Shown piece by piece: positions 1-64,000 of a stretch of 64,000 nt of DNA. Positions within the stretch are counted from its first letter, which is position 1, and each line of letters begins with the position of its first letter. The position numbers and the translations under genes were made by a program. The notes below the pieces were generated by a model. It made no database searches. It was not told the origin of the DNA and saw only the letters and a list, made by a program, of their open reading frames with translations. Source of the DNA: Caulobacter sp. S45 (GTDB lineage Bacteria > Pseudomonadota > Alphaproteobacteria > Caulobacterales > Caulobacteraceae); contig NZ_LMUL01000014.1 of assembly GCF_009765965.1 (NCBI RefSeq), positions 2,147,884 through 2,211,883 on the forward strand, in the 5' to 3' direction.

Positions 1-1468
1 TCAGCGCGTCCCAGGTGGGGAAGATGTCGGAGGACCAGAACAGGGCGCCGTTACGCTGCGAGCCCAGATAGGCCGCCCGCGCCAGGATCAGCGAGCGCTT
101 GTCCGGCCGGTCGCGCCGCGAGCCCTCGTAGACCCCTTGGGTGTGCAGCAGGGGGAACAGGTTGTGGTAGCGCAGGCCCGAGCCGATGCTGAAGAACCCG
201 CCGTCCGGGACTAGGTCGGGCTCGGTCTCGTCGAGCCAGAAGGCGTCGAAGCCCTTGGAGACGAAGTTGTCGCGGATCTGGTCCCAGTACCATTCGCGCG
301 CCGCGGGGTTGGTGCTGTCGATCAGGGCGCCTGCCCGGTCGTTGCGGACCGGCAGGCCGTACTGGGGCTTGCCGTCGGCGTCCTTCAGCAGCCAGCCCTT
401 CGACGCCAGCATGTCGTAGAACCGCCCGTCCGACTGGAAGCGCGGCCAGATGCTGATGATGGTCTGGAAGCCCTGGTCGTGCAGCCGCTTGTTCATGGCG
501 GCGGGGTCGGGCCACTCGGCCGGGTTCATGTCGAACTGGCCCATCTTGGTCCAGTAGAACCAGTCCACCACCATGACGTCGGCGGGATAGCCGCGCTTGC
601 GGTAGCCGTCCGCCGCGTCGAGCACCTGCTGCTGCGTGACGTAGCGCTGCTTGCTCTGGATGAAGCCGAAGGCGGCCTTGGGCGGGATGGGGGTGGCCCC
701 GGTCAGGCGGCGATAGCCGGCGTAGATTTCGTCGGTGGTGGCGCCGGTGATCACGAAGAAGGAGACGCGCTCGCCGACCTGGCTCTGCCAGATGGTGCGC
801 CCGTTCAGTCCCGGGGACACGTGGGTGTCGGACGGGTTGTCCCAGACGATGCCGTAGTGGCGGTTGGTGACCATGAAGGGCACGCAGACCGTCTCGCCCG
901 CCGGCGCGTCGTAGTCGTGGCGGCAGTCGATGGTGCGGCCGCGATAGTCGAGCACGCCTTCCTGGTTCTGGCCCAGGCCGTAATAGTGCTCGTCGTCGGG
1001 CGAGGCGAAGGTGGCGCCGACGCGATAGGTCTTCTCACCGGAGACGACGTGGGGACCCATCTCCCAGCTGGTCATGTCGAGCAGGACCGCGCCCTTGGCG
1101 TCGCGGACCCTGAGCCGGACGGGAGGCGGCGAGGTGATGAAGTATTTTTCCACCGGGCCGGGTGGGGTCGGCGGATCGGCCGCGGCGACCTCGACCGAGA
1201 GGCTCGACGAGCGGAACGCATCGCCTGCGCTATCGGCCCGATGGCTCCATCCGTGGTCGGAGGGTTTGGCTATAAAGCCGTATCCGGGGCCCATGGTCGC
1301 CTGGTCCCGAAGAGTGCTCAGGGTGATGCGCACGATGTTGGGGGCGTAGGGCTCCACCGAGACGACGCTGCCGTTGCGCTCGAGCGGCGGGGACGTCTCG
1401 GCGCGCGCGGCGCCGGCGCACAGCAGCAGGGCGGCCAGGACCAGGCGGCGGACAGGGGCGCCGATCAT
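1..1468 (-). CDS. GH31 glycoside hydrolase, alpha-xylosidase-like (3' end off window)
   Basis: Partial gene: it starts at 1468 and runs past base 1, leaving 489 codons. ATG 1468 is chosen because AAGGATG lies just upstream and a signal peptide follows (MIGAPVRRLVLAALLLCAGA, cleaved near ARA). The middle reads as a GH31 catalytic barrel. WLDETEPD contains the expected catalytic nucleophile, Asp about 413, and upstream come the family-like segments GLGQNQEG and VMVVDWFYW. GH31 enzymes are retaining alpha-glycosidases; with GH29, GH35 and GH3 neighbours, alpha-xylosidase acting on xyloglucan oligosaccharides in the periplasm is the best guess, though alpha-glucosidase is possible. It lies 121 bp downstream of the FucP-type permease on the same strand, so co-transcription is plausible. 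Confidence 0.85.
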   Translation of the reverse strand, partial: MIGAPVRRLVLAALLLCAGAARAETSPPLERNGSVVSVEPYAPNIVRITLSTLRDQATMGPGYGFIAKPSDHGWSHRADSAGDAFRSSSLSVEVAAADPPTPPGPVEKYFITSPPPVRLRVRDAKGAVLLDMTSWEMGPHVVSGEKTYRVGATFASPDDEHYYGLGQNQEGVLDYRGRTIDCRHDYDAPAGETVCVPFMVTNRHYGIVWDNPSDTHVSPGLNGRTIWQSQVGERVSFFVITGATTDEIYAGYRRLTGATPIPPKAAFGFIQSKQRYVTQQQVLDAADGYRKRGYPADVMVVDWFYWTKMGQFDMNPAEWPDPAAMNKRLHDQGFQTIISIWPRFQSDGRFYDMLASKGWLLKDADGKPQYGLPVRNDRAGALIDSTNPAAREWYWDQIRDNFVSKGFDAFWLDETEPDLVPDGGFFSIGSGLRYHNLFPLLHTQGVYEGSRRDRPDKRSLILARAAYLGSQRNGALFWSSDIFPTWDAL

Positions 1469-1589
1469 CGGATCATCCTTGCGGTGGGGGCGGCGACGGG
1501 ACGGGAAGAAAAGGGCCGGCCGCTAGGGCCGGCCAAGGGTCCCAAGCCCGGGGAGGGCAGCGGGATCGGGAGACGAAGTCGAACGGGCT

Positions 1590-2882
1590 TCACGCGGGAA
1601 GCTCCTTCACCACCAGCGCCCGTCGCGCCTGCGGCCCGCAGAGCGCGAAGGCCGACACGACGGCGAAGGCTACGGCTGGGGCCAGCATGGCGATGCTGAT
1701 GGAACTGAGGTCGGAGATCCGGCCCATGATCGCAGGGACGACCGCCCCGCCGACGATGGCCATGACCAGAAAGCTGGAGCCCAGCTTGGTCGATCCGCCC
1801 AGCCCCGAGATCGCGCCGGCGAAGATGGTCGGATACATGATCGACATGAAGAAGCTGGCGGCGACCAGAGCGTAGAGTCCCGTCGGGCCGCCGACCAGGG
1901 CGGCGATCAGGCAGAGCCCGACATCGACGCCGGCGAAGATGGCCAGCAACCGGCTCGCCTTGATCCGCCCCATCAAGGCCGAGCCCGCGAACCGCCCCGC
2001 CATGAACAGCACCAGCGAAACGGTGAGATAGCCCGCCGCCGCCCGGTCGTCGGACAGGGGCAGGGCGTGGCGGGCGTAGCGGATCAGGAAGCTCCACACC
2101 CCGACCTGGGCGCCGACGTAGCAGAACTGCGCCATCACCCCGAACAGGAACGGCGCCCGGCTCGCCAGCGCCCGGACGTCGGCGAGCCGCAGGCTGCGCT
2201 GCGCTCCGATCCCAGGCGCGCTGGCCTGGGCCGGGAAACGGACCACGGCCACCACCACCGCCCAGGTCAGGACCAGCAGGCCGAGGATGATGTAGGGCGG
2301 CTCCACCGCGTGGGCCTGGGCGATGCGGAAGCGCTCTAGGTCGTGCGGGGCCATGGCGGCCAGCGCGTTCGGCGCCGGATCGAGGCGGGACAGGATGAAG
2401 GTGCGTCCGACCAGCACCCCGGCGATGGAGCCCAGGGGGTTGAAGGCCTGGGCCAGGTTCAGCCGCCGCTCGGCGCCCTCGGACGGGCCCAGCACGGTCA
2501 TCAGCGGGTTGGCCGCGGTTTCCAGGAAGGCCAGGCCGCTGGCGATCACGAACAGGGCCGCGAGGAAGAAGGCGTAGGTGCGGGCCTCGGCCGCCGGGTA
2601 GAACAGCAGCGCCCCGCACCCGTAGAGCGCCAACCCCAGGATCACCGCCGCCTTATAGCCAAATCGCTGTGCGAAGGCCGCCGCCGGCAGGGCGAAGGCG
2701 AAGTAGCCGAGGTAGAAGGCCGACTGCACCAGGCCCGACTGTAGGTCGGTCAGGGAGAACGCCTTGCGGAAGTGGGCGACCAGGACATCGTTGAGGTTGT
2801 TGGCCACGCCCCACAGGAAGAACAGGCTGACGATCAGGATCATCGCCGCCATCGCAGGTCGTTGCGGGCTCTGTGTCGGCAT
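1590..2882 (-). CDS. fucP: FucP-type L-fucose:H+ symporter (MFS)
   Basis: Twelve-helix MFS permease of the FHS family (about 430 aa). The start of helix 1 (FFLWGVANNLNDVLVAHFRK) and the stretch GLAFLETAANPLMTVLGP match FucP-type sugar permeases. Expected role is import of L-fucose across the inner membrane by proton symport. The reading frame is open to 2951, but ATG 2882 is preferred: GGGTGG precedes it and the upstream residues are not membrane-like. It is divergent from the alpha-L-fucosidase gene and upstream of the GH31 gene, which supports fucose as substrate. The same family also carries glucose or galactose, so specificity is inferred from context. Confidence 0.85.
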   Translation of the reverse strand: MPTQSPQRPAMAAMILIVSLFFLWGVANNLNDVLVAHFRKAFSLTDLQSGLVQSAFYLGYFAFALPAAAFAQRFGYKAAVILGLALYGCGALLFYPAAEARTYAFFLAALFVIASGLAFLETAANPLMTVLGPSEGAERRLNLAQAFNPLGSIAGVLVGRTFILSRLDPAPNALAAMAPHDLERFRIAQAHAVEPPYIILGLLVLTWAVVVAVVRFPAQASAPGIGAQRSLRLADVRALASRAPFLFGVMAQFCYVGAQVGVWSFLIRYARHALPLSDDRAAAGYLTVSLVLFMAGRFAGSALMGRIKASRLLAIFAGVDVGLCLIAALVGGPTGLYALVAASFFMSIMYPTIFAGAISGLGGSTKLGSSFLVMAIVGGAVVPAIMGRISDLSSISIAMLAPAVAFAVVSAFALCGPQARRALVVKELPA

Positions 2883-2921
2883 CGTCCACCCTGTTGTCCG
2901 GACTGTCGCCGGGCTTGCCTC

Positions 2922-2955
2922 TACGTGATCAAATATGAATACATACGTCAAATAT
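2922..2955. promoter_or_regulatory. AT-rich direct repeats between fucP and fucosidase
   Basis: The divergent promoter gap contains two copies of TCAAATAT, at 2929-2936 and 2948-2955, a 19-bp pitch, each near a copy of TACGT (2922-2926 and 2944-2948). The stretch is far richer in A+T than its surroundings. It may be the operator of the locus regulator (the IclR protein at 11007) and promoter for both genes. This is inference from position and repetition only. Confidence 0.4.
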
Positions 2956-2999
2956 AAAAACGAATGCGGCGACGTTCAGGCGATGCCGCAAGGGAGTTT

Positions 3000-4670
3000 A
3001 TGACGATGCAGCCGCTCTCTCGCCGTCAAGTCCTGCTTCGGAGCAGCGCGCTCGCCCTGTCCGCGTCCACGATGGCCGCGCCCGCGATATCGGCCGCCGC
3101 GTCGCCCAGCCAAGCCGGTGCGGGACCCTTCCAGCCGAACTGGGCGTCGCTGTGCGCGGGCTACAAGGCGCCTGACTGGTTCCGCGACGCCAAGTTCGGC
3201 ATCTGGGCGCACTGGAGCGCCCAGTGCGTGCCCGAGTTCGGCGACTGGTACGGCCGGCTGATGTATGTCCAGGGCGATCCCTTCTACGAACATCACGTCA
3301 AGACCTACGGTCATCCGAGCCGGTTCGGGTTCATGGAGATCGAGAACCTCTGGAAGACCGAGAATTGGCGGCCGGAAGAGCTGATGGACCTCTATGTGCG
3401 GGCCGGCGCCAAGTATTTCGTCGCCCTCGCCAATCACCACGACAACCTGGACACCTTCGACTCCGCCCACCACGCCTGGAACACCCTGCGGGTCGGGCCG
3501 AAGAAGGACATCATCGGCACGTGGGAGAAGATCGCCCGGGGCCGGGGCCTCCGGTTCGGCGTCAGCAACCATTCCGCCCATGCCTGGCACTGGTGGCAGA
3601 CCGCCTACGGTTACGACGCCGAGGGGCCGCTCGCCGGCGTCCGCTACGACGCCTACCGCCTGACCAAGGCGGACGGCGTCGGCAAGTGGTGGGAGGGGCT
3701 GGACCCGCAGGAGCTCTACACCGGCCGTCACATGGTCATCCCCGACGGGGTCAAGACCACCAAGGACGCCAACGCCTGGCACGCCGCCCACGACGGCGCC
3801 TGGTGGGAGACGCCGCCGACCGACGATCCCGGCTATGCGCGCCAGTGGCTCGCCCGCTGCAACGACCTGGTCGACAAGTACCGCCCGGATTTCATCTATT
3901 TCGACGACACCGAGCTGCCGCTGGGGCAGGCGGGCCTCGATGCGGTGGCCCACTTCTACAATAGCGACATCGCCCGCAACGGGTCGCTGCAGGCCGTCGC
4001 CACGGGGAAAAAGCTGCAGCTCGCCCACCGTGGCGGCGTGGTCGAGGACTTCGAGCGCGGCTTCAGCGACGTCATCCGCCCGGACCCCTGGCAGACCTGC
4101 ACCTGCATCGGCCAGTGGCACTACGACCGGGCCCTGTTCGAGCGGCACGGCTACAAGACCGTGCCGACCGTGGTGCGGATGCTGTGCGACATCGTCAGCA
4201 AGAACGGCAACCTGCTGCTCAGCATCCCGCTCAAGGGCGACGGGACTATCGACAGCGACGAGCACGCCTTCCTGACCGGCCTCGCCGCGTGGATGGAGGT
4301 GAATGGCGAGGCGATCTATGGGACGCGCCCGTGGAGGGTCTATGGCGAGGGCCCGACCCAGGTGCAGACGGGCATGTTCGTCGAGCAGAGCGCCAAGCCC
4401 TACACGGCCGAGGACGTTCGCTACACCACCCGGGACGGACAGCTCTACGCCCTGATGATGGCGCGGCCCGAGGGCGATGTCGTTCGGCTGAAGTCGCTCG
4501 CCGTGGCGGGCGCCGATGCGCCTCGTGTCGGCAAGGTGGAGCTTCTGGGCGCTTCGGGACCCCTGCAATTTTCCCAGACCGGCGAGGGTCTCGCCGTGCA
4601 TCTGCCGGCTGGCGAGCGCCTCTCCGAAGTGTATGCGCTTCGTATCGGCGGGGTGGGGCTGACGGCCTGA
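3000..4670 (+). CDS. alpha-L-fucosidase, GH29, Tat-type leader
   Basis: A 556-aa GH29 protein. The N-terminus MTMQPLSRRQVLLRSSALAL is a twin-arginine style leader, so the enzyme is probably exported folded to the periplasm. DAKFGIWAHWSAQCVPEFGDWYG and the histidine-rich ALANHHDNLDTFDS segment are typical of the fucosidase barrel. IYFDDTELP supplies the likely nucleophile (Asp302 or Asp303), and NGNLLLSIPLKGDG closes the barrel as in family members. A C-terminal beta-sandwich follows. ATG 3000 follows AAGGGAG closely; ATG 3006 is an alternative with more normal spacing. It is expected to remove terminal L-fucose from side chains such as those of fucosylated xyloglucan. Confidence 0.88.
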   Translation: MTMQPLSRRQVLLRSSALALSASTMAAPAISAAASPSQAGAGPFQPNWASLCAGYKAPDWFRDAKFGIWAHWSAQCVPEFGDWYGRLMYVQGDPFYEHHVKTYGHPSRFGFMEIENLWKTENWRPEELMDLYVRAGAKYFVALANHHDNLDTFDSAHHAWNTLRVGPKKDIIGTWEKIARGRGLRFGVSNHSAHAWHWWQTAYGYDAEGPLAGVRYDAYRLTKADGVGKWWEGLDPQELYTGRHMVIPDGVKTTKDANAWHAAHDGAWWETPPTDDPGYARQWLARCNDLVDKYRPDFIYFDDTELPLGQAGLDAVAHFYNSDIARNGSLQAVATGKKLQLAHRGGVVEDFERGFSDVIRPDPWQTCTCIGQWHYDRALFERHGYKTVPTVVRMLCDIVSKNGNLLLSIPLKGDGTIDSDEHAFLTGLAAWMEVNGEAIYGTRPWRVYGEGPTQVQTGMFVEQSAKPYTAEDVRYTTRDGQLYALMMARPEGDVVRLKSLAVAGADAPRVGKVELLGASGPLQFSQTGEGLAVHLPAGERLSEVYALRIGGVGLTA

Positions 4671-4711
4671 AATCGTCGGTTGTGGGAGCCGTGCGTTACT
4701 CTGGATAAAAG

Positions 4712-4731
4712 TACTTGCACATTTGAAAGTA
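4712..4731. promoter_or_regulatory. imperfect palindrome upstream of TonB receptor
   Basis: TACTTGCACATTTGAAAGTA matches its own reverse complement at 16 of 20 positions and lies about 100 bp before the receptor start. It resembles the palindrome upstream of the GH3 gene (17296-17311): the cores TTGCACATTTGAAAG and TTTCACATGTCAAAA agree at 11 of 15 positions. A shared operator for the locus regulator is possible but unproven. Confidence 0.4.
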
Positions 4732-4829
4732 TCGCCGAATATAGTCCAGGGTCGGCGAAACGGCCCTAACGCTATCGCCTACGGCCCCGCAGAGGCCGAT
4801 GCGACCCGAGGAAACGTCAAGGGGAAGCT

Positions 4830-7628
4830 ATGTCTCGTCACGCTCTATACCGGCTCGCCTTGCTGGGCGCGTCGGCGCTCTCGACCTGTGCTTTCGTGCA
4901 GGCGGCGCCGGCCTTCGCCCAGGACTCCATGCCGGCCAACACCGGCGCCCCTGTCCCGGTCGCGGCGCAGAACGATCAGGCGACCACCGCCCCGGCGGCG
5001 GGCGCCGGCAGCGTCGGCGAAGTGGTGGTGACGGGCGTTCGCGCCAGCATCATCTCGGCCACCGCCATCAAGCGCAACGCCGACGAGATCGTCGACTCCA
5101 TCGTCGCCCAGGACATCGGCAAGCTGCCTGACAACAACGTCGCCGAGGCGCTGCAGCGGATTTCCGGCATCCAGATCACCCGCAACTACGGCGAAGGCTC
5201 CGGCGTCGCCATTCGCGGCTTGACCCAGGTGCAGACCGAGCTGGACGGGCGCGACAGCTTCTCGGCCAATGGGGGCTTCGCCGGCGGCGCCACGAACGGC
5301 CGCGGTCTGAGCTTGGAAGACGTGCCCTCGGAATTGTTGGCCGGTATCGACGTCTACAAGGACCCATCGGCCGAGCAGATCGAAGGCGGCATCGGCGGCG
5401 TCATCAATCTGCGCACGCGCATGCCGTTCGACTTCAAAGGCGCCAAGATCGCCGCCAGCGTCGGCGGCTCCTATGACGACCTTGCCGACGCCGGTCGACC
5501 CAACGCCTCGCTGCTGCTGAGCGATCGCTGGGACACCTCCATCGGCGAGATCGGCATCCTTGCCGACGCCTCCTTCACCCAGACGCGGTTCCGCGAGGAT
5601 CAGCAATCGCAGGAGCCCTTCTACGCGAGCACCATCCCCCTTCCGGGACATGCCGTCGGCACGGTCAATATCCCCGATGGCATGGGCATCGACGAGACCC
5701 AGGGCAGCCGCCAGCGGGAGGGCTTGTCCCTCGCCCTGCAATGGCGTCCGACGTCGAACCTCGAACTCTACACGCAAGTCAACCGCATCGATTATTACTT
5801 CAAGTGGGACGATGCGGCGAACTATGTCGGCGCCTCCGCTCCCGGCACGATCGACGCGTCCCAGCCCTTTACGGTCGGCCCGTCAGGCGATCTGCTCACT
5901 GGCTCTTATTCGGGTTCGTCGATCAACTTCAACAGAAGCTTGACCGATCAGCACACGGTTACGACCAACTATGCGATCGGCGGTAAGTGGACGCCGACCG
6001 ATCGATTGACCGTATCGGCCGACGTTCAGTACATCTATTCGACTAATAAGGACCAACGCTTCATTATCGGTGAAAACTCGGCGGGCGTGCTGCCTGTGGT
6101 GAATTTCAACATCAGCAAGCCGCTCGCCAGCATCGTTGTGCCGACCGGGTATCTCACGAACCCCGCCAATTTCGCGATCGGCTATACGCTGGATCATTAC
6201 GACAACGACTCAGGCACCGAGAAGGCCGTCCGTACGGATTTGGAATACCGTGTGTCTGACGAGGGTTTCCTCCGCAAGTTGAAGTTCGGCTTCCGTTTCA
6301 CGGACCGCGGCGCCATTACGGGGTCGACGCCCTACAACTTTGACGGTGTGCCTGCCGGCCTCCCGGCTAGCGATTACGGCGTCTATAATTACAACAACCT
6401 GTTTGACGGCAGAAGCACGCTGTTCGGCCCGACGATTTCGCCGGCGAGTTCCTTGCTCAACAATATCAAGAATACGTTGAATGCCTTTGGCTCTCAGCCG
6501 GTAGCCTTCAATCCGAGCGACTTCGCCAGCGAGGAGGAACACACCTACGCAGTCTATTTCGTGGGTGACTACGGCTTCAAGTTGGGACCGTTCCCAGTTG
6601 ACGGGAATGTCGGTGTGCGGGTTGTCAATACCCAGGAAAACACCAGCGGCTTCAACTCTCTCACGCCACTGGTCCCGGCGCCTGCCGGAACCCCGCCAAA
6701 CGCAGATGGCACCGCGCCCACCGTTACCGGGGCGCCGAGCTATGCCGCTGTCAATGTAAAGCAGAACTATACCGACGCCTTGCCGAGCTTCAACGCGCGG
6801 GTTCACCTGACCGACGATCTGCAGCTTCGCCTGGCCGCCTCGAAGGGTCTGACCCGGCCGGACTTCAGCCAACTGAATCCGAACGCCCAGATCAGTCAGC
6901 CAAGCCAAACCACGCTCAACGCCAACACGCCCCTGACCGCGGGAACCTTCGGCAGCGCCTCCTTGAAGCCATACCGGACGAACAACTACGACGTTTCGTT
7001 GGAATGGTACTTCAACAAGACCGGTTCGCTGTATGGCGCGGCGTTCTACAAACAGGTTAAGGGCTTTATCGCCACCGAAGTCGATAACGAGATCTATTAC
7101 AACGACACCTTCCAGGTTACCCGCTACTACAACCAGGGCGACGGCACCATCAAGGGCGCCGAAGTCGGCTATACCCAGTTCTTCGACTTCCTGCCCAAAC
7201 CCCTCGATGGCTTCGGCGTAACCGCCAACTACACCTATGTGGATAGCGCAACGCCCAGTCCGACCGCTTCGGACACGAACGGCACGCCTCTGACCGTTCC
7301 GCTGCAGGGCCTGTCGAAGAACAGCTACAACCTGATCGGCATGTACGAGAAGGGGCCGATCCAGATGCGTATCGCCTACAACTGGCGCGACAAGTACGTT
7401 CTCACGACGGCGGGCAACGGCACCGGCGCCCTGCCGGTCTATGTCGAGCCCTACGGTCAGCTGGACGGCTCAATCTCCTACAACGTGACGTCGCATGCCG
7501 TGCTGCAGTTCGAGGTGCGCAACATCCTGAACTCCGAGCAGGATCAGGACTACGGGCTGGTCACGCGGCCCGAAAACGCCCTCATAAACGACCGCCAGTA
7601 CATGGCGGTGCTCCGCGTCAGCTATTGA
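4830..7628 (+). CDS. TonB-dependent receptor for oligosaccharides
   Basis: A 932-aa outer-membrane receptor. A signal peptide (cut near APAFAQ) is followed by the plug start VGEVVVTGVRAS and the stretch IGKLPDNNVAEALQRISGIQ, highly characteristic of Caulobacter- and Xanthomonas-type carbohydrate receptors. The barrel ends in RQYMAVLRVSY with the usual terminal aromatic residue. It should import oligosaccharides across the outer membrane using TonB-ExbBD energy. AAGGGGAAG gives a strong ribosome site before ATG 4830. The next gene starts 28 bp downstream, so the receptor probably heads an operon with the esterase, GH35, lactonase and IclR genes. Substrate, xyloglucan oligosaccharide, is inferred from neighbours. 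Confidence 0.92.
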   Translation: MSRHALYRLALLGASALSTCAFVQAAPAFAQDSMPANTGAPVPVAAQNDQATTAPAAGAGSVGEVVVTGVRASIISATAIKRNADEIVDSIVAQDIGKLPDNNVAEALQRISGIQITRNYGEGSGVAIRGLTQVQTELDGRDSFSANGGFAGGATNGRGLSLEDVPSELLAGIDVYKDPSAEQIEGGIGGVINLRTRMPFDFKGAKIAASVGGSYDDLADAGRPNASLLLSDRWDTSIGEIGILADASFTQTRFREDQQSQEPFYASTIPLPGHAVGTVNIPDGMGIDETQGSRQREGLSLALQWRPTSNLELYTQVNRIDYYFKWDDAANYVGASAPGTIDASQPFTVGPSGDLLTGSYSGSSINFNRSLTDQHTVTTNYAIGGKWTPTDRLTVSADVQYIYSTNKDQRFIIGENSAGVLPVVNFNISKPLASIVVPTGYLTNPANFAIGYTLDHYDNDSGTEKAVRTDLEYRVSDEGFLRKLKFGFRFTDRGAITGSTPYNFDGVPAGLPASDYGVYNYNNLFDGRSTLFGPTISPASSLLNNIKNTLNAFGSQPVAFNPSDFASEEEHTYAVYFVGDYGFKLGPFPVDGNVGVRVVNTQENTSGFNSLTPLVPAPAGTPPNADGTAPTVTGAPSYAAVNVKQNYTDALPSFNARVHLTDDLQLRLAASKGLTRPDFSQLNPNAQISQPSQTTLNANTPLTAGTFGSASLKPYRTNNYDVSLEWYFNKTGSLYGAAFYKQVKGFIATEVDNEIYYNDTFQVTRYYNQGDGTIKGAEVGYTQFFDFLPKPLDGFGVTANYTYVDSATPSPTASDTNGTPLTVPLQGLSKNSYNLIGMYEKGPIQMRIAYNWRDKYVLTTAGNGTGALPVYVEPYGQLDGSISYNVTSHAVLQFEVRNILNSEQDQDYGLVTRPENALINDRQYMAVLRVSY

Positions 7629-7656
7629 GGGCAGGCCAGCGCCGAGGAGCAGGTCC

Positions 7657-8487
7657 ATGAGACAGGTTTCTTGTCTACCCGTCCCCCGGCGCCTCGCCAT
7701 GCTCTGCGGAGCGGCGGCCTGGGCCTTGTGCGGGGCCGCGTCGGCCCAGCCCGCGCCGCACCAGAACTCGCCCGAGCGCCGCACGGTGCAGGAGAAGGAC
7801 TGGGGCCGGTGGCTAGGCCCGTTCCGCGCCAAGCTGGTCCCCTCGCTGATGCGCGACTTCGGCGAGCAATACCTCTACGCCTCCGCCGACGCCGCCCTGC
7901 AGCCGCCCTCGCCGGAGCGGCCGCGGGTGGTGTTCCTAGGCGATTCCATCACCGACCTGTGGCCGATCGCGGAGAGCTTCCCGGCGCGCGACTACGTCAA
8001 CCGCGGGATCGGCAGCCAGGTGAGCGCCCAACTCTTGTTGCGTTTCCACGCCGACGTGATCGCGCTGAAACCGCGCGTGGTGGTTATCTTGGCCGGGGTC
8101 AACGACGTGCAGGGCTTTATGCAGGCGCCCGACCAGGCCGGGATCGAGGCCAACTTCGAGGCCATGGCCGAGCTCGCCCACGCCCACGGGATCGCAGTGG
8201 TGTTCGGCTCGATCCTGCCGGTGAACGACTACACGCCGGAAGCGCGGCAGGTGGTGGCGGAGCGTCATCCCGATGAACTGCGCGCGATCAACCGATGGCT
8301 CCAAGCCTACGCCGCCGCTCATGGCGATCAGTATGCGGATTATTATTCGCCAATGGCCGACGCGCGGGGCCTGATGCGGGCCGAGCTGACGCACGACGGC
8401 GTGCATCCGAACGCCAAGGGATACGCCATCATGACCCCTATCGCGCAGCAAGCGATCCAACGCGCCCTGGTCGGAGGTCGTTCGTGA
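7657..8487 (+). CDS. SGNH/GDSL-family esterase, probable carbohydrate O-acetylesterase
   Basis: A 276-aa secreted SGNH hydrolase. The signal peptide ends near ASAQP. The family blocks are visible in order: block [13 protein letters not shown] with the nucleophile Ser, block II Gly in NRGIGSQ, block III GVNDVQ with the oxyanion Asn, and block V DGVHPN with the catalytic Asp and His. Such enzymes near glycoside hydrolases often remove acetyl groups from plant polysaccharide side chains, and acetylated galactose of xyloglucan would fit this locus. Its stop overlaps the start of the GH35 gene by 4 bp (GTGA at 8484-8487), indicating translational coupling. Substrate is inferred. Confidence 0.85.
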
Positions 8488-10088
8488 GGTTCCGAGCGCT
8501 AGTCGCGCTGCTGGCGATTGCATGCACGGTCGGCTGGGCGGGGCCGAGCTCGGCGGCCGATGCGGCCCTTCCCCATCTCGTCCGCCAAGGCGACCGTTAC
8601 GCCCTGATGGTGGACGGCGCGCCCTACCTGATCCTGGGCGCCCAGGTGAACAATTCCAGCGCCTGGCCGTCCATGCTGCCCAAGGTATGGCCGGCGATCG
8701 AACAGGTGCACGCCAATACGGTGCTGGTCCCTATCGCCTGGGAGCAGATCGAGCCTGTGGAAGGACGTTTCGACTTCGCCTTCCTCGACACCCTGTTGAC
8801 CCAGGCGCGCGAGCATCACGTTCGTCTGGCGCTGCTGTGGTTCGGGACCTGGAAGAACAACGGGCCCAACTATGCGCCGGCTTGGGTGAAGCTGGACAAC
8901 GCCCGCTTCCCCCGGGTGAAGACGGCGGAGGGCGACGACCGCAACTCGCTGTCGCCGGTGTTTCCCGAGACGCTGAAGGCGGACAGCGCGGCGTTCGCCC
9001 AACTGATGCGCCACCTGCGCCAGGTCGACGGCGAGCGCCACACCGTCATCCTGGTCCAGGTCGAGAACGAGACCGGGGTATACGGCGCCGTGCGCGACTA
9101 CTCGCCCACTGCCCAGAAGCTGTTCGATCAGCCCATCCCGCCGGAACTCGCGGCGGCCCGGCATAGGACCGGGACCTGGCGCGAGGCGTTCGGCCGCGAC
9201 GCCGACGAGGTGTTCAACGCCTGGTACACGGCGCGTTTCGTCGATCAGGTCGCTCGCGCGGGCAAGGCGCAATACGATCTGCCGATGTATGCCAACGCCG
9301 CCCTTCGCGACCTGTTCGGGGCCCAGGACCCGCTGACCTTCTCCAGCGGCGGGCCGACCCACGACGTGCTGGACGTGTGGAAGGCCGCAGCCCCCGCGCT
9401 CGACCTGATCGGGCCGGACATCTACATGCCGCAGTCGCGCAACTACGAGCGGGCGCTGGACCTGTACCACCGTCCCGACAACGCCCTGTACGTGGCCGAG
9501 ACCGGCAATGCGGCGGCCTATCCGCGCTATCTGTTCAGCGCGCTCGGCCACCAGGGGATCGGCTTCTCCCCGTTCGGGCTGGACTTCACCGGCTACAGCA
9601 ACTTCCCGCTCGGGGCGGCGAAGATCGACGGGGAGACCATCCAGTCCTTCGCCAGCGATTATGAACTGGTCGGGCCGATGTCGCGCCTGCTGGCCCAGCT
9701 CAGCTTCGAGGGCAAGGTCTGGGGCGTGTCGGAGCCCGACGACGTCCACGCCCAGGAACTCACCTTGGGACGCTGGAGTGCGGAGGTGTCGTATGGTCAG
9801 GCCCAGTTCGGCATGGACCCGCCCAAGGGCAATCCGACGCCGTCCGGCGGGGTGGTGATCGCCCAGCTCGGCCCGGACGAGTTCCTGGTCACGGGCTATC
9901 ATGCGCGCGTGAGCTTCCATCCGACCGAGCCGGCGCAGAAGCACATGTTGCTGACCCGGGTGGAGGAGGGGCGCTACGAGGGCGGCCAGTGGGTGTTCGA
10001 GCGGCTGTGGAACGGGGACCAGACCGACTACGGCCTGAACTTCACCTCCGCGCCCCAGGTCCTGCACGTCCGCCTCGGGACCTGGTGA
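8484..10088 (+). CDS. GH35-like beta-galactosidase with DUF5597-type C-terminus
   Basis: A 534-aa protein starting at GTG 8484 with GGAGG about 7 bp upstream; the open frame extends further upstream but overlaps the esterase. Signal peptide ends near SSAAD. The GH35/GH-A barrel shows [19 protein letters not shown], the acid/base motif VQVENETG, and a candidate nucleophile Glu in LYVAETGN. The C-terminal part ([21 protein letters not shown] and after) resembles the DUF5597 domain found behind bacterial GH35 barrels. Expected role is removal of beta-linked galactose exposed after the fucosidase acts. Exact linkage preference cannot be read from sequence. Confidence 0.82.
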
Positions 10089-10107
10089 GACGGCCGGGTT
10101 CGCACCG

Positions 10108-10953
10108 ATGTCCGAAGCCCCGCCTGAGCCGATCATCGATGCGCACCAGCACTTCTGGCGCATAGGCGAACACGACTGCGTCTGGCCCCATTCCGGCTTG
10201 CGGGACATCCATCGCGATTTCGAGGCCGTAGAGCTAAAGACTCTGGCCGGGGCGGTGGGCGTACGGGGATCGGTGCTGGTGCAATCCCAGCCCAGCGACC
10301 GCGACACGGACTACCTGCTGGCGTTGGCGGCCGAGGAGCCTTTCGTGCAGGCGGTGGTCGGGTGGGTCGATCTGGCGTCGCCGACTGCGCCGGCGCGCAT
10401 CGCCGAACTCGCCAGCCATCCGAAGTTCAGGGGCGTGCGGCCCATGCTGCAGGCCTTGGCGCAGGACAGCTGGATTCTCGATCCGAGCTTGCAGCCCGCC
10501 CTCTCGGCCATGGTCGAGCATGGGTTGAGCTTCGACGCCCTGGTGCAGCCCCGCCATCTGCCCCACCTGCTGGCCTTCGCCGAGCGCCACCCCGAACTGC
10601 CGATGGTGATCGACCATGCCGCCAAGCCGGCGATCGGGCGGGGCGAGATCGCCGGCTGGCGTGAGGGGCTGCAGTCCCTGGCCGCCTTGCCTCACGTCCA
10701 CTGCAAGCTGTCCGGCCTGCTGACGGAATGTGCGCCGGGGCAGGGGGTGGAGCATCTGCGGCCGTATGTGGATCATCTGCTGGAGATGTTCGGCTGCGAA
10801 CGTCTGATGTGGGGAAGCGACTGGCCGGTGCTGAACCTGTCGGGCGACTACGCCGGCTGGCTCGCCATGGCGCAGGACTTGGTTCGCGGTTCGGGCGATA
10901 AGGCTGTGGCGTGGGTGTTCGCGCGGTCTGCACGCGGCTTCTATCGGTTCTGA
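10108..10953 (+). CDS. amidohydrolase-2 family, probable L-fuconolactonase
   Basis: A 281-aa metal-dependent hydrolase of the COG3618 type. IIDAHQHFW at the N-terminus holds the H-x-H metal ligands, IDHAAKP the third histidine region, and MWGSDWPV near the C-terminus the catalytic Asp. Members hydrolyse sugar lactones such as L-fucono-1,5-lactone or L-rhamnono-lactone in the cytoplasm. Placement between GH35 and IclR genes and close to the dehydrogenase and dehydratase supports L-fuconolactone as substrate. It starts 20 bp after the GH35 stop, with no separate promoter apparent. Confidence 0.85.
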   Translation: MSEAPPEPIIDAHQHFWRIGEHDCVWPHSGLRDIHRDFEAVELKTLAGAVGVRGSVLVQSQPSDRDTDYLLALAAEEPFVQAVVGWVDLASPTAPARIAELASHPKFRGVRPMLQALAQDSWILDPSLQPALSAMVEHGLSFDALVQPRHLPHLLAFAERHPELPMVIDHAAKPAIGRGEIAGWREGLQSLAALPHVHCKLSGLLTECAPGQGVEHLRPYVDHLLEMFGCERLMWGSDWPVLNLSGDYAGWLAMAQDLVRGSGDKAVAWVFARSARGFYRF

Positions 10954-11006
10954 CTTGCCGGCCCGATATATTCTCTTCCAGTCTGGTCCGATCCGTTGAG
11001 GCCCTT

Positions 11007-11819
11007 ATGCCTACAGAGATGCAGAACGCCGTGACCGCAGCGCCCGCCGTCGCCGACCTCGCCGACGCCGAGCGCCGCTATCGCGCCCCGGCGCTGGAGA
11101 AGGGGCTCGATATCCTCGAGCTGCTGGCCAGCAACGACCAGCCGATGACCGCCTCCCATATCTCCACGGCGCTCGACCGCTCCATGAGCGAGCTGTTCCG
11201 CATGATCCAGGTGCTGGAATACAAGGGCTACATCGTCCTGCGCAGTTCCGGCGAGGGCTACGAACTCAGCAACAAGCTGTTCACCCTGGGCATGTCCCGC
11301 GCGCCGGTGCGCAATCTGCTGGAGGCGGCCCTGCCGGTGATGCGGGACCTGTCGGACGCGACCGGCCAGTCCTGCCACATCGCGGTCGCCTCGGAGACCC
11401 AGATGGTGGTGATCGCCCGGATCGAGAACCCCGGCTATCTCGGCTTCTCCGTCCGGCCCGGCTATCGGCGCCAGCTCAACGAAGCTAGCTCGGGCGTGAC
11501 CCTGTTCGCCTTCCAGCCCGAGGCGGTGCGCCAGGCCTGGGCGGCGCGGTTCGCCCTGACCGTCGGCAAGGCCGCCATGAAGACCTTCCTGGCGCGTGCC
11601 GATGCGACGCGGGCGCGGGGCTACGAGCGCGCCGCCAGCGACTTCGTCCCGGGCGTGACCGACATCTCCACCCCGGTGATCTCCAACGAGGCGGCGGTGG
11701 CGGCGCTTACCATGCCCTACCTCAACAGCAGCGCGGCGCCGACCGACCTGGATCAGGCCATCACGGCGCTGCGGGCCGCGGCCGAGCGCATCGCCGAGGA
11801 CCTTGTCGCCACCTTGTGA
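11007..11819 (+). CDS. IclR-family transcriptional regulator, probable locus regulator
   Basis: A 270-aa regulator. The N-terminal winged helix (ALEKGLDILELLASNDQPMTASHISTAL... MSELFRMIQVLE) is followed by an IclR effector domain (PVMRDLSDATGQSCHIAV ... FSVRPGYRRQLNEASSGVTLFAF). Start ATG 11007 follows GAGG. Sitting between the hydrolase genes and the fucose oxidation genes, it is the only transcription factor in the locus and so the best candidate for its control, with fucose or a fucose oxidation product as effector. The Campylobacter jejuni fucose locus also carries an IclR regulator, which supports this by analogy. Confidence 0.88.
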   Translation: MPTEMQNAVTAAPAVADLADAERRYRAPALEKGLDILELLASNDQPMTASHISTALDRSMSELFRMIQVLEYKGYIVLRSSGEGYELSNKLFTLGMSRAPVRNLLEAALPVMRDLSDATGQSCHIAVASETQMVVIARIENPGYLGFSVRPGYRRQLNEASSGVTLFAFQPEAVRQAWAARFALTVGKAAMKTFLARADATRARGYERAASDFVPGVTDISTPVISNEAAVAALTMPYLNSSAAPTDLDQAITALRAAAERIAEDLVATL

Positions 11820-11868
11820 ACCACGCCTAAAAATCCTTTTGGCAAAGGTGCATTTGGCCTGCGTTCCG

Positions 11869-11894
11869 TTTCACTTGCGCAATGACTTTCACTT
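11869..11894. promoter_or_regulatory. direct TTTCACTT repeats upstream of dehydrogenase gene
   Basis: TTTCACTT occurs twice, at 11869-11876 and 11887-11894, spaced by 18 bp, in an AT-rich pocket just before the aldo/keto reductase gene. The complementary strand reads AAGTGAAA, close to half-sites in the palindromes at 4712 and 17296. A regulator site or promoter is likely for the oxidation operon. The repeat region overlaps an in-frame ATG at 11882, one reason to prefer the later start. Confidence 0.38.
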
Positions 11895-11917
11895 ATAAAG
11901 CGGATAGGCTGCGCTTT

Positions 11918-13240
11918 ATGGATTTGCGGTTGACGGTGGGTGGCGCGCGCGTGGCGTATCCGGCGCTCGGTTTCGGGGCGGCGGCGATCGGCAATCTCTA
12001 TCGGCCCATCTCCGACGCGGAAGCGTCCGAGGCCGTCCGCGTCGCCCTGGCCGAGGGCGTGACCTATTTCGACACCGCACCGCATTACGGCTTTGGCCTG
12101 AGCGAGACGCGGTTGGGCGCGGCGCTGGCGCAATTCGATCCCGAGCAGCGCGCCCTGGTGTCCACCAAGGTCGGGCGGCGGCTGGAGCCGATCGCCGAGG
12201 GCGCCGGTGCGGGCAGCCGGCACGGCTTCGTCGATGCGGCGCCGTTCGAGCCGGTGTTCGACTACAGTTACGACGCGGTGATGCGATCCTATGTGGATAG
12301 CCGCCGCCGGTTGAGGCGGGACCGCATCGACATCCTGCTGGCCCACGACCTTGGCCGCCTCGTCCACGGTGACGCCCATCCCGAACGGTTCCACCAGTTC
12401 ATGACCGGCGGCTATCGGGCGTTGCAGGAGCTGCGCGACAGCGGCGCTGTCGGGGCGATCGGCCTGGGCGTCAACGAGTGGCGGGTCTGCGAAGAGGCGC
12501 TGGCCGTGGGCGATTTCGACGTCTTCCTGTTGGCAGGGCGCTACACCCTGCTCGAACAGGCGGCCCTGGACAGCTTCCTGCCGCTGTGCGCGGCGAGGGG
12601 CGTGTCGGTGATCGTCGGCGGCCCGTTCAATTCCGGCGTCCTGGCCCAGGGCGGGGCTGCGCCTGGTCCGTTGCGCTACGATTACGAAACGCCGCCGGAC
12701 ACGGTGATGGCGCGGGTGGCGCGGCTTCGGGCGGTGTGCGAGCGGTTCGGCGTTCCGCTGGCGGCGGCGGCGCTCCAGTTTCCCCTGGCCCATCCGCAGG
12801 TCTGCAGTGTCATTCCAGGGTTGGCGGACCCGCAGGAAGTCACCGACGCCGTCCGCCTCATGCGCACCCCGCTTCCTGAGGCGCTCTGGCGGACTCTGCG
12901 CGAAGAAGGGTTGCTGCATCCCGAGGCGCCCACGCCCATGGCGCCCGCCTCGCCTTTCCTGCTGCTGCACGAGGACGACAACGTGCTGGTCGTACGTGCG
13001 TCGGTGCGCCGGGGCGATCTCATTGTCATCGAGGGCCGTCCGACTACGGCCACGGCCGATGTCGAGGTCGGCCACAAGCTCGCGCGTCGCCCCCTGCAGG
13101 CCGGCGACAAGGTCTATAAGTACGGCGTCCCGATCGGGTCCATGCGCGTGCGGGCCGAGGCGGGGGAGCACCTCCATATGCACAACATGCGCAGCGACTA
13201 CATCTCCGGTCATACGCGTGACGGTGTGGCGGCGGATTGA
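11918..13240 (+). CDS. aldo/keto reductase (L-fucose dehydrogenase type) fused to SAF/UxaA small-subunit domain
   Basis: A 440-aa two-domain protein. Residues 1 to about 335 form an aldo/keto reductase: LGFGAAAIGNLY, catalytic Asp52 and Tyr57 in FDTAPHYGFGLSETR, Lys in VSTKVGR and His in LLAHDLG. It resembles NAD(P)-dependent L-fucose or D-threo-aldose 1-dehydrogenases. Residues about 341-440 match the altronate dehydratase small subunit (SAF domain): EDDNVLVV, GHKLARRPLQAGDKVYKYG, and GEHLHMHNMRSDY. The catalytic large subunit is the next gene, 4 bp downstream. An in-frame ATG at 12938, preceded by GAGG, could give a free 100-aa SAF subunit. ATG 11918 is preferred over 11882, which lies in the promoter-like repeats; neither has a strong ribosome site. 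Confidence 0.85.
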   Translation: MDLRLTVGGARVAYPALGFGAAAIGNLYRPISDAEASEAVRVALAEGVTYFDTAPHYGFGLSETRLGAALAQFDPEQRALVSTKVGRRLEPIAEGAGAGSRHGFVDAAPFEPVFDYSYDAVMRSYVDSRRRLRRDRIDILLAHDLGRLVHGDAHPERFHQFMTGGYRALQELRDSGAVGAIGLGVNEWRVCEEALAVGDFDVFLLAGRYTLLEQAALDSFLPLCAARGVSVIVGGPFNSGVLAQGGAAPGPLRYDYETPPDTVMARVARLRAVCERFGVPLAAAALQFPLAHPQVCSVIPGLADPQEVTDAVRLMRTPLPEALWRTLREEGLLHPEAPTPMAPASPFLLLHEDDNVLVVRASVRRGDLIVIEGRPTTATADVEVGHKLARRPLQAGDKVYKYGVPIGSMRVRAEAGEHLHMHNMRSDYISGHTRDGVAAD

Positions 13241-13244
13241 GACG

Positions 13245-14474
13245 ATGACCGACACCTTTCGAGGCTATCTGCGCGCCGACGGCCGCAAGGGCGTGCGCAA
13301 CGTGGTGACGGTGGTCTATCTGGTGGAGTGCGCCCACCACGTGGCCCGCCATATCGCCACCCGCAGCGACGATCCAGACGTCCACCTGATCGGCTTTCCC
13401 GGCTGCTATCCCAACGCCTATGCGCTCAAGGTGATGGAGGCGGTCTGCACCCACCCCAATGTCGGCGGCGTGCTGCTGGTGTCGCTGGGCTGCGAGGGCT
13501 TCAATCGCGAACAGCTCCAGGCGGCTATCGTCGCCAGCGGACGCCCGGTCGAGCTGCTGGTGATCCAGGAGGCGGGCGGTACGCGCGCCACCATCGCCGC
13601 CGGCCTGCAAGCCGTGGACCGGCTGAAGGCCTTGGCCGCTAAGACGCCCGTCGGGCCGATGCGCCTGGACGAACTGGTGATCGGCACCATCTGCGGCGGC
13701 TCCGACGGCACCAGCGGCATCACCGCCAACCCCGCCGTGGGCCGCTGCTTCGACCAACTGGTGGCGGCGGGCGCGACCTGCATCTTCGAGGAGACGGGCG
13801 AGCTGATCGGTTGCGAAGGGGTGATGGCGGACCGCGCGATCACGCCCGAGCTGGGCATGGAGATCCGCGCCAGCGTGGCCAAGGCCGAACGCTACTACAC
13901 CACCATGGGCTTCGGCAGTTTCGCCCCTGGCAACGCGGAGGGCGGGCTGACCACCCAGGAGGAGAAGTCGATGGGCGCCTACTCCAAGTCCGGCGCCTCG
14001 CCGATCAGTGGGGTGATCAAGCCCGGCGACCTGCCGCCGGCGGGCGGGCTGTACCTGCTCGACATGATCCCCGACGGGGAGGTGCGATACGGCTTCCCCA
14101 ACATCTCCGACAACGCCGAGATTGTGGAGCTGATCGCCTGCGGGGCGCACATCAACCTGTTCACCACCGGGCGCGGCTCGGTGGTGGGGTCGGCCATCTC
14201 GCCGGTGATCAAGGTCTGCGCCAACCCCGAGACCTATCGCCGGCTGGAAGGCGACATGGACGTGGACGCGGGCCGCATCCTGGACGGCGTGGCGAGCCTG
14301 GACGAGGTGGGCCAGGAGATCCTGGACCGGGTGGTGGCCGTGGCGTCTGGCCAACGCACCTGCTCCGAAGAGCTTGGCCACCAGGAGTTCATCCTGACCT
14401 ACAAGGCGTTCGAGCCCAGCGGGCCCGCTTGCCTGCCGCTCAGCCAGGTGGCGTTCCGGCTGGCTGTGGTCTGA
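13245..14474 (+). CDS. UxaA-family dehydratase large subunit, probable L-fuconate dehydratase
   Basis: A 409-aa homologue of the C-terminal catalytic part of altronate dehydratase UxaA. Family stretches are FRGYLRADGRKGVRN, LIGFPGCYPNAYA, LVSLGCEGFN, IGTICGGSDGTSGITANPAVG and FTTGRGSVVG. Cysteines and acidic residues suitable for a metal site are present. It lacks its own SAF domain, which is supplied by the end of the preceding gene. Expected reaction is L-fuconate to 2-keto-3-deoxy-L-fuconate. C. jejuni uses a split UxaA pair in its fucose locus, a precedent for this role. Altronate or galactarate remain alternatives on sequence alone. Confidence 0.85.
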   Translation: MTDTFRGYLRADGRKGVRNVVTVVYLVECAHHVARHIATRSDDPDVHLIGFPGCYPNAYALKVMEAVCTHPNVGGVLLVSLGCEGFNREQLQAAIVASGRPVELLVIQEAGGTRATIAAGLQAVDRLKALAAKTPVGPMRLDELVIGTICGGSDGTSGITANPAVGRCFDQLVAAGATCIFEETGELIGCEGVMADRAITPELGMEIRASVAKAERYYTTMGFGSFAPGNAEGGLTTQEEKSMGAYSKSGASPISGVIKPGDLPPAGGLYLLDMIPDGEVRYGFPNISDNAEIVELIACGAHINLFTTGRGSVVGSAISPVIKVCANPETYRRLEGDMDVDAGRILDGVASLDEVGQEILDRVVAVASGQRTCSEELGHQEFILTYKAFEPSGPACLPLSQVAFRLAVV

Positions 14475-14481
14475 GGCGGCG

Positions 14482-14826
14482 ATGGCGCGCCGTTGCCTGA
14501 TCCTCGACCTGAAGGACGATCCCGAGCTGATCGCCCGCTACAAGCAATGGCACACGCCGGGACGCACCCCGCCGGCGGTGATCGCAGCCATCCGCGCCGC
14601 CGGCGTCGAGGCGATGGAAATCTACCTTTCCGGCGATCGGCTGGTCATGATCATGGAGACCGGACCCGAAGCGTCGGACGACGTTCGCGCCGACGCCAGC
14701 CCCGATCCCGAGTTGCGGGCGTGGGAACAGCTCATGGACGCCTTCCAGAAGCCGGTTCCCTGGGCGACGCCCGGGGAGAAGTGGACGCCAACGGAGCTGA
14801 TCTTCGACCTCGACGCCCACGGCTGA
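14482..14826 (+). CDS. RhaM/DUF718-type sugar mutarotase, probable L-fucose mutarotase
   Basis: A 114-aa small alpha/beta protein of the L-rhamnose mutarotase family (COG3254). LDLKDDPELIARYKQWH, a central AMEIYLSGDRLVMIMET strand pair and the ending WTPTELIFDLD are typical. These enzymes interconvert alpha and beta anomers of 6-deoxy-L-sugars so that a dehydrogenase receives the right form. It starts 7 bp after the dehydratase and is the last gene of the run. A family member also sits in the C. jejuni fucose locus, so fucose is the preferred substrate guess over rhamnose. Confidence 0.82.
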   Translation: MARRCLILDLKDDPELIARYKQWHTPGRTPPAVIAAIRAAGVEAMEIYLSGDRLVMIMETGPEASDDVRADASPDPELRAWEQLMDAFQKPVPWATPGEKWTPTELIFDLDAHG

Positions 14827-14848
14827 GCCCTAGGTCCATACTCAATTA

Positions 14849-14880
14849 CCGCTCATCCCGGCGAATGCCGGGATGAGCGG
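14849..14880. repeat. perfect palindromic repeat between convergent genes
   Basis: Arms CCGCTCATCCCGGC (14849-14862) and its exact complement (14867-14880) flank the 4-base loop GAAT, a 14-bp perfect stem. It resembles the CCGCTCATCCCCGCG elements at 61619-61707. Such elements are dispersed in related genomes, and here it sits between convergent genes where it could act as a two-way terminator, though no T-run follows. Confidence 0.75.
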
Positions 14881-14946
14881 AGAGGAAATTCGTAAATCTC
14901 TGCTGTTGCTGCATCCAATTGAATTTGGACCGTATCTCGGCGGGGA

Positions 14947-17181
14947 TCACCCCGCCGGATGGTAGGATGCGGGCAGGCTGCGCGCGTCCAGCCGCAGCTT
15001 AGCCGACGCCTTCAGGTCGCGTGACGAGGCGCCCAGCCAGACCTGATATGCGCCTGCGCCGCGCCGCCAGCCATGCGCGGCCGTGTCCCATAGCGACAGC
15101 AGGCGAGGATCGACGGTCAGCGTGACCCGCCGGCTCTCGCCGGGTCGCAGCTTCAGCTTGCGGAAACCGCCGAGCCGGCGCGGGGCCTCCCAGGCGCCGG
15201 ACGCCGCGCCGACATAGACCTGGGGTATGGCGTAACCTTCGCGAGGGCCGGTGTTGGCCACGGTGAAGCTCACCGCCAGATCGCCGCCGCGCTGCGTCAG
15301 CTTCAGGCCGCCATAGGTGAAGTGGGTGTAGGACTGGCCCTCGCCGAAGGCGAAGGCGGGGCTCAGCCCCTTCTGGTCGTACCACTTGTACCCGACCGCA
15401 GCCCCCTCGGCGTAGGTCACGTCGAAGGGCGCGTTCTCGGGCAGGCCCTCGCCGTCGAGCCTGGGCCGGGGGAGCTGATCCAGGCTGTCGGGGAAGCTCA
15501 CGGGCAGTCGGCCCGAGGCGTCGGCCCGGCCGGTCAGCACGTCGGCGATGGCCTCGCCGCCGGCCGTGCCCGGATACCAGGCCTCGACCACGCCGGCGAC
15601 CCGGCCGCGCCAGGGGGTGAACACCGGGCCGCCGGTCTCCAGCACCACCACGGTTCGGGGATTGGCGGCGGCGACAGCGGAGATCAGGGCGTCCTGGCGC
15701 TCGGGCAGGGTGAGCGGGAAGTCCTGGGATTCGGCGGTCCACTGGGTGGCGAAGACCAGGACCACGTCGCTGTGCGCCGCCAGGCTGGCCGCAGCGGCCG
15801 GATCACGGCCATCGGCATAGGCGATGCGGGCCTTGGGCAGGCGGGCCTTCAGCGCCTGGAGCGGCGAGGAGGGATCGTAGATCACCGGGCCCGGCCACGT
15901 CGTCGGCTGCACGCCGGGAACCGCCGTCCCGCCGCGCGGATGGACCTGGGCCGAGCCGCCGCCGGCCAGCACGCCGACGTCGGCATGCCCGCCGATCACC
16001 GCGATCCGAAGCGGCCGATCCCCCAGCGGCAGCGCGCCTCCGGTGTTCTTGAGCAGCACGATGGCCTGGGTTTCGTCCGCGCGGGTGACGGCGGCGTGGG
16101 CGGCGTAGTCGATCGGGCCCGGCGCCACCGGATGGTCGATCACGCCCTTGGCGAACAGGGTGCGCAGGATGTGGTGGACCATGTCGTCCAGCCGTGCCTG
16201 GGGGACTTGTCCGGCCTTGATCGCCGCGTCCAGCTTGCCGTTGGTGAACCAAGCCGTGTCGGGGGTGGAGACGCCGTCCTCCTGGTCGAGCCCGGCCAGG
16301 GCGGCGGCGGCGGTGCTGTGCGTGCCCTCCCAGTCGGACATGACATAGCCCTTCCAGGCCCAGTCGCCCTTCAGCACCTGGTTCAGCAGGTGGTCGTTCT
16401 CGCAGGAATGCACCCCCTCGACCCTGTTGTAGGAGCACATCACCGAGCCCGGATCGGCCTTCTCGATGGCGATCTCGAAGGCCAGCAGGTCCGACATGCG
16501 GCCAGCGGCCTCGTCGATATGGACGTCGAGTACGGTGCGCCCGGTCTCCTGGTCGTTGTAGGCGTAGTGCTTCACCGTCGAGACGATGTGGTTGGACTGG
16601 ATGCCGGCGATCTGCGCGCCGGCCATGGTCCCCGCCAGCAGCGGGTCTTCGCCGGCGTACTCGAAGTTGCGGCCGTTGCGCGGCTCGCGGATCAGGTCGA
16701 CCCCGCCGGCGAGCTGGACGTTCATGCCCGAGGCGCGCGCCTCCGCCCCGACCATGGCGCCGCCCTGGAACGCCAGCTCCGGGTTCCAGGTCGCGGTAGT
16801 GGCCAGCCCGGACGGCAGCGCAGTGCGCTCGAAGGCGACCTTGGCCGAGCTCTGGGTGGCGACGCCCACGCCTGCATCGCTTTCCCACTGCGGCGGGATG
16901 CCCAGCCGTGGAATGCCCGGCACCACGCCGGCCTGTCCCTGACGGGCCTCGGGCGGCGCGGTCCAGTGCTTGGCGGTCAGGTCGACGCCGTAGAAGCCGG
17001 TGACCAGGGTGAGCTTTTCCGCCTGGGTCATCCGCGTGAGCAACAGCTCGGCCCGGGCGTCCGATCCGAGCCGGGCGTTCATCCAAGGCCTGCCGACGTC
17101 GTTTCCCCCTGCCTGGGCCGACGTCGCTGCGGCCAGCACCGAGAGCGCTACCATTCCGTACTTCACACGTCGCCCGATCAT
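14947..17181 (-). CDS. GH3 beta-glycosidase (beta-glucosidase or beta-xylosidase)
   Basis: A 744-aa GH3 enzyme. ATG 17181 is chosen for its AGAGGGGAA ribosome site; upstream in-frame Met codons lack one. Signal peptide ends at SAQAG. Domain order: GH3 N-terminal barrel with the nucleophile Asp283 in YVMSDWEGTHS and substrate-binding VKHYAYNDQE; the C-terminal alpha/beta sandwich (RIAVIGGHADVGVLAGGGSAQV); then a fibronectin type III-like domain (VSFTVANTGPREGYAIPQVYV). It probably cleaves terminal beta-linked glucose or xylose in the periplasm and would finish backbone breakdown of xyloglucan oligosaccharides. It converges with the fucose oxidation operon and has its own AT-rich promoter region. 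Confidence 0.9.
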   Translation of the reverse strand: MIGRRVKYGMVALSVLAAATSAQAGGNDVGRPWMNARLGSDARAELLLTRMTQAEKLTLVTGFYGVDLTAKHWTAPPEARQGQAGVVPGIPRLGIPPQWESDAGVGVATQSSAKVAFERTALPSGLATTATWNPELAFQGGAMVGAEARASGMNVQLAGGVDLIREPRNGRNFEYAGEDPLLAGTMAGAQIAGIQSNHIVSTVKHYAYNDQETGRTVLDVHIDEAAGRMSDLLAFEIAIEKADPGSVMCSYNRVEGVHSCENDHLLNQVLKGDWAWKGYVMSDWEGTHSTAAAALAGLDQEDGVSTPDTAWFTNGKLDAAIKAGQVPQARLDDMVHHILRTLFAKGVIDHPVAPGPIDYAAHAAVTRADETQAIVLLKNTGGALPLGDRPLRIAVIGGHADVGVLAGGGSAQVHPRGGTAVPGVQPTTWPGPVIYDPSSPLQALKARLPKARIAYADGRDPAAAASLAAHSDVVLVFATQWTAESQDFPLTLPERQDALISAVAAANPRTVVVLETGGPVFTPWRGRVAGVVEAWYPGTAGGEAIADVLTGRADASGRLPVSFPDSLDQLPRPRLDGEGLPENAPFDVTYAEGAAVGYKWYDQKGLSPAFAFGEGQSYTHFTYGGLKLTQRGGDLAVSFTVANTGPREGYAIPQVYVGAASGAWEAPRRLGGFRKLKLRPGESRRVTLTVDPRLLSLWDTAAHGWRRGAGAYQVWLGASSRDLKASAKLRLDARSLPASYHPAG

Positions 17182-17295
17182 GGCGTTTCCCCTCTTTTTC
17201 ATTGGGAGCCGATCCGGCTCCGATGGACGCCCGTCGCCGAAGCCCGTCGTCCGGGCGTGGGGGATGGGTAAGCCTTCCTCATACAATCGGCGCAA

Positions 17296-17311
17296 TTTTC
17301 ACATGTCAAAA
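17296..17311. promoter_or_regulatory. palindrome upstream of GH3 gene
   Basis: TTTTCACATGTCAAAA is symmetric at 14 of 16 positions and is followed by the AT-rich stretch ACATTATTATAA. It lies about 115 bp upstream of the GH3 start. Its core resembles the palindrome at 4712-4731 upstream of the TonB receptor. It is a candidate binding site for a shared regulator. Confidence 0.42.
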
Positions 17312-17339
17312 CATTATTATAAGCGGGGGCGCTGTTGAA

Positions 17340-18068
17340 TCAGGCGGCGTCGTGGAAGATAACGCCCAAGATGTGTCTTTGTCCCGATCGGACGCGGCTG
17401 ACCCCATGGCGCAGGTTGACCCGGTAGTCGCCGCGAGCGCCCTGCACCGGCCGACTATTGACCGCGAACACGACCGCATCGCCCTTGCTCAGCGGCACGA
17501 CCGCCGCCCGTGTCTGCATACGGGGCCGTTGTTCGGTCAGGACGAATTCGCCGCCATCGAAGTCCTCGCCGGGCTCCGACAGCAGGACGGCGATCTGCAG
17601 CGGGAAGACGTGTTCGCCGTACAGGTCCTGGTGCAGGCAATTATAGTCCCCGGGCCCGTATTGGAGCAGCAGGGGCGTCGGACGCACTTGGCCGGCGCGA
17701 TGGCACCGCTCCAGGAAGGTGGCGTGATCGTCGGGGAACCGGACCTCCATCCCCATCCGCGCGTGCCAGCGATTGGCCAACGGGGCGAGGTGGGGGTAGA
17801 GCGTGGTCCGAAGCGCCTGTACGAGCGGCGGCAGCGAGTAGCTGAAGTAGCGATATTCGCCACGGCCGTATCCATGGCGGGCCATGACCACCTGGCTGCG
17901 GAAGCCATCGCTCCGACCATACAGGTCGGCGACGGCCCCGCATTCCGCCCCGGTCAGGAGCTTCGGCAGCACCGTCCAGCCCTGGGCGTCCAGGTCCGCC
18001 GAAACGCGCGGCCAGTCGATCGCGGCGGCCCGCTCGTCCGAGCGGCGGTTCAAGTCGACGCCGCTCAC
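17340..18068 (-). CDS. 2OG-Fe(II) oxygenase coupled to alkyltransferase gene
   Basis: A 242-aa protein starting at GTG 18068, which overlaps the ogt stop (GTGA, 18065-18068); the frame is open further upstream only as a shadow of ogt. NCLHQDLYG carries the His-x-Asp iron pair. The distal His and 2-oxoglutarate-binding Arg are probably in LRHGVSRVRSGQR. The fold type is that of COG3826-like dioxygenases rather than classical AlkB, whose signature residues are not seen. Close coupling to ogt and the facing ada gene suggest a role in the alkylation damage response, perhaps on nucleic acid or protein. Substrate unknown. Confidence 0.75.
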   Translation of the reverse strand: MSGVDLNRRSDERAAAIDWPRVSADLDAQGWTVLPKLLTGAECGAVADLYGRSDGFRSQVVMARHGYGRGEYRYFSYSLPPLVQALRTTLYPHLAPLANRWHARMGMEVRFPDDHATFLERCHRAGQVRPTPLLLQYGPGDYNCLHQDLYGEHVFPLQIAVLLSEPGEDFDGGEFVLTEQRPRMQTRAAVVPLSKGDAVVFAVNSRPVQGARGDYRVNLRHGVSRVRSGQRHILGVIFHDAA

Positions 18069-18589
18069 GCCACGCCCTCCATGTTGATCAGGCGGCGCTT
18101 GCGCTGCACGCCCCAGCGATATCCGGAGATCGAGCCGTCCGCCTTGACGACGCGGTGGCAGGGGATGGCCACCGCCAGCACATTGGCGGCGCAGGCCGCG
18201 CCCACCTCCTGGGCGGTGGCCGCCATCGGCAGGGTTTTGGCGAGGGCGCCATAGGTGCGGGTCTCGCCCGACGGGATGGCGCGCAGGGCCTCCCAGACCG
18301 CCAGTTCCAGGGCCGATCCGCGCAGGTCGAGCGGCAGGTTCGATCCCAGCTGCGGCGCGTCGACCAGGGCGACCACCTCGGCGACCGTGCCGCCAAGGGC
18401 GGCTTGGTCTTCGGCCACGCATGCTGTCGGAAAGGCTTCGACCAGCTCGCGGCGGAGCCTCGCACGGTCGTCGCCCAGGAAGATCGCCGCGACGCCGTGA
18501 TCGCTCCGGGCGACAAGGGCCGTTCCGATCCTGGTCTCACCGTAGCCGAAGCGAAGCGTGTCGGCGGCGGCGGTCGGCATCGCGCTCAT
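18065..18589 (-). CDS. ogt: methylated-DNA-protein-cysteine methyltransferase (Ogt type)
   Basis: A 174-aa alkyltransferase. The active-site motif PCHRV holds the acceptor Cys144, followed by the SGYRWGVQRKRRLI segment. It transfers methyl groups from O6-methylguanine to itself in a suicide reaction. ATG 18589 is preceded by GGAG; upstream open frame contains the inverted repeat and is not coding. The sequence is clearly related to the C-terminal domain of Ada encoded on the other side of the gap (for example AVAIPCHRVV in both), so the pair probably arose by duplication. It is translationally coupled to the downstream oxygenase. Confidence 0.9.
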   Translation of the reverse strand: MSAMPTAAADTLRFGYGETRIGTALVARSDHGVAAIFLGDDRARLRRELVEAFPTACVAEDQAALGGTVAEVVALVDAPQLGSNLPLDLRGSALELAVWEALRAIPSGETRTYGALAKTLPMAATAQEVGAACAANVLAVAIPCHRVVKADGSISGYRWGVQRKRRLINMEGVA

Positions 18590-18644
18590 GGCGGGGAACT
18601 CCGTTTGCTGTTGGTCCGGCAAGGTCCCATCCCGGCGGCGACGC

Positions 18645-18761
18645 CACACTCCGGCGCTTGCTTTCAAATCCGAGATTGTCTCGGCAGGGCGGAGCAGCGG
18701 TACGGCGCATAACTCCGCGGCAGCCACCATATTCCGATTTGAAAGCAAGCGCCGGAGTGTG
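18645..18761. promoter_or_regulatory. divergent ada/ogt control region with perfect 26-bp inverted repeat
   Basis: Arms at 18645-18670 and 18736-18761 are exact reverse complements over 26 bp and are separated by 65 bp. Each arm reads away from its gene as GAAAGCAAGCGCCGG or its complement. One arm lies 45 bp from the ada start, the other about 55 bp from the ogt start. The core AAAGCAAGCGC loosely recalls the AAAGCGCAA box of enterobacterial ada promoters. Two head-to-head binding sites for methylated Ada, one per divergent promoter, is the simplest reading. The gap between the arms would hold the promoters. Confidence 0.6.
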
Positions 18762-18806
18762 AGGCCGATCCCTACCCGGCAGGGTGGCGTCGGATGAATT
18801 CACAGG

Positions 18807-19913
<1,107 letters not shown>

Positions 19914-20074
19914 GCCCGACCGAGGGCGATTGGTGTCGTCGGCGCCTCTAAAACGCCCAGGAAGCGCCTTAAGCGCACGGCTTACCGTGGCCCAGGCAAC
20001 CGCTCCGCTCGCGCGACATTAGTCAGCCAGGCTGTTACTGGCTGTTTGTGAGTTTTATCGGTGGCTGCTGCGGC

Positions 20075-21175
20075 ATGAAGCGTGGACGTCTCGACGAGTT
20101 GGAAGGCTTCCGCGGGTTGATGGCGTGGTGGGTGGTGCTCGGCCACCTCGCGTTCGTCTTCTCCGACCGCGCGGGCGATCTCAGCCATAACCGCAGCGCA
20201 GTGATGGGGTTCATCGCCCTGTCCGGGTTCGTGATCACGGGTCTGCTCAACCGGGGCGAGGAGAACTATGCGGCCTTCCTGACACGCCGGGTGTTTCGGC
20301 TGTGGCCGGTCTACCTGCTGGCCCTGATCCTGTCGGCGGCCACCCTGACCTGGCAGCGTCAGGGGCTGGTCGACGCGCCGTTCCATCCGGGACGGTCTCT
20401 GTTCAGGATCGCCGAGATCGACCAGGCGATGTCTCACCTGGGCGCGCAGTTCCTGGCCCATGCGGTCATGCTGCACGGCCTGGTCCCACAAAAGCTGCTG
20501 CCCGGCGTCGATCTCGCCATCATGGGCCAGGCCTGGAGCCTGAGCGTCGAGCTGCAATACTATCTCATCGCGCCTGCGTTCGTAGCGTTGATCCGGCGGG
20601 GACGCCTGGGCGTGGCCTTGGCGGTGGTCGCGGCGGTCGGGCTCTACGCCCTGCATTGGGCGCCCTGGCTACGCGGCAACACCGCCTTCATCGCCGTCTA
20701 CACGCCCTGGTTCGCGGTGGGGATGGCGACCTTCTATCTGTCGCGGTGGCAGGATCGGCGCCGTGCGGCGTGGGCGGCCGGGGCGATGGCCGTGATGCTG
20801 CTCGGGGTGACGCTGGTGTTCCGCGAGCCGGGAGCGCTGGCCTGGATTCTGGTGCTGTGGTTGCTGATCCGGCCCGGCTGGCTCAACCGCGCCCTGGCCC
20901 ATCCGATTTTACGGCGGATCGGCGAGGCGTCCTATTCCACCTACGTCTTCCACATGCTGGTGATCATGCTTGGAGCCTATGCGCTGAACTTCCTGCACAT
21001 GCCGCGCGGGGTGTACGCCATCGCCCTGTCGGCCGGGACCGTGGTCGTGACCCTTGGGCTCAGCCTGTTCACCTTCAAATATGTGGAGAAGCGGGCCAAC
21101 GACGCCGGCTATCGCCTGTCGCGAAAGTACTTTGGTCCGCAACCCCATCAGGCGGACCTGCTCACCGCCCCCTAA
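20075..21175 (+). CDS. acyltransferase-3 family (OafA/YrhL-like) membrane protein
   Basis: A 366-aa membrane acyltransferase. RLDELEGFRGLMAWWVVLGHLAF is the classic opening of this family, with the conserved His in the first helix, and FLTRRVFRLWPVYLLAL holds the conserved RRxxRxxP-like loop. About ten hydrophobic segments follow. Members O-acylate cell-surface sugars such as O-antigen, peptidoglycan or exopolysaccharide. ATG 20075 is chosen because it aligns with the family start; a GTG at 20048 would add nine residues. It stands alone between ada and the RTX gene, so its target is unknown. Confidence 0.85.
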   Translation: MKRGRLDELEGFRGLMAWWVVLGHLAFVFSDRAGDLSHNRSAVMGFIALSGFVITGLLNRGEENYAAFLTRRVFRLWPVYLLALILSAATLTWQRQGLVDAPFHPGRSLFRIAEIDQAMSHLGAQFLAHAVMLHGLVPQKLLPGVDLAIMGQAWSLSVELQYYLIAPAFVALIRRGRLGVALAVVAAVGLYALHWAPWLRGNTAFIAVYTPWFAVGMATFYLSRWQDRRRAAWAAGAMAVMLLGVTLVFREPGALAWILVLWLLIRPGWLNRALAHPILRRIGEASYSTYVFHMLVIMLGAYALNFLHMPRGVYAIALSAGTVVVTLGLSLFTFKYVEKRANDAGYRLSRKYFGPQPHQADLLTAP

Positions 21176-21254
21176 GTTCTCGGGCGGGTCGCCAGAGGCG
21201 GAAGCGATCCTGCGCCTTCGGCTGTAGGTTCGTCCGGACTCGCCTTGTGGGCGA

Positions 21255-21272
21255 CTGTCAAGGCTCTGTCAT
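21255..21272 (+). promoter_or_regulatory. Pho-box-like direct repeat upstream of RTX exoprotein
   Basis: CTGTCAA (21255-21261) and CTGTCAT (21266-21272) form a direct repeat with an 11-bp period, matching the layout of the PhoB box (CTGTCAT, four bases, CTGTCA). TAGCGT at 21283-21288 is placed where a -10 element would be, ten bases after the box. The gene starts at 21356. PhoB control under phosphate starvation is predicted. Confidence 0.55.
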
Positions 21273-21355
21273 AGAACCCCTCTAGCGTTAACGGATCATC
21301 CACCGCGCCAACTTGGTTGCGGTGCGACGCCCCCTATCCGCGGAGTCCTTCCCCG

Positions 21356-24124
21356 ATGGCCAGCTTCAACGTCGCCTCCGGCGCCACCGACAAGATCGCC
21401 CAGACCGTCGGCGCCGACGACGGCGGCATGATCGAGGCCGGCGCCACGCTGTCGGCGACCACTGCGGTCACCTGGACCGGCGGCGACACCGACCCCGGCG
21501 TGGTGATCGACAACGACGGGACCATCAGCGCCAAGACGCGCGCGATCGACACCACGTCCAACTTCACGACCGGCTCCTTCACCCTAATCAACCAGGCGGA
21601 CGCCCAGATCCTCGCCGCCAACAACGACGCGGTCCGCATCGACGCCGCCCTCACCAGCGGTACGATCGACATCGACAACTACGGGCTGCTGGTCTCGGGC
21701 TCGGTGGATAAGAACGGGAACATCGTCGCCGGCGCCAGCGGCCAGGCGATCGACCTCGCCACCATCGTCTCGCCCGATGCGGTGGTGAATATCACCAACC
21801 ATGCCGGCGGCGTGATCGGGTCCAGCGGCGACGATGCGATCCGTCCCAGCGCCGGTCATGTCACCATCACCAACGACGGCCTGATCGACGCGACCGCCTC
21901 GGCCAACCGCGCGATCAACCTCAACACCGCCAGCCTCTCCGACATTTCCGAGTTCCATCTGATCAACGGCGTCGACGGGACCATCCAGTCGCAGGGCGAC
22001 GCGGTGCGTATCACCGCCACCACGCTCGACACCACCGCGACCGGCGTGTTCACCATCGACAACGCCGGCGTGATCAAGAGCACAGGCGTCGGCAGCGACA
22101 ACGGCCAGGCGATCGACTTCAACGACCTGGTCTCGCCGCTGGCCAAGTCCACCATCACCAACGAGGCGACAGGGCTGATCCAGGCCGCCGACGCCGATGC
22201 GATCCGCGGCGGCGTCAACACGACGATCATCAATCTCGGCAAGATCGTCTCGATGAACGGGACGCCCACCTCCTCGGGCAACGACGGGGTGGACTTCCAG
22301 GACAACGCCGGCGGGGTGATCCAGAACGGAAACGCCGACGACACCACGGCGTTGATCTCGGGCGCCCGTCATGGCGTGACCGGCAACGACCCGGTGACGA
22401 TCACCAACTGGGGCGAGATCCTCGGCAACTCCGGTTCGGGCGTGAACCTGGATACGGCCGGCACGACCACCACCCAGATCACCAACCACGGCTTGATCAT
22501 CGGCACCTCCGTCACCGCCGATGGCGACGGGGTGGACGTCGACGGCCTGATCGCGCTGAACAACTACGGATCGATCCAGGCGACCGGCGTGCATGTGGTC
22601 GATCCGGTCACCGGCGCGACCATCTTGCAGGAGGCGGTGACTGTCGGCGGCGGCGTCATCAACAACTTCCAGGGCGGGGTGATCACCAGCTTCGAGCGGG
22701 CGATCACCGTCGACAACAGCAACGACGGAAACGCCTTCGGCCCCACCACCATCCTGAACGAGGGCCTGATCCACGGCGGCGACGGCCAGGCGATCAGCAT
22801 CACCGACACCTTCGCCGACACCCTGACCAACAAGGGCGTGATCCAGGGTAGCATTGCGCTGGGCGCCGGCGACGATACGCTCAACCTGTTCGTCGGCTCG
22901 TCCATCACCGGCGTGACCGACGGCGGCGCCGGCATCGACACCGCCCACCTCTATGGCGAGGGCGCGTCCAACCTGTCGGCCCTGGTGAACTTCGAAGCGC
23001 TCGACGTGATCGGCGGCGTGTGGACGACCACCGCCGACGAGAGCTTCGCCAACGGCGTCTCCATCGATGCGGGCGCGAGCCTGGTCGTCGCCAGCGGCGC
23101 GCTCACCGCCAATGTGGCCGACAGCGGCGCGCTGCTGTTCGACCATGCCGACGACGTGACCTACTCCAGCGTCGTCTCGGGTCGGGGCTCGGTGACCCAG
23201 GAGGGCGCCGGCGTGCTGACCCTGTCGGGCGACAACAGCTATACCGGCGGGACCTCCATCGTTTCTGGCGTGCTCGACCTGGCGAGCGCCCAGGCGGCGG
23301 GTACGGGCGTGATCCGCTTCGAGGCGGGCGCGGGGACCCTGCGCATCGAGGCGGCGGCGTTCACCGACGGCCATCTGGCCAACACCATCACCGGGCTGGG
23401 TGCGCAAGATTCGATCGACCTCTCGGGCTTCACCTCGGCGACCAGCGCGACGCTGGGCGCGAACAACCTGCTGACCGTGCGCGACAACGCCGGCCACGTC
23501 GAAACCCTTCAACTCGACCCGTCGCAGAACTTCGCCGGCGATGTCTTCAAGGTGATGGCGGACGGATCGGGCGGCACGACCATCAGCTTCGCCCAGGCCC
23601 AGCAGGTCGGCTCCGGCTACACCATCGGCGCGGGGGGCGGCGAGGTGGTGGCCCTGCACGGGAACAACGCGCTGTTCGCGGGCGGCGCCGGCGCCGACTA
23701 CATCGTCATGGGCGACGGGACCGGCGGCAGCGCCAACGGCGGGGCCGGCAACGATGTGATCATCGCCGGCGCGGGCAAGGATGCGCTCACGGGCGGGACC
23801 GGCGCGGACACCCTGATCGGCGGCTCGGGTCTGGACACCTTCATCATCAACAAGGGCGATCTGGCCGACCCGACCACCGATGGCGGCCATTACGACACCA
23901 TCCTGGATTTCAAGGGCGCCGGCGTCCCCGGTCTCGGCGACATGATCCGCTTCCAGGGCTTCTCGAGCGCGGCGACCCTGACCCATGTCGGCGACGTGGC
24001 CGGCGCGCCCGACGAGCACATCTACCAGGTCGACGACGGCGCCTATCATGCGCAGCTGATCATCGAATACGCGGGTGGGGTTGGCTCCAACCTGAAGGTC
24101 GGGAACTACGGTTTCTTCGGCTGA
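21356..24124 (+). CDS. large secreted beta-helix/RTX calcium-binding protein
   Basis: A 922-aa repeat protein. Residues 1 to about 540 are imperfect repeats of the type ITNxGxI, predicted to form a beta-helix. Around 600-680 lies an autotransporter-associated strand repeat (GAGVLTLSGDNSYTGGTSIVSG). Near 770-840 come glycine-aspartate RTX repeats (GGAGNDVIIAGAGKDALTGG, GGTGADTLIGG). There is no signal peptide and no autotransporter barrel, so type I secretion by a C-terminal signal is expected; no type I exporter genes lie nearby. ATG 21356 has GGAG ten bases upstream. Role could be adhesion, surface layer or enzyme scaffold; none can be chosen from sequence. Confidence 0.8.
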   Translation: MASFNVASGATDKIAQTVGADDGGMIEAGATLSATTAVTWTGGDTDPGVVIDNDGTISAKTRAIDTTSNFTTGSFTLINQADAQILAANNDAVRIDAALTSGTIDIDNYGLLVSGSVDKNGNIVAGASGQAIDLATIVSPDAVVNITNHAGGVIGSSGDDAIRPSAGHVTITNDGLIDATASANRAINLNTASLSDISEFHLINGVDGTIQSQGDAVRITATTLDTTATGVFTIDNAGVIKSTGVGSDNGQAIDFNDLVSPLAKSTITNEATGLIQAADADAIRGGVNTTIINLGKIVSMNGTPTSSGNDGVDFQDNAGGVIQNGNADDTTALISGARHGVTGNDPVTITNWGEILGNSGSGVNLDTAGTTTTQITNHGLIIGTSVTADGDGVDVDGLIALNNYGSIQATGVHVVDPVTGATILQEAVTVGGGVINNFQGGVITSFERAITVDNSNDGNAFGPTTILNEGLIHGGDGQAISITDTFADTLTNKGVIQGSIALGAGDDTLNLFVGSSITGVTDGGAGIDTAHLYGEGASNLSALVNFEALDVIGGVWTTTADESFANGVSIDAGASLVVASGALTANVADSGALLFDHADDVTYSSVVSGRGSVTQEGAGVLTLSGDNSYTGGTSIVSGVLDLASAQAAGTGVIRFEAGAGTLRIEAAAFTDGHLANTITGLGAQDSIDLSGFTSATSATLGANNLLTVRDNAGHVETLQLDPSQNFAGDVFKVMADGSGGTTISFAQAQQVGSGYTIGAGGGEVVALHGNNALFAGGAGADYIVMGDGTGGSANGGAGNDVIIAGAGKDALTGGTGADTLIGGSGLDTFIINKGDLADPTTDGGHYDTILDFKGAGVPGLGDMIRFQGFSSAATLTHVGDVAGAPDEHIYQVDDGAYHAQLIIEYAGGVGSNLKVGNYGFFG

Positions 24125-24143
24125 GGAGCGCGACTGGGGCGGC

Positions 24144-26666
24144 TTACGCCCGCAGCGCGCTCAGACCCGGTTCCGTCTCGGGCCGCTTCTCACGCCGCCC
24201 TGCGAAGTGGGCGATGGTCTCGAGCAGCTCCATCGCCCGGATCGGCTTGGTCAGATGCCCGTCCGCGCCCGCCGCTAGACTCGCGTCCACATGCTCCTGC
24301 AGCGCATTGGCGGTGAGCATCAGCACCGGCGTGCGCGCCAGGCCTAGGGCCTGTTCGCGTTGGCGCAGCAGGCTGGTGGCGCTGATACCGTCCAAGACCG
24401 GCATCTGCATGTCCATCAGGACCACGTCGAAGGTGCGCACCTCCAGCATGTCCAGCGCCGCCTGGCCGTCGTCGACGGTGGTGAGGTCCACCCCGGCGGC
24501 GTCCATGATCAGCTGCACCACGCGCTGGTTGGTCGGATGGTCTTCGGCCAGCAGGATGTGCAGGCCCTCGATGTCGACTTCCTCTTCCGGTTCCGCCGCG
24601 AAGCCGGCCGGCTGCAGGTCGTGGGGCAGTGGCAGGTCGAAGGTGAAGCGCGAGCCTTCGCCCGGCGTGGATTGGGCCCAGATGCGCCCGCCCATCAGCT
24701 CCACCAGCGAACGGCAGATGGCGAGGCCCAGCCCCGTGCCGCCGAATCGGCGCCGGATGGAGGCGTCGGCCTGCTCGAACCGCTGGAACAGCCTGGCCTT
24801 GACCTCCTCGTCGAAGCCGATGCCGGTGTCGCTGACCTCGAAGCGGACGGAGCCGTCGTCCAGGGCCGCGACCGTCAGCTCGACCTGGCCGGTCGCGGTG
24901 AACTTGACCGCGTTGCTCAACAGGTTGGATAGCACCTGGGTCAGTCGCACGCTGTCGCCGCGATAGGCGCCGGCCGCCGCCGGCTCCAACGTCCAGGCCA
25001 GTTGCACGCCCTTGGCCTCGGCCGACGCGTGGTGCAGTTCGGCGACGCGGAAGATCGTGGTCTCCAGGTCGAACGGCGCGGATTCCAGCTGCATCTCGCC
25101 GGCGTCGATCTTGGAGAAGTCCAGGATGTCGGTCAGCACCTGCTGCAGCAGCCGCCCCGACGAGACGATGAGCTGCGACAGCTCGGCGTTGCGGGGCGAG
25201 GTCTGCTCCTTGGCCAGAATCTCGGAAATGGCGATGACCCCGTTCAACGGAGTGCGGAGCTCGTGGCTCATATTGGCCAGGAAGCGGGATTTGGCGGCGT
25301 TCGCCTGTTCCAGGTCCGCGGTGCGATCCTGCACCCGCCGTTCGAGTGTGCTGAGCAGGTCGTCGGCGCGTTCGCGCTCGGCCCTCAGCGAGGAGGCGAG
25401 GATGCCGATCTCGTCCTTGCGGCCTTCGAGCTTGATCACCTCGCTCCGCTCGACCTGCTCGACGTCGGCGGTGCAGGACAGGGCCAGGCGCTGGAGGGGC
25501 CGCACGATGGCGCGCCGGGCCATCCAGACCACGCCGGCGGTCTGCAACGCCGAGAAGATCAGCCCGAGCACTAAAATCCACGACGCCGAAAGCGCGGCGG
25601 ACGAGGCGATGGCGGTGGCGGGATAGCTGAGCAGCAGTATCCAGTTCGGCCCGTCGAGCCGTCCGTAAGCGATGATCTGCTTGTGGTCCGGGCTGTTGAT
25701 GACGCCGAAGGGTTTCGGCTGGCGGGACACGCTTTCGGCCACGGCCTTCAGCTTGAGCTGGCGCTCGTACTGGTTGACGGTCAACTCGGAGGCGACGCCG
25801 GGCTTGGAAAAGCCGGGATAGGCGATCAGGGAGCCGTCGGAACGGATGATGATGCTCTTCGCGCCGGGAAGGGTGTCGCCGACGACCGAGGCCAGATAGC
25901 TGGTGACATTGATCGAAGACCCGAAGGCGCCGATCATGCGGCCGTCCAGATACACGGGCGTCAGGCACCCTGTCGCCACCCGGTCCCCACCGTTGTCCTG
26001 GATGAGCCGCTGCAGCTTGGTGCAGCGGGTCTGGCCGGTCGGATCGGCGCTCGGCTGCACGATCTTGACCATCTCCTCTTTGGAGAAGTCGAGGGTCGGC
26101 TTCGCATCACGCCGGTAGAACATGAGCTTGTCGGGTCGGTTCGGTCCGAACAGGACCACCTGGTTATGGTTCGTGAAGAAGTAGAAGTTGTCGTAGTCGC
26201 CACGCGCGGCCTGCCCAAAATTGGCGACCACATCGAATGCGGAGAGGAGAATCCGCTTCTGCTCGATCGTCTGCGCGGAGTTGGGGGGCAGGAATGCGCC
26301 CATCCCGTAGATCAATCGGCCGTGGACGCCGAACCGGCCATCGAAGGAAGAGGCCACGCTGCGCCGTGTCCCGTCGGGCTGCAGCTGGAACACGCTGTCG
26401 AAGGCGTGTTCAACCTCCTTGTCCGGCATCTGGGCGACGCGTCGGCGCAACTCCTCCCCGGCTGTGGTCTGCAGGGTCGTCAGCGTCGAGAAGCGATGAC
26501 CGATGTTGTGGGCGCGCTCCTGCACGTAATGGCCGAGATATTCGACCTGGCGGTGCTCCAGCTCATGTTTGAAAGCGTTGAACGCGATCACCGACGCCAG
26601 CACCGTGCTCACCAGCGAGGCCAAGCCCAGTCCGATAAGGAAATTGCGTAACAACGAGGCCTTCAT
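24144..26666 (-). CDS. hybrid sensor histidine kinase/response regulator with extracytoplasmic sensor
   Basis: An 840-aa membrane kinase. A transmembrane helix near residues 8-30 and another near 345-370 bracket a large periplasmic sensor resembling a dCache domain. A HAMP-like linker and coiled segment follow, then HisKA with phospho-acceptor His468 (MSHELRTPLNG), HATPase (N-box LSNLLSNAVKFT, G boxes DTGIGF and GGTGLGLAI), and a receiver domain with Asp752 (VVLMDMQMPVLDG) and Lys in HLTKPI. ATG 26666 follows a G-rich ribosome site. No response regulator or output gene is adjacent, so it probably feeds a separate phosphotransfer protein. Signal unknown. Confidence 0.9.
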   Translation of the reverse strand: MKASLLRNFLIGLGLASLVSTVLASVIAFNAFKHELEHRQVEYLGHYVQERAHNIGHRFSTLTTLQTTAGEELRRRVAQMPDKEVEHAFDSVFQLQPDGTRRSVASSFDGRFGVHGRLIYGMGAFLPPNSAQTIEQKRILLSAFDVVANFGQAARGDYDNFYFFTNHNQVVLFGPNRPDKLMFYRRDAKPTLDFSKEEMVKIVQPSADPTGQTRCTKLQRLIQDNGGDRVATGCLTPVYLDGRMIGAFGSSINVTSYLASVVGDTLPGAKSIIIRSDGSLIAYPGFSKPGVASELTVNQYERQLKLKAVAESVSRQPKPFGVINSPDHKQIIAYGRLDGPNWILLLSYPATAIASSAALSASWILVLGLIFSALQTAGVVWMARRAIVRPLQRLALSCTADVEQVERSEVIKLEGRKDEIGILASSLRAERERADDLLSTLERRVQDRTADLEQANAAKSRFLANMSHELRTPLNGVIAISEILAKEQTSPRNAELSQLIVSSGRLLQQVLTDILDFSKIDAGEMQLESAPFDLETTIFRVAELHHASAEAKGVQLAWTLEPAAAGAYRGDSVRLTQVLSNLLSNAVKFTATGQVELTVAALDDGSVRFEVSDTGIGFDEEVKARLFQRFEQADASIRRRFGGTGLGLAICRSLVELMGGRIWAQSTPGEGSRFTFDLPLPHDLQPAGFAAEPEEEVDIEGLHILLAEDHPTNQRVVQLIMDAAGVDLTTVDDGQAALDMLEVRTFDVVLMDMQMPVLDGISATSLLRQREQALGLARTPVLMLTANALQEHVDASLAAGADGHLTKPIRAMELLETIAHFAGRREKRPETEPGLSALRA

Positions 26667-26903
26667 GCTCGTCCCCCCCGGGAGTAGACGCTGCATCGTC
26701 CGGCCCTGGTTGTTTAGGTCGCGTTAGCGCTAAGGGCCAAATTAGCAAAAAGTGGAAATTTGCCGCGCTTGAGGTCCCGGAAACCATAGGATTGGTTTGA
26801 CAGCGCCCCACCGCTCCGGGCGTGGTCGCCAATCCGTCAAGGCTCTGGGCTACGATCGTCCGGCGGCTCGGGCGGCGATCCGGCGGGCGGAGAGATCGAC
26901 GGC

Positions 26904-27641
26904 ATGGCTCAAGACATTCTGGCCCCGCACCGGGCGAAGCTGCTCGACGTGGCGGTGCAGGACACTCTGAAATGGTGCGGCGCGCCGGATGTCATGGTCG
27001 AGCACCGCCAGCCGGACCGGTTTTGGCTGGAGCTGTTCGGCGGCGATCCGCAGGTCGAGATCGGTACGCAGCACGCGCATCTCTTCCTGGCGTCGTTTCA
27101 CCTGGCGCATGGCCCCAAGTGGGACGAGGCCGGGGTCGCGGCGTTCATGACCGCATTGCGCGAGCAGGCCGTCTTCGATCCTCAGGTCGATGCGCCGAAG
27201 CTGGCGGCGCGCCTGGGCGGATGCAGCGCGCCCCGGTCCAGCCCGTTGTCGGCGGCCAGCAAGCTCGCCTTCTTCGCCAAGCCGACGGTGCAGATCTTCA
27301 TCTGGGATCCGACGGTGATGAAATCGGCCCGGTTGCGGGACCGCCAGCGGGGAACCCATCCTCAGGCGGACGGAGCGAAAAGCCTCCGTGACCGCATCTT
27401 CGGCGTTGCGAGCTATCCGGAACTCTACGCATCCGCCGAGCGCGCCCTGGGCGACGAACTCAAGCGCCCGGATTTCCGAAGCGCGGCGGACCAGCTTATC
27501 GCGTACTTCGACGGGCAGGATGGGATCATCGCGGATCGGTCCAGGACGCCGACCCACTTCATCGAGCGCCGCCTGCTGGACAAGCTGATGTTCTGGGAAG
27601 GCTGGACGCTGAAAAACAAGCGGCCGCCTGAGCAGGCTTAG
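26904..27641 (+). CDS. hypothetical protein, 245 aa
   Basis: No family recognised. The protein is soluble, with no signal peptide or membrane segment, mixed alpha/beta in appearance, and rich in charged residues near both ends. Tryptophans and aromatic clusters (RFWLELFGG, ASFHLAHGPKW) suggest a folded core. It starts at ATG 26904 with GGAGAGATCGACGGC upstream. It is transcribed away from the kinase gene and ends in a hairpin. Third-position GC matches the genome, which supports it being a true gene. Confidence 0.65.
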   Translation: MAQDILAPHRAKLLDVAVQDTLKWCGAPDVMVEHRQPDRFWLELFGGDPQVEIGTQHAHLFLASFHLAHGPKWDEAGVAAFMTALREQAVFDPQVDAPKLAARLGGCSAPRSSPLSAASKLAFFAKPTVQIFIWDPTVMKSARLRDRQRGTHPQADGAKSLRDRIFGVASYPELYASAERALGDELKRPDFRSAADQLIAYFDGQDGIIADRSRTPTHFIERRLLDKLMFWEGWTLKNKRPPEQA

Positions 27642-27647
27642 GGTGGA

Positions 27648-27677
27648 GGCCTTCCGAGGACGGCGCCTCGGTAGGCC
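27648..27677 (+). terminator. hairpin after hypothetical gene
   Basis: GGCCTTCCGAGG (27648-27659) pairs with CCTCGGTAGGCC (27666-27677) with one mismatch around a 6-base loop. It begins 7 bp after the stop codon at 27641. There is no T-run, so factor-independent termination is uncertain. Confidence 0.45.
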
Positions 27678-27768
27678 CCCCTCACGCCCTACAGGGATTT
27701 AGCCTTCACGTAGGTTTCCTCCCTCGACCTGGCGCGTTGACGTCAAGTTGTCGAGAGGATCGAACACC

Positions 27769-27975
27769 ATGAAGCTCAAGCTGATGATCGCAGGCATGAT
27801 GGCGGCCACGTCCGTCGCGGGCGCCGCAAACGCAGGGTGCCTGGGCGGCGCGGCCGTGGGCGGGGTGGCAGGTCACTTCGCCGGACACCACGCCCTGCTC
27901 GGCGCCGCCGCCGGGTGCGCGGTCGGCCACTTCGCCGGCCGCAACCACCATCACCGCCGTTACTATCACCGCTAG
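27769..27975 (+). CDS. small secreted glycine-rich protein with histidine-rich tail
   Basis: A 68-aa protein with a signal peptide (MKLKLMIAGMMAATSVAGAA, cut near ANA). The mature part is glycine and alanine rich with a repeat, GGVAGHFAGHH and GCAVGHFAGRN, and ends in a basic histidine and tyrosine tail (NHHHRRYYHR). Glycine-zipper-like packing in the envelope and metal binding by the tail are possible but not shown. ATG 27769 follows GAGAGGATCG. A strong hairpin with a T-run follows. Function unknown. Confidence 0.65.
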   Translation: MKLKLMIAGMMAATSVAGAANAGCLGGAAVGGVAGHFAGHHALLGAAAGCAVGHFAGRNHHHRRYYHR

Positions 27976-28031
27976 CAACCCAGGCCCCGCCGGCACGATT
28001 GGCGGGATCCGACCGTCCGTTCAATATGGAC

Positions 28032-28063
28032 AGCCCTCGCGCCTTATCGGCGCGGGGGCTTTT
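28032..28063 (+). terminator. Rho-independent terminator
   Basis: AGCCCTCGCGCC (28032-28043) pairs with GGCGCGGGGGCT (28049-28060), allowing one G-U pair, around the loop TTATC. TTTT follows directly. It lies 57 bp after the small secreted protein and just before the convergent hypothetical gene ending at 28076. Confidence 0.8.
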
Positions 28064-28075
28064 CGTATCGACGGC

Positions 28076-28345
28076 CTAAAGCAGCAGGGCGTTCGGGACG
28101 CCCGGCTTCGATTTGAGTTCGACGCGGCTCAGGAAGACGTTTTCGAGATGGCGAACCGGCACACCAAGGAACTTGGCGCCCGGCTCGAACTCCTGGCCGA
28201 GCGCTTCTCGGGCCCATTCCTTGAACGCAGGATAATCGTCCTTGCCCAACGCGATCGCGATGGGAGTCCTGCCGGTTTCTTCGGCCAACTTCAGGGCGCA
28301 CTCAACGCGTTCAGCTATCGACTGAACCTGCCGGGAAATTCGCAT
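28076..28345 (-). CDS. hypothetical protein, 89 aa
   Basis: Family not recognised. The predicted protein is soluble and opens with a helix (ISRQVQSIAERVECALKLAEETG) that could form a coiled coil or bundle. It ends with SRVELKSKPGVPNALLL. ATG 28345 has no clear ribosome site. It stands alone between the small secreted protein and the PRC-barrel gene. Confidence is limited by small size, although the sequence composition is not that of a GC-rich shadow frame. Confidence 0.5.
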   Translation of the reverse strand: MRISRQVQSIAERVECALKLAEETGRTPIAIALGKDDYPAFKEWAREALGQEFEPGAKFLGVPVRHLENVFLSRVELKSKPGVPNALLL

Positions 28346-28490
28346 GGCCCGAACCTAACAGATCGAGACCGGCTCCGGGGCGCGAAGCGGCCTACCAGCC
28401 ATCGTTTCTTCGTGATCGGACGATTGCTCGTCGGCGCTTGACCTCTGCGAACGGGGTTGTCCGCAGTCGGCGCGACGAGCCCGGATCGAA

Positions 28491-28521
28491 GACCCAGGCG
28501 GTACGTCGTACCGCCTGGGTC
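28491..28521 (-). terminator. 31-bp perfect palindrome after PRC-barrel gene
   Basis: Fifteen-base arms (left arm GACCCAGGCGGTACG) are symmetric around one central base. The element begins 9 bp downstream of the stop of the minus-strand gene at 28530. Its position suggests a transcript end. No T-run follows on the minus strand, so it may instead be an mRNA stabiliser. Confidence 0.55.
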
Positions 28522-28529
28522 CTAAGTCT

Positions 28530-28886
28530 TCAGCCGATCGGTTCGGCTTCATCGTCGCCGAAGAACCGGTCGGTCTGCTCTCCCCAGCCATAGGCGGTGC
28601 TGTTGAGTTGGTCCCGATCATAGGCCGGCGCGCTCTTCAGCCGCTCCTTGGTCAGCGACGACGTGTAGGTGTCGGCAGCGGCATCGAAGCGCAGCAGCCG
28701 CCACGGAACGGGATAGAATTTGCCGCCCGCGCCAAAAAGGCCGCCCGTGTCCAGGACCACGAACAGGGCCTGGCCGGTCTGCTTATGGAGGAAGACCTCG
28801 CGGATCGTGGCCAGCTTGCCGCCCTTGGGATCGTGGACCACCGTGCCGATCAGGTCGGCGCTTTTGATCAGGCTGTCGATCGTCAT
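28530..28886 (-). CDS. PRC-barrel domain protein
   Basis: A 118-aa protein with a PRC-barrel-like core: LIGTVVHDPKGGKLATIREVFLHKQTGQALFVVLDTGG followed by KFYPVPWRLLRFD. PRC-barrel proteins are small beta-barrels often linked to envelope or stress functions or RNA processing. It lies 9 bp downstream of the GlsB-type gene on the same strand, so the two are probably one stress-related transcript. The C-terminal tail is acidic. Exact role unknown. Confidence 0.75.
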   Translation of the reverse strand: MTIDSLIKSADLIGTVVHDPKGGKLATIREVFLHKQTGQALFVVLDTGGLFGAGGKFYPVPWRLLRFDAAADTYTSSLTKERLKSAPAYDRDQLNSTAYGWGEQTDRFFGDDEAEPIG

Positions 28887-28895
28887 CGGGCGGCC

Positions 28896-29150
28896 TCAGG
28901 CTCGGCGGCGGACGACGGCGTGGTAGATCAGCAGCACCACGACGGCGCCGATGACCGACACGAAGATGCTGTAGAGATTGATTCCGGTCGGGGCGGAGTG
29001 GCCGAGAAAATTGAAGATGAACCCGCCGACGATCGCGCCGACGACGCCGAGCACCATGTCCATGATCACGCCTTCACCCGCGTGATTCACGATCTTACTG
29101 GCGATAAATCCGGAAATCAGGCCAACCACAAGCCATGCTAAGATTGACAT
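28896..29150 (-). CDS. GlsB/YeaQ/YmgE-family stress response membrane protein
   Basis: An 84-aa inner-membrane protein with three hydrophobic helices. MSILAWLVVGLISGFIASKI and the glycine-rich MDMVLGVVGAIVGGFIFNFLG are the family signature, linked to stress survival though the molecular job is unknown. ATG 29150 is chosen for the strong GGGAGGG ribosome site; the longer open frame lacks one. It is the first gene of a likely two-gene unit with the PRC-barrel protein. Confidence 0.85.
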   Translation of the reverse strand: MSILAWLVVGLISGFIASKIVNHAGEGVIMDMVLGVVGAIVGGFIFNFLGHSAPTGINLYSIFVSVIGAVVVLLIYHAVVRRRA

Positions 29151-29322
29151 TTGAACCCTCCCAGCGCCATGCGCGCTTTTATTGTTAAAGACATGGAGGG
29201 GGTGTGAGTTCCCCATGGCTTCGAGGGCCAAGGCCGTCGGTTGCAGATGTTCTCAAAACCTTAAGACCTAAGCAGGGTTTTCCCCTGACAATCGCGCCGC
29301 CTCTCGAGAGGATGAGTCCGCC

Positions 29323-32268
29323 GTGACGACCAGCACCAGCATCAGCAGCGCGGTCCTGCTCGCCTACTTTCAGGCGCGCACCGGCCAGACTGCGGCCAGC
29401 AACAGCTCCACGGCCGCGACCAGCCTGTCCGCGACCGCCCCGATCGCCCCTTGGAAGGCGACCTCCAGCACGTCGGCCACGGCCACGACCTCGAGCGTCA
29501 ACTCCCTGGTAGCCTCGCTGCTGGAAGGCAATCCGCTCGTCGACGCGGCGACCACCAAGCTGTCGACCACCACGTCCAGCGCGGCCGCCAACAGCGACTA
29601 CCAGAACCTGTTCGCCCTCTATAAGGGCCTGACCAGCCTGCAGACCCTGGCCACCGCCGCCGGCGCCAGCGGGGTCAGCTCGAGCGAGCTTTCCCAGCTA
29701 CAACAGGCGTTCAGCGCCGGCCTGGGCCAGGTGCGCACGTCGATCTCCAGTGGGGCGTTCAAGGAGTTCCAGGTCTCCAACGGCACGGTTACGACCCAGG
29801 AGGAGTCCACCACCGGCGCCCAGCAGGAAAGCGACACCTACACCACCCAGCCGCTGGTGAGCGGCACCAGCAGCACGGTGGTGCCCGCATTCCAGGGTAA
29901 TGTGGCCTTCTCCCTCACCTCCACCAGCCTGGCGGGGAAGGCCACGACGGTGAACTTCGACCTGTCGCAGATGGGCGACACGCCGCGAAGCATCTCCAAT
30001 GTGATCAGCTACCTGAACAGCCAGCTGTCCGCGGCCGGCCTGACCACCCGGTTCGGCGACAGCCTGATCCCCGGAACCGCCGCCTCGACCACCACCGTCG
30101 ACGGCGTGACCAGCCTGGTTCCGGCCACGCCCGACCAGTACGCCCTGCAGATCAACGGCACGCCGAACGAGCAACTGAGCTTTTCGGCGGCCACGACCGC
30201 GCCGGCGGTCTACATCGCCGCGACCTCGACCGACCCCAACGCCACCACCGCGTCCAGCTCGACGGCCACCACCACCACCTCGACGACCGCCCTGCCGACC
30301 CTCCCCAGCACCAGCGGCACCAGCACCGCGGCCCCCACGACCACCTCCCAGTTCATCAGCTTCGACACGGCGGATGCGGACTCGAGCACCGCGCGCAGTT
30401 TCACCGACGACCTGCCGGCAGGCTCGACGGTGACGGCCACCGCCACCGCGCCCGACGGCTCGGTCTACGTGCTGGCCAACGTCACCAGCACGGTCAACGG
30501 ACAACCGATCCAGGGCCAGCAGGACGCGGCCCTGCTGAAGTACGACAGCGCGGGAAACCTGGTCTACACGCGCACGCTGGGCGCGGCCGACACCGCCGAC
30601 GCCACCGCCCTGGCCGTCTCCGCCGACGGCTCGCAGGTGGCCATCGCCGGCTCGATCACCGGCGCCGCGCTGGACCCGACCGACACCAGCCAGAACGGCT
30701 CGACCACCCAGCAGAGCTTCGTCACCGTGTTCGACTCCACCGGCGACGAGCTGTGGAGCCAGAACCAGGACGCCAACGAAGGTTCCGACAACCAGGTCAA
30801 CGCCGTGGCCTTCGGCGCCAACAACAGCGTCTATGTGGCGGGCTCGACCCAGGGGCGGCTGACCGGCGCCACGGCCGAAGGCAGCCAGGACGCCTACATC
30901 CAGGGCTTCAGCGCCACCTCCACCACCGACCCGATCACCCAGGAGACCACCTGGACGGCGGCGCCGACCTTCACCACCGAGTTCGGCACCAGCGGCGTCG
31001 ACCGGGCCACCGGCATCGCCGTGGAAGGATCGTCGCTCTACGTCTCCAGCGTGCAGAACGGCGACGCCGTCGTGCAGCAGTACGCCCTGGCGGCGAAGGG
31101 CGCGCCCACCCTGGCCGCGCAACAGGACCTGGGCAATGTCGACGGCGGGGACCTCTCGGGGCTGGCTGTCGCTGCGGACGGCTCCATCATCGTGGCCGGG
31201 TCGACCCACAATGCGGCGTTGAACGCCGGGACCATCACCTCGGCCTATTCTGGAAACGGCGACGCCTTCGTCGCCGACCTCAACGCCAACCTGAGCCCCA
31301 CCGGCGCCGAGTCGGTGGCCTATTACAACGACGGGGCTCCGACCACCGCCTCGGCGCTGACGGTCTCGGGCGGCCAAGTCTACATCACCGGCCAGCTCGC
31401 GGCCCCGACCGTCACCTCCGGCCCCCTCCAGGGCTCCACCGGCTATGCGGCCGCCATCGACCCGACGACGGGCCAGGTCTCATGGTCCACCACCTTCACC
31501 GGGGACAACGGCTCTTCCGAACCCTCTTCGATCGCGGTGAGCGCGACGGGCGGCTCTGTGCTCTCCCAGCTGGGTCTGCCCCAGGGACCGCTGCTCCAGC
31601 AGCAGACGCCATCCTCGCTGGTGACGTCCAACAGCTCCGTGCGGGCCGGCGACGAATTCTTTGTCCAGAACGGATCGGGACCGGCTACGGCCGTCGTGGT
31701 GGCGGCGGACGACACCTATGAGAGCCTGGCGGAAAAGATCTCTCAGGCGTCCGGGTTCCAGGCCAGCGTCACCACAGTGACCATCAACAACCAGCAGGAG
31801 ATCAAGATCGCGCCCGGCAACGCCGCCGCGCAGATCCGTCTGGAAGCGGGGCCTCCGGGTCAGGACGCGCTGTCGGCGCTCGGGTTGCAGGAGGGGCTGG
31901 TCACCACGACCGCGAACACGACCTCCAGCTCCACCGCCGCGACGATCAAAACCGCTAACGGCCAGGTCGCGGCCAGCAACATCAAGACCCACTACTCGAT
32001 CACCGTGCCGGCGGATCTGACGCTGGACTCGTCCACCGACATCACCGCGACCCAGAATGCGCTCAGCGTGGCTATCGCCGAGGTGCAGTCGATCTATAGC
32101 GACATGACCACACCCAAGGCCTCCAGCACCCCGGGCGCGGGATCGGGCACGGTGCCGGCCTACATCACCGCCCAGATTTCCAACTACACCCTGGCGCTCC
32201 AGCGGCTGACCTCGGGCCAGTCGTCGAGCAGCTCCAGCTCCGCCGCGCTCGACCTGCTGGCGGGCTGA
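29323..32268 (+). CDS. FlaEY-like flagellar-associated protein with beta-propeller repeats and flagellin hook IN motif
   Basis: A 981-aa Ser/Thr/Ala-rich protein without a signal peptide. The N-terminal 200 residues are helical and low-complexity. Residues about 350-740 carry repeats of the SBBP or propeller type (GSVYVLANVTSTV, GSQVAIAGSITG, NSVYVAGSTQGRL, GSIIVAGSTHNA). Near 790-860 lies a flagellin hook IN-like motif (AVVVAADDTYESLAEKISQASGF). Length and layout resemble Caulobacter FlaEY, which is needed for normal flagellin synthesis and assembly; I recognise this only by resemblance. GTG 29323 follows GAGAGGATG. No other flagellar gene is in the window. Confidence 0.6.
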   Translation: MTTSTSISSAVLLAYFQARTGQTAASNSSTAATSLSATAPIAPWKATSSTSATATTSSVNSLVASLLEGNPLVDAATTKLSTTTSSAAANSDYQNLFALYKGLTSLQTLATAAGASGVSSSELSQLQQAFSAGLGQVRTSISSGAFKEFQVSNGTVTTQEESTTGAQQESDTYTTQPLVSGTSSTVVPAFQGNVAFSLTSTSLAGKATTVNFDLSQMGDTPRSISNVISYLNSQLSAAGLTTRFGDSLIPGTAASTTTVDGVTSLVPATPDQYALQINGTPNEQLSFSAATTAPAVYIAATSTDPNATTASSSTATTTTSTTALPTLPSTSGTSTAAPTTTSQFISFDTADADSSTARSFTDDLPAGSTVTATATAPDGSVYVLANVTSTVNGQPIQGQQDAALLKYDSAGNLVYTRTLGAADTADATALAVSADGSQVAIAGSITGAALDPTDTSQNGSTTQQSFVTVFDSTGDELWSQNQDANEGSDNQVNAVAFGANNSVYVAGSTQGRLTGATAEGSQDAYIQGFSATSTTDPITQETTWTAAPTFTTEFGTSGVDRATGIAVEGSSLYVSSVQNGDAVVQQYALAAKGAPTLAAQQDLGNVDGGDLSGLAVAADGSIIVAGSTHNAALNAGTITSAYSGNGDAFVADLNANLSPTGAESVAYYNDGAPTTASALTVSGGQVYITGQLAAPTVTSGPLQGSTGYAAAIDPTTGQVSWSTTFTGDNGSSEPSSIAVSATGGSVLSQLGLPQGPLLQQQTPSSLVTSNSSVRAGDEFFVQNGSGPATAVVVAADDTYESLAEKISQASGFQASVTTVTINNQQEIKIAPGNAAAQIRLEAGPPGQDALSALGLQEGLVTTTANTTSSSTAATIKTANGQVAASNIKTHYSITVPADLTLDSSTDITATQNALSVAIAEVQSIYSDMTTPKASSTPGAGSGTVPAYITAQISNYTLALQRLTSGQSSSSSSSAALDLLAG

Positions 32269-32367
32269 GCCCGCTGCGGCGCCTCGCTTGGCGATTCTTG
32301 GTAGTTAGACCGTGATGGCGGCCGAAACCGGCTTCCACTTTCGCCTGTCCCGTTCTAGCCAAACAGT

Positions 32368-33054
32368 ATGAGATTTCTGCAGGACCGTCGTGTGCTGGCG
32401 GCGCTGATCGCGGTCGTGGTCGTGTTGATCGCGCTTGGCGGCGCGCTCACCCTTCTGCGTCACGGACATGGCGGGGACGGGGCCACGCCGGCCTCGTCAT
32501 CCGGGGAACTGAAGGTGGAGATGGGCAAGTCCGCCAAGGTCCAGGCGGACACCTCGGTGCGCTGCTTCGTCAAGGGCCAGTTCGTGGGCATGGAGACCGC
32601 CGCCGACTGCGCCCAGAAGAACGGGATCGCGCCCGGCGCGCTCGACGTCGGCCTGGACCAGAGCGGCGCCATCGCCGCCGGCGGCGCTGGCGCCCACCTC
32701 CAGCCTCTGAGCAATGCGACCAGCGACGGGCAGGCGGACGACGACAAGCCCGACGCCGCCGACGCGGGTCCGGGCGACGGCGATCCGCACAGCTACGCCG
32801 ACACGCCGCCGGCCGACTGTAGGGCCTATGCGCCCGGTGGCTGGCGCAATGCGGGCCAGGGCGTGAACCTGGACGCTTGCGTCCACACCTTGTTCGATGG
32901 CCGGTGTCCAGCGCCGGGACAGGTGGTGTACGGACATTGGGGCGCTCTGACGCTGCGGGCGTCGCCTGGGCGCATCGACGTGTCGCGCAACAACCGCGAC
33001 TTCAGTCCGCTCGCGCCTCAGTACCCCGCCGACTGTTCCATTCCGCCGCTCTGA
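32368..33054 (+). CDS. hypothetical membrane-anchored protein, 228 aa
   Basis: An N-terminal transmembrane anchor (RRVLAALIAVVVVLIALGGALTLL) is followed by a soluble, probably periplasmic domain. That domain has a proline- and aspartate-rich linker and five cysteines outside the anchor (RCFVK, DCAQK, DCRAY, DACVH, GRCPAPG) plus a sixth in DCSIPPL near the end, so disulfides are likely. No family recognised. It follows the FlaEY-like gene by 99 bp and precedes a second small exported protein and ssb on the same strand. Confidence 0.65.
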   Translation: MRFLQDRRVLAALIAVVVVLIALGGALTLLRHGHGGDGATPASSSGELKVEMGKSAKVQADTSVRCFVKGQFVGMETAADCAQKNGIAPGALDVGLDQSGAIAAGGAGAHLQPLSNATSDGQADDDKPDAADAGPGDGDPHSYADTPPADCRAYAPGGWRNAGQGVNLDACVHTLFDGRCPAPGQVVYGHWGALTLRASPGRIDVSRNNRDFSPLAPQYPADCSIPPL

Positions 33055-33096
33055 AGCCCTCGCGCTCGGCGAACGGCCCATGTACACACGGATTCA

Positions 33097-33492
33097 ATGA
33101 GGCGAAGCTCCATCAGACATGGCCTAGGGCTGGCGGTCCTTGGCCTGGCGATCGTCGGCACGGCCGGCTGCACCGCCTCCGTCGAGGCTCCGGCCGACAA
33201 GGGGGTCTGCTGGCACATGGTCCAGCAGAAGGCGGCCAAGCCGAAGTTCTTCCCCCTGTCGCAGAACGAACCGGACCTTGAGCATTGCGCCGCCGCATTG
33301 GAAGGCATGCGCCTGAAGTTCCTGATCCTCGGCGGTTCGATCTCCGAGGTGGAGGGCGCCTATCAGGGCCAGTTCCTGTTCGTCGATCCGCGCGGGGTCT
33401 TCACTTCCACCAACCTGGACGCAGCCCCCTTCCCCTTCCTGGTGCATAGCGGCGACGGCCACCTGGTCCCGCCGGGAACGCCGCCAAGCTGA
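33097..33492 (+). CDS. hypothetical exported protein, possible lipoprotein
   Basis: A 131-aa protein with a hydrophobic leader ending in AIVGTAGC, an imperfect lipobox, so either a lipoprotein or a secreted protein. The mature part has Cys residues in GVCWHMVQQ and EHCAAALEGM and a compact end (GQFLFVDPRGVFTS). No family recognised. Its 3' end is 47 bp before a LexA-type box and 81 bp before ssb. Confidence 0.6.
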   Translation: MRRSSIRHGLGLAVLGLAIVGTAGCTASVEAPADKGVCWHMVQQKAAKPKFFPLSQNEPDLEHCAAALEGMRLKFLILGGSISEVEGAYQGQFLFVDPRGVFTSTNLDAAPFPFLVHSGDGHLVPPGTPPS

Positions 33493-33539
33493 AATGGTCG
33501 GCCAAACCGGCCACATTGACTTCCGCAGCCGAAAGCTGC

Positions 33540-33554
33540 GAACGTAAACAGAAC
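33540..33554. promoter_or_regulatory. LexA (SOS) box upstream of ssb
   Basis: GAACGTAAACAGAAC is GAAC-N7-GAAC, which on the other strand is GTTC-N7-GTTC, the LexA operator of alphaproteobacteria. It ends 19 bp before the ssb start codon. SOS induction of ssb is predicted. Confidence 0.7.
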
Positions 33555-33573
33555 AAACTGAGGAGCGACGGCG

Positions 33574-34071
33574 ATGGCCGGCAGCGTCAACAAAGTCATC
33601 CTGATCGGCAATCTGGGCAAGGACCCGGAGGTGCGGACCCTGAACTCCGGCGACCGGGTCGCCAACCTGCGCATCGCCACCTCCGAAACCTGGCGCGACC
33701 GCACCTCCGGCGAGCGCAAGGAGCGGACCGAATGGCACCAGGTGGTGATCTTCAACGATAACCTGGTGAAGGTGGCCGAGAGCTATCTGCGCAAGGGCTC
33801 GACCGTCTACATCGAGGGCGCGATCCAGACCCGCAAGTACACCGACCAGTCCGGGGCCGAGCGCTACACCACCGAGATCGTGCTGCAGAAGTTCCGCGGC
33901 GAGCTGACCATGCTGGGCGGCCGCGGCGGCGGGGCCGAGGGCGGCGGCGACGAGGGTGGCTACAGCGGCGGTGGGAGCGGCGGCGGTGGCGGGTTCAATC
34001 CCGGCAAGCCGGCCCAGGGCGGCGGCGGCCCGCGCGAGAACTTCGACCTGGACGACGAAATCCCGTTCTAG
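33574..34071 (+). CDS. ssb: single-stranded DNA-binding protein
   Basis: A 165-aa SSB. The OB fold covers roughly residues 5-110 ([62 protein letters not shown]). A glycine-rich linker follows, and the protein ends in DLDDEIPF, the acidic tip that recruits repair and replication proteins. It binds single-stranded DNA as a tetramer in replication, recombination and repair. ATG 33574 follows TGAGGAGCGACGGCG, a good ribosome site. The LexA-type box just upstream indicates damage control. Confidence 0.96.
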
Positions 34072-34096
34072 GGAACGCGTTCTTCCGGGAGGGCCG

Positions 34097-34735
34097 CTAG
34101 CCGTCGATCCAGTCGGCCAGCCCTTCCCGGACATGGACTTCCCGCAGGGACGGCATGGACCGCATGCGCGCGACATAGGCGCCGAGATGCGGCCATGCGG
34201 CGGCGGGCCTGGGCATGTTGCGCGACCAGCGGGTGAGCATCGCGGCCAGGAAGTCCGTAGCGCTCAGGCGTTCGCCAAGCAGGAAGGGTCGACCGTCGGC
34301 GAAAACGCCATCCAGCCGGTCCCAGGCTGTTTCGATCCGGGAACGCGCAGCGGCCATAGCCGCCTCGGCGTTCGCCGCGCCCGCCGGTTCGTCCGCATAG
34401 AACCAGGCGCGGAAGGCCGGCTGTAGGGTGTTGGCGAAATAGATCATCCATTGCAGGTAGGCCGCGCGCTGCGGATCGCCCGGCGGCGGCGCGAAGCCTC
34501 GCTCGGGATGGCGTTCGGCCAGCAGCATCAACAGGGCGGCGCACTCGGCGTAGGCGACGCCTTCGATCACCATCGCCGGCACTTGGCCGCTGGGGTTGAT
34601 CGCCAGGTACTCGGGCGACCTCTGCGCCTTGGTCTCGATGTCGACCAGCCGAAGCTCGAACGGGACGCCGAGTTCGATCAGCATCCAGTGGACCGCTAGG
34701 CTGGCCGTGCCGGGCGAATAGTAGAGGCTATACAT
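34097..34735 (-). CDS. glutathione S-transferase family protein
   Basis: A 212-aa GST. The N-terminal thioredoxin-like domain opens with MYSLYYSPGTASLAVHWMLIELGVPFEL and includes INPSGQVPAMVIEG, with Ser/Glu glutathione contacts expected at AECAAL. The C-terminal helical domain carries the conserved FLLGERLSATDFLAAML motif. Substrate cannot be told from sequence. It converges with ssb, 25 bp between stops, and no obvious hairpin separates them. Confidence 0.88.
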   Translation of the reverse strand: MYSLYYSPGTASLAVHWMLIELGVPFELRLVDIETKAQRSPEYLAINPSGQVPAMVIEGVAYAECAALLMLLAERHPERGFAPPPGDPQRAAYLQWMIYFANTLQPAFRAWFYADEPAGAANAEAAMAAARSRIETAWDRLDGVFADGRPFLLGERLSATDFLAAMLTRWSRNMPRPAAAWPHLGAYVARMRSMPSLREVHVREGLADWIDG

Positions 34736-34782
34736 CCCGTCGATCTAAACCGAGAACGGCGGCTCGGCCAGTACGTGCGGGC

Positions 34783-35193
34783 TCAGCGCTCGACCGCGCA
34801 GACGTGGCGCAGATCGGTATGGGCGCAGGTGGCGTTGGTGGCCAGGTTGGTGAACTGGCGCGCCCTGGGATCGTAGCGCCAGGCATGGCCGTCGGCGTCG
34901 CGCCCGCGCGCGGTTCCGTTCTCGAACATGTCCGCGTTCCAGTGCGCGCCGGTGTCCTCGTTCACCGCTTTTATGTAGCCGCCCGTGCAGCGGCTGATGT
35001 TCGCCAGCACGCGCTCGTGAGTATGCGCGTCGTAGACGTTCACCGGGAACCGGCTGCCGACCTGGGCGCCGCGGATACACCCGATGTCGGGCTCGACCCC
35101 TCCGAAGCCCAGCGTGGCGTTATAGACTTGGGCGTGGCCAATCCCCGCGCTCAGGCAGAGCGCTAGGGCGGAGAGGGCGGCTAGCGTCTTCAT
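34783..35193 (-). CDS. hypothetical secreted protein, 136 aa
   Basis: Signal peptide MKTLAALSALALCLSAGIGHA is clear, with cleavage before QVYNATLG. The mature part has cysteines in IGCIRGA, SRCTGGY, ATCAHTD and RHVCAVER, which could form two disulfides. ATG 35193 follows AGGATTACCCC; the longer open frame lacks coding character. No family recognised. It is downstream of the small peptide gene at 35447 on the same strand. Confidence 0.65.
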   Translation of the reverse strand: MKTLAALSALALCLSAGIGHAQVYNATLGFGGVEPDIGCIRGAQVGSRFPVNVYDAHTHERVLANISRCTGGYIKAVNEDTGAHWNADMFENGTARGRDADGHAWRYDPRARQFTNLATNATCAHTDLRHVCAVER

Positions 35194-35240
35194 GGGGTAA
35201 TCCTCGCATGACCAGCCTCGAAGACATCGGAGACGTCTGA

Positions 35241-35447
35241 TCAGTCCGCAAGGGGCCGGTGCGTGCGACCCGTCGAATTCGGGGTCGCCGCGACGGCGGA
35301 GGGGAAGGCGAGGGTCTGTGGACCGGCGGTTTGGGACCCGTCGTCGTCGTCCGCATAGCTCATGCTGGCCGCCAACATCCCGCCCACGAGCATCAGTGTG
35401 ATGAGCGCCGCTCTGCCGCACAGCTTTCGAATTGGAAAACCCACCAA
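35241..35447 (-). CDS. small secreted peptide, 68 aa
   Basis: Starts at GTG 35447 with GGAGG six bases upstream. A convincing signal peptide (AALITLMLVGGMLAASMSYA) is followed by an acidic run DDDDG and a proline- and threonine-bearing tail. No family recognised. It faces gyrA across the gap containing the CtrA-type site. Only the ribosome site and leader support it, so it is offered with moderate confidence. Confidence 0.5.
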   Translation of the reverse strand: MVGFPIRKLCGRAALITLMLVGGMLAASMSYADDDDGSQTAGPQTLAFPSAVAATPNSTGRTHRPLAD

Positions 35448-35520
35448 AAACCTCCATACAGGGAGCCTTCGACAGGCCGGCGCGAACGCGGTTTGACCCG
35501 TCTGACGCCGGTGGTAATCC

Positions 35521-35535
35521 TTAACGGCGGCTTAA
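35521..35535. promoter_or_regulatory. CtrA-type site and GANTC sites upstream of gyrA
   Basis: TTAACGGCGGCTTAA is a perfect TTAA-N7-TTAA, the consensus of the cell-cycle regulator CtrA, 71 bp before the gyrA start. Two GANTC methylation sites recognised by CcrM, GATTC at 35543-35547 and GAATC at 35559-35563, follow. Together they suggest cell-cycle control of gyrA or of the divergent small peptide gene. Confidence 0.55.
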
Positions 35536-35605
35536 GGGTCCTGATTCGCCGAAGGCGAGAATCCCGGGCCCTAAAGCCCTTTGCAGACCCCGATCGGTTG
35601 ACTTC

Positions 35606-38365
<2,760 letters not shown>

Positions 38366-38481
38366 TTCTGCTTCCATGCCCCTTCGGGCAGGGGAGATGA
38401 GGCGGAACGGCCGACGCCGCTTGTGGAAAGCGTCGCCGCCCGCTACGGCTCGCTCAACGCCAACGGCGCGGCAGGATTTAC

Positions 38482-38970
38482 GTGCTCACCGGCCTATATC
38501 CCGGGACTTTCGATCCCATCACCAACGGTCACCTGGACATCATCGGCCGGGCGGTGAAGCTGCTTGACCGGCTGGTGATCGGCATCGCCGTCAACCAGGA
38601 AAAGGGTCCCCTGTTCAGCCTGGAAGAGCGGGTGGACATGGTGATGCGCGAGTGCGCCCACCTGCAGGGCAGATGCGAGATCACGGCGCGTCCCTTCGAC
38701 AGCCTGCTGATGCATTTCGCCGAGGAGGTCGGGGCCTCCATGATCATCCGCGGGCTGCGCGCGGTGGCCGACTTCGAGTACGAGTTCCAGATGACCGCGA
38801 TGAACCAGCAGCTCAATCGCGAGATCGAAACCGTCTTCCTGATGGCCGACCCCCACCACCAGGCCGTGGCCTCGCGACTGGTCAAGGAGATCGCCCGCCT
38901 GGGCGGCGACGTCTCCGCCTTCGTGACGCCCGGCGTGGTCGAAAGCTTGAGAGCCAAATACCAGCGATGA
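38482..38970 (+). CDS. coaD: phosphopantetheine adenylyltransferase
   Basis: A 162-aa CoaD. It makes dephospho-CoA from 4'-phosphopantetheine and ATP, the fourth step of CoA synthesis. LTGLYPGTFDPITNGHLDII contains the nucleotidyltransferase motif (T/H-x-G-H as NGHLD), and SMIIRGLRAVADFEYEFQM and MADPHHQAVASRLVKEIA are typical. Start is GTG 38482 with AGGA upstream. The stop overlaps the cyclophilin start (ATGA), so the two are coupled. Confidence 0.95.
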   Translation: MLTGLYPGTFDPITNGHLDIIGRAVKLLDRLVIGIAVNQEKGPLFSLEERVDMVMRECAHLQGRCEITARPFDSLLMHFAEEVGASMIIRGLRAVADFEYEFQMTAMNQQLNREIETVFLMADPHHQAVASRLVKEIARLGGDVSAFVTPGVVESLRAKYQR

Positions 38971-39914
38971 ACATTTCCACTGGGCGCGCCGTCTGCGCCG
39001 TAACCATGCTGGCCGCCATCCTGGGCGCCACGAGCCCCGCCCTGGCGCAGGAGTCCAAGCGGCCGCCGTCCAAGAACGCGACCCAGGCGCCGGCCATTCC
39101 GTTGCACGGCCTGGACCCGCTGACGCCCTCGCCCAAGGAAACGCCCGTGCCTATCGCCGAGGGCGACTGGCGCACGCCCGACCCTGACAACCTGATGGTG
39201 ATCGACACCAACAAGGGCCGCATCATTGTCGAGCTGTCGCCCGAGGTGGCGCCGGCCAGCGTGGCGCGGGTGAAGGCCTTGGCGCGGCAGCACTTCTACG
39301 ACGGCCTGGAGTTCTTCCGGGTGATCGACGACTTCATGGCCCAGACCGGCGATCCGAAGAACACTGGCGAGGGCGGTTCGACCCTGCCGGACCTGGCCGG
39401 CGAGTTCACCTTCCGCCGCGACCACAATATGCGCTTCGTCCTGGTGGCCGAGCCCTCGGGCGGCGCTATCGGCTTCATCGGCTCCATGCCGGTGGAAAGC
39501 CAACCCGACGTGATCATGGCCATGACCGCCGACGGCAAGGCGACCGCCTGGCCGCTGTTCTGCTCGGGCATCGCCGGCATGGCCCGCAGCGCCAGCCCGG
39601 ACTCCGCCAACAGCCAGTTCTTCCTGATGCGCGAGAACTACCCCTCGCTGGAAAAGCGCTACACCGGCTTCGGTCGCGTGATCGCCGGCGAGGACGTGGT
39701 CAAGTCGTTCAAGGTGGGCGAACCGGCGGCGCCGCCGGCCGACCGCATGACCCGGCTGCGGCTAGGTTCGGACCTGCCGGCGGGCGAACACGTGAACGTG
39801 CGGGTGCTGGACGCGGGCAGCACCAGCTTCAAGGCGCTGCTCGACCGGGCGCGGTCGGACAAGGGCGCGGACTTCTCGATCTGCGACATGCAGCTTCCCT
39901 CTCAGGTCCGCTAA
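38967..39914 (+). CDS. periplasmic peptidyl-prolyl cis-trans isomerase (cyclophilin type)
   Basis: A 315-aa exported cyclophilin. Signal peptide MNISTGRAVCAVTMLAAILG ends near PALAQ. The catalytic region shows DGLEFFRVIDDFMAQTGDP with the active-site Arg, FRRDHNMRFVLVAEP in place of the usual Gly-Met-Ala stretch, and SQFFLMRENYPSLEKRYTGFGRVI. It catalyses proline isomerisation in periplasmic protein folding. The active-site loop FIGSMPVESQPDVIMAM is longer than in short cyclophilins. ATG 38967 overlaps the coaD stop. Confidence 0.88.
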   Translation: MNISTGRAVCAVTMLAAILGATSPALAQESKRPPSKNATQAPAIPLHGLDPLTPSPKETPVPIAEGDWRTPDPDNLMVIDTNKGRIIVELSPEVAPASVARVKALARQHFYDGLEFFRVIDDFMAQTGDPKNTGEGGSTLPDLAGEFTFRRDHNMRFVLVAEPSGGAIGFIGSMPVESQPDVIMAMTADGKATAWPLFCSGIAGMARSASPDSANSQFFLMRENYPSLEKRYTGFGRVIAGEDVVKSFKVGEPAAPPADRMTRLRLGSDLPAGEHVNVRVLDAGSTSFKALLDRARSDKGADFSICDMQLPSQVR

Positions 39915-39921
39915 GCTGGCC

Positions 39922-41451
39922 GTGACCGCCGCCGCCATCACCGAGGCGGGCGCGGTCGCGGCCGAGGTTCGCGCCGCCCGCCGCGTGCGGCAGTTGATGT
40001 TGCTCGCCGTATCGCTGGGCTTCCTGGTGCTGGTGGGCGTCTCCATCCTGACCGTGGTGCTGGTGTCGCGCGACCAGGACTTCACCCACTGGGTGAACCA
40101 TACCTATCAGGTCGACCAGAAGATCGGCGACCTGCGGGTCACCCTGGAGCGCACGGAAGGCGCTCAGCGGGGCTATCTGATCACCGGCGACGCCCTTTAC
40201 CTCGACGGCTATCGCACCTCGGCCAACCGCTTGCCGCAGCTGGTCGAGACGCTGAGGGCCCTCATGGCCGACAATTCGGCCGAACAGCATAACGTCGACC
40301 TTTTGCAGTCCCGGATCACCCAGATGCTGGCGATGCAGGAGAGCACCTTGCAGGCGGCGCGGATGGACGCCCGCCCCACCGATCCCGCCGCCCTGATCCG
40401 CGCCGACCAGCCGCTGCTCAACGCGGTTCGCGACATCGCCCTGGGCATGGCCAACGAAGAGGGCCGGCTGCTCGAGGAGCGTTCCAGCGGCCAGGCCGCC
40501 AATGCCGAGATGCTGCTGGTGGTGGAGCTGGCGTCCGGGATCATGCTGGCCCTGATCGCGGTGGGCGCCTTCGTGCTCATGCGCCGCTACGCCGCCGACC
40601 TGGATCGGTCCCAGTTGGCGCTGCGCAAGATGAACGAGGGGCTGGAGGACGCAGTGCAGGCGCGCACCCAGGACCTGACCCGCGCCAACGAGGAGATCCA
40701 GCGCTTCGCCTATATCGTCAGCCACGACCTACGCGCGCCCCTGGTCAACATCATGGGCTTCACCAGCGAGCTGGAGGTGGCGCTGAAAGCCCTGCACCGC
40801 CTCGCCGACACGGTGGAGGCGGAGGCCCCGGCCTTGATGTTCCCCGATGCGCGGACCGCGGTGGAAGAGGACCTGCCGGAATCCATCGGCTTCATCCGCT
40901 CCTCCACCCAGAAGATGGACCGGCTGATCAACGCCATCCTGAAGCTGTCGCGCGAGGGGCGCCGCACCCTCAATCCCGAAGACATCGCCATGGACGCGCT
41001 GATCGAGGGGATCGCCGCTTCGTTGCAGCATCAGGCCGACGCGCGCGAGGCGGTGGTCGAGATCGAGGGGACGCTGCCCAATCTGCAGAGCGACCGCCTC
41101 GCCACCGAGCAGGTCTTCGGCAACATCGTCGAGAACGCGCTTAAATATCTCAAGCCGGGGCGTCCCGGTCATGTGATCGTGCGTGGGCGGACGGAGGGCG
41201 CGTTCAACATCTACGAGATTCAGGACAATGGCCGCGGCATCGACGCCAAGGATTACGAGCGTGTGTTCGAGTTGTTTCGCCGCGCCGGCGCCCAGGATCA
41301 GCCGGGCGAAGGCATCGGGCTGGCCCACGTCCGCGCCCTGATCGTACGCCTGGGTGGGACCATTTCACTCGAATCCGCGCTTGACCAGGGAACGACATTT
41401 CGCGTCTCTCTGCCACGCACGGCCCGCCGGATTGAGGACAAGCCCGTTTGA
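39922..41451 (+). CDS. CHASE3-domain sensor histidine kinase
   Basis: A 509-aa membrane kinase. A first helix near residues 28-50 and a second near 195-215 flank a CHASE3 sensor (LRVTLERTEGAQRGYLITGD). A coiled linker leads to HisKA with His268 in YIVSHDLRAPLVNI and to the HATPase domain (VFGNIVENALKYL, DNGRGID, GEGIGLAHVRALI). Architecture resembles the phytochrome-like kinases that signal to Rcp-type regulators. It starts at GTG 39922, 7 bp after the cyclophilin stop, and its stop overlaps the next gene (TTGA). Confidence 0.9.
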   Translation: MTAAAITEAGAVAAEVRAARRVRQLMLLAVSLGFLVLVGVSILTVVLVSRDQDFTHWVNHTYQVDQKIGDLRVTLERTEGAQRGYLITGDALYLDGYRTSANRLPQLVETLRALMADNSAEQHNVDLLQSRITQMLAMQESTLQAARMDARPTDPAALIRADQPLLNAVRDIALGMANEEGRLLEERSSGQAANAEMLLVVELASGIMLALIAVGAFVLMRRYAADLDRSQLALRKMNEGLEDAVQARTQDLTRANEEIQRFAYIVSHDLRAPLVNIMGFTSELEVALKALHRLADTVEAEAPALMFPDARTAVEEDLPESIGFIRSSTQKMDRLINAILKLSREGRRTLNPEDIAMDALIEGIAASLQHQADAREAVVEIEGTLPNLQSDRLATEQVFGNIVENALKYLKPGRPGHVIVRGRTEGAFNIYEIQDNGRGIDAKDYERVFELFRRAGAQDQPGEGIGLAHVRALIVRLGGTISLESALDQGTTFRVSLPRTARRIEDKPV

Positions 41452-41888
41452 CCAGCCATCAGCCCGTCACCATCGTCATGATCGAGGACGATGAGGGTCA
41501 CGCGCGCCTGATCGAGCGCAACATCCGCCGCGCCGGCATCTTCAACGACATCCGCCACTTCCTCGACGGCACCTCGGCGCTGGAGTTCCTGTTCAACGGC
41601 AAGGACGGCCCGTCGATGAACGGCCCGGCGCTGATCCTGCTCGACCTGAACCTGCCCGATATGAGCGGGACCGACATCCTGGCCAAGATCAAGGCCGCGC
41701 CCTCGCTGAAGCGCACGCCCGTCGTGGTGCTGACCACCACCGACGACAAGGTCGAAATCCAGCGCTGCTACGACCTCGGCTGCAACGTCTACGTGACCAA
41801 GCCGGTGAACTACGAGGCCTTCGCCGAGGCCATCCGTCAGCTCGGCCTGTTCCTGTCGGTGATCCAGGTCCCCGAGGCCGGCAAGTGA
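41448..41888 (+). CDS. single-domain response regulator (Rcp1/CheY-like)
   Basis: A 146-aa receiver with no output domain. Acidic pocket VMIEDDEGH, phospho-acceptor Asp66 in LILLDLNLPDMSG, Thr in VVVLTTTDD and Lys in NVYVTKPVNYEAF are all present. Members of this type are phosphorylated by a phytochrome-like kinase and act by protein contact. Start TTG 41448 overlaps the upstream kinase stop; its own stop overlaps the next kinase (GTGA), so the three gene products are made together. Confidence 0.9.
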   Translation: MTSHQPVTIVMIEDDEGHARLIERNIRRAGIFNDIRHFLDGTSALEFLFNGKDGPSMNGPALILLDLNLPDMSGTDILAKIKAAPSLKRTPVVVLTTTDDKVEIQRCYDLGCNVYVTKPVNYEAFAEAIRQLGLFLSVIQVPEAGK

Positions 41889-42958
41889 CGGAAATGGCGG
41901 CCGCCAGCGAGCGGCCGCGGCTGCTCTACATCGACGACGACGAGACGCTGTGCCACCTGGTGAAGCGCACGCTGGACCGGCGCGGCTTCAATGTGACCTC
42001 CGTCACCGACGGGCGGCGGGCGGTGCAGATGGCCTCCGAGCAGGCCTACGACGTCATGGCGCTCGACCACTACATGCCGACCCAGGACGGCCTGACCACG
42101 CTCGCCGAACTGCGCCGGCTGCAATCGCCGCCGCCCATCGTCTATGTGACGGGCTCGGATGAAAGCCGCATCGCTGTGGCCGCGCTCAAGGCCGGGGCGG
42201 CGGACTATGTGGTCAAGTCCGGTGCCGAGGATTTCCAGGATCTGCTGGCCAATGCGCTCAACCAGGCGCTCGACCAGGTGCGCCTGCGCCGCCAGCGCGA
42301 TGCGGCCGAGCGCGCGCTGGGCGAGGCCAACGCCCGCCTCGAAGCCGTCGTGGCGCGCCAGGCCGTCATGCTGCGCGAGGTCAACCACCGGGTCGCCAAC
42401 AGCCTGCAACTGATCTCCTCGCTGGTCCATCTGCAGAGCGCGGCGCTGTCGGACCCGGCGGCCCAGGAAGCGCTTCGCGACACCCAGGCCCGCATCGCCG
42501 CCGTGATGCAGGTTCACCGGCGGCTCTACACCTCCGACGACGTGCAGAACGTCGACATGAGCGAATACCTGACCGGCTTGGTGGACGAGCTCCAGCAGTC
42601 CCTGGCCGCCGACGGCGGCGAACGCCCGATCCGGCTGACCGCCCATGCGGTGATGCTGAACCCCGACAAGGCGGTGTCGCTGGGGGTCGTGGTCGCCGAG
42701 CTGGTCACCAACGCCTTCAAGTACGCCTACCCGGTCGGCCAGGATGGCGAGGTTCGGGTCATTCTGGAGGCTGGGGTACGGCAGCAACTGCGCCTGGTGG
42801 TCGAAGACGACGGCCAAGGCATGGGCGACGAGATCGTGGTCAAGGGCACGGGCCTGGGTCAGCGCGTCATCGCCGCCATGGCCAAGAGCCTTGGCTCACG
42901 CGTCGAGTTCGACCTCGCGCACCGGGGCACCCGCGCGGTGCTGGCTTTCCAAGGTTAG
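41885..42958 (+). CDS. REC-HisKA_2 family histidine kinase
   Basis: A 357-aa cytoplasmic protein. An N-terminal receiver (LLYIDDDETL, Asp61 in MALDHYMPTQDG, Lys in DYVVKSGAEDF) is joined by a coiled linker to a HisKA_2 kinase core with His168 in LREVNHRVANSLQLI and an HATPase domain (VVAELVTNAFKYA, DDGQGM, GLGQRVIAAM). HisKA_2 kinases in alphaproteobacteria often feed stress or light pathways. The receiver could accept phosphate from the CHASE3 kinase two genes upstream. GTG 41885 overlaps the preceding stop. Confidence 0.9.
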   Translation: MTEMAAASERPRLLYIDDDETLCHLVKRTLDRRGFNVTSVTDGRRAVQMASEQAYDVMALDHYMPTQDGLTTLAELRRLQSPPPIVYVTGSDESRIAVAALKAGAADYVVKSGAEDFQDLLANALNQALDQVRLRRQRDAAERALGEANARLEAVVARQAVMLREVNHRVANSLQLISSLVHLQSAALSDPAAQEALRDTQARIAAVMQVHRRLYTSDDVQNVDMSEYLTGLVDELQQSLAADGGERPIRLTAHAVMLNPDKAVSLGVVVAELVTNAFKYAYPVGQDGEVRVILEAGVRQQLRLVVEDDGQGMGDEIVVKGTGLGQRVIAAMAKSLGSRVEFDLAHRGTRAVLAFQG

Positions 42959-42968
42959 GCAGATTTCT

Positions 42969-42992
42969 CCTCCCCTGCGTCAGCAGGGGAGG
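42969..42992. repeat. CTCCCCTGC hairpin repeat
   Basis: CCTCCCCTGC (42969-42978) and GCAGGGGAGG (42983-42992) make a perfect 10-bp stem with loop GTCA, 11 bp after the kinase stop. A partner copy (CCCGCTTACGCAGGGGAGG) ends near 43081, so the pair brackets the gap between convergent genes. It may end transcription in both directions. Confidence 0.6.
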
Positions 42993-43042
42993 TGGCGGCG
43001 AAGCCGACGGAGGGGGCTCCAGCTGTCTGAGCCCTATAAGCT

Positions 43043-43065
43043 CCCCCTCCCCCTCCCCCTCCCCC
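43043..43065 (-). other. four C5/G5 tracts, possible G-quadruplex
   Basis: Four runs of exactly five C separated by single T bases. The minus strand, which is the sense strand of the peptidase transcript, reads four G5 tracts with single-A loops, the ideal pattern for a parallel quadruplex in DNA or RNA. It lies 27 bp beyond the peptidase stop. Confidence 0.7.
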
Positions 43066-43091
43066 GCTTACGCAGGGGAGGAGAAACTATC

Positions 43092-45386
43092 TCACCGCGT
43101 CAGCAGCGCCGCCGCCTTGTCGAGGCGGTCGCTATAGGCGTTGATGCTGCGCGCTGTGATCTCGGCGAAGTGATCCGCCTCCGCCCACCGGCGGCCCTCG
43201 ATCGCTTCACGCACGCCCGGAACCGTCTTCACGCCGTAACCGGTCTCCATGCCCGGCGCGTAGATCATGTTCTGATACCAGGGCCGGCCGGGCAGGCCGG
43301 CCGGGTCCATCAGCGCCTGATCGGCGCTCTGCAGCACCTTCTCCAGCTCCGCGCGGCGGGCCGTCGGCAGGGCGGCGACCGCATCGGCGCTGTAGGCCTG
43401 CTGGAAGTGGGCGGCGCTGGCCTTGAGCCGGGCCGCGGCCTGGTCCAGCGGCGCGAAGGCCACCGGCGGCACCGCCGCTTCAAGTTCCGGGGCCCCCATC
43501 GGGCGCATGGGATCGGCGGCGAGCGTGTAGGCGCCGGCCTTGATCGCCTTTTCACGCGAAACCGTCTGCTCGCGCGCATGATCGGCCAGCTTGTGCAGCT
43601 CGTCGACATAGCCCCCGACCGTCTCGGCGAAGCCGTTCACGTCCACCGGCGCGGCGTCGGCGTCGGCGTAGCGGAGCACGAAGCGCCCCACCGTGCGGGC
43701 CAGGGCCGCGCTGTACTTCATGCCCGGATCGTCGAAGCGGGTGTAGTGGTCGTAGGTGTCGTAGGCGGAGTGGTACTCGCCGCCGCTGGGCGCCTCGCCG
43801 CCGAAGCCCACGTTCAACGAGGCGATGCCCAGGTGTTGCAGGAACGGCGTGTAGTCCGATCCCGATCCCAGGGCGCCGATCGGCAGGTCGCCGCCGCTGG
43901 CCGCCGCCTTGGCCTCCTTGCGAATCTCGTCCGCGCGCGCGCCGGTCGGGTTCTGCCCCTCGACCAGGGCGCGGGCGCGTTGGCGGGCCAGCAAGGTGAC
44001 GCCGGTCTCGGGGTCCTTCACGTCGCCGGCGATCTCGTTGCTGAGCCGCTGCAGTTCGTGGCTGCCCTCGACCCGCAGGAAGCCGCGGTCGATGTTGTCG
44101 GAGTTGATGTAGACGACCGCCTTCTTCTGCAGTTCGTCGGCGTGCTGCTCGGCCCATTCGGTGGAGCCCAGCAGGCCGGGCTCTTCCCCGTCCCAGCTGG
44201 TGTAGACCAGGGTGCGCTTGGGCTTCCAGCCAGTCTTGGCCAGCTGGCCGATGGCCTTGGCCTCGGCCATCAGCGCCACCTGACCCGACAGCGGGTCCTC
44301 GGCTCCGAACACCCAGCCGTCGTGGTGGTTGCCGCGCACCACCCACTGGTCGGGATGCTCGGACCCCTTCATCGTCGCCACCACGTCGTAGAGCGGCTTC
44401 AGGCTCCAGTCCGACTTGACGGCCAGATGAACCATCGGCCCCGGCCCGAGGTGATAGGTGATCGGCAGGGCGCCGCGGAAGCTAGGCTCCGCCAGTGGGC
44501 CGCCCAGCGACTGCAGCAGAGGCAGGGCGTCGGCGTAGGAGATCGGGATCGCCGGGATCTTCATCAGCGTCGGCGCGGTCTCGCGCGTCAGCCGCTTGGC
44601 GTCGGCGGTGGCGCCCACGCCGGGCGTCAGGGGATCGCCGGAATACAGGATGATGTCGTTGACCGAGCCGCGCTGCACGCCCTCGGGCGGACGCTGCGGC
44701 CCCTTGGGATAGATGTCGTCGCTGTAGTAGCCGTCCTCATGCGGGTCGGAATAGATGATGCAGCCGACCGCGCCGTGTTGCTGGGCCAGCTTCGGCTTCA
44801 GGCCGCGCCAGCCGCCGCCGTATCGCGCGATGACGATCTTGCCACGCACGTCGACCCCTTGGCGAGCCAGGGCCTTGTAGTCGTCCGGCATGCCGAAGTT
44901 GACGTAGACCAGGGGCGCTGTGACGTCGCCGTCGCCCTGGTAGGCGAGATACGGGGGCAGCACGCCCGGCATGTCGGCGGAGGTGCGGTCCCCGACCACG
45001 GCCGGCTCATGCAGCTTGGCGGTGTAGGGATGAGGCCCGAGCAGCTCCAGGCTTTCGGAGATCGGCGTCGGGTAGAGCACCTGGAAGGTCTCGATATGGG
45101 CGTCCCAGCCCCAGGCCTTGAACTGCTGCAGCTGCCATTCGGCGTTGTCGCGGTCGTGGGGCGCTCCGACTTGGTTGGGTCCCGAGGCCATCCGCAGCAG
45201 CCAGGCGTCCAGGTCGGCGGTGCTGACGCTGGCGTCCAGGGCCTGTTCGCGGGTGTGCTCGGCGGCGGCGTGGCCGGCGGTGAAGCCCAGCATGCCCGCG
45301 TCCTGCGCTATGGCGTCGTGGGACATGGCGACCGCCAAGGCGGCGAGGGAAAGGCTCGCAACGCAGGCGAGGCGGCGCAGGGGCAT
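43092..45386 (-). CDS. M28-family metallopeptidase, glutamate carboxypeptidase II-like
   Basis: A 764-aa exported peptidase. Signal peptide ends near AIAQDAG. A protease-associated domain ([19 protein letters not shown]... [11 protein letters not shown]) precedes the M28 zinc core: the metal-ligand region [37 protein letters not shown] with the catalytic Glu pair, and [11 protein letters not shown]-terminal transferrin-receptor-like dimerisation domain follows. It should release amino acids from peptides in the periplasm. It converges with the phosphorelay operon and diverges from sdaA. Confidence 0.9.
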
Positions 45387-45522
45387 GCAGGTCTCCAGGT
45401 CGAGAAAACGGCGGCATTGCGACGATATCTTGAAAGTCGGGCTTGGCCATAGCCCCGCTCGAATTCACGCTGCTTTTCGCGATCGGATGGCGTTTTCGAT
45501 CTGGATGCAGTGTATTTCGCCC

Positions 45523-46899
45523 ATGAACACCAGTGTTTTCGATCTTTTCAAGCCCGGCGTGGGTCCTTCCAGCTCGCACACCATGGGCCCGATGACCGCC
45601 GCCGTGCGGTTCCTGGGCGAGCTGGCCGAGGCGGGACAACTGGCTGGGGTGGAGCAGGTGCGGGTCACGCTGCATGGCTCGCTGGCCTTGACCGGACGCG
45701 GGCACGCCACCGATCGGGCGGTGATGCTGGGCCTGATGGGCCATGCGCCCGCCACCCTGGACCCCGATGTGGGCGACGCCGCGCTGGAAGCCCTGCGCGC
45801 CAGTGGGCGGATGACGCTGGGAATGGGCGGGCCGACCATCGCGTTCGACGAGGCGCAGGACATCGCCTGGGAAGGCTTCAACCGCCTCCCGCGCCATCCC
45901 AACGCCCTGCGTTTCGCGGCCAATGTCTCAGGCGAGGTCGAGACCTTCGCGCGGGTCTACTATTCCACCGGCGGCGGCTTCGTGGCGTCGGAGGCGGAGA
46001 TGAACGCCAACGCCCCGGCCGAATCGGCGCCCGTCCCCCATCCCTTCGCCTCGGGGGCCGAACTGGTGGCCAGCGCGGACGCGGCGGGGCTGTCGATCGC
46101 CGGACTGATGCTGGCCAACGAACTCGCGCTGCGCCCGGAAGCCGAGGTGCTGGCTGGCCTGGACCGCATCTTCGCCGACATGGAGGCCTGCATCGAGCGC
46201 GGCATGCGGATGGGCGGCGTGCTTCCGGGCGGCCTGAACGTGCGTCGCCGGGCCAGGCAGGCGCGCGACGAACTGGTCAGTCGGGCGGAGCGTCAGCTGG
46301 TCGACCCGCTGTCGGCCATGGACTGGATCAACCTGTGGGCCCTGGCGGTGAACGAGGAGAACGCCGCGGGCGGCCGGGTGGTGACGGCGCCGACCAACGG
46401 CGCCGCCGGGATCATCCCGGCGGTGCTGCGCTTCCACGACCGCTTCCATCGCGGCACGCCCGAGACCCGGCGCACCTTCCTGCTCACCGCTGCCGCCATC
46501 GGCGCGCTGTACAAGCGCAACGCCTCGATCTCCGGGGCCGAGGTCGGCTGCCAGGGCGAGGTGGGGGTGGCCTGCTCGATGGCGGCGGCGGGACTGGCCG
46601 CCGTGCTGGGCGCCACCACCGCCCAGATCGAGAACGCCGCCGAGATCGGCATGGAGCACAATCTGGGCCTGACCTGCGATCCGATCGGCGGGCTGGTGCA
46701 GATCCCCTGCATCGAGCGCAACGCCATGGGCGCGATCAAGGCCATCGACGCCGCCCGCCTGGCCCTGCTGGGCGACGGCCAGCACTCTGTCTCGCTGGAC
46801 AAGGTGATCGCCACTATGAAGCGCACCGGCGACGACATGAAGGAGATCTACAAGGAGACCTCCCTGGGCGGGCTGGCGGTGAACGTCATCGAGTGCTGA
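45523..46899 (+). CDS. sdaA: L-serine ammonia-lyase (iron-sulfur)
   Basis: A 458-aa single-chain L-serine dehydratase, converting serine to pyruvate and ammonia. [24 protein letters not shown] is the standard opening; the cluster-binding cysteines lie in [18 protein letters not shown] and [26 protein letters not shown] 45523 is chosen because it begins the conserved sequence; ATG 45505 would add six residues. It is transcribed divergently from the peptidase, which may supply the serine, an inference only. Confidence 0.94.
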
Positions 46900-46911
46900 A
46901 CGCGTCTGCGT

Positions 46912-47027
46912 CCTTCGAGACGCCCCTTTGGGGCTCCTCAGGATGACGAGCGTGGGTGGGCCCGGGTGGTCGTACTCAATCCACAACCTTCGTCATGCTG
47001 AGGAGCGCGTAGCGCGTCTCGAAGCAC
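46912..47027. repeat. inverted pair of dispersed CTTCGAGACGC repeats
   Basis: Two copies of an element of about 38 bp, CTTCGAGACGC..GCTCCTCAG-ATGACGA, lie in opposite orientation at 46912-46949 and 46987-47027, each with an internal short hairpin. They fill the gap between sdaA and the convergent nodT-like gene. This kind of element is common between genes in related alphaproteobacteria. Confidence 0.7.
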
Positions 47028-47039
47028 GCAGGCCCCCGC

Positions 47040-48572
47040 CTACTTCACCGGCGTTTCCGCCCCGCCCTTCTTGGCGTCTGGAATTCCCAGCGGTGTGACC
47101 GGCGGGGCCTGCTCCCAGCCGCCGCCGAGCGCCTTGAATACGGTCACCTGGTCCGACGCCAGAAGTTGGCTGGAATTGGCCAGCGAGGACTGGGCGTTCA
47201 CCAGCTCGGTCTCGGTGGTCAGCAGGTCCAGATAGCTGGCCGAGCCGTCGCGGTAACGCACCTGGGCCAAGGCGTACGCCCTCTGGTCCGCCTCCAGCGC
47301 CGCGGCCAGGGAGGCGTGGCGGCGCAGCTCGGAACCATAGCTGGTCAGGGCCTCCTCGGTGTCCTGCAGCGCCTGCAGCACCACGCCCTGGAAGTTGGCC
47401 AGCGAGGCCGAGGCCGTGCCGCGCGCCTGGCGGATCTGGGCCTGGGCCACCAGGGTGTTGGGGAAGTTCCAGGTCAGCATCGGCCCGACGCTCCACGCCA
47501 GCCCGCTGGCCGAGGCCAGGTTGCCGAGCTTGCTGGCCGATTCCAGGGCCGAACCGCCGATATCGATCGAGGGATACAGGTTGGCGGTGGCCACGCCGAT
47601 CCGTTCGACATTGGCGGCGAGCTGGCGTTCCGCCTGGCGCACGTCGGGCCGGCGACGGAACAGGGACTGGGCGTCGCCCACGGGCAGGACCTGGTCCAGG
47701 ACGGGCGGCGCGGTGCAGGCGTCGGCCGCCTTGGAGATGTCTTCCGGCGGGCGGCCGGTGAGCACGGCCAGTTCGAACAGGGCGGTGCGCCGCTGGCCCT
47801 CGAAGGTGGGGATGGTGGCGCGGGTCTGCTCGACCAGGGCGCGCTGGCGGGCGAGGTCGAAGTCCGACACCGAGCCGGCGTTCAGCTCTCCCGCGATGAC
47901 GTCGTAGCCGTCGGTGGTGATCTTCAGCGACTGGTTGGCCACCGCCAGTTCCTGCGCGAATGCGCAGGCGTTGACGTAGGCGCGGGTGGTCTCGGCCGCG
48001 ACGGTGATGCGGGTCACGTCGGCAGCGGCGGCCTGGGCCTGGTAGTCCGCCTTGGCCGCCCGGATCGAACGGGTGATGCGGCCGAACAGGTCCACCTCGT
48101 AGGAGACGTCCAGGCCGTAGGAATAGAAGGCTTCGGCGTTGGGGACTGGGCCGCTGCCCAGGCTCGAGCGGTTCTCGATGTCGGACACCAGCAGGGAGTC
48201 GCTGCTCACCCCATACTGGGCGCCCGCTGACAGCGTGGTGGACGGGAAGCGACCCGCGCGCGCCTGGGACAGCGCAGCGCGCGCCACGCTGAGGTTGGCG
48301 GCGGCCTGCAGCAGGTTGGTGTTGTGGGTCAGGGCGTCCTGGACCAGGGCGTCGAGCGCGGGGACGTTGTACAGCCGCCACCAGTTCGGCGGCGGGGGCG
48401 GCAGGGCGGTGATGTCGGGGGCGTTGGAGGCGAAGTTCCCGCCGCCGACCGCGTCCGGCGCGGGCGTCTTGGGCGGGACATAGCCCGGTCCGACCACGCA
48501 TCCGCCCAGCGTCGCGACCAGGGCGGCGATCCCAGCGCCGCGCAGGACAGGATTTCGCAAGCGCTTGGCCAT
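47040..48572 (-). CDS. nodT: outer-membrane efflux channel, NodT family lipoprotein
   Basis: A 510-aa TolC-like channel. The leader ends in ALVATLGGC with a lipobox, followed by VVGPGYVPPKTPAPD, typical of NodT/OprM proteins. Two long coiled helical repeats (AAANLSVARAALSQARAGRFPS and LFRRRPDVRQAERQLAANVERIGVA) form the periplasmic tunnel. ATG 48572 follows GGTGGAG and starts 2 bp after the pump gene stop. It is the exit duct of the RND efflux system encoded just upstream, as in Caulobacter AcrAB-NodT. Confidence 0.9.
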   Translation of the reverse strand: MAKRLRNPVLRGAGIAALVATLGGCVVGPGYVPPKTPAPDAVGGGNFASNAPDITALPPPPPNWWRLYNVPALDALVQDALTHNTNLLQAAANLSVARAALSQARAGRFPSTTLSAGAQYGVSSDSLLVSDIENRSSLGSGPVPNAEAFYSYGLDVSYEVDLFGRITRSIRAAKADYQAQAAAADVTRITVAAETTRAYVNACAFAQELAVANQSLKITTDGYDVIAGELNAGSVSDFDLARQRALVEQTRATIPTFEGQRRTALFELAVLTGRPPEDISKAADACTAPPVLDQVLPVGDAQSLFRRRPDVRQAERQLAANVERIGVATANLYPSIDIGGSALESASKLGNLASASGLAWSVGPMLTWNFPNTLVAQAQIRQARGTASASLANFQGVVLQALQDTEEALTSYGSELRRHASLAAALEADQRAYALAQVRYRDGSASYLDLLTTETELVNAQSSLANSSQLLASDQVTVFKALGGGWEQAPPVTPLGIPDAKKGGAETPVK

Positions 48573-48574
48573 GC

Positions 48575-51500
48575 TCAAGTCTCCACCCCCGACGGCATGC
48601 CCCCGGTGGTCGGAACGTCCGGCTGCTTCTTTGGTGGCTTGGGCAGGCGATCCCCGAGCCAGCGCATCACCACGTAGAACACCGGCGTGAAGATCAGGCC
48701 GAAGATGGTCACCCCGATCATGCCGAAGAACACCGCCACGCCCAGCGCCTGGCGCAGTTCCGCGCCCGCACCATGGGCAAAGGCCAGCGGGATCACCCCC
48801 AGGATGAAGGCGAAAGAGGTCATCAGGATCGGCCGCAGGCGGGTGCGCGCCGCCTCCACCGCCGCTTCGAAGCGGTCGTGGCCATGCTCGATCTCGCCCT
48901 GGCGCGCGAACTCCACGATCAGGATGGCGTTCTTAGCCGCCAGTCCGATCAGCACTATGAAGCCGATCTGGGTCAGGATGTTGTTGTCCATCCCCATCAG
49001 GTTCACGCCGGTGATGGCGGCCAGCAGGCACATCGGGATGATCAGGATCACCGCCAGAGGCATGGTCACGCTTTCGTACAGCGCCGCCAGCAGCAGGAAG
49101 ACCAGGATCACCGCCAGCACGAACACCAGCCCGGCCGTATTGCCCGCCGCCTGCTGCTGATAGGCCAGTTCGGTCCAGTCGTAGTGGAAACCCTCGGGCA
49201 AGACCCGGGCGGCCGCCTTTTCCATGGCGGCCATGGTCTGGCCGGTGGAGTGGCCGGGCGGCGTGCTCGCCTGCACTTCTGCGGAGGGATAGAGCTGGTA
49301 GCGCAGCACGCGGTACGGACCGGTGGTGCGGTGGACGTTGACCACCGCGCCCAGCGGCATCATCGCCCCGCTGGCGGTGCGCGTCTGCAGCTGCTGGATC
49401 TCCGACACGTCCTGGCGGTACTGGGTGTCGGCCTGGGCGAACACCTCGTAGGTGTGGTTCAGGTAGTTGAAGTCGTCGATATAGGTCGAGCCCAGATAGG
49501 TCTGGAGCGTGTCGAACACCGAGCTGTCGTTGACGCCGTAGTATTCCGCCTTGGTCCGGTCGATGTCGGCGAAGATGCGGGGCGTATTGGTGTTGAAGGT
49601 GAGGTAGGCGCCGGTGACGCTGGGGTCCTTGTTCACCTCCTCGACCACGGCCTGGGCGACCTGCTGAAGCCGCGCGTAGTCGGCCTTGCCGGTCTGGTCC
49701 TCCACGATCATCTTCACCCCGCCCTGGGTGCCGATGCCGCGCACCGGCGGCGGCGGCAGGATGCGGATCTGGGCGGACGGGTCGATCGAAAGCCGCTTCT
49801 GGGCGTCGGCGATCATGCCGTCCAGGGTGATGTGGTGCTTCTTGCGCTCGTCGAAGCTGTCCTCGATCAGGTAGGCCTGTCCCGCCGCCGCGTTGGTGGT
49901 CTGGCTGGAAGCGTCCACGCCGGCGTAGGAGGATGTCGCGATCAGGCCCTTCACCCCGAGCACCTGGGGGATGGTGCGCCGGATCAGCTCGTCGGTGCGC
50001 GCCAGCGAAGACCCGTTGGGCAGGTTCGCCGCCATGATCACGTTGCCCTGGTCCTGGGCGGGGATGAAGCCGATCGGGGTGGCGCCGATCCGCCAGACGG
50101 TGAGCGCGATCAGGCCCACATAGACCACCAGCATCAGCACGCCGAGCCGGATCAGCTTCTTGGTGACTGCGCCATAGCCGTTGGCCAGCCGGTCGAAGCC
50201 CTTGTTGAAGACGCGCGCAAACCCGCTGAACGGCTTCTCCCACGGCTTCAGGCGACGACCGCTGGCGTGCTTGGGCCGCAGCAGCAGGGCGGCCATGGCG
50301 GGCGACAGGGTCAGCGAGACGATCAGGGAAAAGATGGTCGCCGTGGCGATGGTCAGGGCGAACTGCCGGTAGAACTGGCCGGAGATGCCCGAGATCATGG
50401 CGGCCGGGATGAACACCGCCGACAGCACCAGCGCGATGGCGACCAGGGCGCCGCCCACCTCGTCCATGGTGGCGTGCGCGGCTTCCTGGGGCCCCATTCC
50501 GTGTTCGAGGTGGCGCTCGACGTTCTCCACCACCACGATGGCGTCGTCGACCACGATGCCGATGGCCAGCACCAGGCCGAACAGCGACAGGTTGTTGAGC
50601 GAGAAGCCCGCCGCCAGCATCACCGCGAAGGTGCCGACCAGCGAGACCGGGATGGCCAGGATGGGGATGATCGCCGCCCGCCAGCTCTGCAGGAACACGA
50701 TCACCACGACGACCACCAGCAGCAGGGCCTCGAACAGGGTCTGGCGGACCTCGGCGATGGAGTCCTTGATGTACTGGGTCGGGTTGTAGATGATCTTGTA
50801 GTCGAGCCCCGGCGGGAAGCTCTTCTTCAGGACCTGCATCTCCTTCGTCACCGCATCGGCGGCGGCCAGGGCGTTGGTGCCCGGCAGCTGCAGGACGCCG
50901 ATGGCGGCGGCGGGGTTGGTGTCCGGCTTGCCGTCGGTGAGGATGCCCAGATAGGCGTTGGTGGTGTAGTCCGCCGCGCCCAGGCTGACCCGGGCGATGT
51001 CCGAAACCCGGGTGATGCGGTTCTGGTCGTCGCGCTTGAGCACGATCTCGCCGAACTCCTGCGGCGTGATCAGGCGACCCTTGGCCTGGACTTGGAGCTG
51101 GTAGGCGGACGGCCGTGCGCCGAAGGGCGGCGAGCCGATATTGCCGGCGGCGATCTGGATGTTGTGGCTGCGCAGCTGGGTGACGATGTCGTCCACCGTC
51201 AGGTTGCGCGCCGCCGCCTTGTCCGGGTCGATCCAGATGCGGATGGAATAGTCGCGGGCCGCGCGGGTGCTGATGTCGCCCACGCCCTTTAGGCGCAGCA
51301 GCGGATTCTGAATCTGCAGGGTGACGTAGTTGGCGACGTAGGCCTGGTCGAGCGACTTGTCCGGCGAGTACATGTGCACCGCCAGCAGGATGTCGGGGCT
51401 GGACTTGCGGACGATGATGCCGGTCTGCTGGACCTGCTGCGGCAGGCGCGGCTGGGCGGTGGTCACCCGGTCCTGGACCAGTTCCTGGGACTTATCGAGG

Positions 51501-51802
51501 TCGGTGCCGAGCGCGAAGGTGACGGTGATCTGCAGCTTGCCGTCGCCGGTGGACTGCGAGGACATGTAGAGCATGTCCTGGACGCCGTTGATCTGCTCCT
51601 CGATCGGATCGGCCACGGTTTCGGCGATGGTTTCGGCCGAGGCGCCCGGATAGGTCAGCGTGACGTTGACCGTCGGCGGCACGATCTCGGGATACTGGGC
51701 GGCGGGCAGGTTCGGATAGGCGATCGCTCCCAGCAGGGTGATCAGGATGGCGATGACGGCCGCGAACACCGGCCGGTCGATCATGAAGTGGGAGAAACGC
51801 AT
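48575..51802 (-). CDS. RND efflux permease, AcrB/MexB-like (HAE1)
   Basis: A 1075-aa inner-membrane proton-driven pump. It opens with MRFSHFMIDRPVFAAVIAIL, has twelve predicted helices and two large periplasmic loops. The helix 4 proton-relay motif is present (GLVLAIGIVVDDAIVVVENVERH), and QDQGNVIMAANLPNGSSLAR is typical of hydrophobe and amphiphile exporters. It should pump drugs or toxic amphiphiles to the channel through the adaptor. Start ATG 51802 is 15 bp after the adaptor stop. Confidence 0.94.
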   Translation of the reverse strand: MRFSHFMIDRPVFAAVIAILITLLGAIAYPNLPAAQYPEIVPPTVNVTLTYPGASAETIAETVADPIEEQINGVQDMLYMSSQSTGDGKLQITVTFALGTDLDKSQELVQDRVTTAQPRLPQQVQQTGIIVRKSSPDILLAVHMYSPDKSLDQAYVANYVTLQIQNPLLRLKGVGDISTRAARDYSIRIWIDPDKAAARNLTVDDIVTQLRSHNIQIAAGNIGSPPFGARPSAYQLQVQAKGRLITPQEFGEIVLKRDDQNRITRVSDIARVSLGAADYTTNAYLGILTDGKPDTNPAAAIGVLQLPGTNALAAADAVTKEMQVLKKSFPPGLDYKIIYNPTQYIKDSIAEVRQTLFEALLLVVVVVIVFLQSWRAAIIPILAIPVSLVGTFAVMLAAGFSLNNLSLFGLVLAIGIVVDDAIVVVENVERHLEHGMGPQEAAHATMDEVGGALVAIALVLSAVFIPAAMISGISGQFYRQFALTIATATIFSLIVSLTLSPAMAALLLRPKHASGRRLKPWEKPFSGFARVFNKGFDRLANGYGAVTKKLIRLGVLMLVVYVGLIALTVWRIGATPIGFIPAQDQGNVIMAANLPNGSSLARTDELIRRTIPQVLGVKGLIATSSYAGVDASSQTTNAAAGQAYLIEDSFDERKKHHITLDGMIADAQKRLSIDPSAQIRILPPPPVRGIGTQGGVKMIVEDQTGKADYARLQQVAQAVVEEVNKDPSVTGAYLTFNTNTPRIFADIDRTKAEYYGVNDSSVFDTLQTYLGSTYIDDFNYLNHTYEVFAQADTQYRQDVSEIQQLQTRTASGAMMPLGAVVNVHRTTGPYRVLRYQLYPSAEVQASTPPGHSTGQTMAAMEKAAARVLPEGFHYDWTELAYQQQAAGNTAGLVFVLAVILVFLLLAALYESVTMPLAVILIIPMCLLAAITGVNLMGMDNNILTQIGFIVLIGLAAKNAILIVEFARQGEIEHGHDRFEAAVEAARTRLRPILMTSFAFILGVIPLAFAHGAGAELRQALGVAVFFGMIGVTIFGLIFTPVFYVVMRWLGDRLPKPPKKQPDVPTTGGMPSGVET

Positions 51803-51817
51803 CCGCGCGCGCCGCCC

Positions 51818-53011
51818 TTAGCGTGTCTGTTCGGCGAAGGTGCCGGCGGCCGGCGGCGGCGTCAGATCGGCCGGCGTTGGCGAGCTTCCGGGGTCGGGCG
51901 GGGTGATCGTGCCCTGCTGGATGCGCACCTTGACCCCGACCTTGGCCCGTTGGACGCCGCTGATGATCACATCCTCGTCGGCCTTGAGGCCCGAACGCAC
52001 CACCCGCAGGCCGTCGACCGTGGGGCCGAACATGACCTTGCGCTGCTGGACCACGCCGTCATGGTCGACGACGTAGACGATCTGGTCGCTCTGCTGGCTG
52101 GTCACCGCGTCGTCGGGGATCAGCAGGGCGTCGTAGGCGCCCGAGCCCAGCAGCCGCAGATGCCCGAACAGGCCCGGCGTGAGCAGGTACTTGGGATTGG
52201 CGATCAGAGCCCGGCCGCGGATGGTGCCCGAATTGGTGTCGAGCTGGTTGTCCACGAAGTCCATCCGGCCATGGATGGCGAAGTCGGGTTGGTCCTGAAG
52301 GCGGATGTCCACCGGGTTGGCGAAGCGGCGCGACGAGGGGCGGTCGCCGGCCTGGGATTGCCGCTCGTACTTCAGATACAGCGACTCCGCCCCGTTGAAG
52401 GTGAAGCGGATCGGGTCGAGATCGACCACGTTGGTCAGGATGGTGCTGTCCTGGGTCACCAGGTTGCCCACTGCGAAGCGGCGGTCGGACGCGCGGCCGT
52501 TCAGCGGCGAGATCACCCGCGTGAACACCAGGTTCAGGGCGGCGGTCTCGACATTGCCCTTGGCGGTCAGCACGTCGGCGGCCGACTGCTGCTCGGTGGA
52601 CAGGCGGGTCTGGTATTCCTGCTCGGAAATGGCGTGCGCGGCCAGCAGCTTGACCGCCCGGTCGAGCTCGACCTTGGCGTTGGCGAGGGTGGCCTCCGCA
52701 TGGGCGAGCTGGCCCTGCGCCTGATCGAGCGCCGCCTTGTAGGGGCGCGGGTCGATGACGAACAGCACCTGGCCCTTGTGGACGATCTGGCCGTCGGTGA
52801 AGTTGATCGACTGCAGGTAGCCGGACACCCGGGGCCGCACGTCCACCGAGTTCACCGCGTCGAACCGGCCGACGAAATCATCCCAGTCGACGATCCGCTT
52901 GGACAGGGGCTTGGAGATGACGACGGTGGGCGGCGGCGGGGCGGTCTTGGGCTTGGCGTGGCAGCCCGCCGCGATCAGACAGGCGACGCTCATCAGCACA
53001 GCCTTGCGCAT
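51818..53011 (-). CDS. RND efflux periplasmic adaptor (membrane fusion protein)
   Basis: A 397-aa lipoprotein-like adaptor. The leader ACLIAAGCHA has a lipobox. Lipoyl-like halves (VRPRVSGYLQSINFTDGQIVHKGQVLFVID), a coiled hairpin (ALDQAQGQLAHAEATLANAKVELDRAVKLL) and a beta-barrel (RFTFNGAESLYLKYE) follow in the usual order. It bridges pump and channel. ATG 53011 has GGTGGAG upstream. It is the first gene of the three-gene efflux operon; no TetR-type regulator gene lies beside it. Confidence 0.93.
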   Translation of the reverse strand: MRKAVLMSVACLIAAGCHAKPKTAPPPPTVVISKPLSKRIVDWDDFVGRFDAVNSVDVRPRVSGYLQSINFTDGQIVHKGQVLFVIDPRPYKAALDQAQGQLAHAEATLANAKVELDRAVKLLAAHAISEQEYQTRLSTEQQSAADVLTAKGNVETAALNLVFTRVISPLNGRASDRRFAVGNLVTQDSTILTNVVDLDPIRFTFNGAESLYLKYERQSQAGDRPSSRRFANPVDIRLQDQPDFAIHGRMDFVDNQLDTNSGTIRGRALIANPKYLLTPGLFGHLRLLGSGAYDALLIPDDAVTSQQSDQIVYVVDHDGVVQQRKVMFGPTVDGLRVVRSGLKADEDVIISGVQRAKVGVKVRIQQGTITPPDPGSSPTPADLTPPPAAGTFAEQTR

Positions 53012-53322
53012 TCGATATAGTCTCCACCGGACGGGCGCGGGTTAGGACAGTAGAGCTACTGGCGCAACGCTTCTAACATTGCGTTTGGAAATGCTGAATG
53101 CGATTCGCCGCGCCGAGGCGCCGCTCATTTTCACCAGACATCGTCGGCGTTTACCGCACAAACCGAGCCTATGGAACAGATCATCGAGACACCGCCCGGC
53201 GCCGGCTAGTAGACGCCGGCGTCGGTTGAGCGCGCCCTGGGTTTTCGCGGATTCGCTTCCTTGCGGGTCCGCAGATTTCGATCGGCGTCATCCCCGGATC
53301 GGAGACGGTCCGCAAATAACCG
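53012..53322. other. efflux operon upstream region with possible operator
   Basis: A 311-bp gap between the efflux operon and the serine-hydrolase gene. GCAACGCTTCTAACATTGC at 53064-53082 is symmetric at 13 of 19 positions and could be a repressor site near the efflux promoter. AGTAGAGCTACT at 53049-53060 is a second short symmetric element. Nothing else convincing is seen; the open frames here show no coding character. Confidence 0.35.
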
Positions 53323-54429
53323 TCAAGATTTCGCGGCGAACTTCTGGATCAGGCTGAGCGCCAGCCGCTGGACGGCGGAGCCGCCGAAGTCCGCGCCCCC
53401 CGCATTGCAGACCGCGATCACCGCAAGCCCCTTGGCCGGACCGATCATGGCGGTGGAGGACCAGTAGCCGTTGTAGCTGCGCTGGGTCAGCACCGGGCCC
53501 TGGGCCCAGCTGCGCTCGGTGCTGACCAGCCATCCCGGCGCCGGTCCGGTCGGATCGTCCACGATCGGCGAGGCGATGTGCGGCAGGCTGCGCGGCTGCA
53601 GGTAGTCGCCGCCGTTGGTCAGGAAGATGCGTACGAACTTGGCGTAGTCCTCCAGCGACAGGTGAACCCGACTGGCCGGACCAAACACCGGCGGGTCGTC
53701 CGCCTCGGCGGCGGGGTTGACCTGGAGGTTGTGCTTCTCGTCGAGCCGCGCATGGCCCCAGGGCTGGTCGCCCGTCGGCGCGCCGAAACCCGCGCTGTCC
53801 ATGCCCAGGGGACCGAACAGCTCCGCCGAGATGGCGGTTTCCCAATCCATTTTTGTCGCCCGTTCGATCGCGGCGCCGACCAGCACATAGCCGGCGTTGG
53901 AGAAGACGTAGTCGCCCCGCCGTCCTACTGGCGGCGCGGCCAGCACGGCCTTGGCGAAGGCGGTGCGCTGGGCGGGCAGGGAGCGGGTGTCGTTCAGCCA
54001 CTTGTGCAGGGCTTCGGGCGTGGCGAACGGTTCGTCGCTGACCCCGGCCACGTGGGCCATCAGCTCCTCGATGGTGACGTCGCGCCAGGACTCCTCAGGC
54101 GTCAGGTCGGGGAACAGGTCGGGCACCTTGGCCCCCCAACGCACCCGGCCGGACTCGGCTACGCGGGCGTACAGCGCCGCGGTCATGGCCTGGGTGTTGG
54201 AGCCGATCAGCCACAGGTCCTGGGCGGTGACCGGGATCTTCTGGCCGCTGCGCCGGCGTCCGATGGCCTCGAGCCCGACGATCCCCTTGGGGGTGATCAC
54301 CGCGCCGCCGAGCGCCGGGACGTGGGACTGGTCCAGTAGGGCCGGCAGGGTGATGCGCGGCAGCACCCGCTGGCCGAGTTGGGCGATGCCGGCGCCACCG
54401 GCCAGCATCAGGCTGCGGCGGTCGATCAC
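53323..54429 (-). CDS. serine-hydrolase/beta-lactamase-fold protein with altered active site
   Basis: A 368-aa protein of the class C beta-lactamase family with a short twin-arginine-like start (RRSLMLAGG). All three catalytic motifs deviate. SxxK reads Ser77-Asn-Thr-Gln80, so the catalytic Lys is Gln. Y-x-N reads Phe176-Ser-Asn178. The H-x-G motif reads Tyr319-Asn-Gly321. The rest (GYVLVGAAIERAT, ELFGPLGMDSAGFG) is well conserved and codon use is normal, so it is a kept gene, perhaps a binding protein or an enzyme with a different mechanism. GTG 54429 overlaps the hisC stop (GTGA). Confidence 0.85.
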   Translation of the reverse strand: MIDRRSLMLAGGAGIAQLGQRVLPRITLPALLDQSHVPALGGAVITPKGIVGLEAIGRRRSGQKIPVTAQDLWLIGSNTQAMTAALYARVAESGRVRWGAKVPDLFPDLTPEESWRDVTIEELMAHVAGVSDEPFATPEALHKWLNDTRSLPAQRTAFAKAVLAAPPVGRRGDYVFSNAGYVLVGAAIERATKMDWETAISAELFGPLGMDSAGFGAPTGDQPWGHARLDEKHNLQVNPAAEADDPPVFGPASRVHLSLEDYAKFVRIFLTNGGDYLQPRSLPHIASPIVDDPTGPAPGWLVSTERSWAQGPVLTQRSYNGYWSSTAMIGPAKGLAVIAVCNAGGADFGGSAVQRLALSLIQKFAAKS

Positions 54430-55556
54430 GCGACGGCTTCCGCCACGCGCAGATAGGCGCCCAGGCCCTCGACCACCGCATCCATGTGCTCGGGCAGGCC
54501 GACGGTGATCCGCAGGCCGTCGCCGATCTGGTAGCCGCCCAGGCCGCGCACCAGCACGCCCCGCTGCGCCAGGAAGGTTTCGGCCTCCGCCGCCGTGCGC
54601 CCGGCCTCGCTGGGGAAGCGCACCAGCACGAAGTTGCCGAGCGAGGGGTAGACCTTCAAGCCCAGCCGCTTGAGGCTGGCTTCCAGACGTGGGCGCTGTT
54701 CGATCACCAGCGCGCGGGAGCGGTCCAGAAACGCCTGATCCGCCAGCGCTGCCGTCGCCGCCGCCTGGGCCGGCAGGTTGATGTTGAATGGCGCGCGGAT
54801 ACGATCCATGGCGTCGATCATCGCCGTCGCCGCATAGGCCCAGCCGACCCGCAGCGCCGCCAGCCCGTACATCTTGGAGAAGGTGCGGCAGACGATGACG
54901 TTGGGCGCCGTGCGCGCCAGTTCCAGGCCATCCTCATAGGCGGGGTCGTCGGCGAATTCGGCATAGGCGCCGTCCAGCACCAGGACCACGTCGGAAGGCA
55001 GCGCCGCGTGCAGGCGACGCACCTCCGCCCCGGAAATCCAGGTCCCGGTCGGGTTGGACGGATTGGCGATGAACACCAGGCGGGTGCGCGCGTCCACCTG
55101 CTGGAGCACCTGGTCCACATCGATGCGGAACTCGGGCTCGGGGGCGAAGCGCACCTCGGCCTGGGCGGCGCGGGCGGCGATGCGGTAGGCCAGGAAGCCG
55201 TACTGGCCTTGCACCATGTTGTCGCCGGGCTGGCAGTAGACCTGACACAGCAGGGTGAAGATCTCGTCGGAGCCGCAGCCGAAGATCAGCCGCTCCGGCT
55301 CCAGCGCGAAACGCTCGGCCAGGGCGCCGCGCAGGCCGTTGCTCCGTCCGTCGGGATAAAGGTGCAGCTTGCCCGCGACGCCGACGTAGGCCCGCCGCGC
55401 TGCGTCGCTGGTCCCCAGGACGTTTTCGTTGGAAGACAGCTTCAGCGGGTCGGCGAAGCCTTCGGCGCTGGACTTGCCGCCGACATAGGGGGCGATGTCC
55501 AGGATGCCGGGCTTGGGCTTTGGGACCAGGGGCGAGGTCGGGCGGGTGTCGGTCAT
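54426..55556 (-). CDS. hisC: histidinol-phosphate aminotransferase family
   Basis: A 376-aa fold-type I PLP aminotransferase. GILDIAPYVGGKS and KLSSNENVLGTS are HisC-like; IANPSNPTGTWI, VLDGAYAEFADD and RTFSKMYGLAALRVGWA (PLP-binding Lys) complete the active site. Expected reaction is imidazole-acetol phosphate with glutamate to L-histidinol phosphate; some members act on phenylalanine or tyrosine. No other his gene is present here. ATG 55556 begins the conserved region. It is coupled by a 4-bp overlap to the serine-hydrolase-like gene. Confidence 0.88.
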   Translation of the reverse strand: MTDTRPTSPLVPKPKPGILDIAPYVGGKSSAEGFADPLKLSSNENVLGTSDAARRAYVGVAGKLHLYPDGRSNGLRGALAERFALEPERLIFGCGSDEIFTLLCQVYCQPGDNMVQGQYGFLAYRIAARAAQAEVRFAPEPEFRIDVDQVLQQVDARTRLVFIANPSNPTGTWISGAEVRRLHAALPSDVVLVLDGAYAEFADDPAYEDGLELARTAPNVIVCRTFSKMYGLAALRVGWAYAATAMIDAMDRIRAPFNINLPAQAAATAALADQAFLDRSRALVIEQRPRLEASLKRLGLKVYPSLGNFVLVRFPSEAGRTAAEAETFLAQRGVLVRGLGGYQIGDGLRITVGLPEHMDAVVEGLGAYLRVAEAVA

Positions 55557-55696
55557 AGGGGTTCGAGGCGTTTCCGTTTCGCGCAGATAGCGCCTGGATC
55601 GGAGCGGCTTCAAGGCGGCCGAGCTTGCGCCTTGCAGCGGGCGTCCCGACCAGTGCAGAAAAAGGCGCGCCGGTACGGCCGCAAGATAGGCTAAAA

Positions 55697-56311
55697 ATGA
55701 ACGATCCAGACCACAGCGACGGGATTTCCGAGGTGAGGGCGGATCAATCGGCGACCGGGCGAGCCGGTCCGCACTGGGTGTTCGGCTACGGTTCGCTGAT
55801 GTGGCGGCCGGGCTTCGACTATCTCGAAAGCCAGCCGGCGCTGCTGCGCGACCATCGCCGGGCCTTCTGCATCTATTCCGTCCATCATCGCGGCACGCCG
55901 GAGCGGCCGGGCCTGGTGCTGGGCCTGTCGGCGGGCGGGTGCACGCGCGGGACCGCCTATCGGGTGGACGACGCCATCTGGCCCCAGGTCTACGCCTACC
56001 TGCTCGAGCGCGAGCAGCCCACCGAGACCTATGTCGAGGCGCATGTGCCGGTGGTGCTGGCCGAGGGCGGCCGGGTCACGGCCACGGCCTTCCTGTCCGA
56101 CCGAGACCACCCGCAGTGGGCGGGCGACCTCGGCGTCGAGCGCCAGGCCGAACTGATCGCCGGGGCTTCGGGTCTGTCGGGCCGCAACATCGATTATCTC
56201 CGCGACCTGGTCGCCCACCTGCACGAGGCGCAGGCGGAGGACCCCGACATGGACGCCCTGCTGGCCCGGGTGGAGGCGCTGGAAGCGGCGGCGTTGCGAA
56301 CCGCGGTCTGA
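55697..56311 (+). CDS. ChaC-like gamma-glutamylcyclotransferase
   Basis: A 204-aa protein. WVFGYGSLMWRPGFDY is the substrate-binding loop of ChaC-type enzymes, followed by HHRGTPERPGLVLGL and the conserved acidic region YRVDDAIWPQVYAYLLERE with the catalytic Glu. These enzymes cleave glutathione to 5-oxoproline and Cys-Gly. ATG 55697 starts the transcript divergently from hisC. It converges with the acyltransferase gene, 11 bp apart. Confidence 0.88.
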   Translation: MNDPDHSDGISEVRADQSATGRAGPHWVFGYGSLMWRPGFDYLESQPALLRDHRRAFCIYSVHHRGTPERPGLVLGLSAGGCTRGTAYRVDDAIWPQVYAYLLEREQPTETYVEAHVPVVLAEGGRVTATAFLSDRDHPQWAGDLGVERQAELIAGASGLSGRNIDYLRDLVAHLHEAQAEDPDMDALLARVEALEAAALRTAV

Positions 56312-56322
56312 CCGCTCTCCGT

Positions 56323-57048
56323 TCAGCTCGCCTCCAGCAGGACGTTGGACGTCGTCTCGATCTCCTGCTCCAGCCGCGCCATGAAGGCGTGGCGGCTCAG
56401 TCCCGGCGGAATGGGCGGCAGGAACTCGAACACCGCCAGGCCTGAATACTTGGCCAGACCATGGGCCGGCCAGACCAGTCCCGAATTGGAAGCCATCGGC
56501 GCGCACACAGCCTGGAGGTCCCGGTACAGCACCCCGACGCCACCCTTGTAGGCCGGCGGCGCACCGGGCTCGGTCCGGGTGCCCTCGGGATAGATCAGCA
56601 CCTGCCGGCCCTGCGCCAGGGCCGAGGCGGTGGCGTGGTTCATGGCGCGCAGGGTGACTGCACCGCCCTTGCGGTCGATGGGGATCATCCCGGACTTCCA
56701 GGCGTACCAGCCGAAGATCGGAATCCGCATCAGCTGCTTTTTCAGGATGATGCAGGGATCGCGCAGCGCCAGCACCGCGATGATGATGTCGATCATGCCC
56801 TGATGCTTGGCCGCGACCAGGCAACCGGTGGTGGGCAGGTTCTCGCGCCCACGAATCTCCACCCGCGCGCCGACCAGCAGACGCAGCGCCAGGATCATCC
56901 CCCGCGCCCACAGCCGCATGGGGAACAAGGCCACCTTTCGCGGGGCCAGCATCACCGGCAGGAATAGCAATCCGATCACCAGCGCCGAGGCGAAGCTCCA
57001 TACCGCCAGCAAGGCGGCGCCCACCAGGCTTCGCCGTCCGCGTCTCAT
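56323..57048 (-). CDS. plsC: 1-acyl-sn-glycerol-3-phosphate acyltransferase
   Basis: A 241-aa membrane-associated acyltransferase. An N-terminal hydrophobic anchor is followed by the H-x4-D catalytic box (AAKHQGMIDIII), FGWYAWKSGMIPIDR and the substrate-binding YPEGTR. It makes phosphatidic acid from lysophosphatidic acid in phospholipid synthesis. ATG 57048 overlaps the ydcF stop (ATGA at 57045-57048). It is the last gene of the ftsE-ftsX-ydcF-plsC unit. Confidence 0.9.
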   Translation of the reverse strand: MRRGRRSLVGAALLAVWSFASALVIGLLFLPVMLAPRKVALFPMRLWARGMILALRLLVGARVEIRGRENLPTTGCLVAAKHQGMIDIIIAVLALRDPCIILKKQLMRIPIFGWYAWKSGMIPIDRKGGAVTLRAMNHATASALAQGRQVLIYPEGTRTEPGAPPAYKGGVGVLYRDLQAVCAPMASNSGLVWPAHGLAKYSGLAVFEFLPPIPPGLSRHAFMARLEQEIETTSNVLLEAS

Positions 57049-57704
57049 GCCGCCGTATTCTCCGTCGCATTTTCCGAAGGTGTAGGTCCTGGCCTGGTCC
57101 GCTCCGGCGCGTCGCCGCCGCGATGATGCAGTCCGGACAAGCCGTTGCGACCGAGCACCGCCAGGTACTTGCAATACTCCAGCGCCATGCGCCGCGCCGC
57201 GCTCGGCGTCGCCCACCAGCGATGCGCGTCCAGGCTCTGGCTCGCCACCGGATAGGGATAGAGCGCCACCCCCGGCATGGCGGCGTGCAGTTCCTGGATG
57301 GCGCGGGGCATGTGGTAGTCCCCCGTCACCACGATCAGCGAGCGGTAGTGGTGATAGCGCGCCCAGCCGGCGGTCTCGTGAGCGTTGCCGAGCGTGTTCT
57401 CCGCCTCGAACCCCAGGTCCACGCAGCAGTCGAAGGCGCGGCCGGCGCTGGTGGTGGTGTCGCGCACCTGGGCGCGGGTCGCCTCCCGGTTGACCCCCGA
57501 GATCAACAGGCGCTGGCCGAGCCCCTGTTCCAGGAGTTCGGTGGCCGCTTCGATCCGCAGCGAGGATGCGCCGGTCAGCGCCACCACCCCGTCGGCCCGG
57601 GGCGGATCGGTCGCCGGGGTGGAGTCCGCGATCCGCGCGGCGAAGGCCCAAAGCCCCGCGGCCCAGATCACCACCAGGAGCAGCACCAGGGTGAGGGTCT
57701 TCAC
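57045..57704 (-). CDS. YdcF/SanA-like DUF218 membrane protein
   Basis: A 219-aa protein with an N-terminal helix (LTLVLLLVVIWAAGLWAFAA) and a DUF218 domain: DGVVALTGASSLRIEAATELL, RLLISGVN, and SLIVVTGDYHMPRAIQEL. Related proteins (ElyC, SanA, YdcF) act in envelope integrity, but the reaction is not established. Start GTG 57704 is 27 bp after the ftsX stop. The 4-bp overlap with plsC ties it to phospholipid and envelope functions. Confidence 0.85.
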   Translation of the reverse strand: MKTLTLVLLLVVIWAAGLWAFAARIADSTPATDPPRADGVVALTGASSLRIEAATELLEQGLGQRLLISGVNREATRAQVRDTTTSAGRAFDCCVDLGFEAENTLGNAHETAGWARYHHYRSLIVVTGDYHMPRAIQELHAAMPGVALYPYPVASQSLDAHRWWATPSAARRMALEYCKYLAVLGRNGLSGLHHRGGDAPERTRPGPTPSENATENTAA

Positions 57705-57731
57705 GCCATCCCCTTCATGTGGCTTGGCCCC

Positions 57732-58667
57732 TCATGTGGTCTGGCCCAGGATCGACATCGCCGTGCGCCGCGCCGCCACCGCCGCCACTAGGGCCGCGGC
57801 CAGGGGACAAGGGACGGCTGCCACCAGGTCGGTCCACGCCAGCGGCAGGGCGGGGGTGAAGCCATTGCTTCCGCCCAGGCTTCGCGCCAGGGCCGCCAGC
57901 ACCACCGCCGCCAGTGCGCCGTACCCGCCTGCGCGTGCGGCGAGGAAGGCGAAGCGGCGCTGGAACAGTCCGGCGATGAAGCGATCCCTGGCTCCGGACA
58001 GGTGCAGCACCTCGACCACGTCGCGCCGCGCCGCCAATCCCGCGCGGGTGGCGAAGGCGATCACCGCCCCAGCGGCGGCGGCGACCAGGAGCGCCCCGAT
58101 CGATCCTATGCCCCGCACAGCGGCGCCCGACGCCTCCACGTCCTTCATCCAGCGGCTGTGATCGTCCACGGTGGCGTCCAGCCCCTCGGCGTCCAGCGCG
58201 GCGGTCAGGGCGGCCGCATTGGCCGGATGGGCGGGGTCGAGCTCGACGGTCACCAGATGGGGGATGGGCAGGTCGTCGGGGATGTTGCCCTTGCCGAGCC
58301 AGGGTTCCAGCAGCTTTTCCGCCGCCGCGCGGTCCAGGGCCTGGGCCTCCTGCACACCGGGCACGCCGGCCAGGGCCTCGGCGGCGCGGGCGGCGGCCTC
58401 CGACCCGGTCTCGCCGGCCTTGGGCCGCACCTGCACCGTGGCCGACGCGCCCAGCTCGCGGCGCCAGCCCGAGGCCGCGCGGCCGGACGCCAGCATGGCG
58501 AACACGCTCATGCAGGCCAGGAAGCACAGCGCCGCCACCACGAAGGTCAGCGCCCGGTCCCGCCCGTCCTGGGTCGGCAGCAGGGGCGCGGGCCGCCAGT
58601 CCATCCAAGCATCATCCTGGGGGTCGCCCCGGGTGCGCGCCTCGTTCGCCGCCATCGTCGCGCTCAT
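57732..58667 (-). CDS. ftsX: cell division protein FtsX
   Basis: A 311-aa membrane protein with four helices: one after a cytoplasmic N-terminus (ALTFVVAALCFLACMSVFAML) and three in the C-terminal half, with a periplasmic domain between (VTVELDPAHPANAAALTAAL). This is the FtsX fold. With FtsE it forms an ABC-type complex that activates cell wall hydrolases at the septum. ATG 58667 overlaps the ftsE stop (ATGA). Sequence is divergent, as is usual for FtsX; context makes the call firm. Confidence 0.88.
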   Translation of the reverse strand: MSATMAANEARTRGDPQDDAWMDWRPAPLLPTQDGRDRALTFVVAALCFLACMSVFAMLASGRAASGWRRELGASATVQVRPKAGETGSEAAARAAEALAGVPGVQEAQALDRAAAEKLLEPWLGKGNIPDDLPIPHLVTVELDPAHPANAAALTAALDAEGLDATVDDHSRWMKDVEASGAAVRGIGSIGALLVAAAAGAVIAFATRAGLAARRDVVEVLHLSGARDRFIAGLFQRRFAFLAARAGGYGALAAVVLAALARSLGGSNGFTPALPLAWTDLVAAVPCPLAAALVAAVAARRTAMSILGQTT

Positions 58668-59464
58668 TCCTGAGGGCTTACGCGCTCGGGCTGCGCGCGC
58701 ACAAGGCGACCATCGGTCAGATGCAGCACCGGCATGCCCGATTGGCGCACGAGAGTCTGGTCGTGGCTGGCGATCAATACGGTGGCGCCCAGGCGGTTCA
58801 TCTCCACGAACAGGCGCAGCAGGCGAAGGCTCATGTCCGGGTCGACATTGCCGGTGGGCTCGTCGGCGATCAGGATTTCCGGACGCACCACCACCGCCCG
58901 CGCGATGGCCAGGCGCTGCTTTTCGCCACCGGACAGGGTCGGCGGCATGGCCAGCATCCGCCGGCCGAGCCCCACCCACTCCAGCAGCTCCGCCACGTCC
59001 TTGCGGTAGTCGTCGGGGCGCATCCCCGCGATCCGCAGCGGCAGGGCGACATTATCGAAGGCCGACAGGTGGTCGAGCAGGCTGAATTCCTGGAACACCA
59101 CCCCGATCCGGCGCCGCAGCTTGGGCAATGCGGCCCGCTCCAGGGTCGAAACGTCCTGGTTGAACAGGTGGATCAGCCCCCGCGAGGGCCGATGGGCCAG
59201 ATAGATCAGCTTCAGCAGCGAACTCTTGCCTGCGCCGGACGCGCCGGTAAGGAAATGGAAGGACCCCGGCGCCAGACTGAGGTTAATGTCCTTCAGCACC
59301 TCCGGAGCGCGACCGTAGCGCATGCCGACCCCCTCGAAGCGCACGACAGGCGCGCCGGATGCGGCGGACGCGCCAGCCCCCTCGCCCGTCCTGCGCGCAG
59401 CGGATCGGCGCGAGGTCGTGGGCGCGTTTGTGGGATCGTCTGGAAAAGGGTCGGGCCTGGGCAT
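58664..59464 (-). CDS. ftsE: cell division ATP-binding protein FtsE
   Basis: A 266-aa ABC ATPase. Walker A GASGAGKSS, Q-loop VVFQEFSLLDHLSAFDNVALPL, signature LSGGEKQRLAIARA, Walker B ILIADEPTGNVD and the switch His in IASHD are intact. An N-terminal extension of about 40 residues, rich in Ala, Pro and Arg, precedes the usual start; a shorter form could begin near VVRFEGVGMRYG. It powers FtsX at the divisome. Divergent from the zinc-ribbon gene across 57 bp. Confidence 0.93.
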   Translation of the reverse strand: MPRPDPFPDDPTNAPTTSRRSAARRTGEGAGASAASGAPVVRFEGVGMRYGRAPEVLKDINLSLAPGSFHFLTGASGAGKSSLLKLIYLAHRPSRGLIHLFNQDVSTLERAALPKLRRRIGVVFQEFSLLDHLSAFDNVALPLRIAGMRPDDYRKDVAELLEWVGLGRRMLAMPPTLSGGEKQRLAIARAVVVRPEILIADEPTGNVDPDMSLRLLRLFVEMNRLGATVLIASHDQTLVRQSGMPVLHLTDGRLVRAQPERVSPQE

Positions 59465-59521
59465 GGGAGCCGGAAGCGGCGATCTCCGATGGACAAGCGC
59501 TGAGGTTCAGGTTCAGGCGCC

Positions 59522-60394
59522 ATGATACTGACCTGTCCTCACTGCGCCACGCGATATTTCGTCGATGAGGCCCGTCTCGGTCCGCAGGGCCGCACGGTGC
59601 GCTGCGCCGGATGTCAGCAATCCTGGCGCGCCGAGGCCCCGGAACCCGAGCCGCTCGAACTGACGCCCGAGGCCGATCCCGATCTCGAAGCCGCCGAGAA
59701 GTTTCCCGACGACCTGCCCAAGACCTTCCGCGCGCGCGTGGAGGCGAAGCGCCGCACGCGCCGCGCGGTCGCTGCGGGAGCCGTTTGGGCGGCGCTGGCG
59801 GCCGGTCTGGCGACCCTGATGCTGTCTGCGGCGATCTTCCGGGTCCAGATGGTGCAGCTCTGGCCGCGCACCGCCGGGGCCTACGCCGCGCTCCGCATGC
59901 CGGTGAATCCCCTGGGGCTGGCGCCCGACGGGGTGCAGGCCGCGACCGACCTGCAGAATGGCCAGGCGGCCCTGACCGTCACCGGCGCCGAACGCAATGT
60001 CGATCCCGGCGCGCGGGCGCCGGCGCCGCTGCGGGTGAGCCTCTACGACAAGGCGGGCCACCGGCTGGCGCAGAAGATCGTCCGGATCGCCCCCGGCCCG
60101 ATCCAGGCCGGCGAGAGTCGCCCCTTCCGCGTCAGCTTCCTGAACCCGCCGCTGGCCGGCGCCCAGGTGGGCGTGGACTTCGTGTTCGAGCCCCGCGCCC
60201 GAGCCGTCGCCCGGCCGTCTCCTGACGCCGCAAAGAGGATCGCCAGCGCTGGTCCGCAACTCCGCGCGCGGGGCCTCGCCCTGCCGACCTTGCCGACGAC
60301 GGCGGCGAAGCCGGCCCGGTCGGTGCCCCAGGGCTCGCCCTACGCCCTGCCCGCCGCCGCGCGGGGCCAGACCCTCCCGATCCCGAATGGCTGA
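59522..60394 (+). CDS. MJ0042-type zinc-ribbon membrane protein (DUF3426-like)
   Basis: A 290-aa protein. The N-terminal zinc ribbon has Cys5, Cys8, Cys28 and Cys31 (MILTCPHCATRYFVDE, RCAGC). A linker, one transmembrane helix (AAGAVWAALAAGLATLMLSAA) and a periplasmic DUF3426-like beta domain (ALTVTGAERNVDPG, SLYDKAGHRLAQKIV) follow. Such genes are often next to ftsE in alphaproteobacteria; the function is unknown but an envelope or division link is plausible. The stop overlaps the next start by 8 bp. Confidence 0.85.
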   Translation: MILTCPHCATRYFVDEARLGPQGRTVRCAGCQQSWRAEAPEPEPLELTPEADPDLEAAEKFPDDLPKTFRARVEAKRRTRRAVAAGAVWAALAAGLATLMLSAAIFRVQMVQLWPRTAGAYAALRMPVNPLGLAPDGVQAATDLQNGQAALTVTGAERNVDPGARAPAPLRVSLYDKAGHRLAQKIVRIAPGPIQAGESRPFRVSFLNPPLAGAQVGVDFVFEPRARAVARPSPDAAKRIASAGPQLRARGLALPTLPTTAAKPARSVPQGSPYALPAAARGQTLPIPNG

Positions 60395-60908
60395 ACCCCA
60401 GGTCCTCCTCTCCGCCGGAGAGGTGAGCGCTGCGGTGGAGCGGCTGGCGCAGCGGATCGCGCCGGTGATCGACGATGAGACGGTGGTGGTCTGCCTGCTG
60501 ACCGGCGGCCTCTGGTTCGCCGCCGACCTGACCCGCGCGCTTGCCGCCTGCGATCGCCACCCCCTGTTCGACGCCATCTGGCTGGCCTCCTACGGCGATA
60601 CGCGGGCGAGCCGGGGCGAGGTGGAGGTGCGCGCAGGACTGCAGCGGCCGGCGACGGGCCGACGCGTGCTGGTGGTGGACGATGTGCTGGATTCCGGGCT
60701 TTCGCTTTCGCAGGCTCGGGGGATCGCCCTGGCGGCGGGGGCGACGGAGGTGCTGACGGCGGTGTTCGCTCGCAAGCCCTGGCCCGAACCGCGTGGGATC
60801 GAGCCGGATTTCGTGGCCTGGGAAGCGCCGGGACGTTTCCTGGCGGGTTACGGCATGGATGCGGCAGGGCGCTTTCGCGGCCTGCCTCAAATCATTGCAT
60901 TGGACTGA
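60387..60908 (+). CDS. phosphoribosyltransferase, hypoxanthine-type
   Basis: A 173-aa type I phosphoribosyltransferase. VVCLLTGGLWFAADLTRAL and the PRPP-binding motif RRVLVVDDVLDSGLSLSQA are typical of hypoxanthine-guanine enzymes, followed by the WEAPGRFLAGYGMD end that contacts the base. The usual Thr after the DD-x2-D is Ser. It probably salvages purines from PRPP. It overlaps the zinc-ribbon gene by 8 bp and ends before a strong hairpin. Confidence 0.85.
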   Translation: MAEPQVLLSAGEVSAAVERLAQRIAPVIDDETVVVCLLTGGLWFAADLTRALAACDRHPLFDAIWLASYGDTRASRGEVEVRAGLQRPATGRRVLVVDDVLDSGLSLSQARGIALAAGATEVLTAVFARKPWPEPRGIEPDFVAWEAPGRFLAGYGMDAAGRFRGLPQIIALD

Positions 60909-60922
60909 AGACCGAAGGTCGG

Positions 60923-60952
60923 GCGGGAGCGGCTTTTACGCGCCGCTCCCGC
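60923..60952. terminator. bidirectional hairpin between convergent genes
   Basis: GCGGGAGCGGC (60923-60933) and GCCGCTCCCGC (60942-60952) form a perfect 11-bp stem with loop TTTTACGC. It sits between the phosphoribosyltransferase and the convergent UrcA gene. No long T-run follows on either side. Confidence 0.65.
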
Positions 60953-60980
60953 GACAGTGGGGTCATTCGTATAAAGTCGA

Positions 60981-61337
60981 TCAGAAGCCGGCGACCCGCC
61001 AAGCCGTTTGGATGGTCTTGCCCTGGGTGGCGTACTGCAGGGTCTGGCGTTGGGTCTCGCCAAGCTTTTGCACGGCTTCCTCGCGAACCGCCGTCCGGCA
61101 GACCGCCTGGGCGTTGAGGGACTTGCCGGCGTCGCGGCAGACATGGACCGCGGCGGCGTCCACGCGGGTCTGGAAGCGGGCCGCGTCGCTGGGATTGGAC
61201 AGGTCGAGGTCGGCCACCTGGACATGGGCCCGGGCGGGAATCTCGGCGGCGTGGGCGACCGAACCGATGGCGGACAGCGGGATCGCGGCCATCGCGATGT
61301 AGGTCACAGAGGTCAGGATGTTGATGAACTTGCTCAT
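60981..61337 (-). CDS. UrcA-family protein
   Basis: A 118-aa exported protein. Signal peptide ends near VAHAAE. The core, HVQVADLDLSNPSDAARFQTRVDAAAVHVCRD followed by AVCRTAVREEAV, is the UrcA pattern with two conserved cysteines. The family is found mainly in Caulobacterales and Sphingomonadales and has no known function. Its upstream region is unusually AT-rich. Confidence 0.85.
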   Translation of the reverse strand: MSKFINILTSVTYIAMAAIPLSAIGSVAHAAEIPARAHVQVADLDLSNPSDAARFQTRVDAAAVHVCRDAGKSLNAQAVCRTAVREEAVQKLGETQRQTLQYATQGKTIQTAWRVAGF

Positions 61338-61761
61338 TGTGGTCTCTCCGGGGTTTGAATGTCGCCCGCCTCAGCGGTGGGCCAACGAATAGTCGCCCAT
61401 GCTTCGGAAAACCAATTAAGCCTGCGTCATGACGTCCTTTTAACAAACTTACGCAGGAGTCATGAAAGTAAATGAAGGTTCTGTAATTCTAAATTGCTCG
61501 TAATGTTCGAGTTTTAGTTGATTTTTGAGCTTGCGCACTTTCTCGCTGCACGAACGAAGCCGTGCAGATTGCGAGATGGAGCCTTTGCGCTGTCCTCTGG
61601 ATAGACGCCCTCGGTCCTCCGCTCATCCCCGCGAAGGCGGGGACCCAGATTCATTCTGAGGCGTTGGCTGGCTTGATCTGGATTCCCGCCTTCGCGGGAA
61701 CGAGCGGCTGGGGAGAGGCGCGCAAGGCTTCGTTAAAGGGCCACGCTGGCGCCAAGACGCC
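61338..61761. other. gene-free region: AT-rich island and inverted repeat pair
   Basis: Bases about 61400-61560 are much lower in GC than the window and probably hold the UrcA promoter. CCTGCGT near 61425 and ACGCAGG near 61451 form an inverted pair. A 13-codon frame at 61462-61503 has an ideal AGGAG site but no recognisable product. At 61619-61707 two copies of CCGCTC-TCCCGCGAAGGCGGG type elements lie in opposite orientation, related to the palindrome at 14849. Confidence 0.6.
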
Positions 61762-62115
61762 TTACCCGCCCAGCGTCTCCGCCGCGTCGTAGGCCTTCAG
61801 CAGCCGCGCGGGCGCCACGTTGCGCCAGCGGCGCTCGATCATCCGGCGCAGGGTGGGGGCGTCCAGGGACGCCAGGCGCGCCAGCACCGCCGGATAGCCG
61901 TCATAGTGCGGCGTGGTGTGGAAGGTCTGCGGGTCAGCCTCGATCAGCAGGTCGCGCTCGTCCATGGGCGTGTCCAGCAGCACCAGGCTGTCGTCCTCGG
62001 GACGCAGCCGGATCAGCAGCTTGCCGCGCACCTTCAGCGCCGGCGTGCCGTAGGAGGTGGACAGCTCCACCTCCGGCAAGGCCGACCCGATGGCGACCGC
62101 CTCGTCCCAGGTCAC
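61762..62115 (-). CDS. MmcQ/YjbR-family protein
   Basis: A 117-aa protein of the YjbR fold. WDEAVAIGSALPEVELSTSYGTPALKVRGKLLIRL and the ending RRWRNVAPARLLKAYD are the family features. The double-wing-like fold has been proposed to bind DNA, without clear proof. GTG 62115 is chosen because the longer frame overlaps the VOC gene and the family begins here. It follows the VOC gene by 7 bp. Confidence 0.82.
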   Translation of the reverse strand: MTWDEAVAIGSALPEVELSTSYGTPALKVRGKLLIRLRPEDDSLVLLDTPMDERDLLIEADPQTFHTTPHYDGYPAVLARLASLDAPTLRRMIERRWRNVAPARLLKAYDAAETLGG

Positions 62116-62122
62116 GGAGGGT

Positions 62123-62530
62123 TCAGCCGCCCTTGGCCGGGCCGGTGAAGCCCCAGGCGTGGCCAAAGGGGTCGCGGACCTTGCCCATGCGGCCGTAGAA
62201 CTCGTCGTTCGCAGGGCGGATCACCGTGCAGCCGGCGGCGATCGCCCGGTCGAACCAGTGATCCACATCGGCGACGGAGAGCGAGATGGTGCAGGTGGTG
62301 CCGCCCAGCGCCTTGGGGCTGCGCATGCCGGTGATGGTCTCGTCGAAGCCGTCGGCCAGCATGACGTCGCCACCGTTGATGCTCAGCGTCGCGTGGCCCA
62401 GCCGGCCTTCCCAGGGATAGGTTTCGCGCACCTCGGCGGCGAAGGCGGTCTTGTAGAACTCGATCGCCGCGAAGCCGTCGTCCACGGTGAGATAGGCGCT
62501 TACTGGAGAATAAGAGGTCTGTTCGGTCAT
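62123..62530 (-). CDS. VOC-family (glyoxalase/bleomycin-resistance fold) protein
   Basis: A 135-aa protein with paired beta-alpha-beta-beta-beta modules. VSAYLTVDDGFAAIEFYKTAF and VRDPFGHAWGF, with the metal-ligand His, are PhnB-like. The substrate is unknown. ATG 62530 is chosen for its strong AGGAGGGATAT ribosome site. It probably forms an operon with the YjbR gene downstream and is divergent from fabI. Confidence 0.85.
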   Translation of the reverse strand: MTEQTSYSPVSAYLTVDDGFAAIEFYKTAFAAEVRETYPWEGRLGHATLSINGGDVMLADGFDETITGMRSPKALGGTTCTISLSVADVDHWFDRAIAAGCTVIRPANDEFYGRMGKVRDPFGHAWGFTGPAKGG

Positions 62531-62662
62531 ATATCCCTCCTTCTGAAAGCGCGGCCAGACTAGCACGGTTTGCGTCCCTTGCGGGTGACGACGCCCCCGT
62601 CGATGCGCTAGACCGCGTGTCTTCCGGGTGGAAAGCCCGGGTTGAAACGATCGGGAGGATCA

Positions 62663-63481
62663 ATGGCCGACGCGTACGACCTGCCCAAGGGCGATCTGAT
62701 GGCCGGCAAGCGCGGCGTGGTGATGGGCGTGGCCAACGCCAACTCCATCGCCTGGGGCATCGCAGCCCAACTCGCCGCCCAGGGCGCGGAGATGGCCTTC
62801 ACCATCATGGAGATGATGGAAAAGCGCGTGCGCCCGCTGGCCGACAGCATCGGCGTCAAGACGCTGATCCCCTGCGAGGTTACCGACGACGCTTCCATGG
62901 AGGCCGCGTTCAAGACCATCGAGGACACCTTCGGGACCATCGACTTCCTGGTCCACTCGATCGCCTTCTCCGACAAGAACGAGCTGAAGGGCTCGTTCGT
63001 GGAGAACACTACGCGCGGCAACTTCGCCCGCTCGATGGACATCTCGGCCTATTCGTTCGTGGACGCCTCGCGGCGCGCGGCCCGGCTGATGCCCAGGGGC
63101 GGGTCGCTGGTGACCCTGACCTATCTGGGGTCCGAGCGGACCATCCCCAACTACAACGTCATGGGCGTGGCCAAGGCGGCGCTGGAGGCGTCGACCCGCT
63201 ACATCGCCCGCGACCTGGGGCCGAAGAAGATCCGCTGCAACGCCATCTCGGCCGGCGCGGTGCGCACCCTGTCGCTGGCCGGCATCTCGGGCGGGCGGGG
63301 CATGCTGGCCCACGGCCGCGCCTGGGCGCCGCTGCAGGAGGACACCGCCGTGGAGAGCGTGGCGGGCTGCGCCTTGTGGCTGCTGTCGGACCTCGGCCGC
63401 TCCACCACCGGCGAGGTGGTCCACGTGGATGCGGGCTTCCACATCGTCGGCCTGCCCGACGAGGAGGGCGGCGCGGAATAG
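62663..63481 (+). CDS. fabI: enoyl-[acyl-carrier-protein] reductase (NADH)
   Basis: A 272-aa FabI. GKRGVVMGVANANSIAWGIAAQLAAQGAEMAF is the nucleotide-binding start, SFVDASRRAA follows, and the active site is YLGSERTIPNYNVMGVAKAALE with the Tyr and Lys of the Y-x6-K pattern. It reduces enoyl-ACP in each fatty acid elongation round and is the target of triclosan. ATG 62663 follows GGGAGG; an earlier ATG at 62642 lacks a site. Confidence 0.95.
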   Translation: MADAYDLPKGDLMAGKRGVVMGVANANSIAWGIAAQLAAQGAEMAFTIMEMMEKRVRPLADSIGVKTLIPCEVTDDASMEAAFKTIEDTFGTIDFLVHSIAFSDKNELKGSFVENTTRGNFARSMDISAYSFVDASRRAARLMPRGGSLVTLTYLGSERTIPNYNVMGVAKAALEASTRYIARDLGPKKIRCNAISAGAVRTLSLAGISGGRGMLAHGRAWAPLQEDTAVESVAGCALWLLSDLGRSTTGEVVHVDAGFHIVGLPDEEGGAE

Positions 63482-63543
63482 CCGCCCCTTCCACGCCTTG
63501 ACCGGGGGACGCGACGCACGGCCATGATGGGCGCGAAGGAGAC

Positions 63544-64000
63544 TTGGCCCTGACGCACGCGCCTGACGCCCCTACCCCGGATGTGGCCGATATCGGCGCC
63601 CCGGAACCGCCCGCCGCCGCCACGCCGCGCCGGCGGGCCAAGGCCGGCGACGTGCTGAAGGCGCTGGGGCGGCCCAAGGTGCTGGTGATGTTGGCGCTCG
63701 GCTTCTCTTCGGGCCTGCCGTTCATGCTGGTCGGCAACACCTTCAACTACTGGTTGGGCGACGTACATATTGACCTGGCGGTGATCGGGTTCGCCTCGTG
63801 GGTGGGGCTGTCCTACACCTATCAGTTCTTTCTGGCGCCACTGGTCGACAGCCTGTCCCTGCCTTGGATCGGTCGGCTGGGGCGGCGGCGCAGCTGGATC
63901 GGCCTGACCCAGGTCCTGGTCATGGCCGGCCTCTTCGGCATGGCGGCCAGCGACCCGCGCACCCACCTGGCGCAGGCGGTGATGTTCGCCATCTTTGCGG
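63544..64000 (+). CDS. AmpG-like MFS permease (3' end off window)
   Basis: Partial gene, 152 codons to the right edge. After a proline- and alanine-rich cytoplasmic start, LGFSSGLPFMLVGNTFNYWL and GFASWVGLSYTYQFFLAPLVD match the first helices of AmpG, the importer of anhydromuropeptides for cell wall recycling. Start TTG 63544 follows GAAGGAGA directly; no in-frame ATG is near. Complete domain content cannot be judged. Confidence 0.8.
   Translation, partial: MALTHAPDAPTPDVADIGAPEPPAAATPRRRAKAGDVLKALGRPKVLVMLALGFSSGLPFMLVGNTFNYWLGDVHIDLAVIGFASWVGLSYTYQFFLAPLVDSLSLPWIGRLGRRRSWIGLTQVLVMAGLFGMAASDPRTHLAQAVMFAIFA

Follow-up and report, generated by a model that had tools for sequence, protein, structure and literature searches.

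An aldo/keto reductase of Caulobacter sp. S45 that carries the SAF domain absent from the adjacent UxaA-type dehydratase subunit

In the 64,000-nucleotide stretch of Caulobacter sp. S45 DNA analyzed here (the window), one gene encodes an aldo/keto reductase (AKR) that ends in the SAF domain of a UxaA-type dehydratase, and the next gene encodes a dehydratase large subunit from which exactly this domain is absent. We propose that the fused protein is an AKR-type L-fucose (or L-galactose/D-arabinose) 1-dehydrogenase carrying a trans-acting SAF of an L-fuconate-type dehydratase, that steps 1 and 3 of the pathway would thus be tethered, and that the fusion arose through an indel. We regard this reading as probable. 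The features of the locus are listed below.

11882–13240, forward strand: AKR–SAF fusion gene, a single open frame of 452 residues from ATG 11882 or 440 residues from ATG 11918
11966–12901, forward strand: AKR domain, residues 29–340 (Pfam, E 2.7e-42)
12902–12952, forward strand: junction, made up of the AKR C-terminal tail GLLHPEAPTP, a motif common to split AKRs, and a low-confidence linker (pLDDT <50 at residues 347–356)
12938–12940, forward strand: in-frame internal ATG, with GAGG at 12923–12926 and 11 nt between them
12953–13198, forward strand: SAF (beta-clip) domain, residues 358–439, which in a UxaA-type dehydratase forms the small-subunit domain
13245–14474, forward strand: UxaA/GarD-type dehydratase large subunit without SAF, 409 residues, starting 4 nt after the fusion gene; domains GD_AH_second and GD_AH_C

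The frame of the fusion gene is unbroken from either start codon to the TGA at 13238–13240; the ribosome site is better at ATG 11918, which is a likely alternative start. Both domains therefore lie in one open frame, as held by a preliminary description of this DNA, which had placed the enzymes of steps 1 and 3 on a shared polypeptide. The AKR domain is of the (beta/alpha)8 barrel type and matches PF00248, and its nearest solved structures, as found with Foldseek, are L-galactose dehydrogenases. Residues D64, Y69, K96, and H155 are invariant in 17 of 17 fused proteins. From general knowledge of the AKR family, we take these residues to be the catalytic Asp–Tyr–Lys–His tetrad, which is thus likely to be intact in the window protein.

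The C-terminal part of the protein (100 residues) aligns with the UxaA SAF structure 3k3s (“Altronate hydrolase”) over 82 residues without gaps (phmmer, E 1.2e-12). The Pfam SAF model did not reach a match in the window protein, but the fused homologue L002 passes the cutoff of this model. The SAF motifs DNV, GHK, KYGxPIG, HxHN, and SDYI are intact in the window protein, and the UxaA-type motifs are all kept in 17 of 17 fused proteins. An AlphaFold2 model, built on 17 sequences and with a mean pLDDT of 75, shows the barrel and a beta-rich C-terminal domain connected by the linker at residues 347–356, the low confidence of which matches what would be expected of a tether. Because the top matches in a fold search with this model were AKR structures only, the identity of the SAF domain rests on sequence.

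The large subunit matches GD_AH_second (E 1.4e-29) and GD_AH_C (E 2.9e-81) and no other Pfam domain, and it aligns with galactarate dehydratase (6u7l) at positions 122–514 only, that is, without the N-terminal SAF part. The preliminary description was thus correct, in domains and in coordinates, on the AKR with a C-terminal UxaA SAF and on the adjacent SAF-less large subunit (Pfam, 3k3s, and 6u7l). In this locus the SAF is found neither on the dehydratase's own chain nor as a free small subunit; it is on the AKR. The genome holds only one other SAF, which is 37% identical and stands beside its own UxaA paralogue (large subunit 35% identical); this second SAF/UxaA pair (G000:C9:1056414-1057896; L168, L170) consists of separate genes and is divergent from the pair at the fused locus. 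Since all motifs are kept and the only other SAF of the genome belongs to this divergent pair, the neighboring large subunit very probably obtains its missing domain in trans from the fused SAF.

The surroundings of the locus bear on the reaction that the fused protein may catalyze, and the relevant neighbors in the window are as follows.

1590–2951, reverse strand: FucP L-fucose:H+ symporter (TIGR00885, 416 bits; cutoff 280)
2964–4670, forward strand: alpha-L-fucosidase (PF01120)
4830–7628, forward strand: TonB-dependent receptor
10108–10953, forward strand: amidohydrolase, L-fucono-1,5-lactonase-like (201 bits, under the NCBIfam cutoff of 400)
10911–11819, forward strand: IclR-type regulator
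14482–14826, forward strand: mutarotase, rhaM family

Convergent genes for an FAH hydrolase and an SDR lie outside the window, 4–6 kb to its left (L198:1387-2979). Their products are 65–66% identical to the counterparts in the Caulobacter operon, and they likely complete the fucose pathway, the FAH hydrolase match being below the curated equivalog cutoff. In the Caulobacter operon these two genes are inside, whereas here they stand apart from the AKR–SAF operon. With them, all parts of the non-phosphorylating L-fucose route (route 3) are present, namely mutarotase, dehydrogenase, lactonase, dehydratase, SDR dehydrogenase, FAH hydrolase, and uptake; this route ends in pyruvate and lactate (PMC11199699). 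The gene context supports non-phosphorylating L-fucose oxidation, and the fucose setting originally suggested for the locus gains support from FucP, the alpha-L-fucosidase, the lactonase-like amidohydrolase, the mutarotase, and the nearby SDR and FAH hydrolase. Previous work has shown that in Paraburkholderia mimosarum an AKR-superfamily enzyme adjoining a UxaA-family dehydratase oxidizes D-arabinose, L-fucose, and L-galactose (PMC6336799). We infer from the neighboring genes that the sugar of the fused protein would be L-fucose (or L-galactose/D-arabinose), with NAD(P)+ as the presumed electron acceptor in L-fucose oxidation, and the assignment of the exact sugar stays at that level because the Paraburkholderia enzyme takes all three.

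Fused genes turned out to be a minority form of a common layout. In split relatives the genes for AKR, SAF, and UxaA are adjacent and in this order, and the start of the SAF gene mostly overlaps the AKR stop by 4 nt (ATGA or GTGA) in another frame. A plasmid of Sphingomonas parapaucimobilis carries such a split set, annotated in RefSeq, next to fucP; the RefSeq names for split copies are “aldo/keto reductase” and “UxaA family hydrolase.” Of 80 loci taken from named GTDB genomes, 15 carry the fusion and 31 the split genes; in the other 34 the reductase has no SAF next to it, in some cases because the contig ends there. The 15 fused loci belong to Sphingobium, Sphingomonas, Novosphingobium, and one MAG, and their junction differs from that in the window. 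Genomes of the same family contain the fusion in 2 of 390 cases, the window genome and G020, a member of another genus, in which the same fusion (L002; 65% identity) has no stop or frameshift. Taking both collections together, 17 of 77 SAF-bearing loci are fused and 60 are split, although the two collections may share some species. It had been argued that separate genes in all close homologues would speak against the fusion; most are indeed split, which shows the usual layout and leaves the fusion itself standing. One more fused copy is on a plasmid of Sphingobium sp. V4. At E 1e-60, no fusions beyond Caulobacteraceae and Sphingomonadales were found in a class sample (385 genomes) or a phylum sample (398 genomes). 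Plasmid matches in Azospirillum argentinense and Ensifer seemed to run past the AKR; the one in A. argentinense proved to be a plain AKR beside an opposite-strand LysR gene.

The three-gene layout with its ATGA overlap offers a simple starting point, in which a small indel at the overlap would fuse the AKR to the SAF. In the window protein, the AKR tail GLLHPEAPTP is kept, followed by read-through via the ATG into the SAF, and we infer that one base inserted into a CCATGA overlap, such as locus L051 has, would give this junction. The fusions of the Sphingomonadaceae have lost the tail and have a different linker, with a distance between landmarks down to 18 residues; among all fused proteins this distance ranges from 18 to 33 residues. 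In the AKR tree the fusions fall into two groups, so that two changes are needed, and a topology with a single change occurred in no bootstrap tree. Because of the tail loss, the linker difference, and the two-group tree, two separate fusion events are favored. They are not proven, since a single origin was not rejected in approximately unbiased (AU) tests, either with the AKR (p 0.088) or with AKR, SAF, and UxaA concatenated (p 0.38).

That two genes were joined by a sequencing or assembly error, for instance through a lost stop codon, was an obvious concern given that most relatives have two genes. In-frame fusions occur in independent genomes, however, and the junction shows no stop or frameshift; with the G020 fusion at 65% identity and the 15 loci of the Sphingomonadaceae type, an artifact can be set aside as extremely improbable. 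Another idea is that the SAF has given up its dehydratase role and now assists the AKR as an accessory domain, for example in oligomerization. This is very unlikely, considering the full retention of UxaA-type motifs in all fused proteins and the adjacent large subunit without SAF, for which a search of the genome gave no other suitable SAF. The same gene might instead yield both the fused AKR–SAF and a free SAF through initiation at the internal ATG 12938, a translational choice put forward in the preliminary description. The ATG and its GAGG are present as described, and an ATG ahead of the SAF is kept in several Sphingobium fusions, one of which, from Sphingobium sp. Leaf26 (L117:6900-7000), has an AAGGAG Shine–Dalgarno sequence before it. 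Against a regulated choice stand the ordinary Shine–Dalgarno energy at ATG 12938 (−5.9 kcal/mol; of 315 ordinary in-frame internal ATGs, 13% do as well or better) and the lack of conservation: fused G020 and Sphingomonas have no counterpart of this ATG, and the linker ahead of the SAF contains no start codon in G020, L068, L074, L081, L092, and L119, all of them fused relatives. ATG 12938 also looks as the relic of an old, separate SAF start codon would look, and may be just that. Hence, some species could initiate translation internally, but this is not a conserved feature, and we consider the production of two forms from the window gene unlikely.

More weight is due to the idea that the fusion is neutral, the SAF being equally functional fused or free and an indel at the stop/start overlap having removed the AKR stop and been tolerated. 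This would compete only with a benefit of coupling and would leave the role of the SAF as a trans-acting subunit unaffected. Split genes with ATGA overlaps are the usual arrangement, and a single indel suffices to fuse them; moreover, the fusion is rare in the family, another step separates steps 1 and 3, and the linker is variable in length. Conversely, a diverse clade of Sphingomonadaceae has stably kept the fusion, which probably has two origins. Weighing these points, we give neutrality a substantial chance, if somewhat short of even. In the reading that we prefer, the N-terminal half would act as the AKR-type 1-dehydrogenase of step 1 on L-fucose (or L-galactose/D-arabinose), and the C-terminal half as the SAF small subunit of the L-fuconate-type dehydratase of step 3, whose large subunit is encoded by the next gene. 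Docking of the SAF on the UxaA-type large subunit would complete the dehydratase and, by forming a dehydrogenase–dehydratase complex, would physically tether step 1 to step 3, with the ratio of the two fixed at translation. Because the lactonase step lies in between, such a tether need not mean direct channeling between the two enzymes. As for the effect of the fusion, our reading is open to fixed stoichiometry, co-translation, or simple neutrality. A bolder version, in which AKR and SAF were fused independently at least twice since tethering is advantageous, and in which the SAF, as a docking module, brings the first enzyme into an undescribed fucose-oxidation complex, is put forward tentatively and strikes us as rather doubtful.

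The components of the locus are all familiar. Split AKR/SAF/UxaA operons of Caulobacter, Brevundimonas, Cellvibrio, Nitrospirillum, and Sphingomonas parapaucimobilis have the same three components, order, and pathway neighbors, but as three genes, whereas here the first two are one gene. The AKR-type 1-dehydrogenases of Paraburkholderia (A19U_RS0129385), Pseudomonas (L-fucose dehydrogenase), and plants (L-galactose dehydrogenase) share the fold and likely the reaction; unlike the window protein, they have no reported C-terminal SAF. In the UxaA/GarD superfamily, which includes D-altronate, galactarate, and D-arabinonate dehydratases, SAF, second, and C-terminal domains likewise make up one enzyme (PF08666, PF04295, and PF20629), with the SAF usually at the N-terminus of the dehydratase chain and not, as here, on another enzyme. 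Sulfolactate sulfo-lyase, SuyAB, has SuyA as its SAF-bearing small subunit. SuyAB is a heteromeric member of the superfamily (PMC6336799), and split UxaA-family enzymes are thus known; its small subunit is a free protein and its reaction is different, whereas here the SAF is fused to an AKR. The fusion is a rearrangement of known parts, not a new kind of enzyme. A literature search of partial coverage yielded no description of an AKR carrying a SAF subunit, so the early impression of an undescribed build holds for publications; the build is not unique, given at least 17 fused loci, and the architecture is already in public genomes.

The locus shows the SAF subunit of the UxaA family to be a portable module, able to be attached to a different enzyme of its pathway. 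Matched split and fused operons would provide a comparison for the effect of fusing non-consecutive steps on flux or stoichiometry. There is also an annotation hazard in that a fused copy is easily named for its reductase half alone, upon which the dehydratase seems to be without a small subunit.

Elsewhere in the window, the translations of 18065–18748 and 18807–19913 resemble Ogt/Ada-type DNA methyltransferases and adjoin an Oxygenase-NA gene (17340–18422), so that 17340–19913 looks like an alkylation-repair cluster. Further on, at 21317–24124, a frame of 935 residues has weak matches to autotransporter repeats and RTX calcium-binding sequences.

Follow-up and report, generated by a model that had tools for sequence, protein, structure and literature searches.

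The window, by which we mean the whole analysed stretch of 64,000 nucleotides, contains a gene with a GTG start whose product belongs to the PF00144 domain family (Table 1). The earlier note had proposed a serine-hydrolase fold for this open reading frame, and its coordinates, its length and the PF00144 match were all confirmed. The match covers residues 30–346 against a cut-off of 27 bits, and the score of 132 bits falls inside the span of 126.5–151.9 bits seen for the intact copies listed alongside it from the genera g12, g11 and g22. Here g1 denotes the genus of the window, and g11, g12, g20 and g22 are other genera of the same bacterial family. This family is probably Caulobacteraceae: among PDB entries the RpoB of the host matches 7ye1, the Caulobacter crescentus polymerase, best (2707.6 bits, against 1781.8 for the next). 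The arginine pair at the N-terminus suggests that the protein may be exported by the Tat system. When starts were picked by rule of thumb, RR occurred within the first 15 residues in all three g1 species, in five of six g20 orthologues and in 73 of 109 intact orthologues. A clear AxA cleavage site was not found in the N-terminus of the window copy. The fold model of the protein, built from a three-sequence alignment, was poor (pLDDT 41.6).

The stop of hisC overlaps the start of the gene by 4 nt (GTGA). An internal ATG (MTDTRP...) may be the real start of hisC. A scan of the locus for promoters and terminators gave nothing beyond chance. Downstream of the gene, on the same strand and some 310 bp away, sequence reading places an RND-like efflux operon (window 47040–53011). 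The fusion protein of this putative operon, the sole gene of it tested, matched HlyD-type families; at the loci of the other two g1 species, L009 and L010, other genes come after the orthologue. A few kb upstream of hisC lies a pair named FtsX/FtsE-like from its sequence (window 57732–59464), and ORFs related to this putative pair are found near hisC in g12.

Table 1. Positions in the window of the gene, its motifs and the preceding hisC.
Feature	Position	Strand	Basis
Degenerate S12/PF00144 protein, 368 aa	53323..54429	-	ORF, translation, PF00144 132.6 bits, orthologues
Twin-arginine signal-like N-terminus, residues 1-21, MIDRRSLMLAGGAG...	54367..54429	-	Sequence
Motif I, Ser77-Asn-Thr-Gln80 (intact orthologues: SxxK)	54190..54201	-	Orthologue alignment
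Motif II, Phe176-Ser-Asn178 (intact orthologues: YxN)	53896..53904	-	Orthologue alignment
Motif III in its true register, Gln316-Arg-Ser318 (intact orthologues: HxG)	53476..53484	-	Orthologue alignment
Tyr319-Asn-Gly321, earlier mistaken for motif III, 3 residues downstream of the real position	53467..53475	-	
hisC, histidinol-phosphate aminotransferase	54426..55613	-	TIGR01141 301.8 bits vs cut-off 276.55 (equivalog)

An active S12 enzyme is recognized by SxxK, YxN with a catalytic tyrosine, and HxG (or KTG). The earlier note held that all three had changed, to SNTQ, FSN and YNG. The first two readings proved right: the window protein has S77-N-T-Q80 and F176-S-N178. The third was out of register by three residues. 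Comparison of the block without a gap (GPVL-TQRSYNGYW in the window, GPVL-AHEGSNTLW in the family) places Gln316-Arg-Ser318 opposite His316-x-Gly318, and positions 319–321 are Ser319-Asn320-Thr321 in most intact orthologues. The motifs are thus altered as claimed, but not in every residue, as the nucleophile Ser77 and Asn178 are retained in g1. In the three g1 species Lys80 is replaced by Gln next to Ser77, and Tyr176 by Phe two residues before Asn178; at the HxG site the relatives of the window copy have Ala and Thr. In a profile of 16 intact orthologues, S-x-T-K, Y-S-N and H-x-G align with the motifs of R61 DD-carboxypeptidase and alkaline D-peptidase. To our knowledge, the S12/PBP fold has no acylation or deacylation base other than those supplied by Lys80 and Tyr176. 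Loss of His-x-Gly in this fold means an altered strand on the substrate side.

Orthologues were found at E <= 1e-40 in 125 of 390 genomes of the bacterial family, in 11 of its 22 genera. The intact set comprised 109 orthologues, each of at least 300 aa. Left out of it were own-genome paralogues, 23 homologues at greater distance, duplicates (L008, L062 and L062b) and three fragments below 300 aa (L142, L152 and L154), whose motif residues are normal wherever they can be read. Ser77, Tyr176, Asn178, His316 and Gly318 are invariant in 109/109 intact orthologues, and Lys80 is present in 108. The sole exception, L011 (G028, g12), has Glu at this position (SNTE) and is otherwise intact; the Glu may be one more step towards loss or a fault of a single assembly. 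In genome G245 two intact copies, L044 and L062 (371 and 380 aa), stand adjacent in tandem.

Our statements about g1 are drawn from three species. In all of them Gln80 and Phe176 are fixed and Ser77 and Asn178 retained. Of the residues that the earlier note had singled out for an alignment, Gln80 and Phe176 are therefore conserved within the genus and Tyr319 is not, being Ser in the other two species. Position 316 is Gln, Ala and Ala, and position 318 Ser, Thr and Thr, against His and Gly in the intact orthologues. Segment 316–320 varies inside g1, whereas motifs I and II are fixed in their new state; between the window copy and L009 every position of this strand differs. Further near-invariant positions are altered in all three species (His74->Leu, Asn245->Asp, Gly253->Ser and Tyr296->Pro), and Trp73, His126, Asp132, Arg155, His226, Trp300, Trp323 and Asn342 are retained in all three. 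Orthologues with the normal residues, named in the earlier note as a sign of strain-specific decay, do exist, in other genera. Such decay is excluded for the catalytic changes, and sequencing error is rejected as their source, because Gln80 and Phe176 are common to all three g1 species.

A close intact copy was not found in the genome of the window: the two remaining matches listed cover part of the protein at 25% and 27% identity, and the further PF00144 members of this genome are genes of their own. A search of viral contigs for relatives of the protein gave none. We also assessed how common such a loss is among other PF00144 genes. In 12 genomes of the family we tried 73 loci, about half of the PF00144 matches in these genomes, and could read motif I in 69; the loci either had scores from the middle of the range upwards or were hand-picked, with many of the lowest-scoring matches left out. 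It turned out that all 69 retain the Ser and Lys of SxxK. This indicates that loss of SxxK is not ordinary background for PF00144 in the sampled genomes.

A second lineage without the catalytic residues was found in g20. Its six orthologues (L155–L160) all have Asp77 and Met80; position 176 is Leu or Pro, position 178 is Arg or Gln, and His316 is retained in three. A Trp-Trp pair at 207–208 occurs in all six and was not seen among intact orthologues. The lineage also has a common C-terminal tail, FNELKF in five copies and FNELNL in one, that is absent from 109/109 intact orthologues. In five of the six contigs the g20 gene comes after a gene of the thioredoxin/AhpC-TSA type on the same strand, and in four of these five a gene for argininosuccinate lyase adjoins; the L159 region was merged by ORF calling and the L160 contig is short. 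Both trees have a supported branch that separates g1, g12, g20 and L013 from the rest (SH-aLRT 99; 96/90 for the other side). Neither the gene tree (p-AU 0.182) nor the RpoB+HisC tree (p-AU 0.24) rejects a grouping of g1 with g20. We tentatively favour separate losses of catalysis in g1 and g20 over a single one, because the substitutions differ and because the link with hisC is common to g1 and the intact g12.

To assess selection, we used NG86 values of dN/dS only, many of the ML dS values being saturated. For L009 and L010, the closest pair in g1, dN/dS is 0.118, and for the close g20 pairs it is 0.158 and 0.197; the median of 27 intact sister pairs is 0.202 (range 0.07–0.36). The departure from neutrality in the L009–L010 pair and the two close g20 pairs is strong (Fisher p 1.8e-26, 1.1e-31 and 5.8e-31). 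More distant g20 pairs give 0.25–0.41. At the deeper split of g1 dN/dS rises to 0.42–0.45. This value more likely reflects saturation or base composition than relaxation, because hisC of the same genomes gives a similar 0.37–0.43. Relative to hisC, dN is 0.42–1.14 in three g1 pairs, 1.75–2.71 in six g20 pairs and 1.30–3.62 in nine intact pairs. Purifying selection thus acts on the gene no less strongly than on the intact orthologues. The caveat to its maintenance by selection is one in-frame stop, a TAG at codon 303 of L010 (G001); the other two g1 copies have none. Past the stop, L010 differs from L009 by 18 synonymous and 8 nonsynonymous changes over about 54 and 144 sites. Either constraint in L010 lasted until recently, or the TAG arose as an error in this genome, which is 85% complete.

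We consider it probable that the window protein is an S12/PBP-fold pseudoenzyme kept for a non-catalytic role in the envelope, probably the binding of a ligand or partner. Two marks of a pseudoenzyme, the loss of catalytic motifs that an intact family retains and maintenance by selection, were both found, and this is the simplest reading because the catalytic residues are lost and yet selection is strong. The protein descends vertically from the intact S12/PBP-fold family, as the orthologues record, and would probably reach the envelope through Tat export. Lys80 and Tyr176, needed as base and proton relay of the Ser-Lys-Tyr acyl-enzyme mechanism, have been lost together with the His-x-Gly strand motif, the rest of the fold being preserved by selection. 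The degenerate site would carry out no turnover. The retained job may be to bind, but not hydrolyse, either a protein partner or a ligand resembling a peptide or peptidoglycan, much as in the degenerate LytM proteins. We infer, then, a binding or regulatory role of non-catalytic nature.

The earlier note had left two branches: the protein is either a pseudoenzyme that binds or regulates, or a hydrolase that works by another mechanism. The genus-wide loss, together with purifying selection matching that of intact orthologues, favours the first. The second is possible since Ser77 remains, but it is the less favoured. It would make the protein a hydrolase or transferase in which Ser77 is still the nucleophile and is activated by something other than Lys80 or Tyr176. 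Ser77 and Asn178 persist in all three g1 species, although a purely structural role needs neither, which counts against a pseudoenzyme; AmpC, too, retains some activity when either of the corresponding residues, Lys or Tyr, is mutated singly. However, in g1 both helper residues and HxG changed together, the 316–320 strand is wholly different between the window copy and L009, and every g20 copy has Asp in place of the serine, so that we regard an altered mechanism as rather unlikely. It is also improbable that we see the first stages of gene decay, following the end of the enzyme's usefulness, with the low dN/dS as a lag. The stop in L010 and the variable 316–320 segment would fit such decay. 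Against it, Gln80 and Phe176 are common to g1 species that are about 68% identical, and the catalytic loss is therefore old; since that loss dN/dS has been as low as 0.118 in the closest pair, the L010 sequence past the TAG still bears the mark of constraint, and two of the three copies have no stop. A maintained pseudoenzyme thus remains our preferred reading.

The last alternative starts from the neighbouring gene. The earlier note had described the gene as co-translated with hisC. The overlap is real, but as evidence of shared function it is weak, as the link is confined to two genera. All three g1 species show overlap or abutment with hisC, and in g12 hisC immediately precedes the intact gene in two of three species, L011 having an intervening ORF. 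Among the loci examined, with flanks of mostly about 1.5 kb, hisC was found only in g1 and g12; outside these genera it is located elsewhere in the genomes where it was sought (19 of 20 genomes matched). Therefore, co-translation is a local arrangement that says little about function. The neighbours of intact orthologues vary and indicate no common pathway. The shared transcript could suggest that the protein is a partner of HisC in the metabolism of histidine or aromatic amino acids. The arrangement in g1 and g12 speaks for this, but hisC is missing from the examined flanks (mostly about 1.5 kb) of the loci beyond them, the g20 gene comes after a thioredoxin-like gene instead, and the N-terminus suggests export, in contrast to the cytosolic HisC. 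We find such a partnership highly improbable. 

Among solved structures, those that best match the intact orthologues are the Streptomyces R61 DD-carboxypeptidase (1cef; E 3.2e-35 with the 16-sequence intact profile) and alkaline D-peptidase (4y7p; E 1.9e-35). In the window protein, by contrast, the Lys and the Tyr of these enzymes are missing, as is HxG. Class C beta-lactamases (AmpC) belong to the same domain family, but their catalytic motifs are absent from the window protein, which scores 36.4 bits with the NCBIfam class C model against a cut-off of 415 and so falls outside this class. The sensor domains of BlaR1 and MecR1 use a penicillin-recognizing fold for sensing and not for turnover. 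Unlike the window protein, they keep SxxK and are acylated, and they belong to a different superfamily class. CcEstA, a family VIII esterase of Caulobacter crescentus (5gkv), has the same fold, and the window protein matches it directly at a weak 36.1 bits. PMC5131357 gives its working residues as Ser68-x-x-Lys71, Tyr157 and His328/Gly330; with these motifs as described there, CcEstA is a working enzyme and the window protein differs from it. An analogy in mode of action is DipM of Caulobacter crescentus: according to PMC10336132, several autolysins interact with its LytM domain, which is inactive. As presented there, DipM is a dead envelope enzyme fold kept as a regulator. Its fold is unrelated, and the regulatory role shown for DipM in that text is only suggested for the window protein.

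In open-access full text, none of the best literature matches described a dead or inactive family of the S12/PBP fold. The site in g1 has become fixed as Leu74-Gln80-Phe176-Asp245, and that of g20 as Asp77-Met80 with the Trp-Trp pair and the FNEL tail. We put forward, tentatively and as something short of an even chance, that an S12 peptidase has become a non-catalytic envelope protein at least twice in a single bacterial family, through differing substitutions, and that the dead site or new surface features bind a partner. Proteins of the PF00144 fold are usually annotated as beta-lactamase or peptidase from the domain alone, and the window protein is a clear, conserved exception. The intact orthologues of sister genera and the differently substituted g20 lineage allow a natural comparison between a single envelope protein in its living and in its dead form. 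Should the protein indeed act by binding, the known degenerate cell-wall regulators of Caulobacter would gain a counterpart with the S12 fold.
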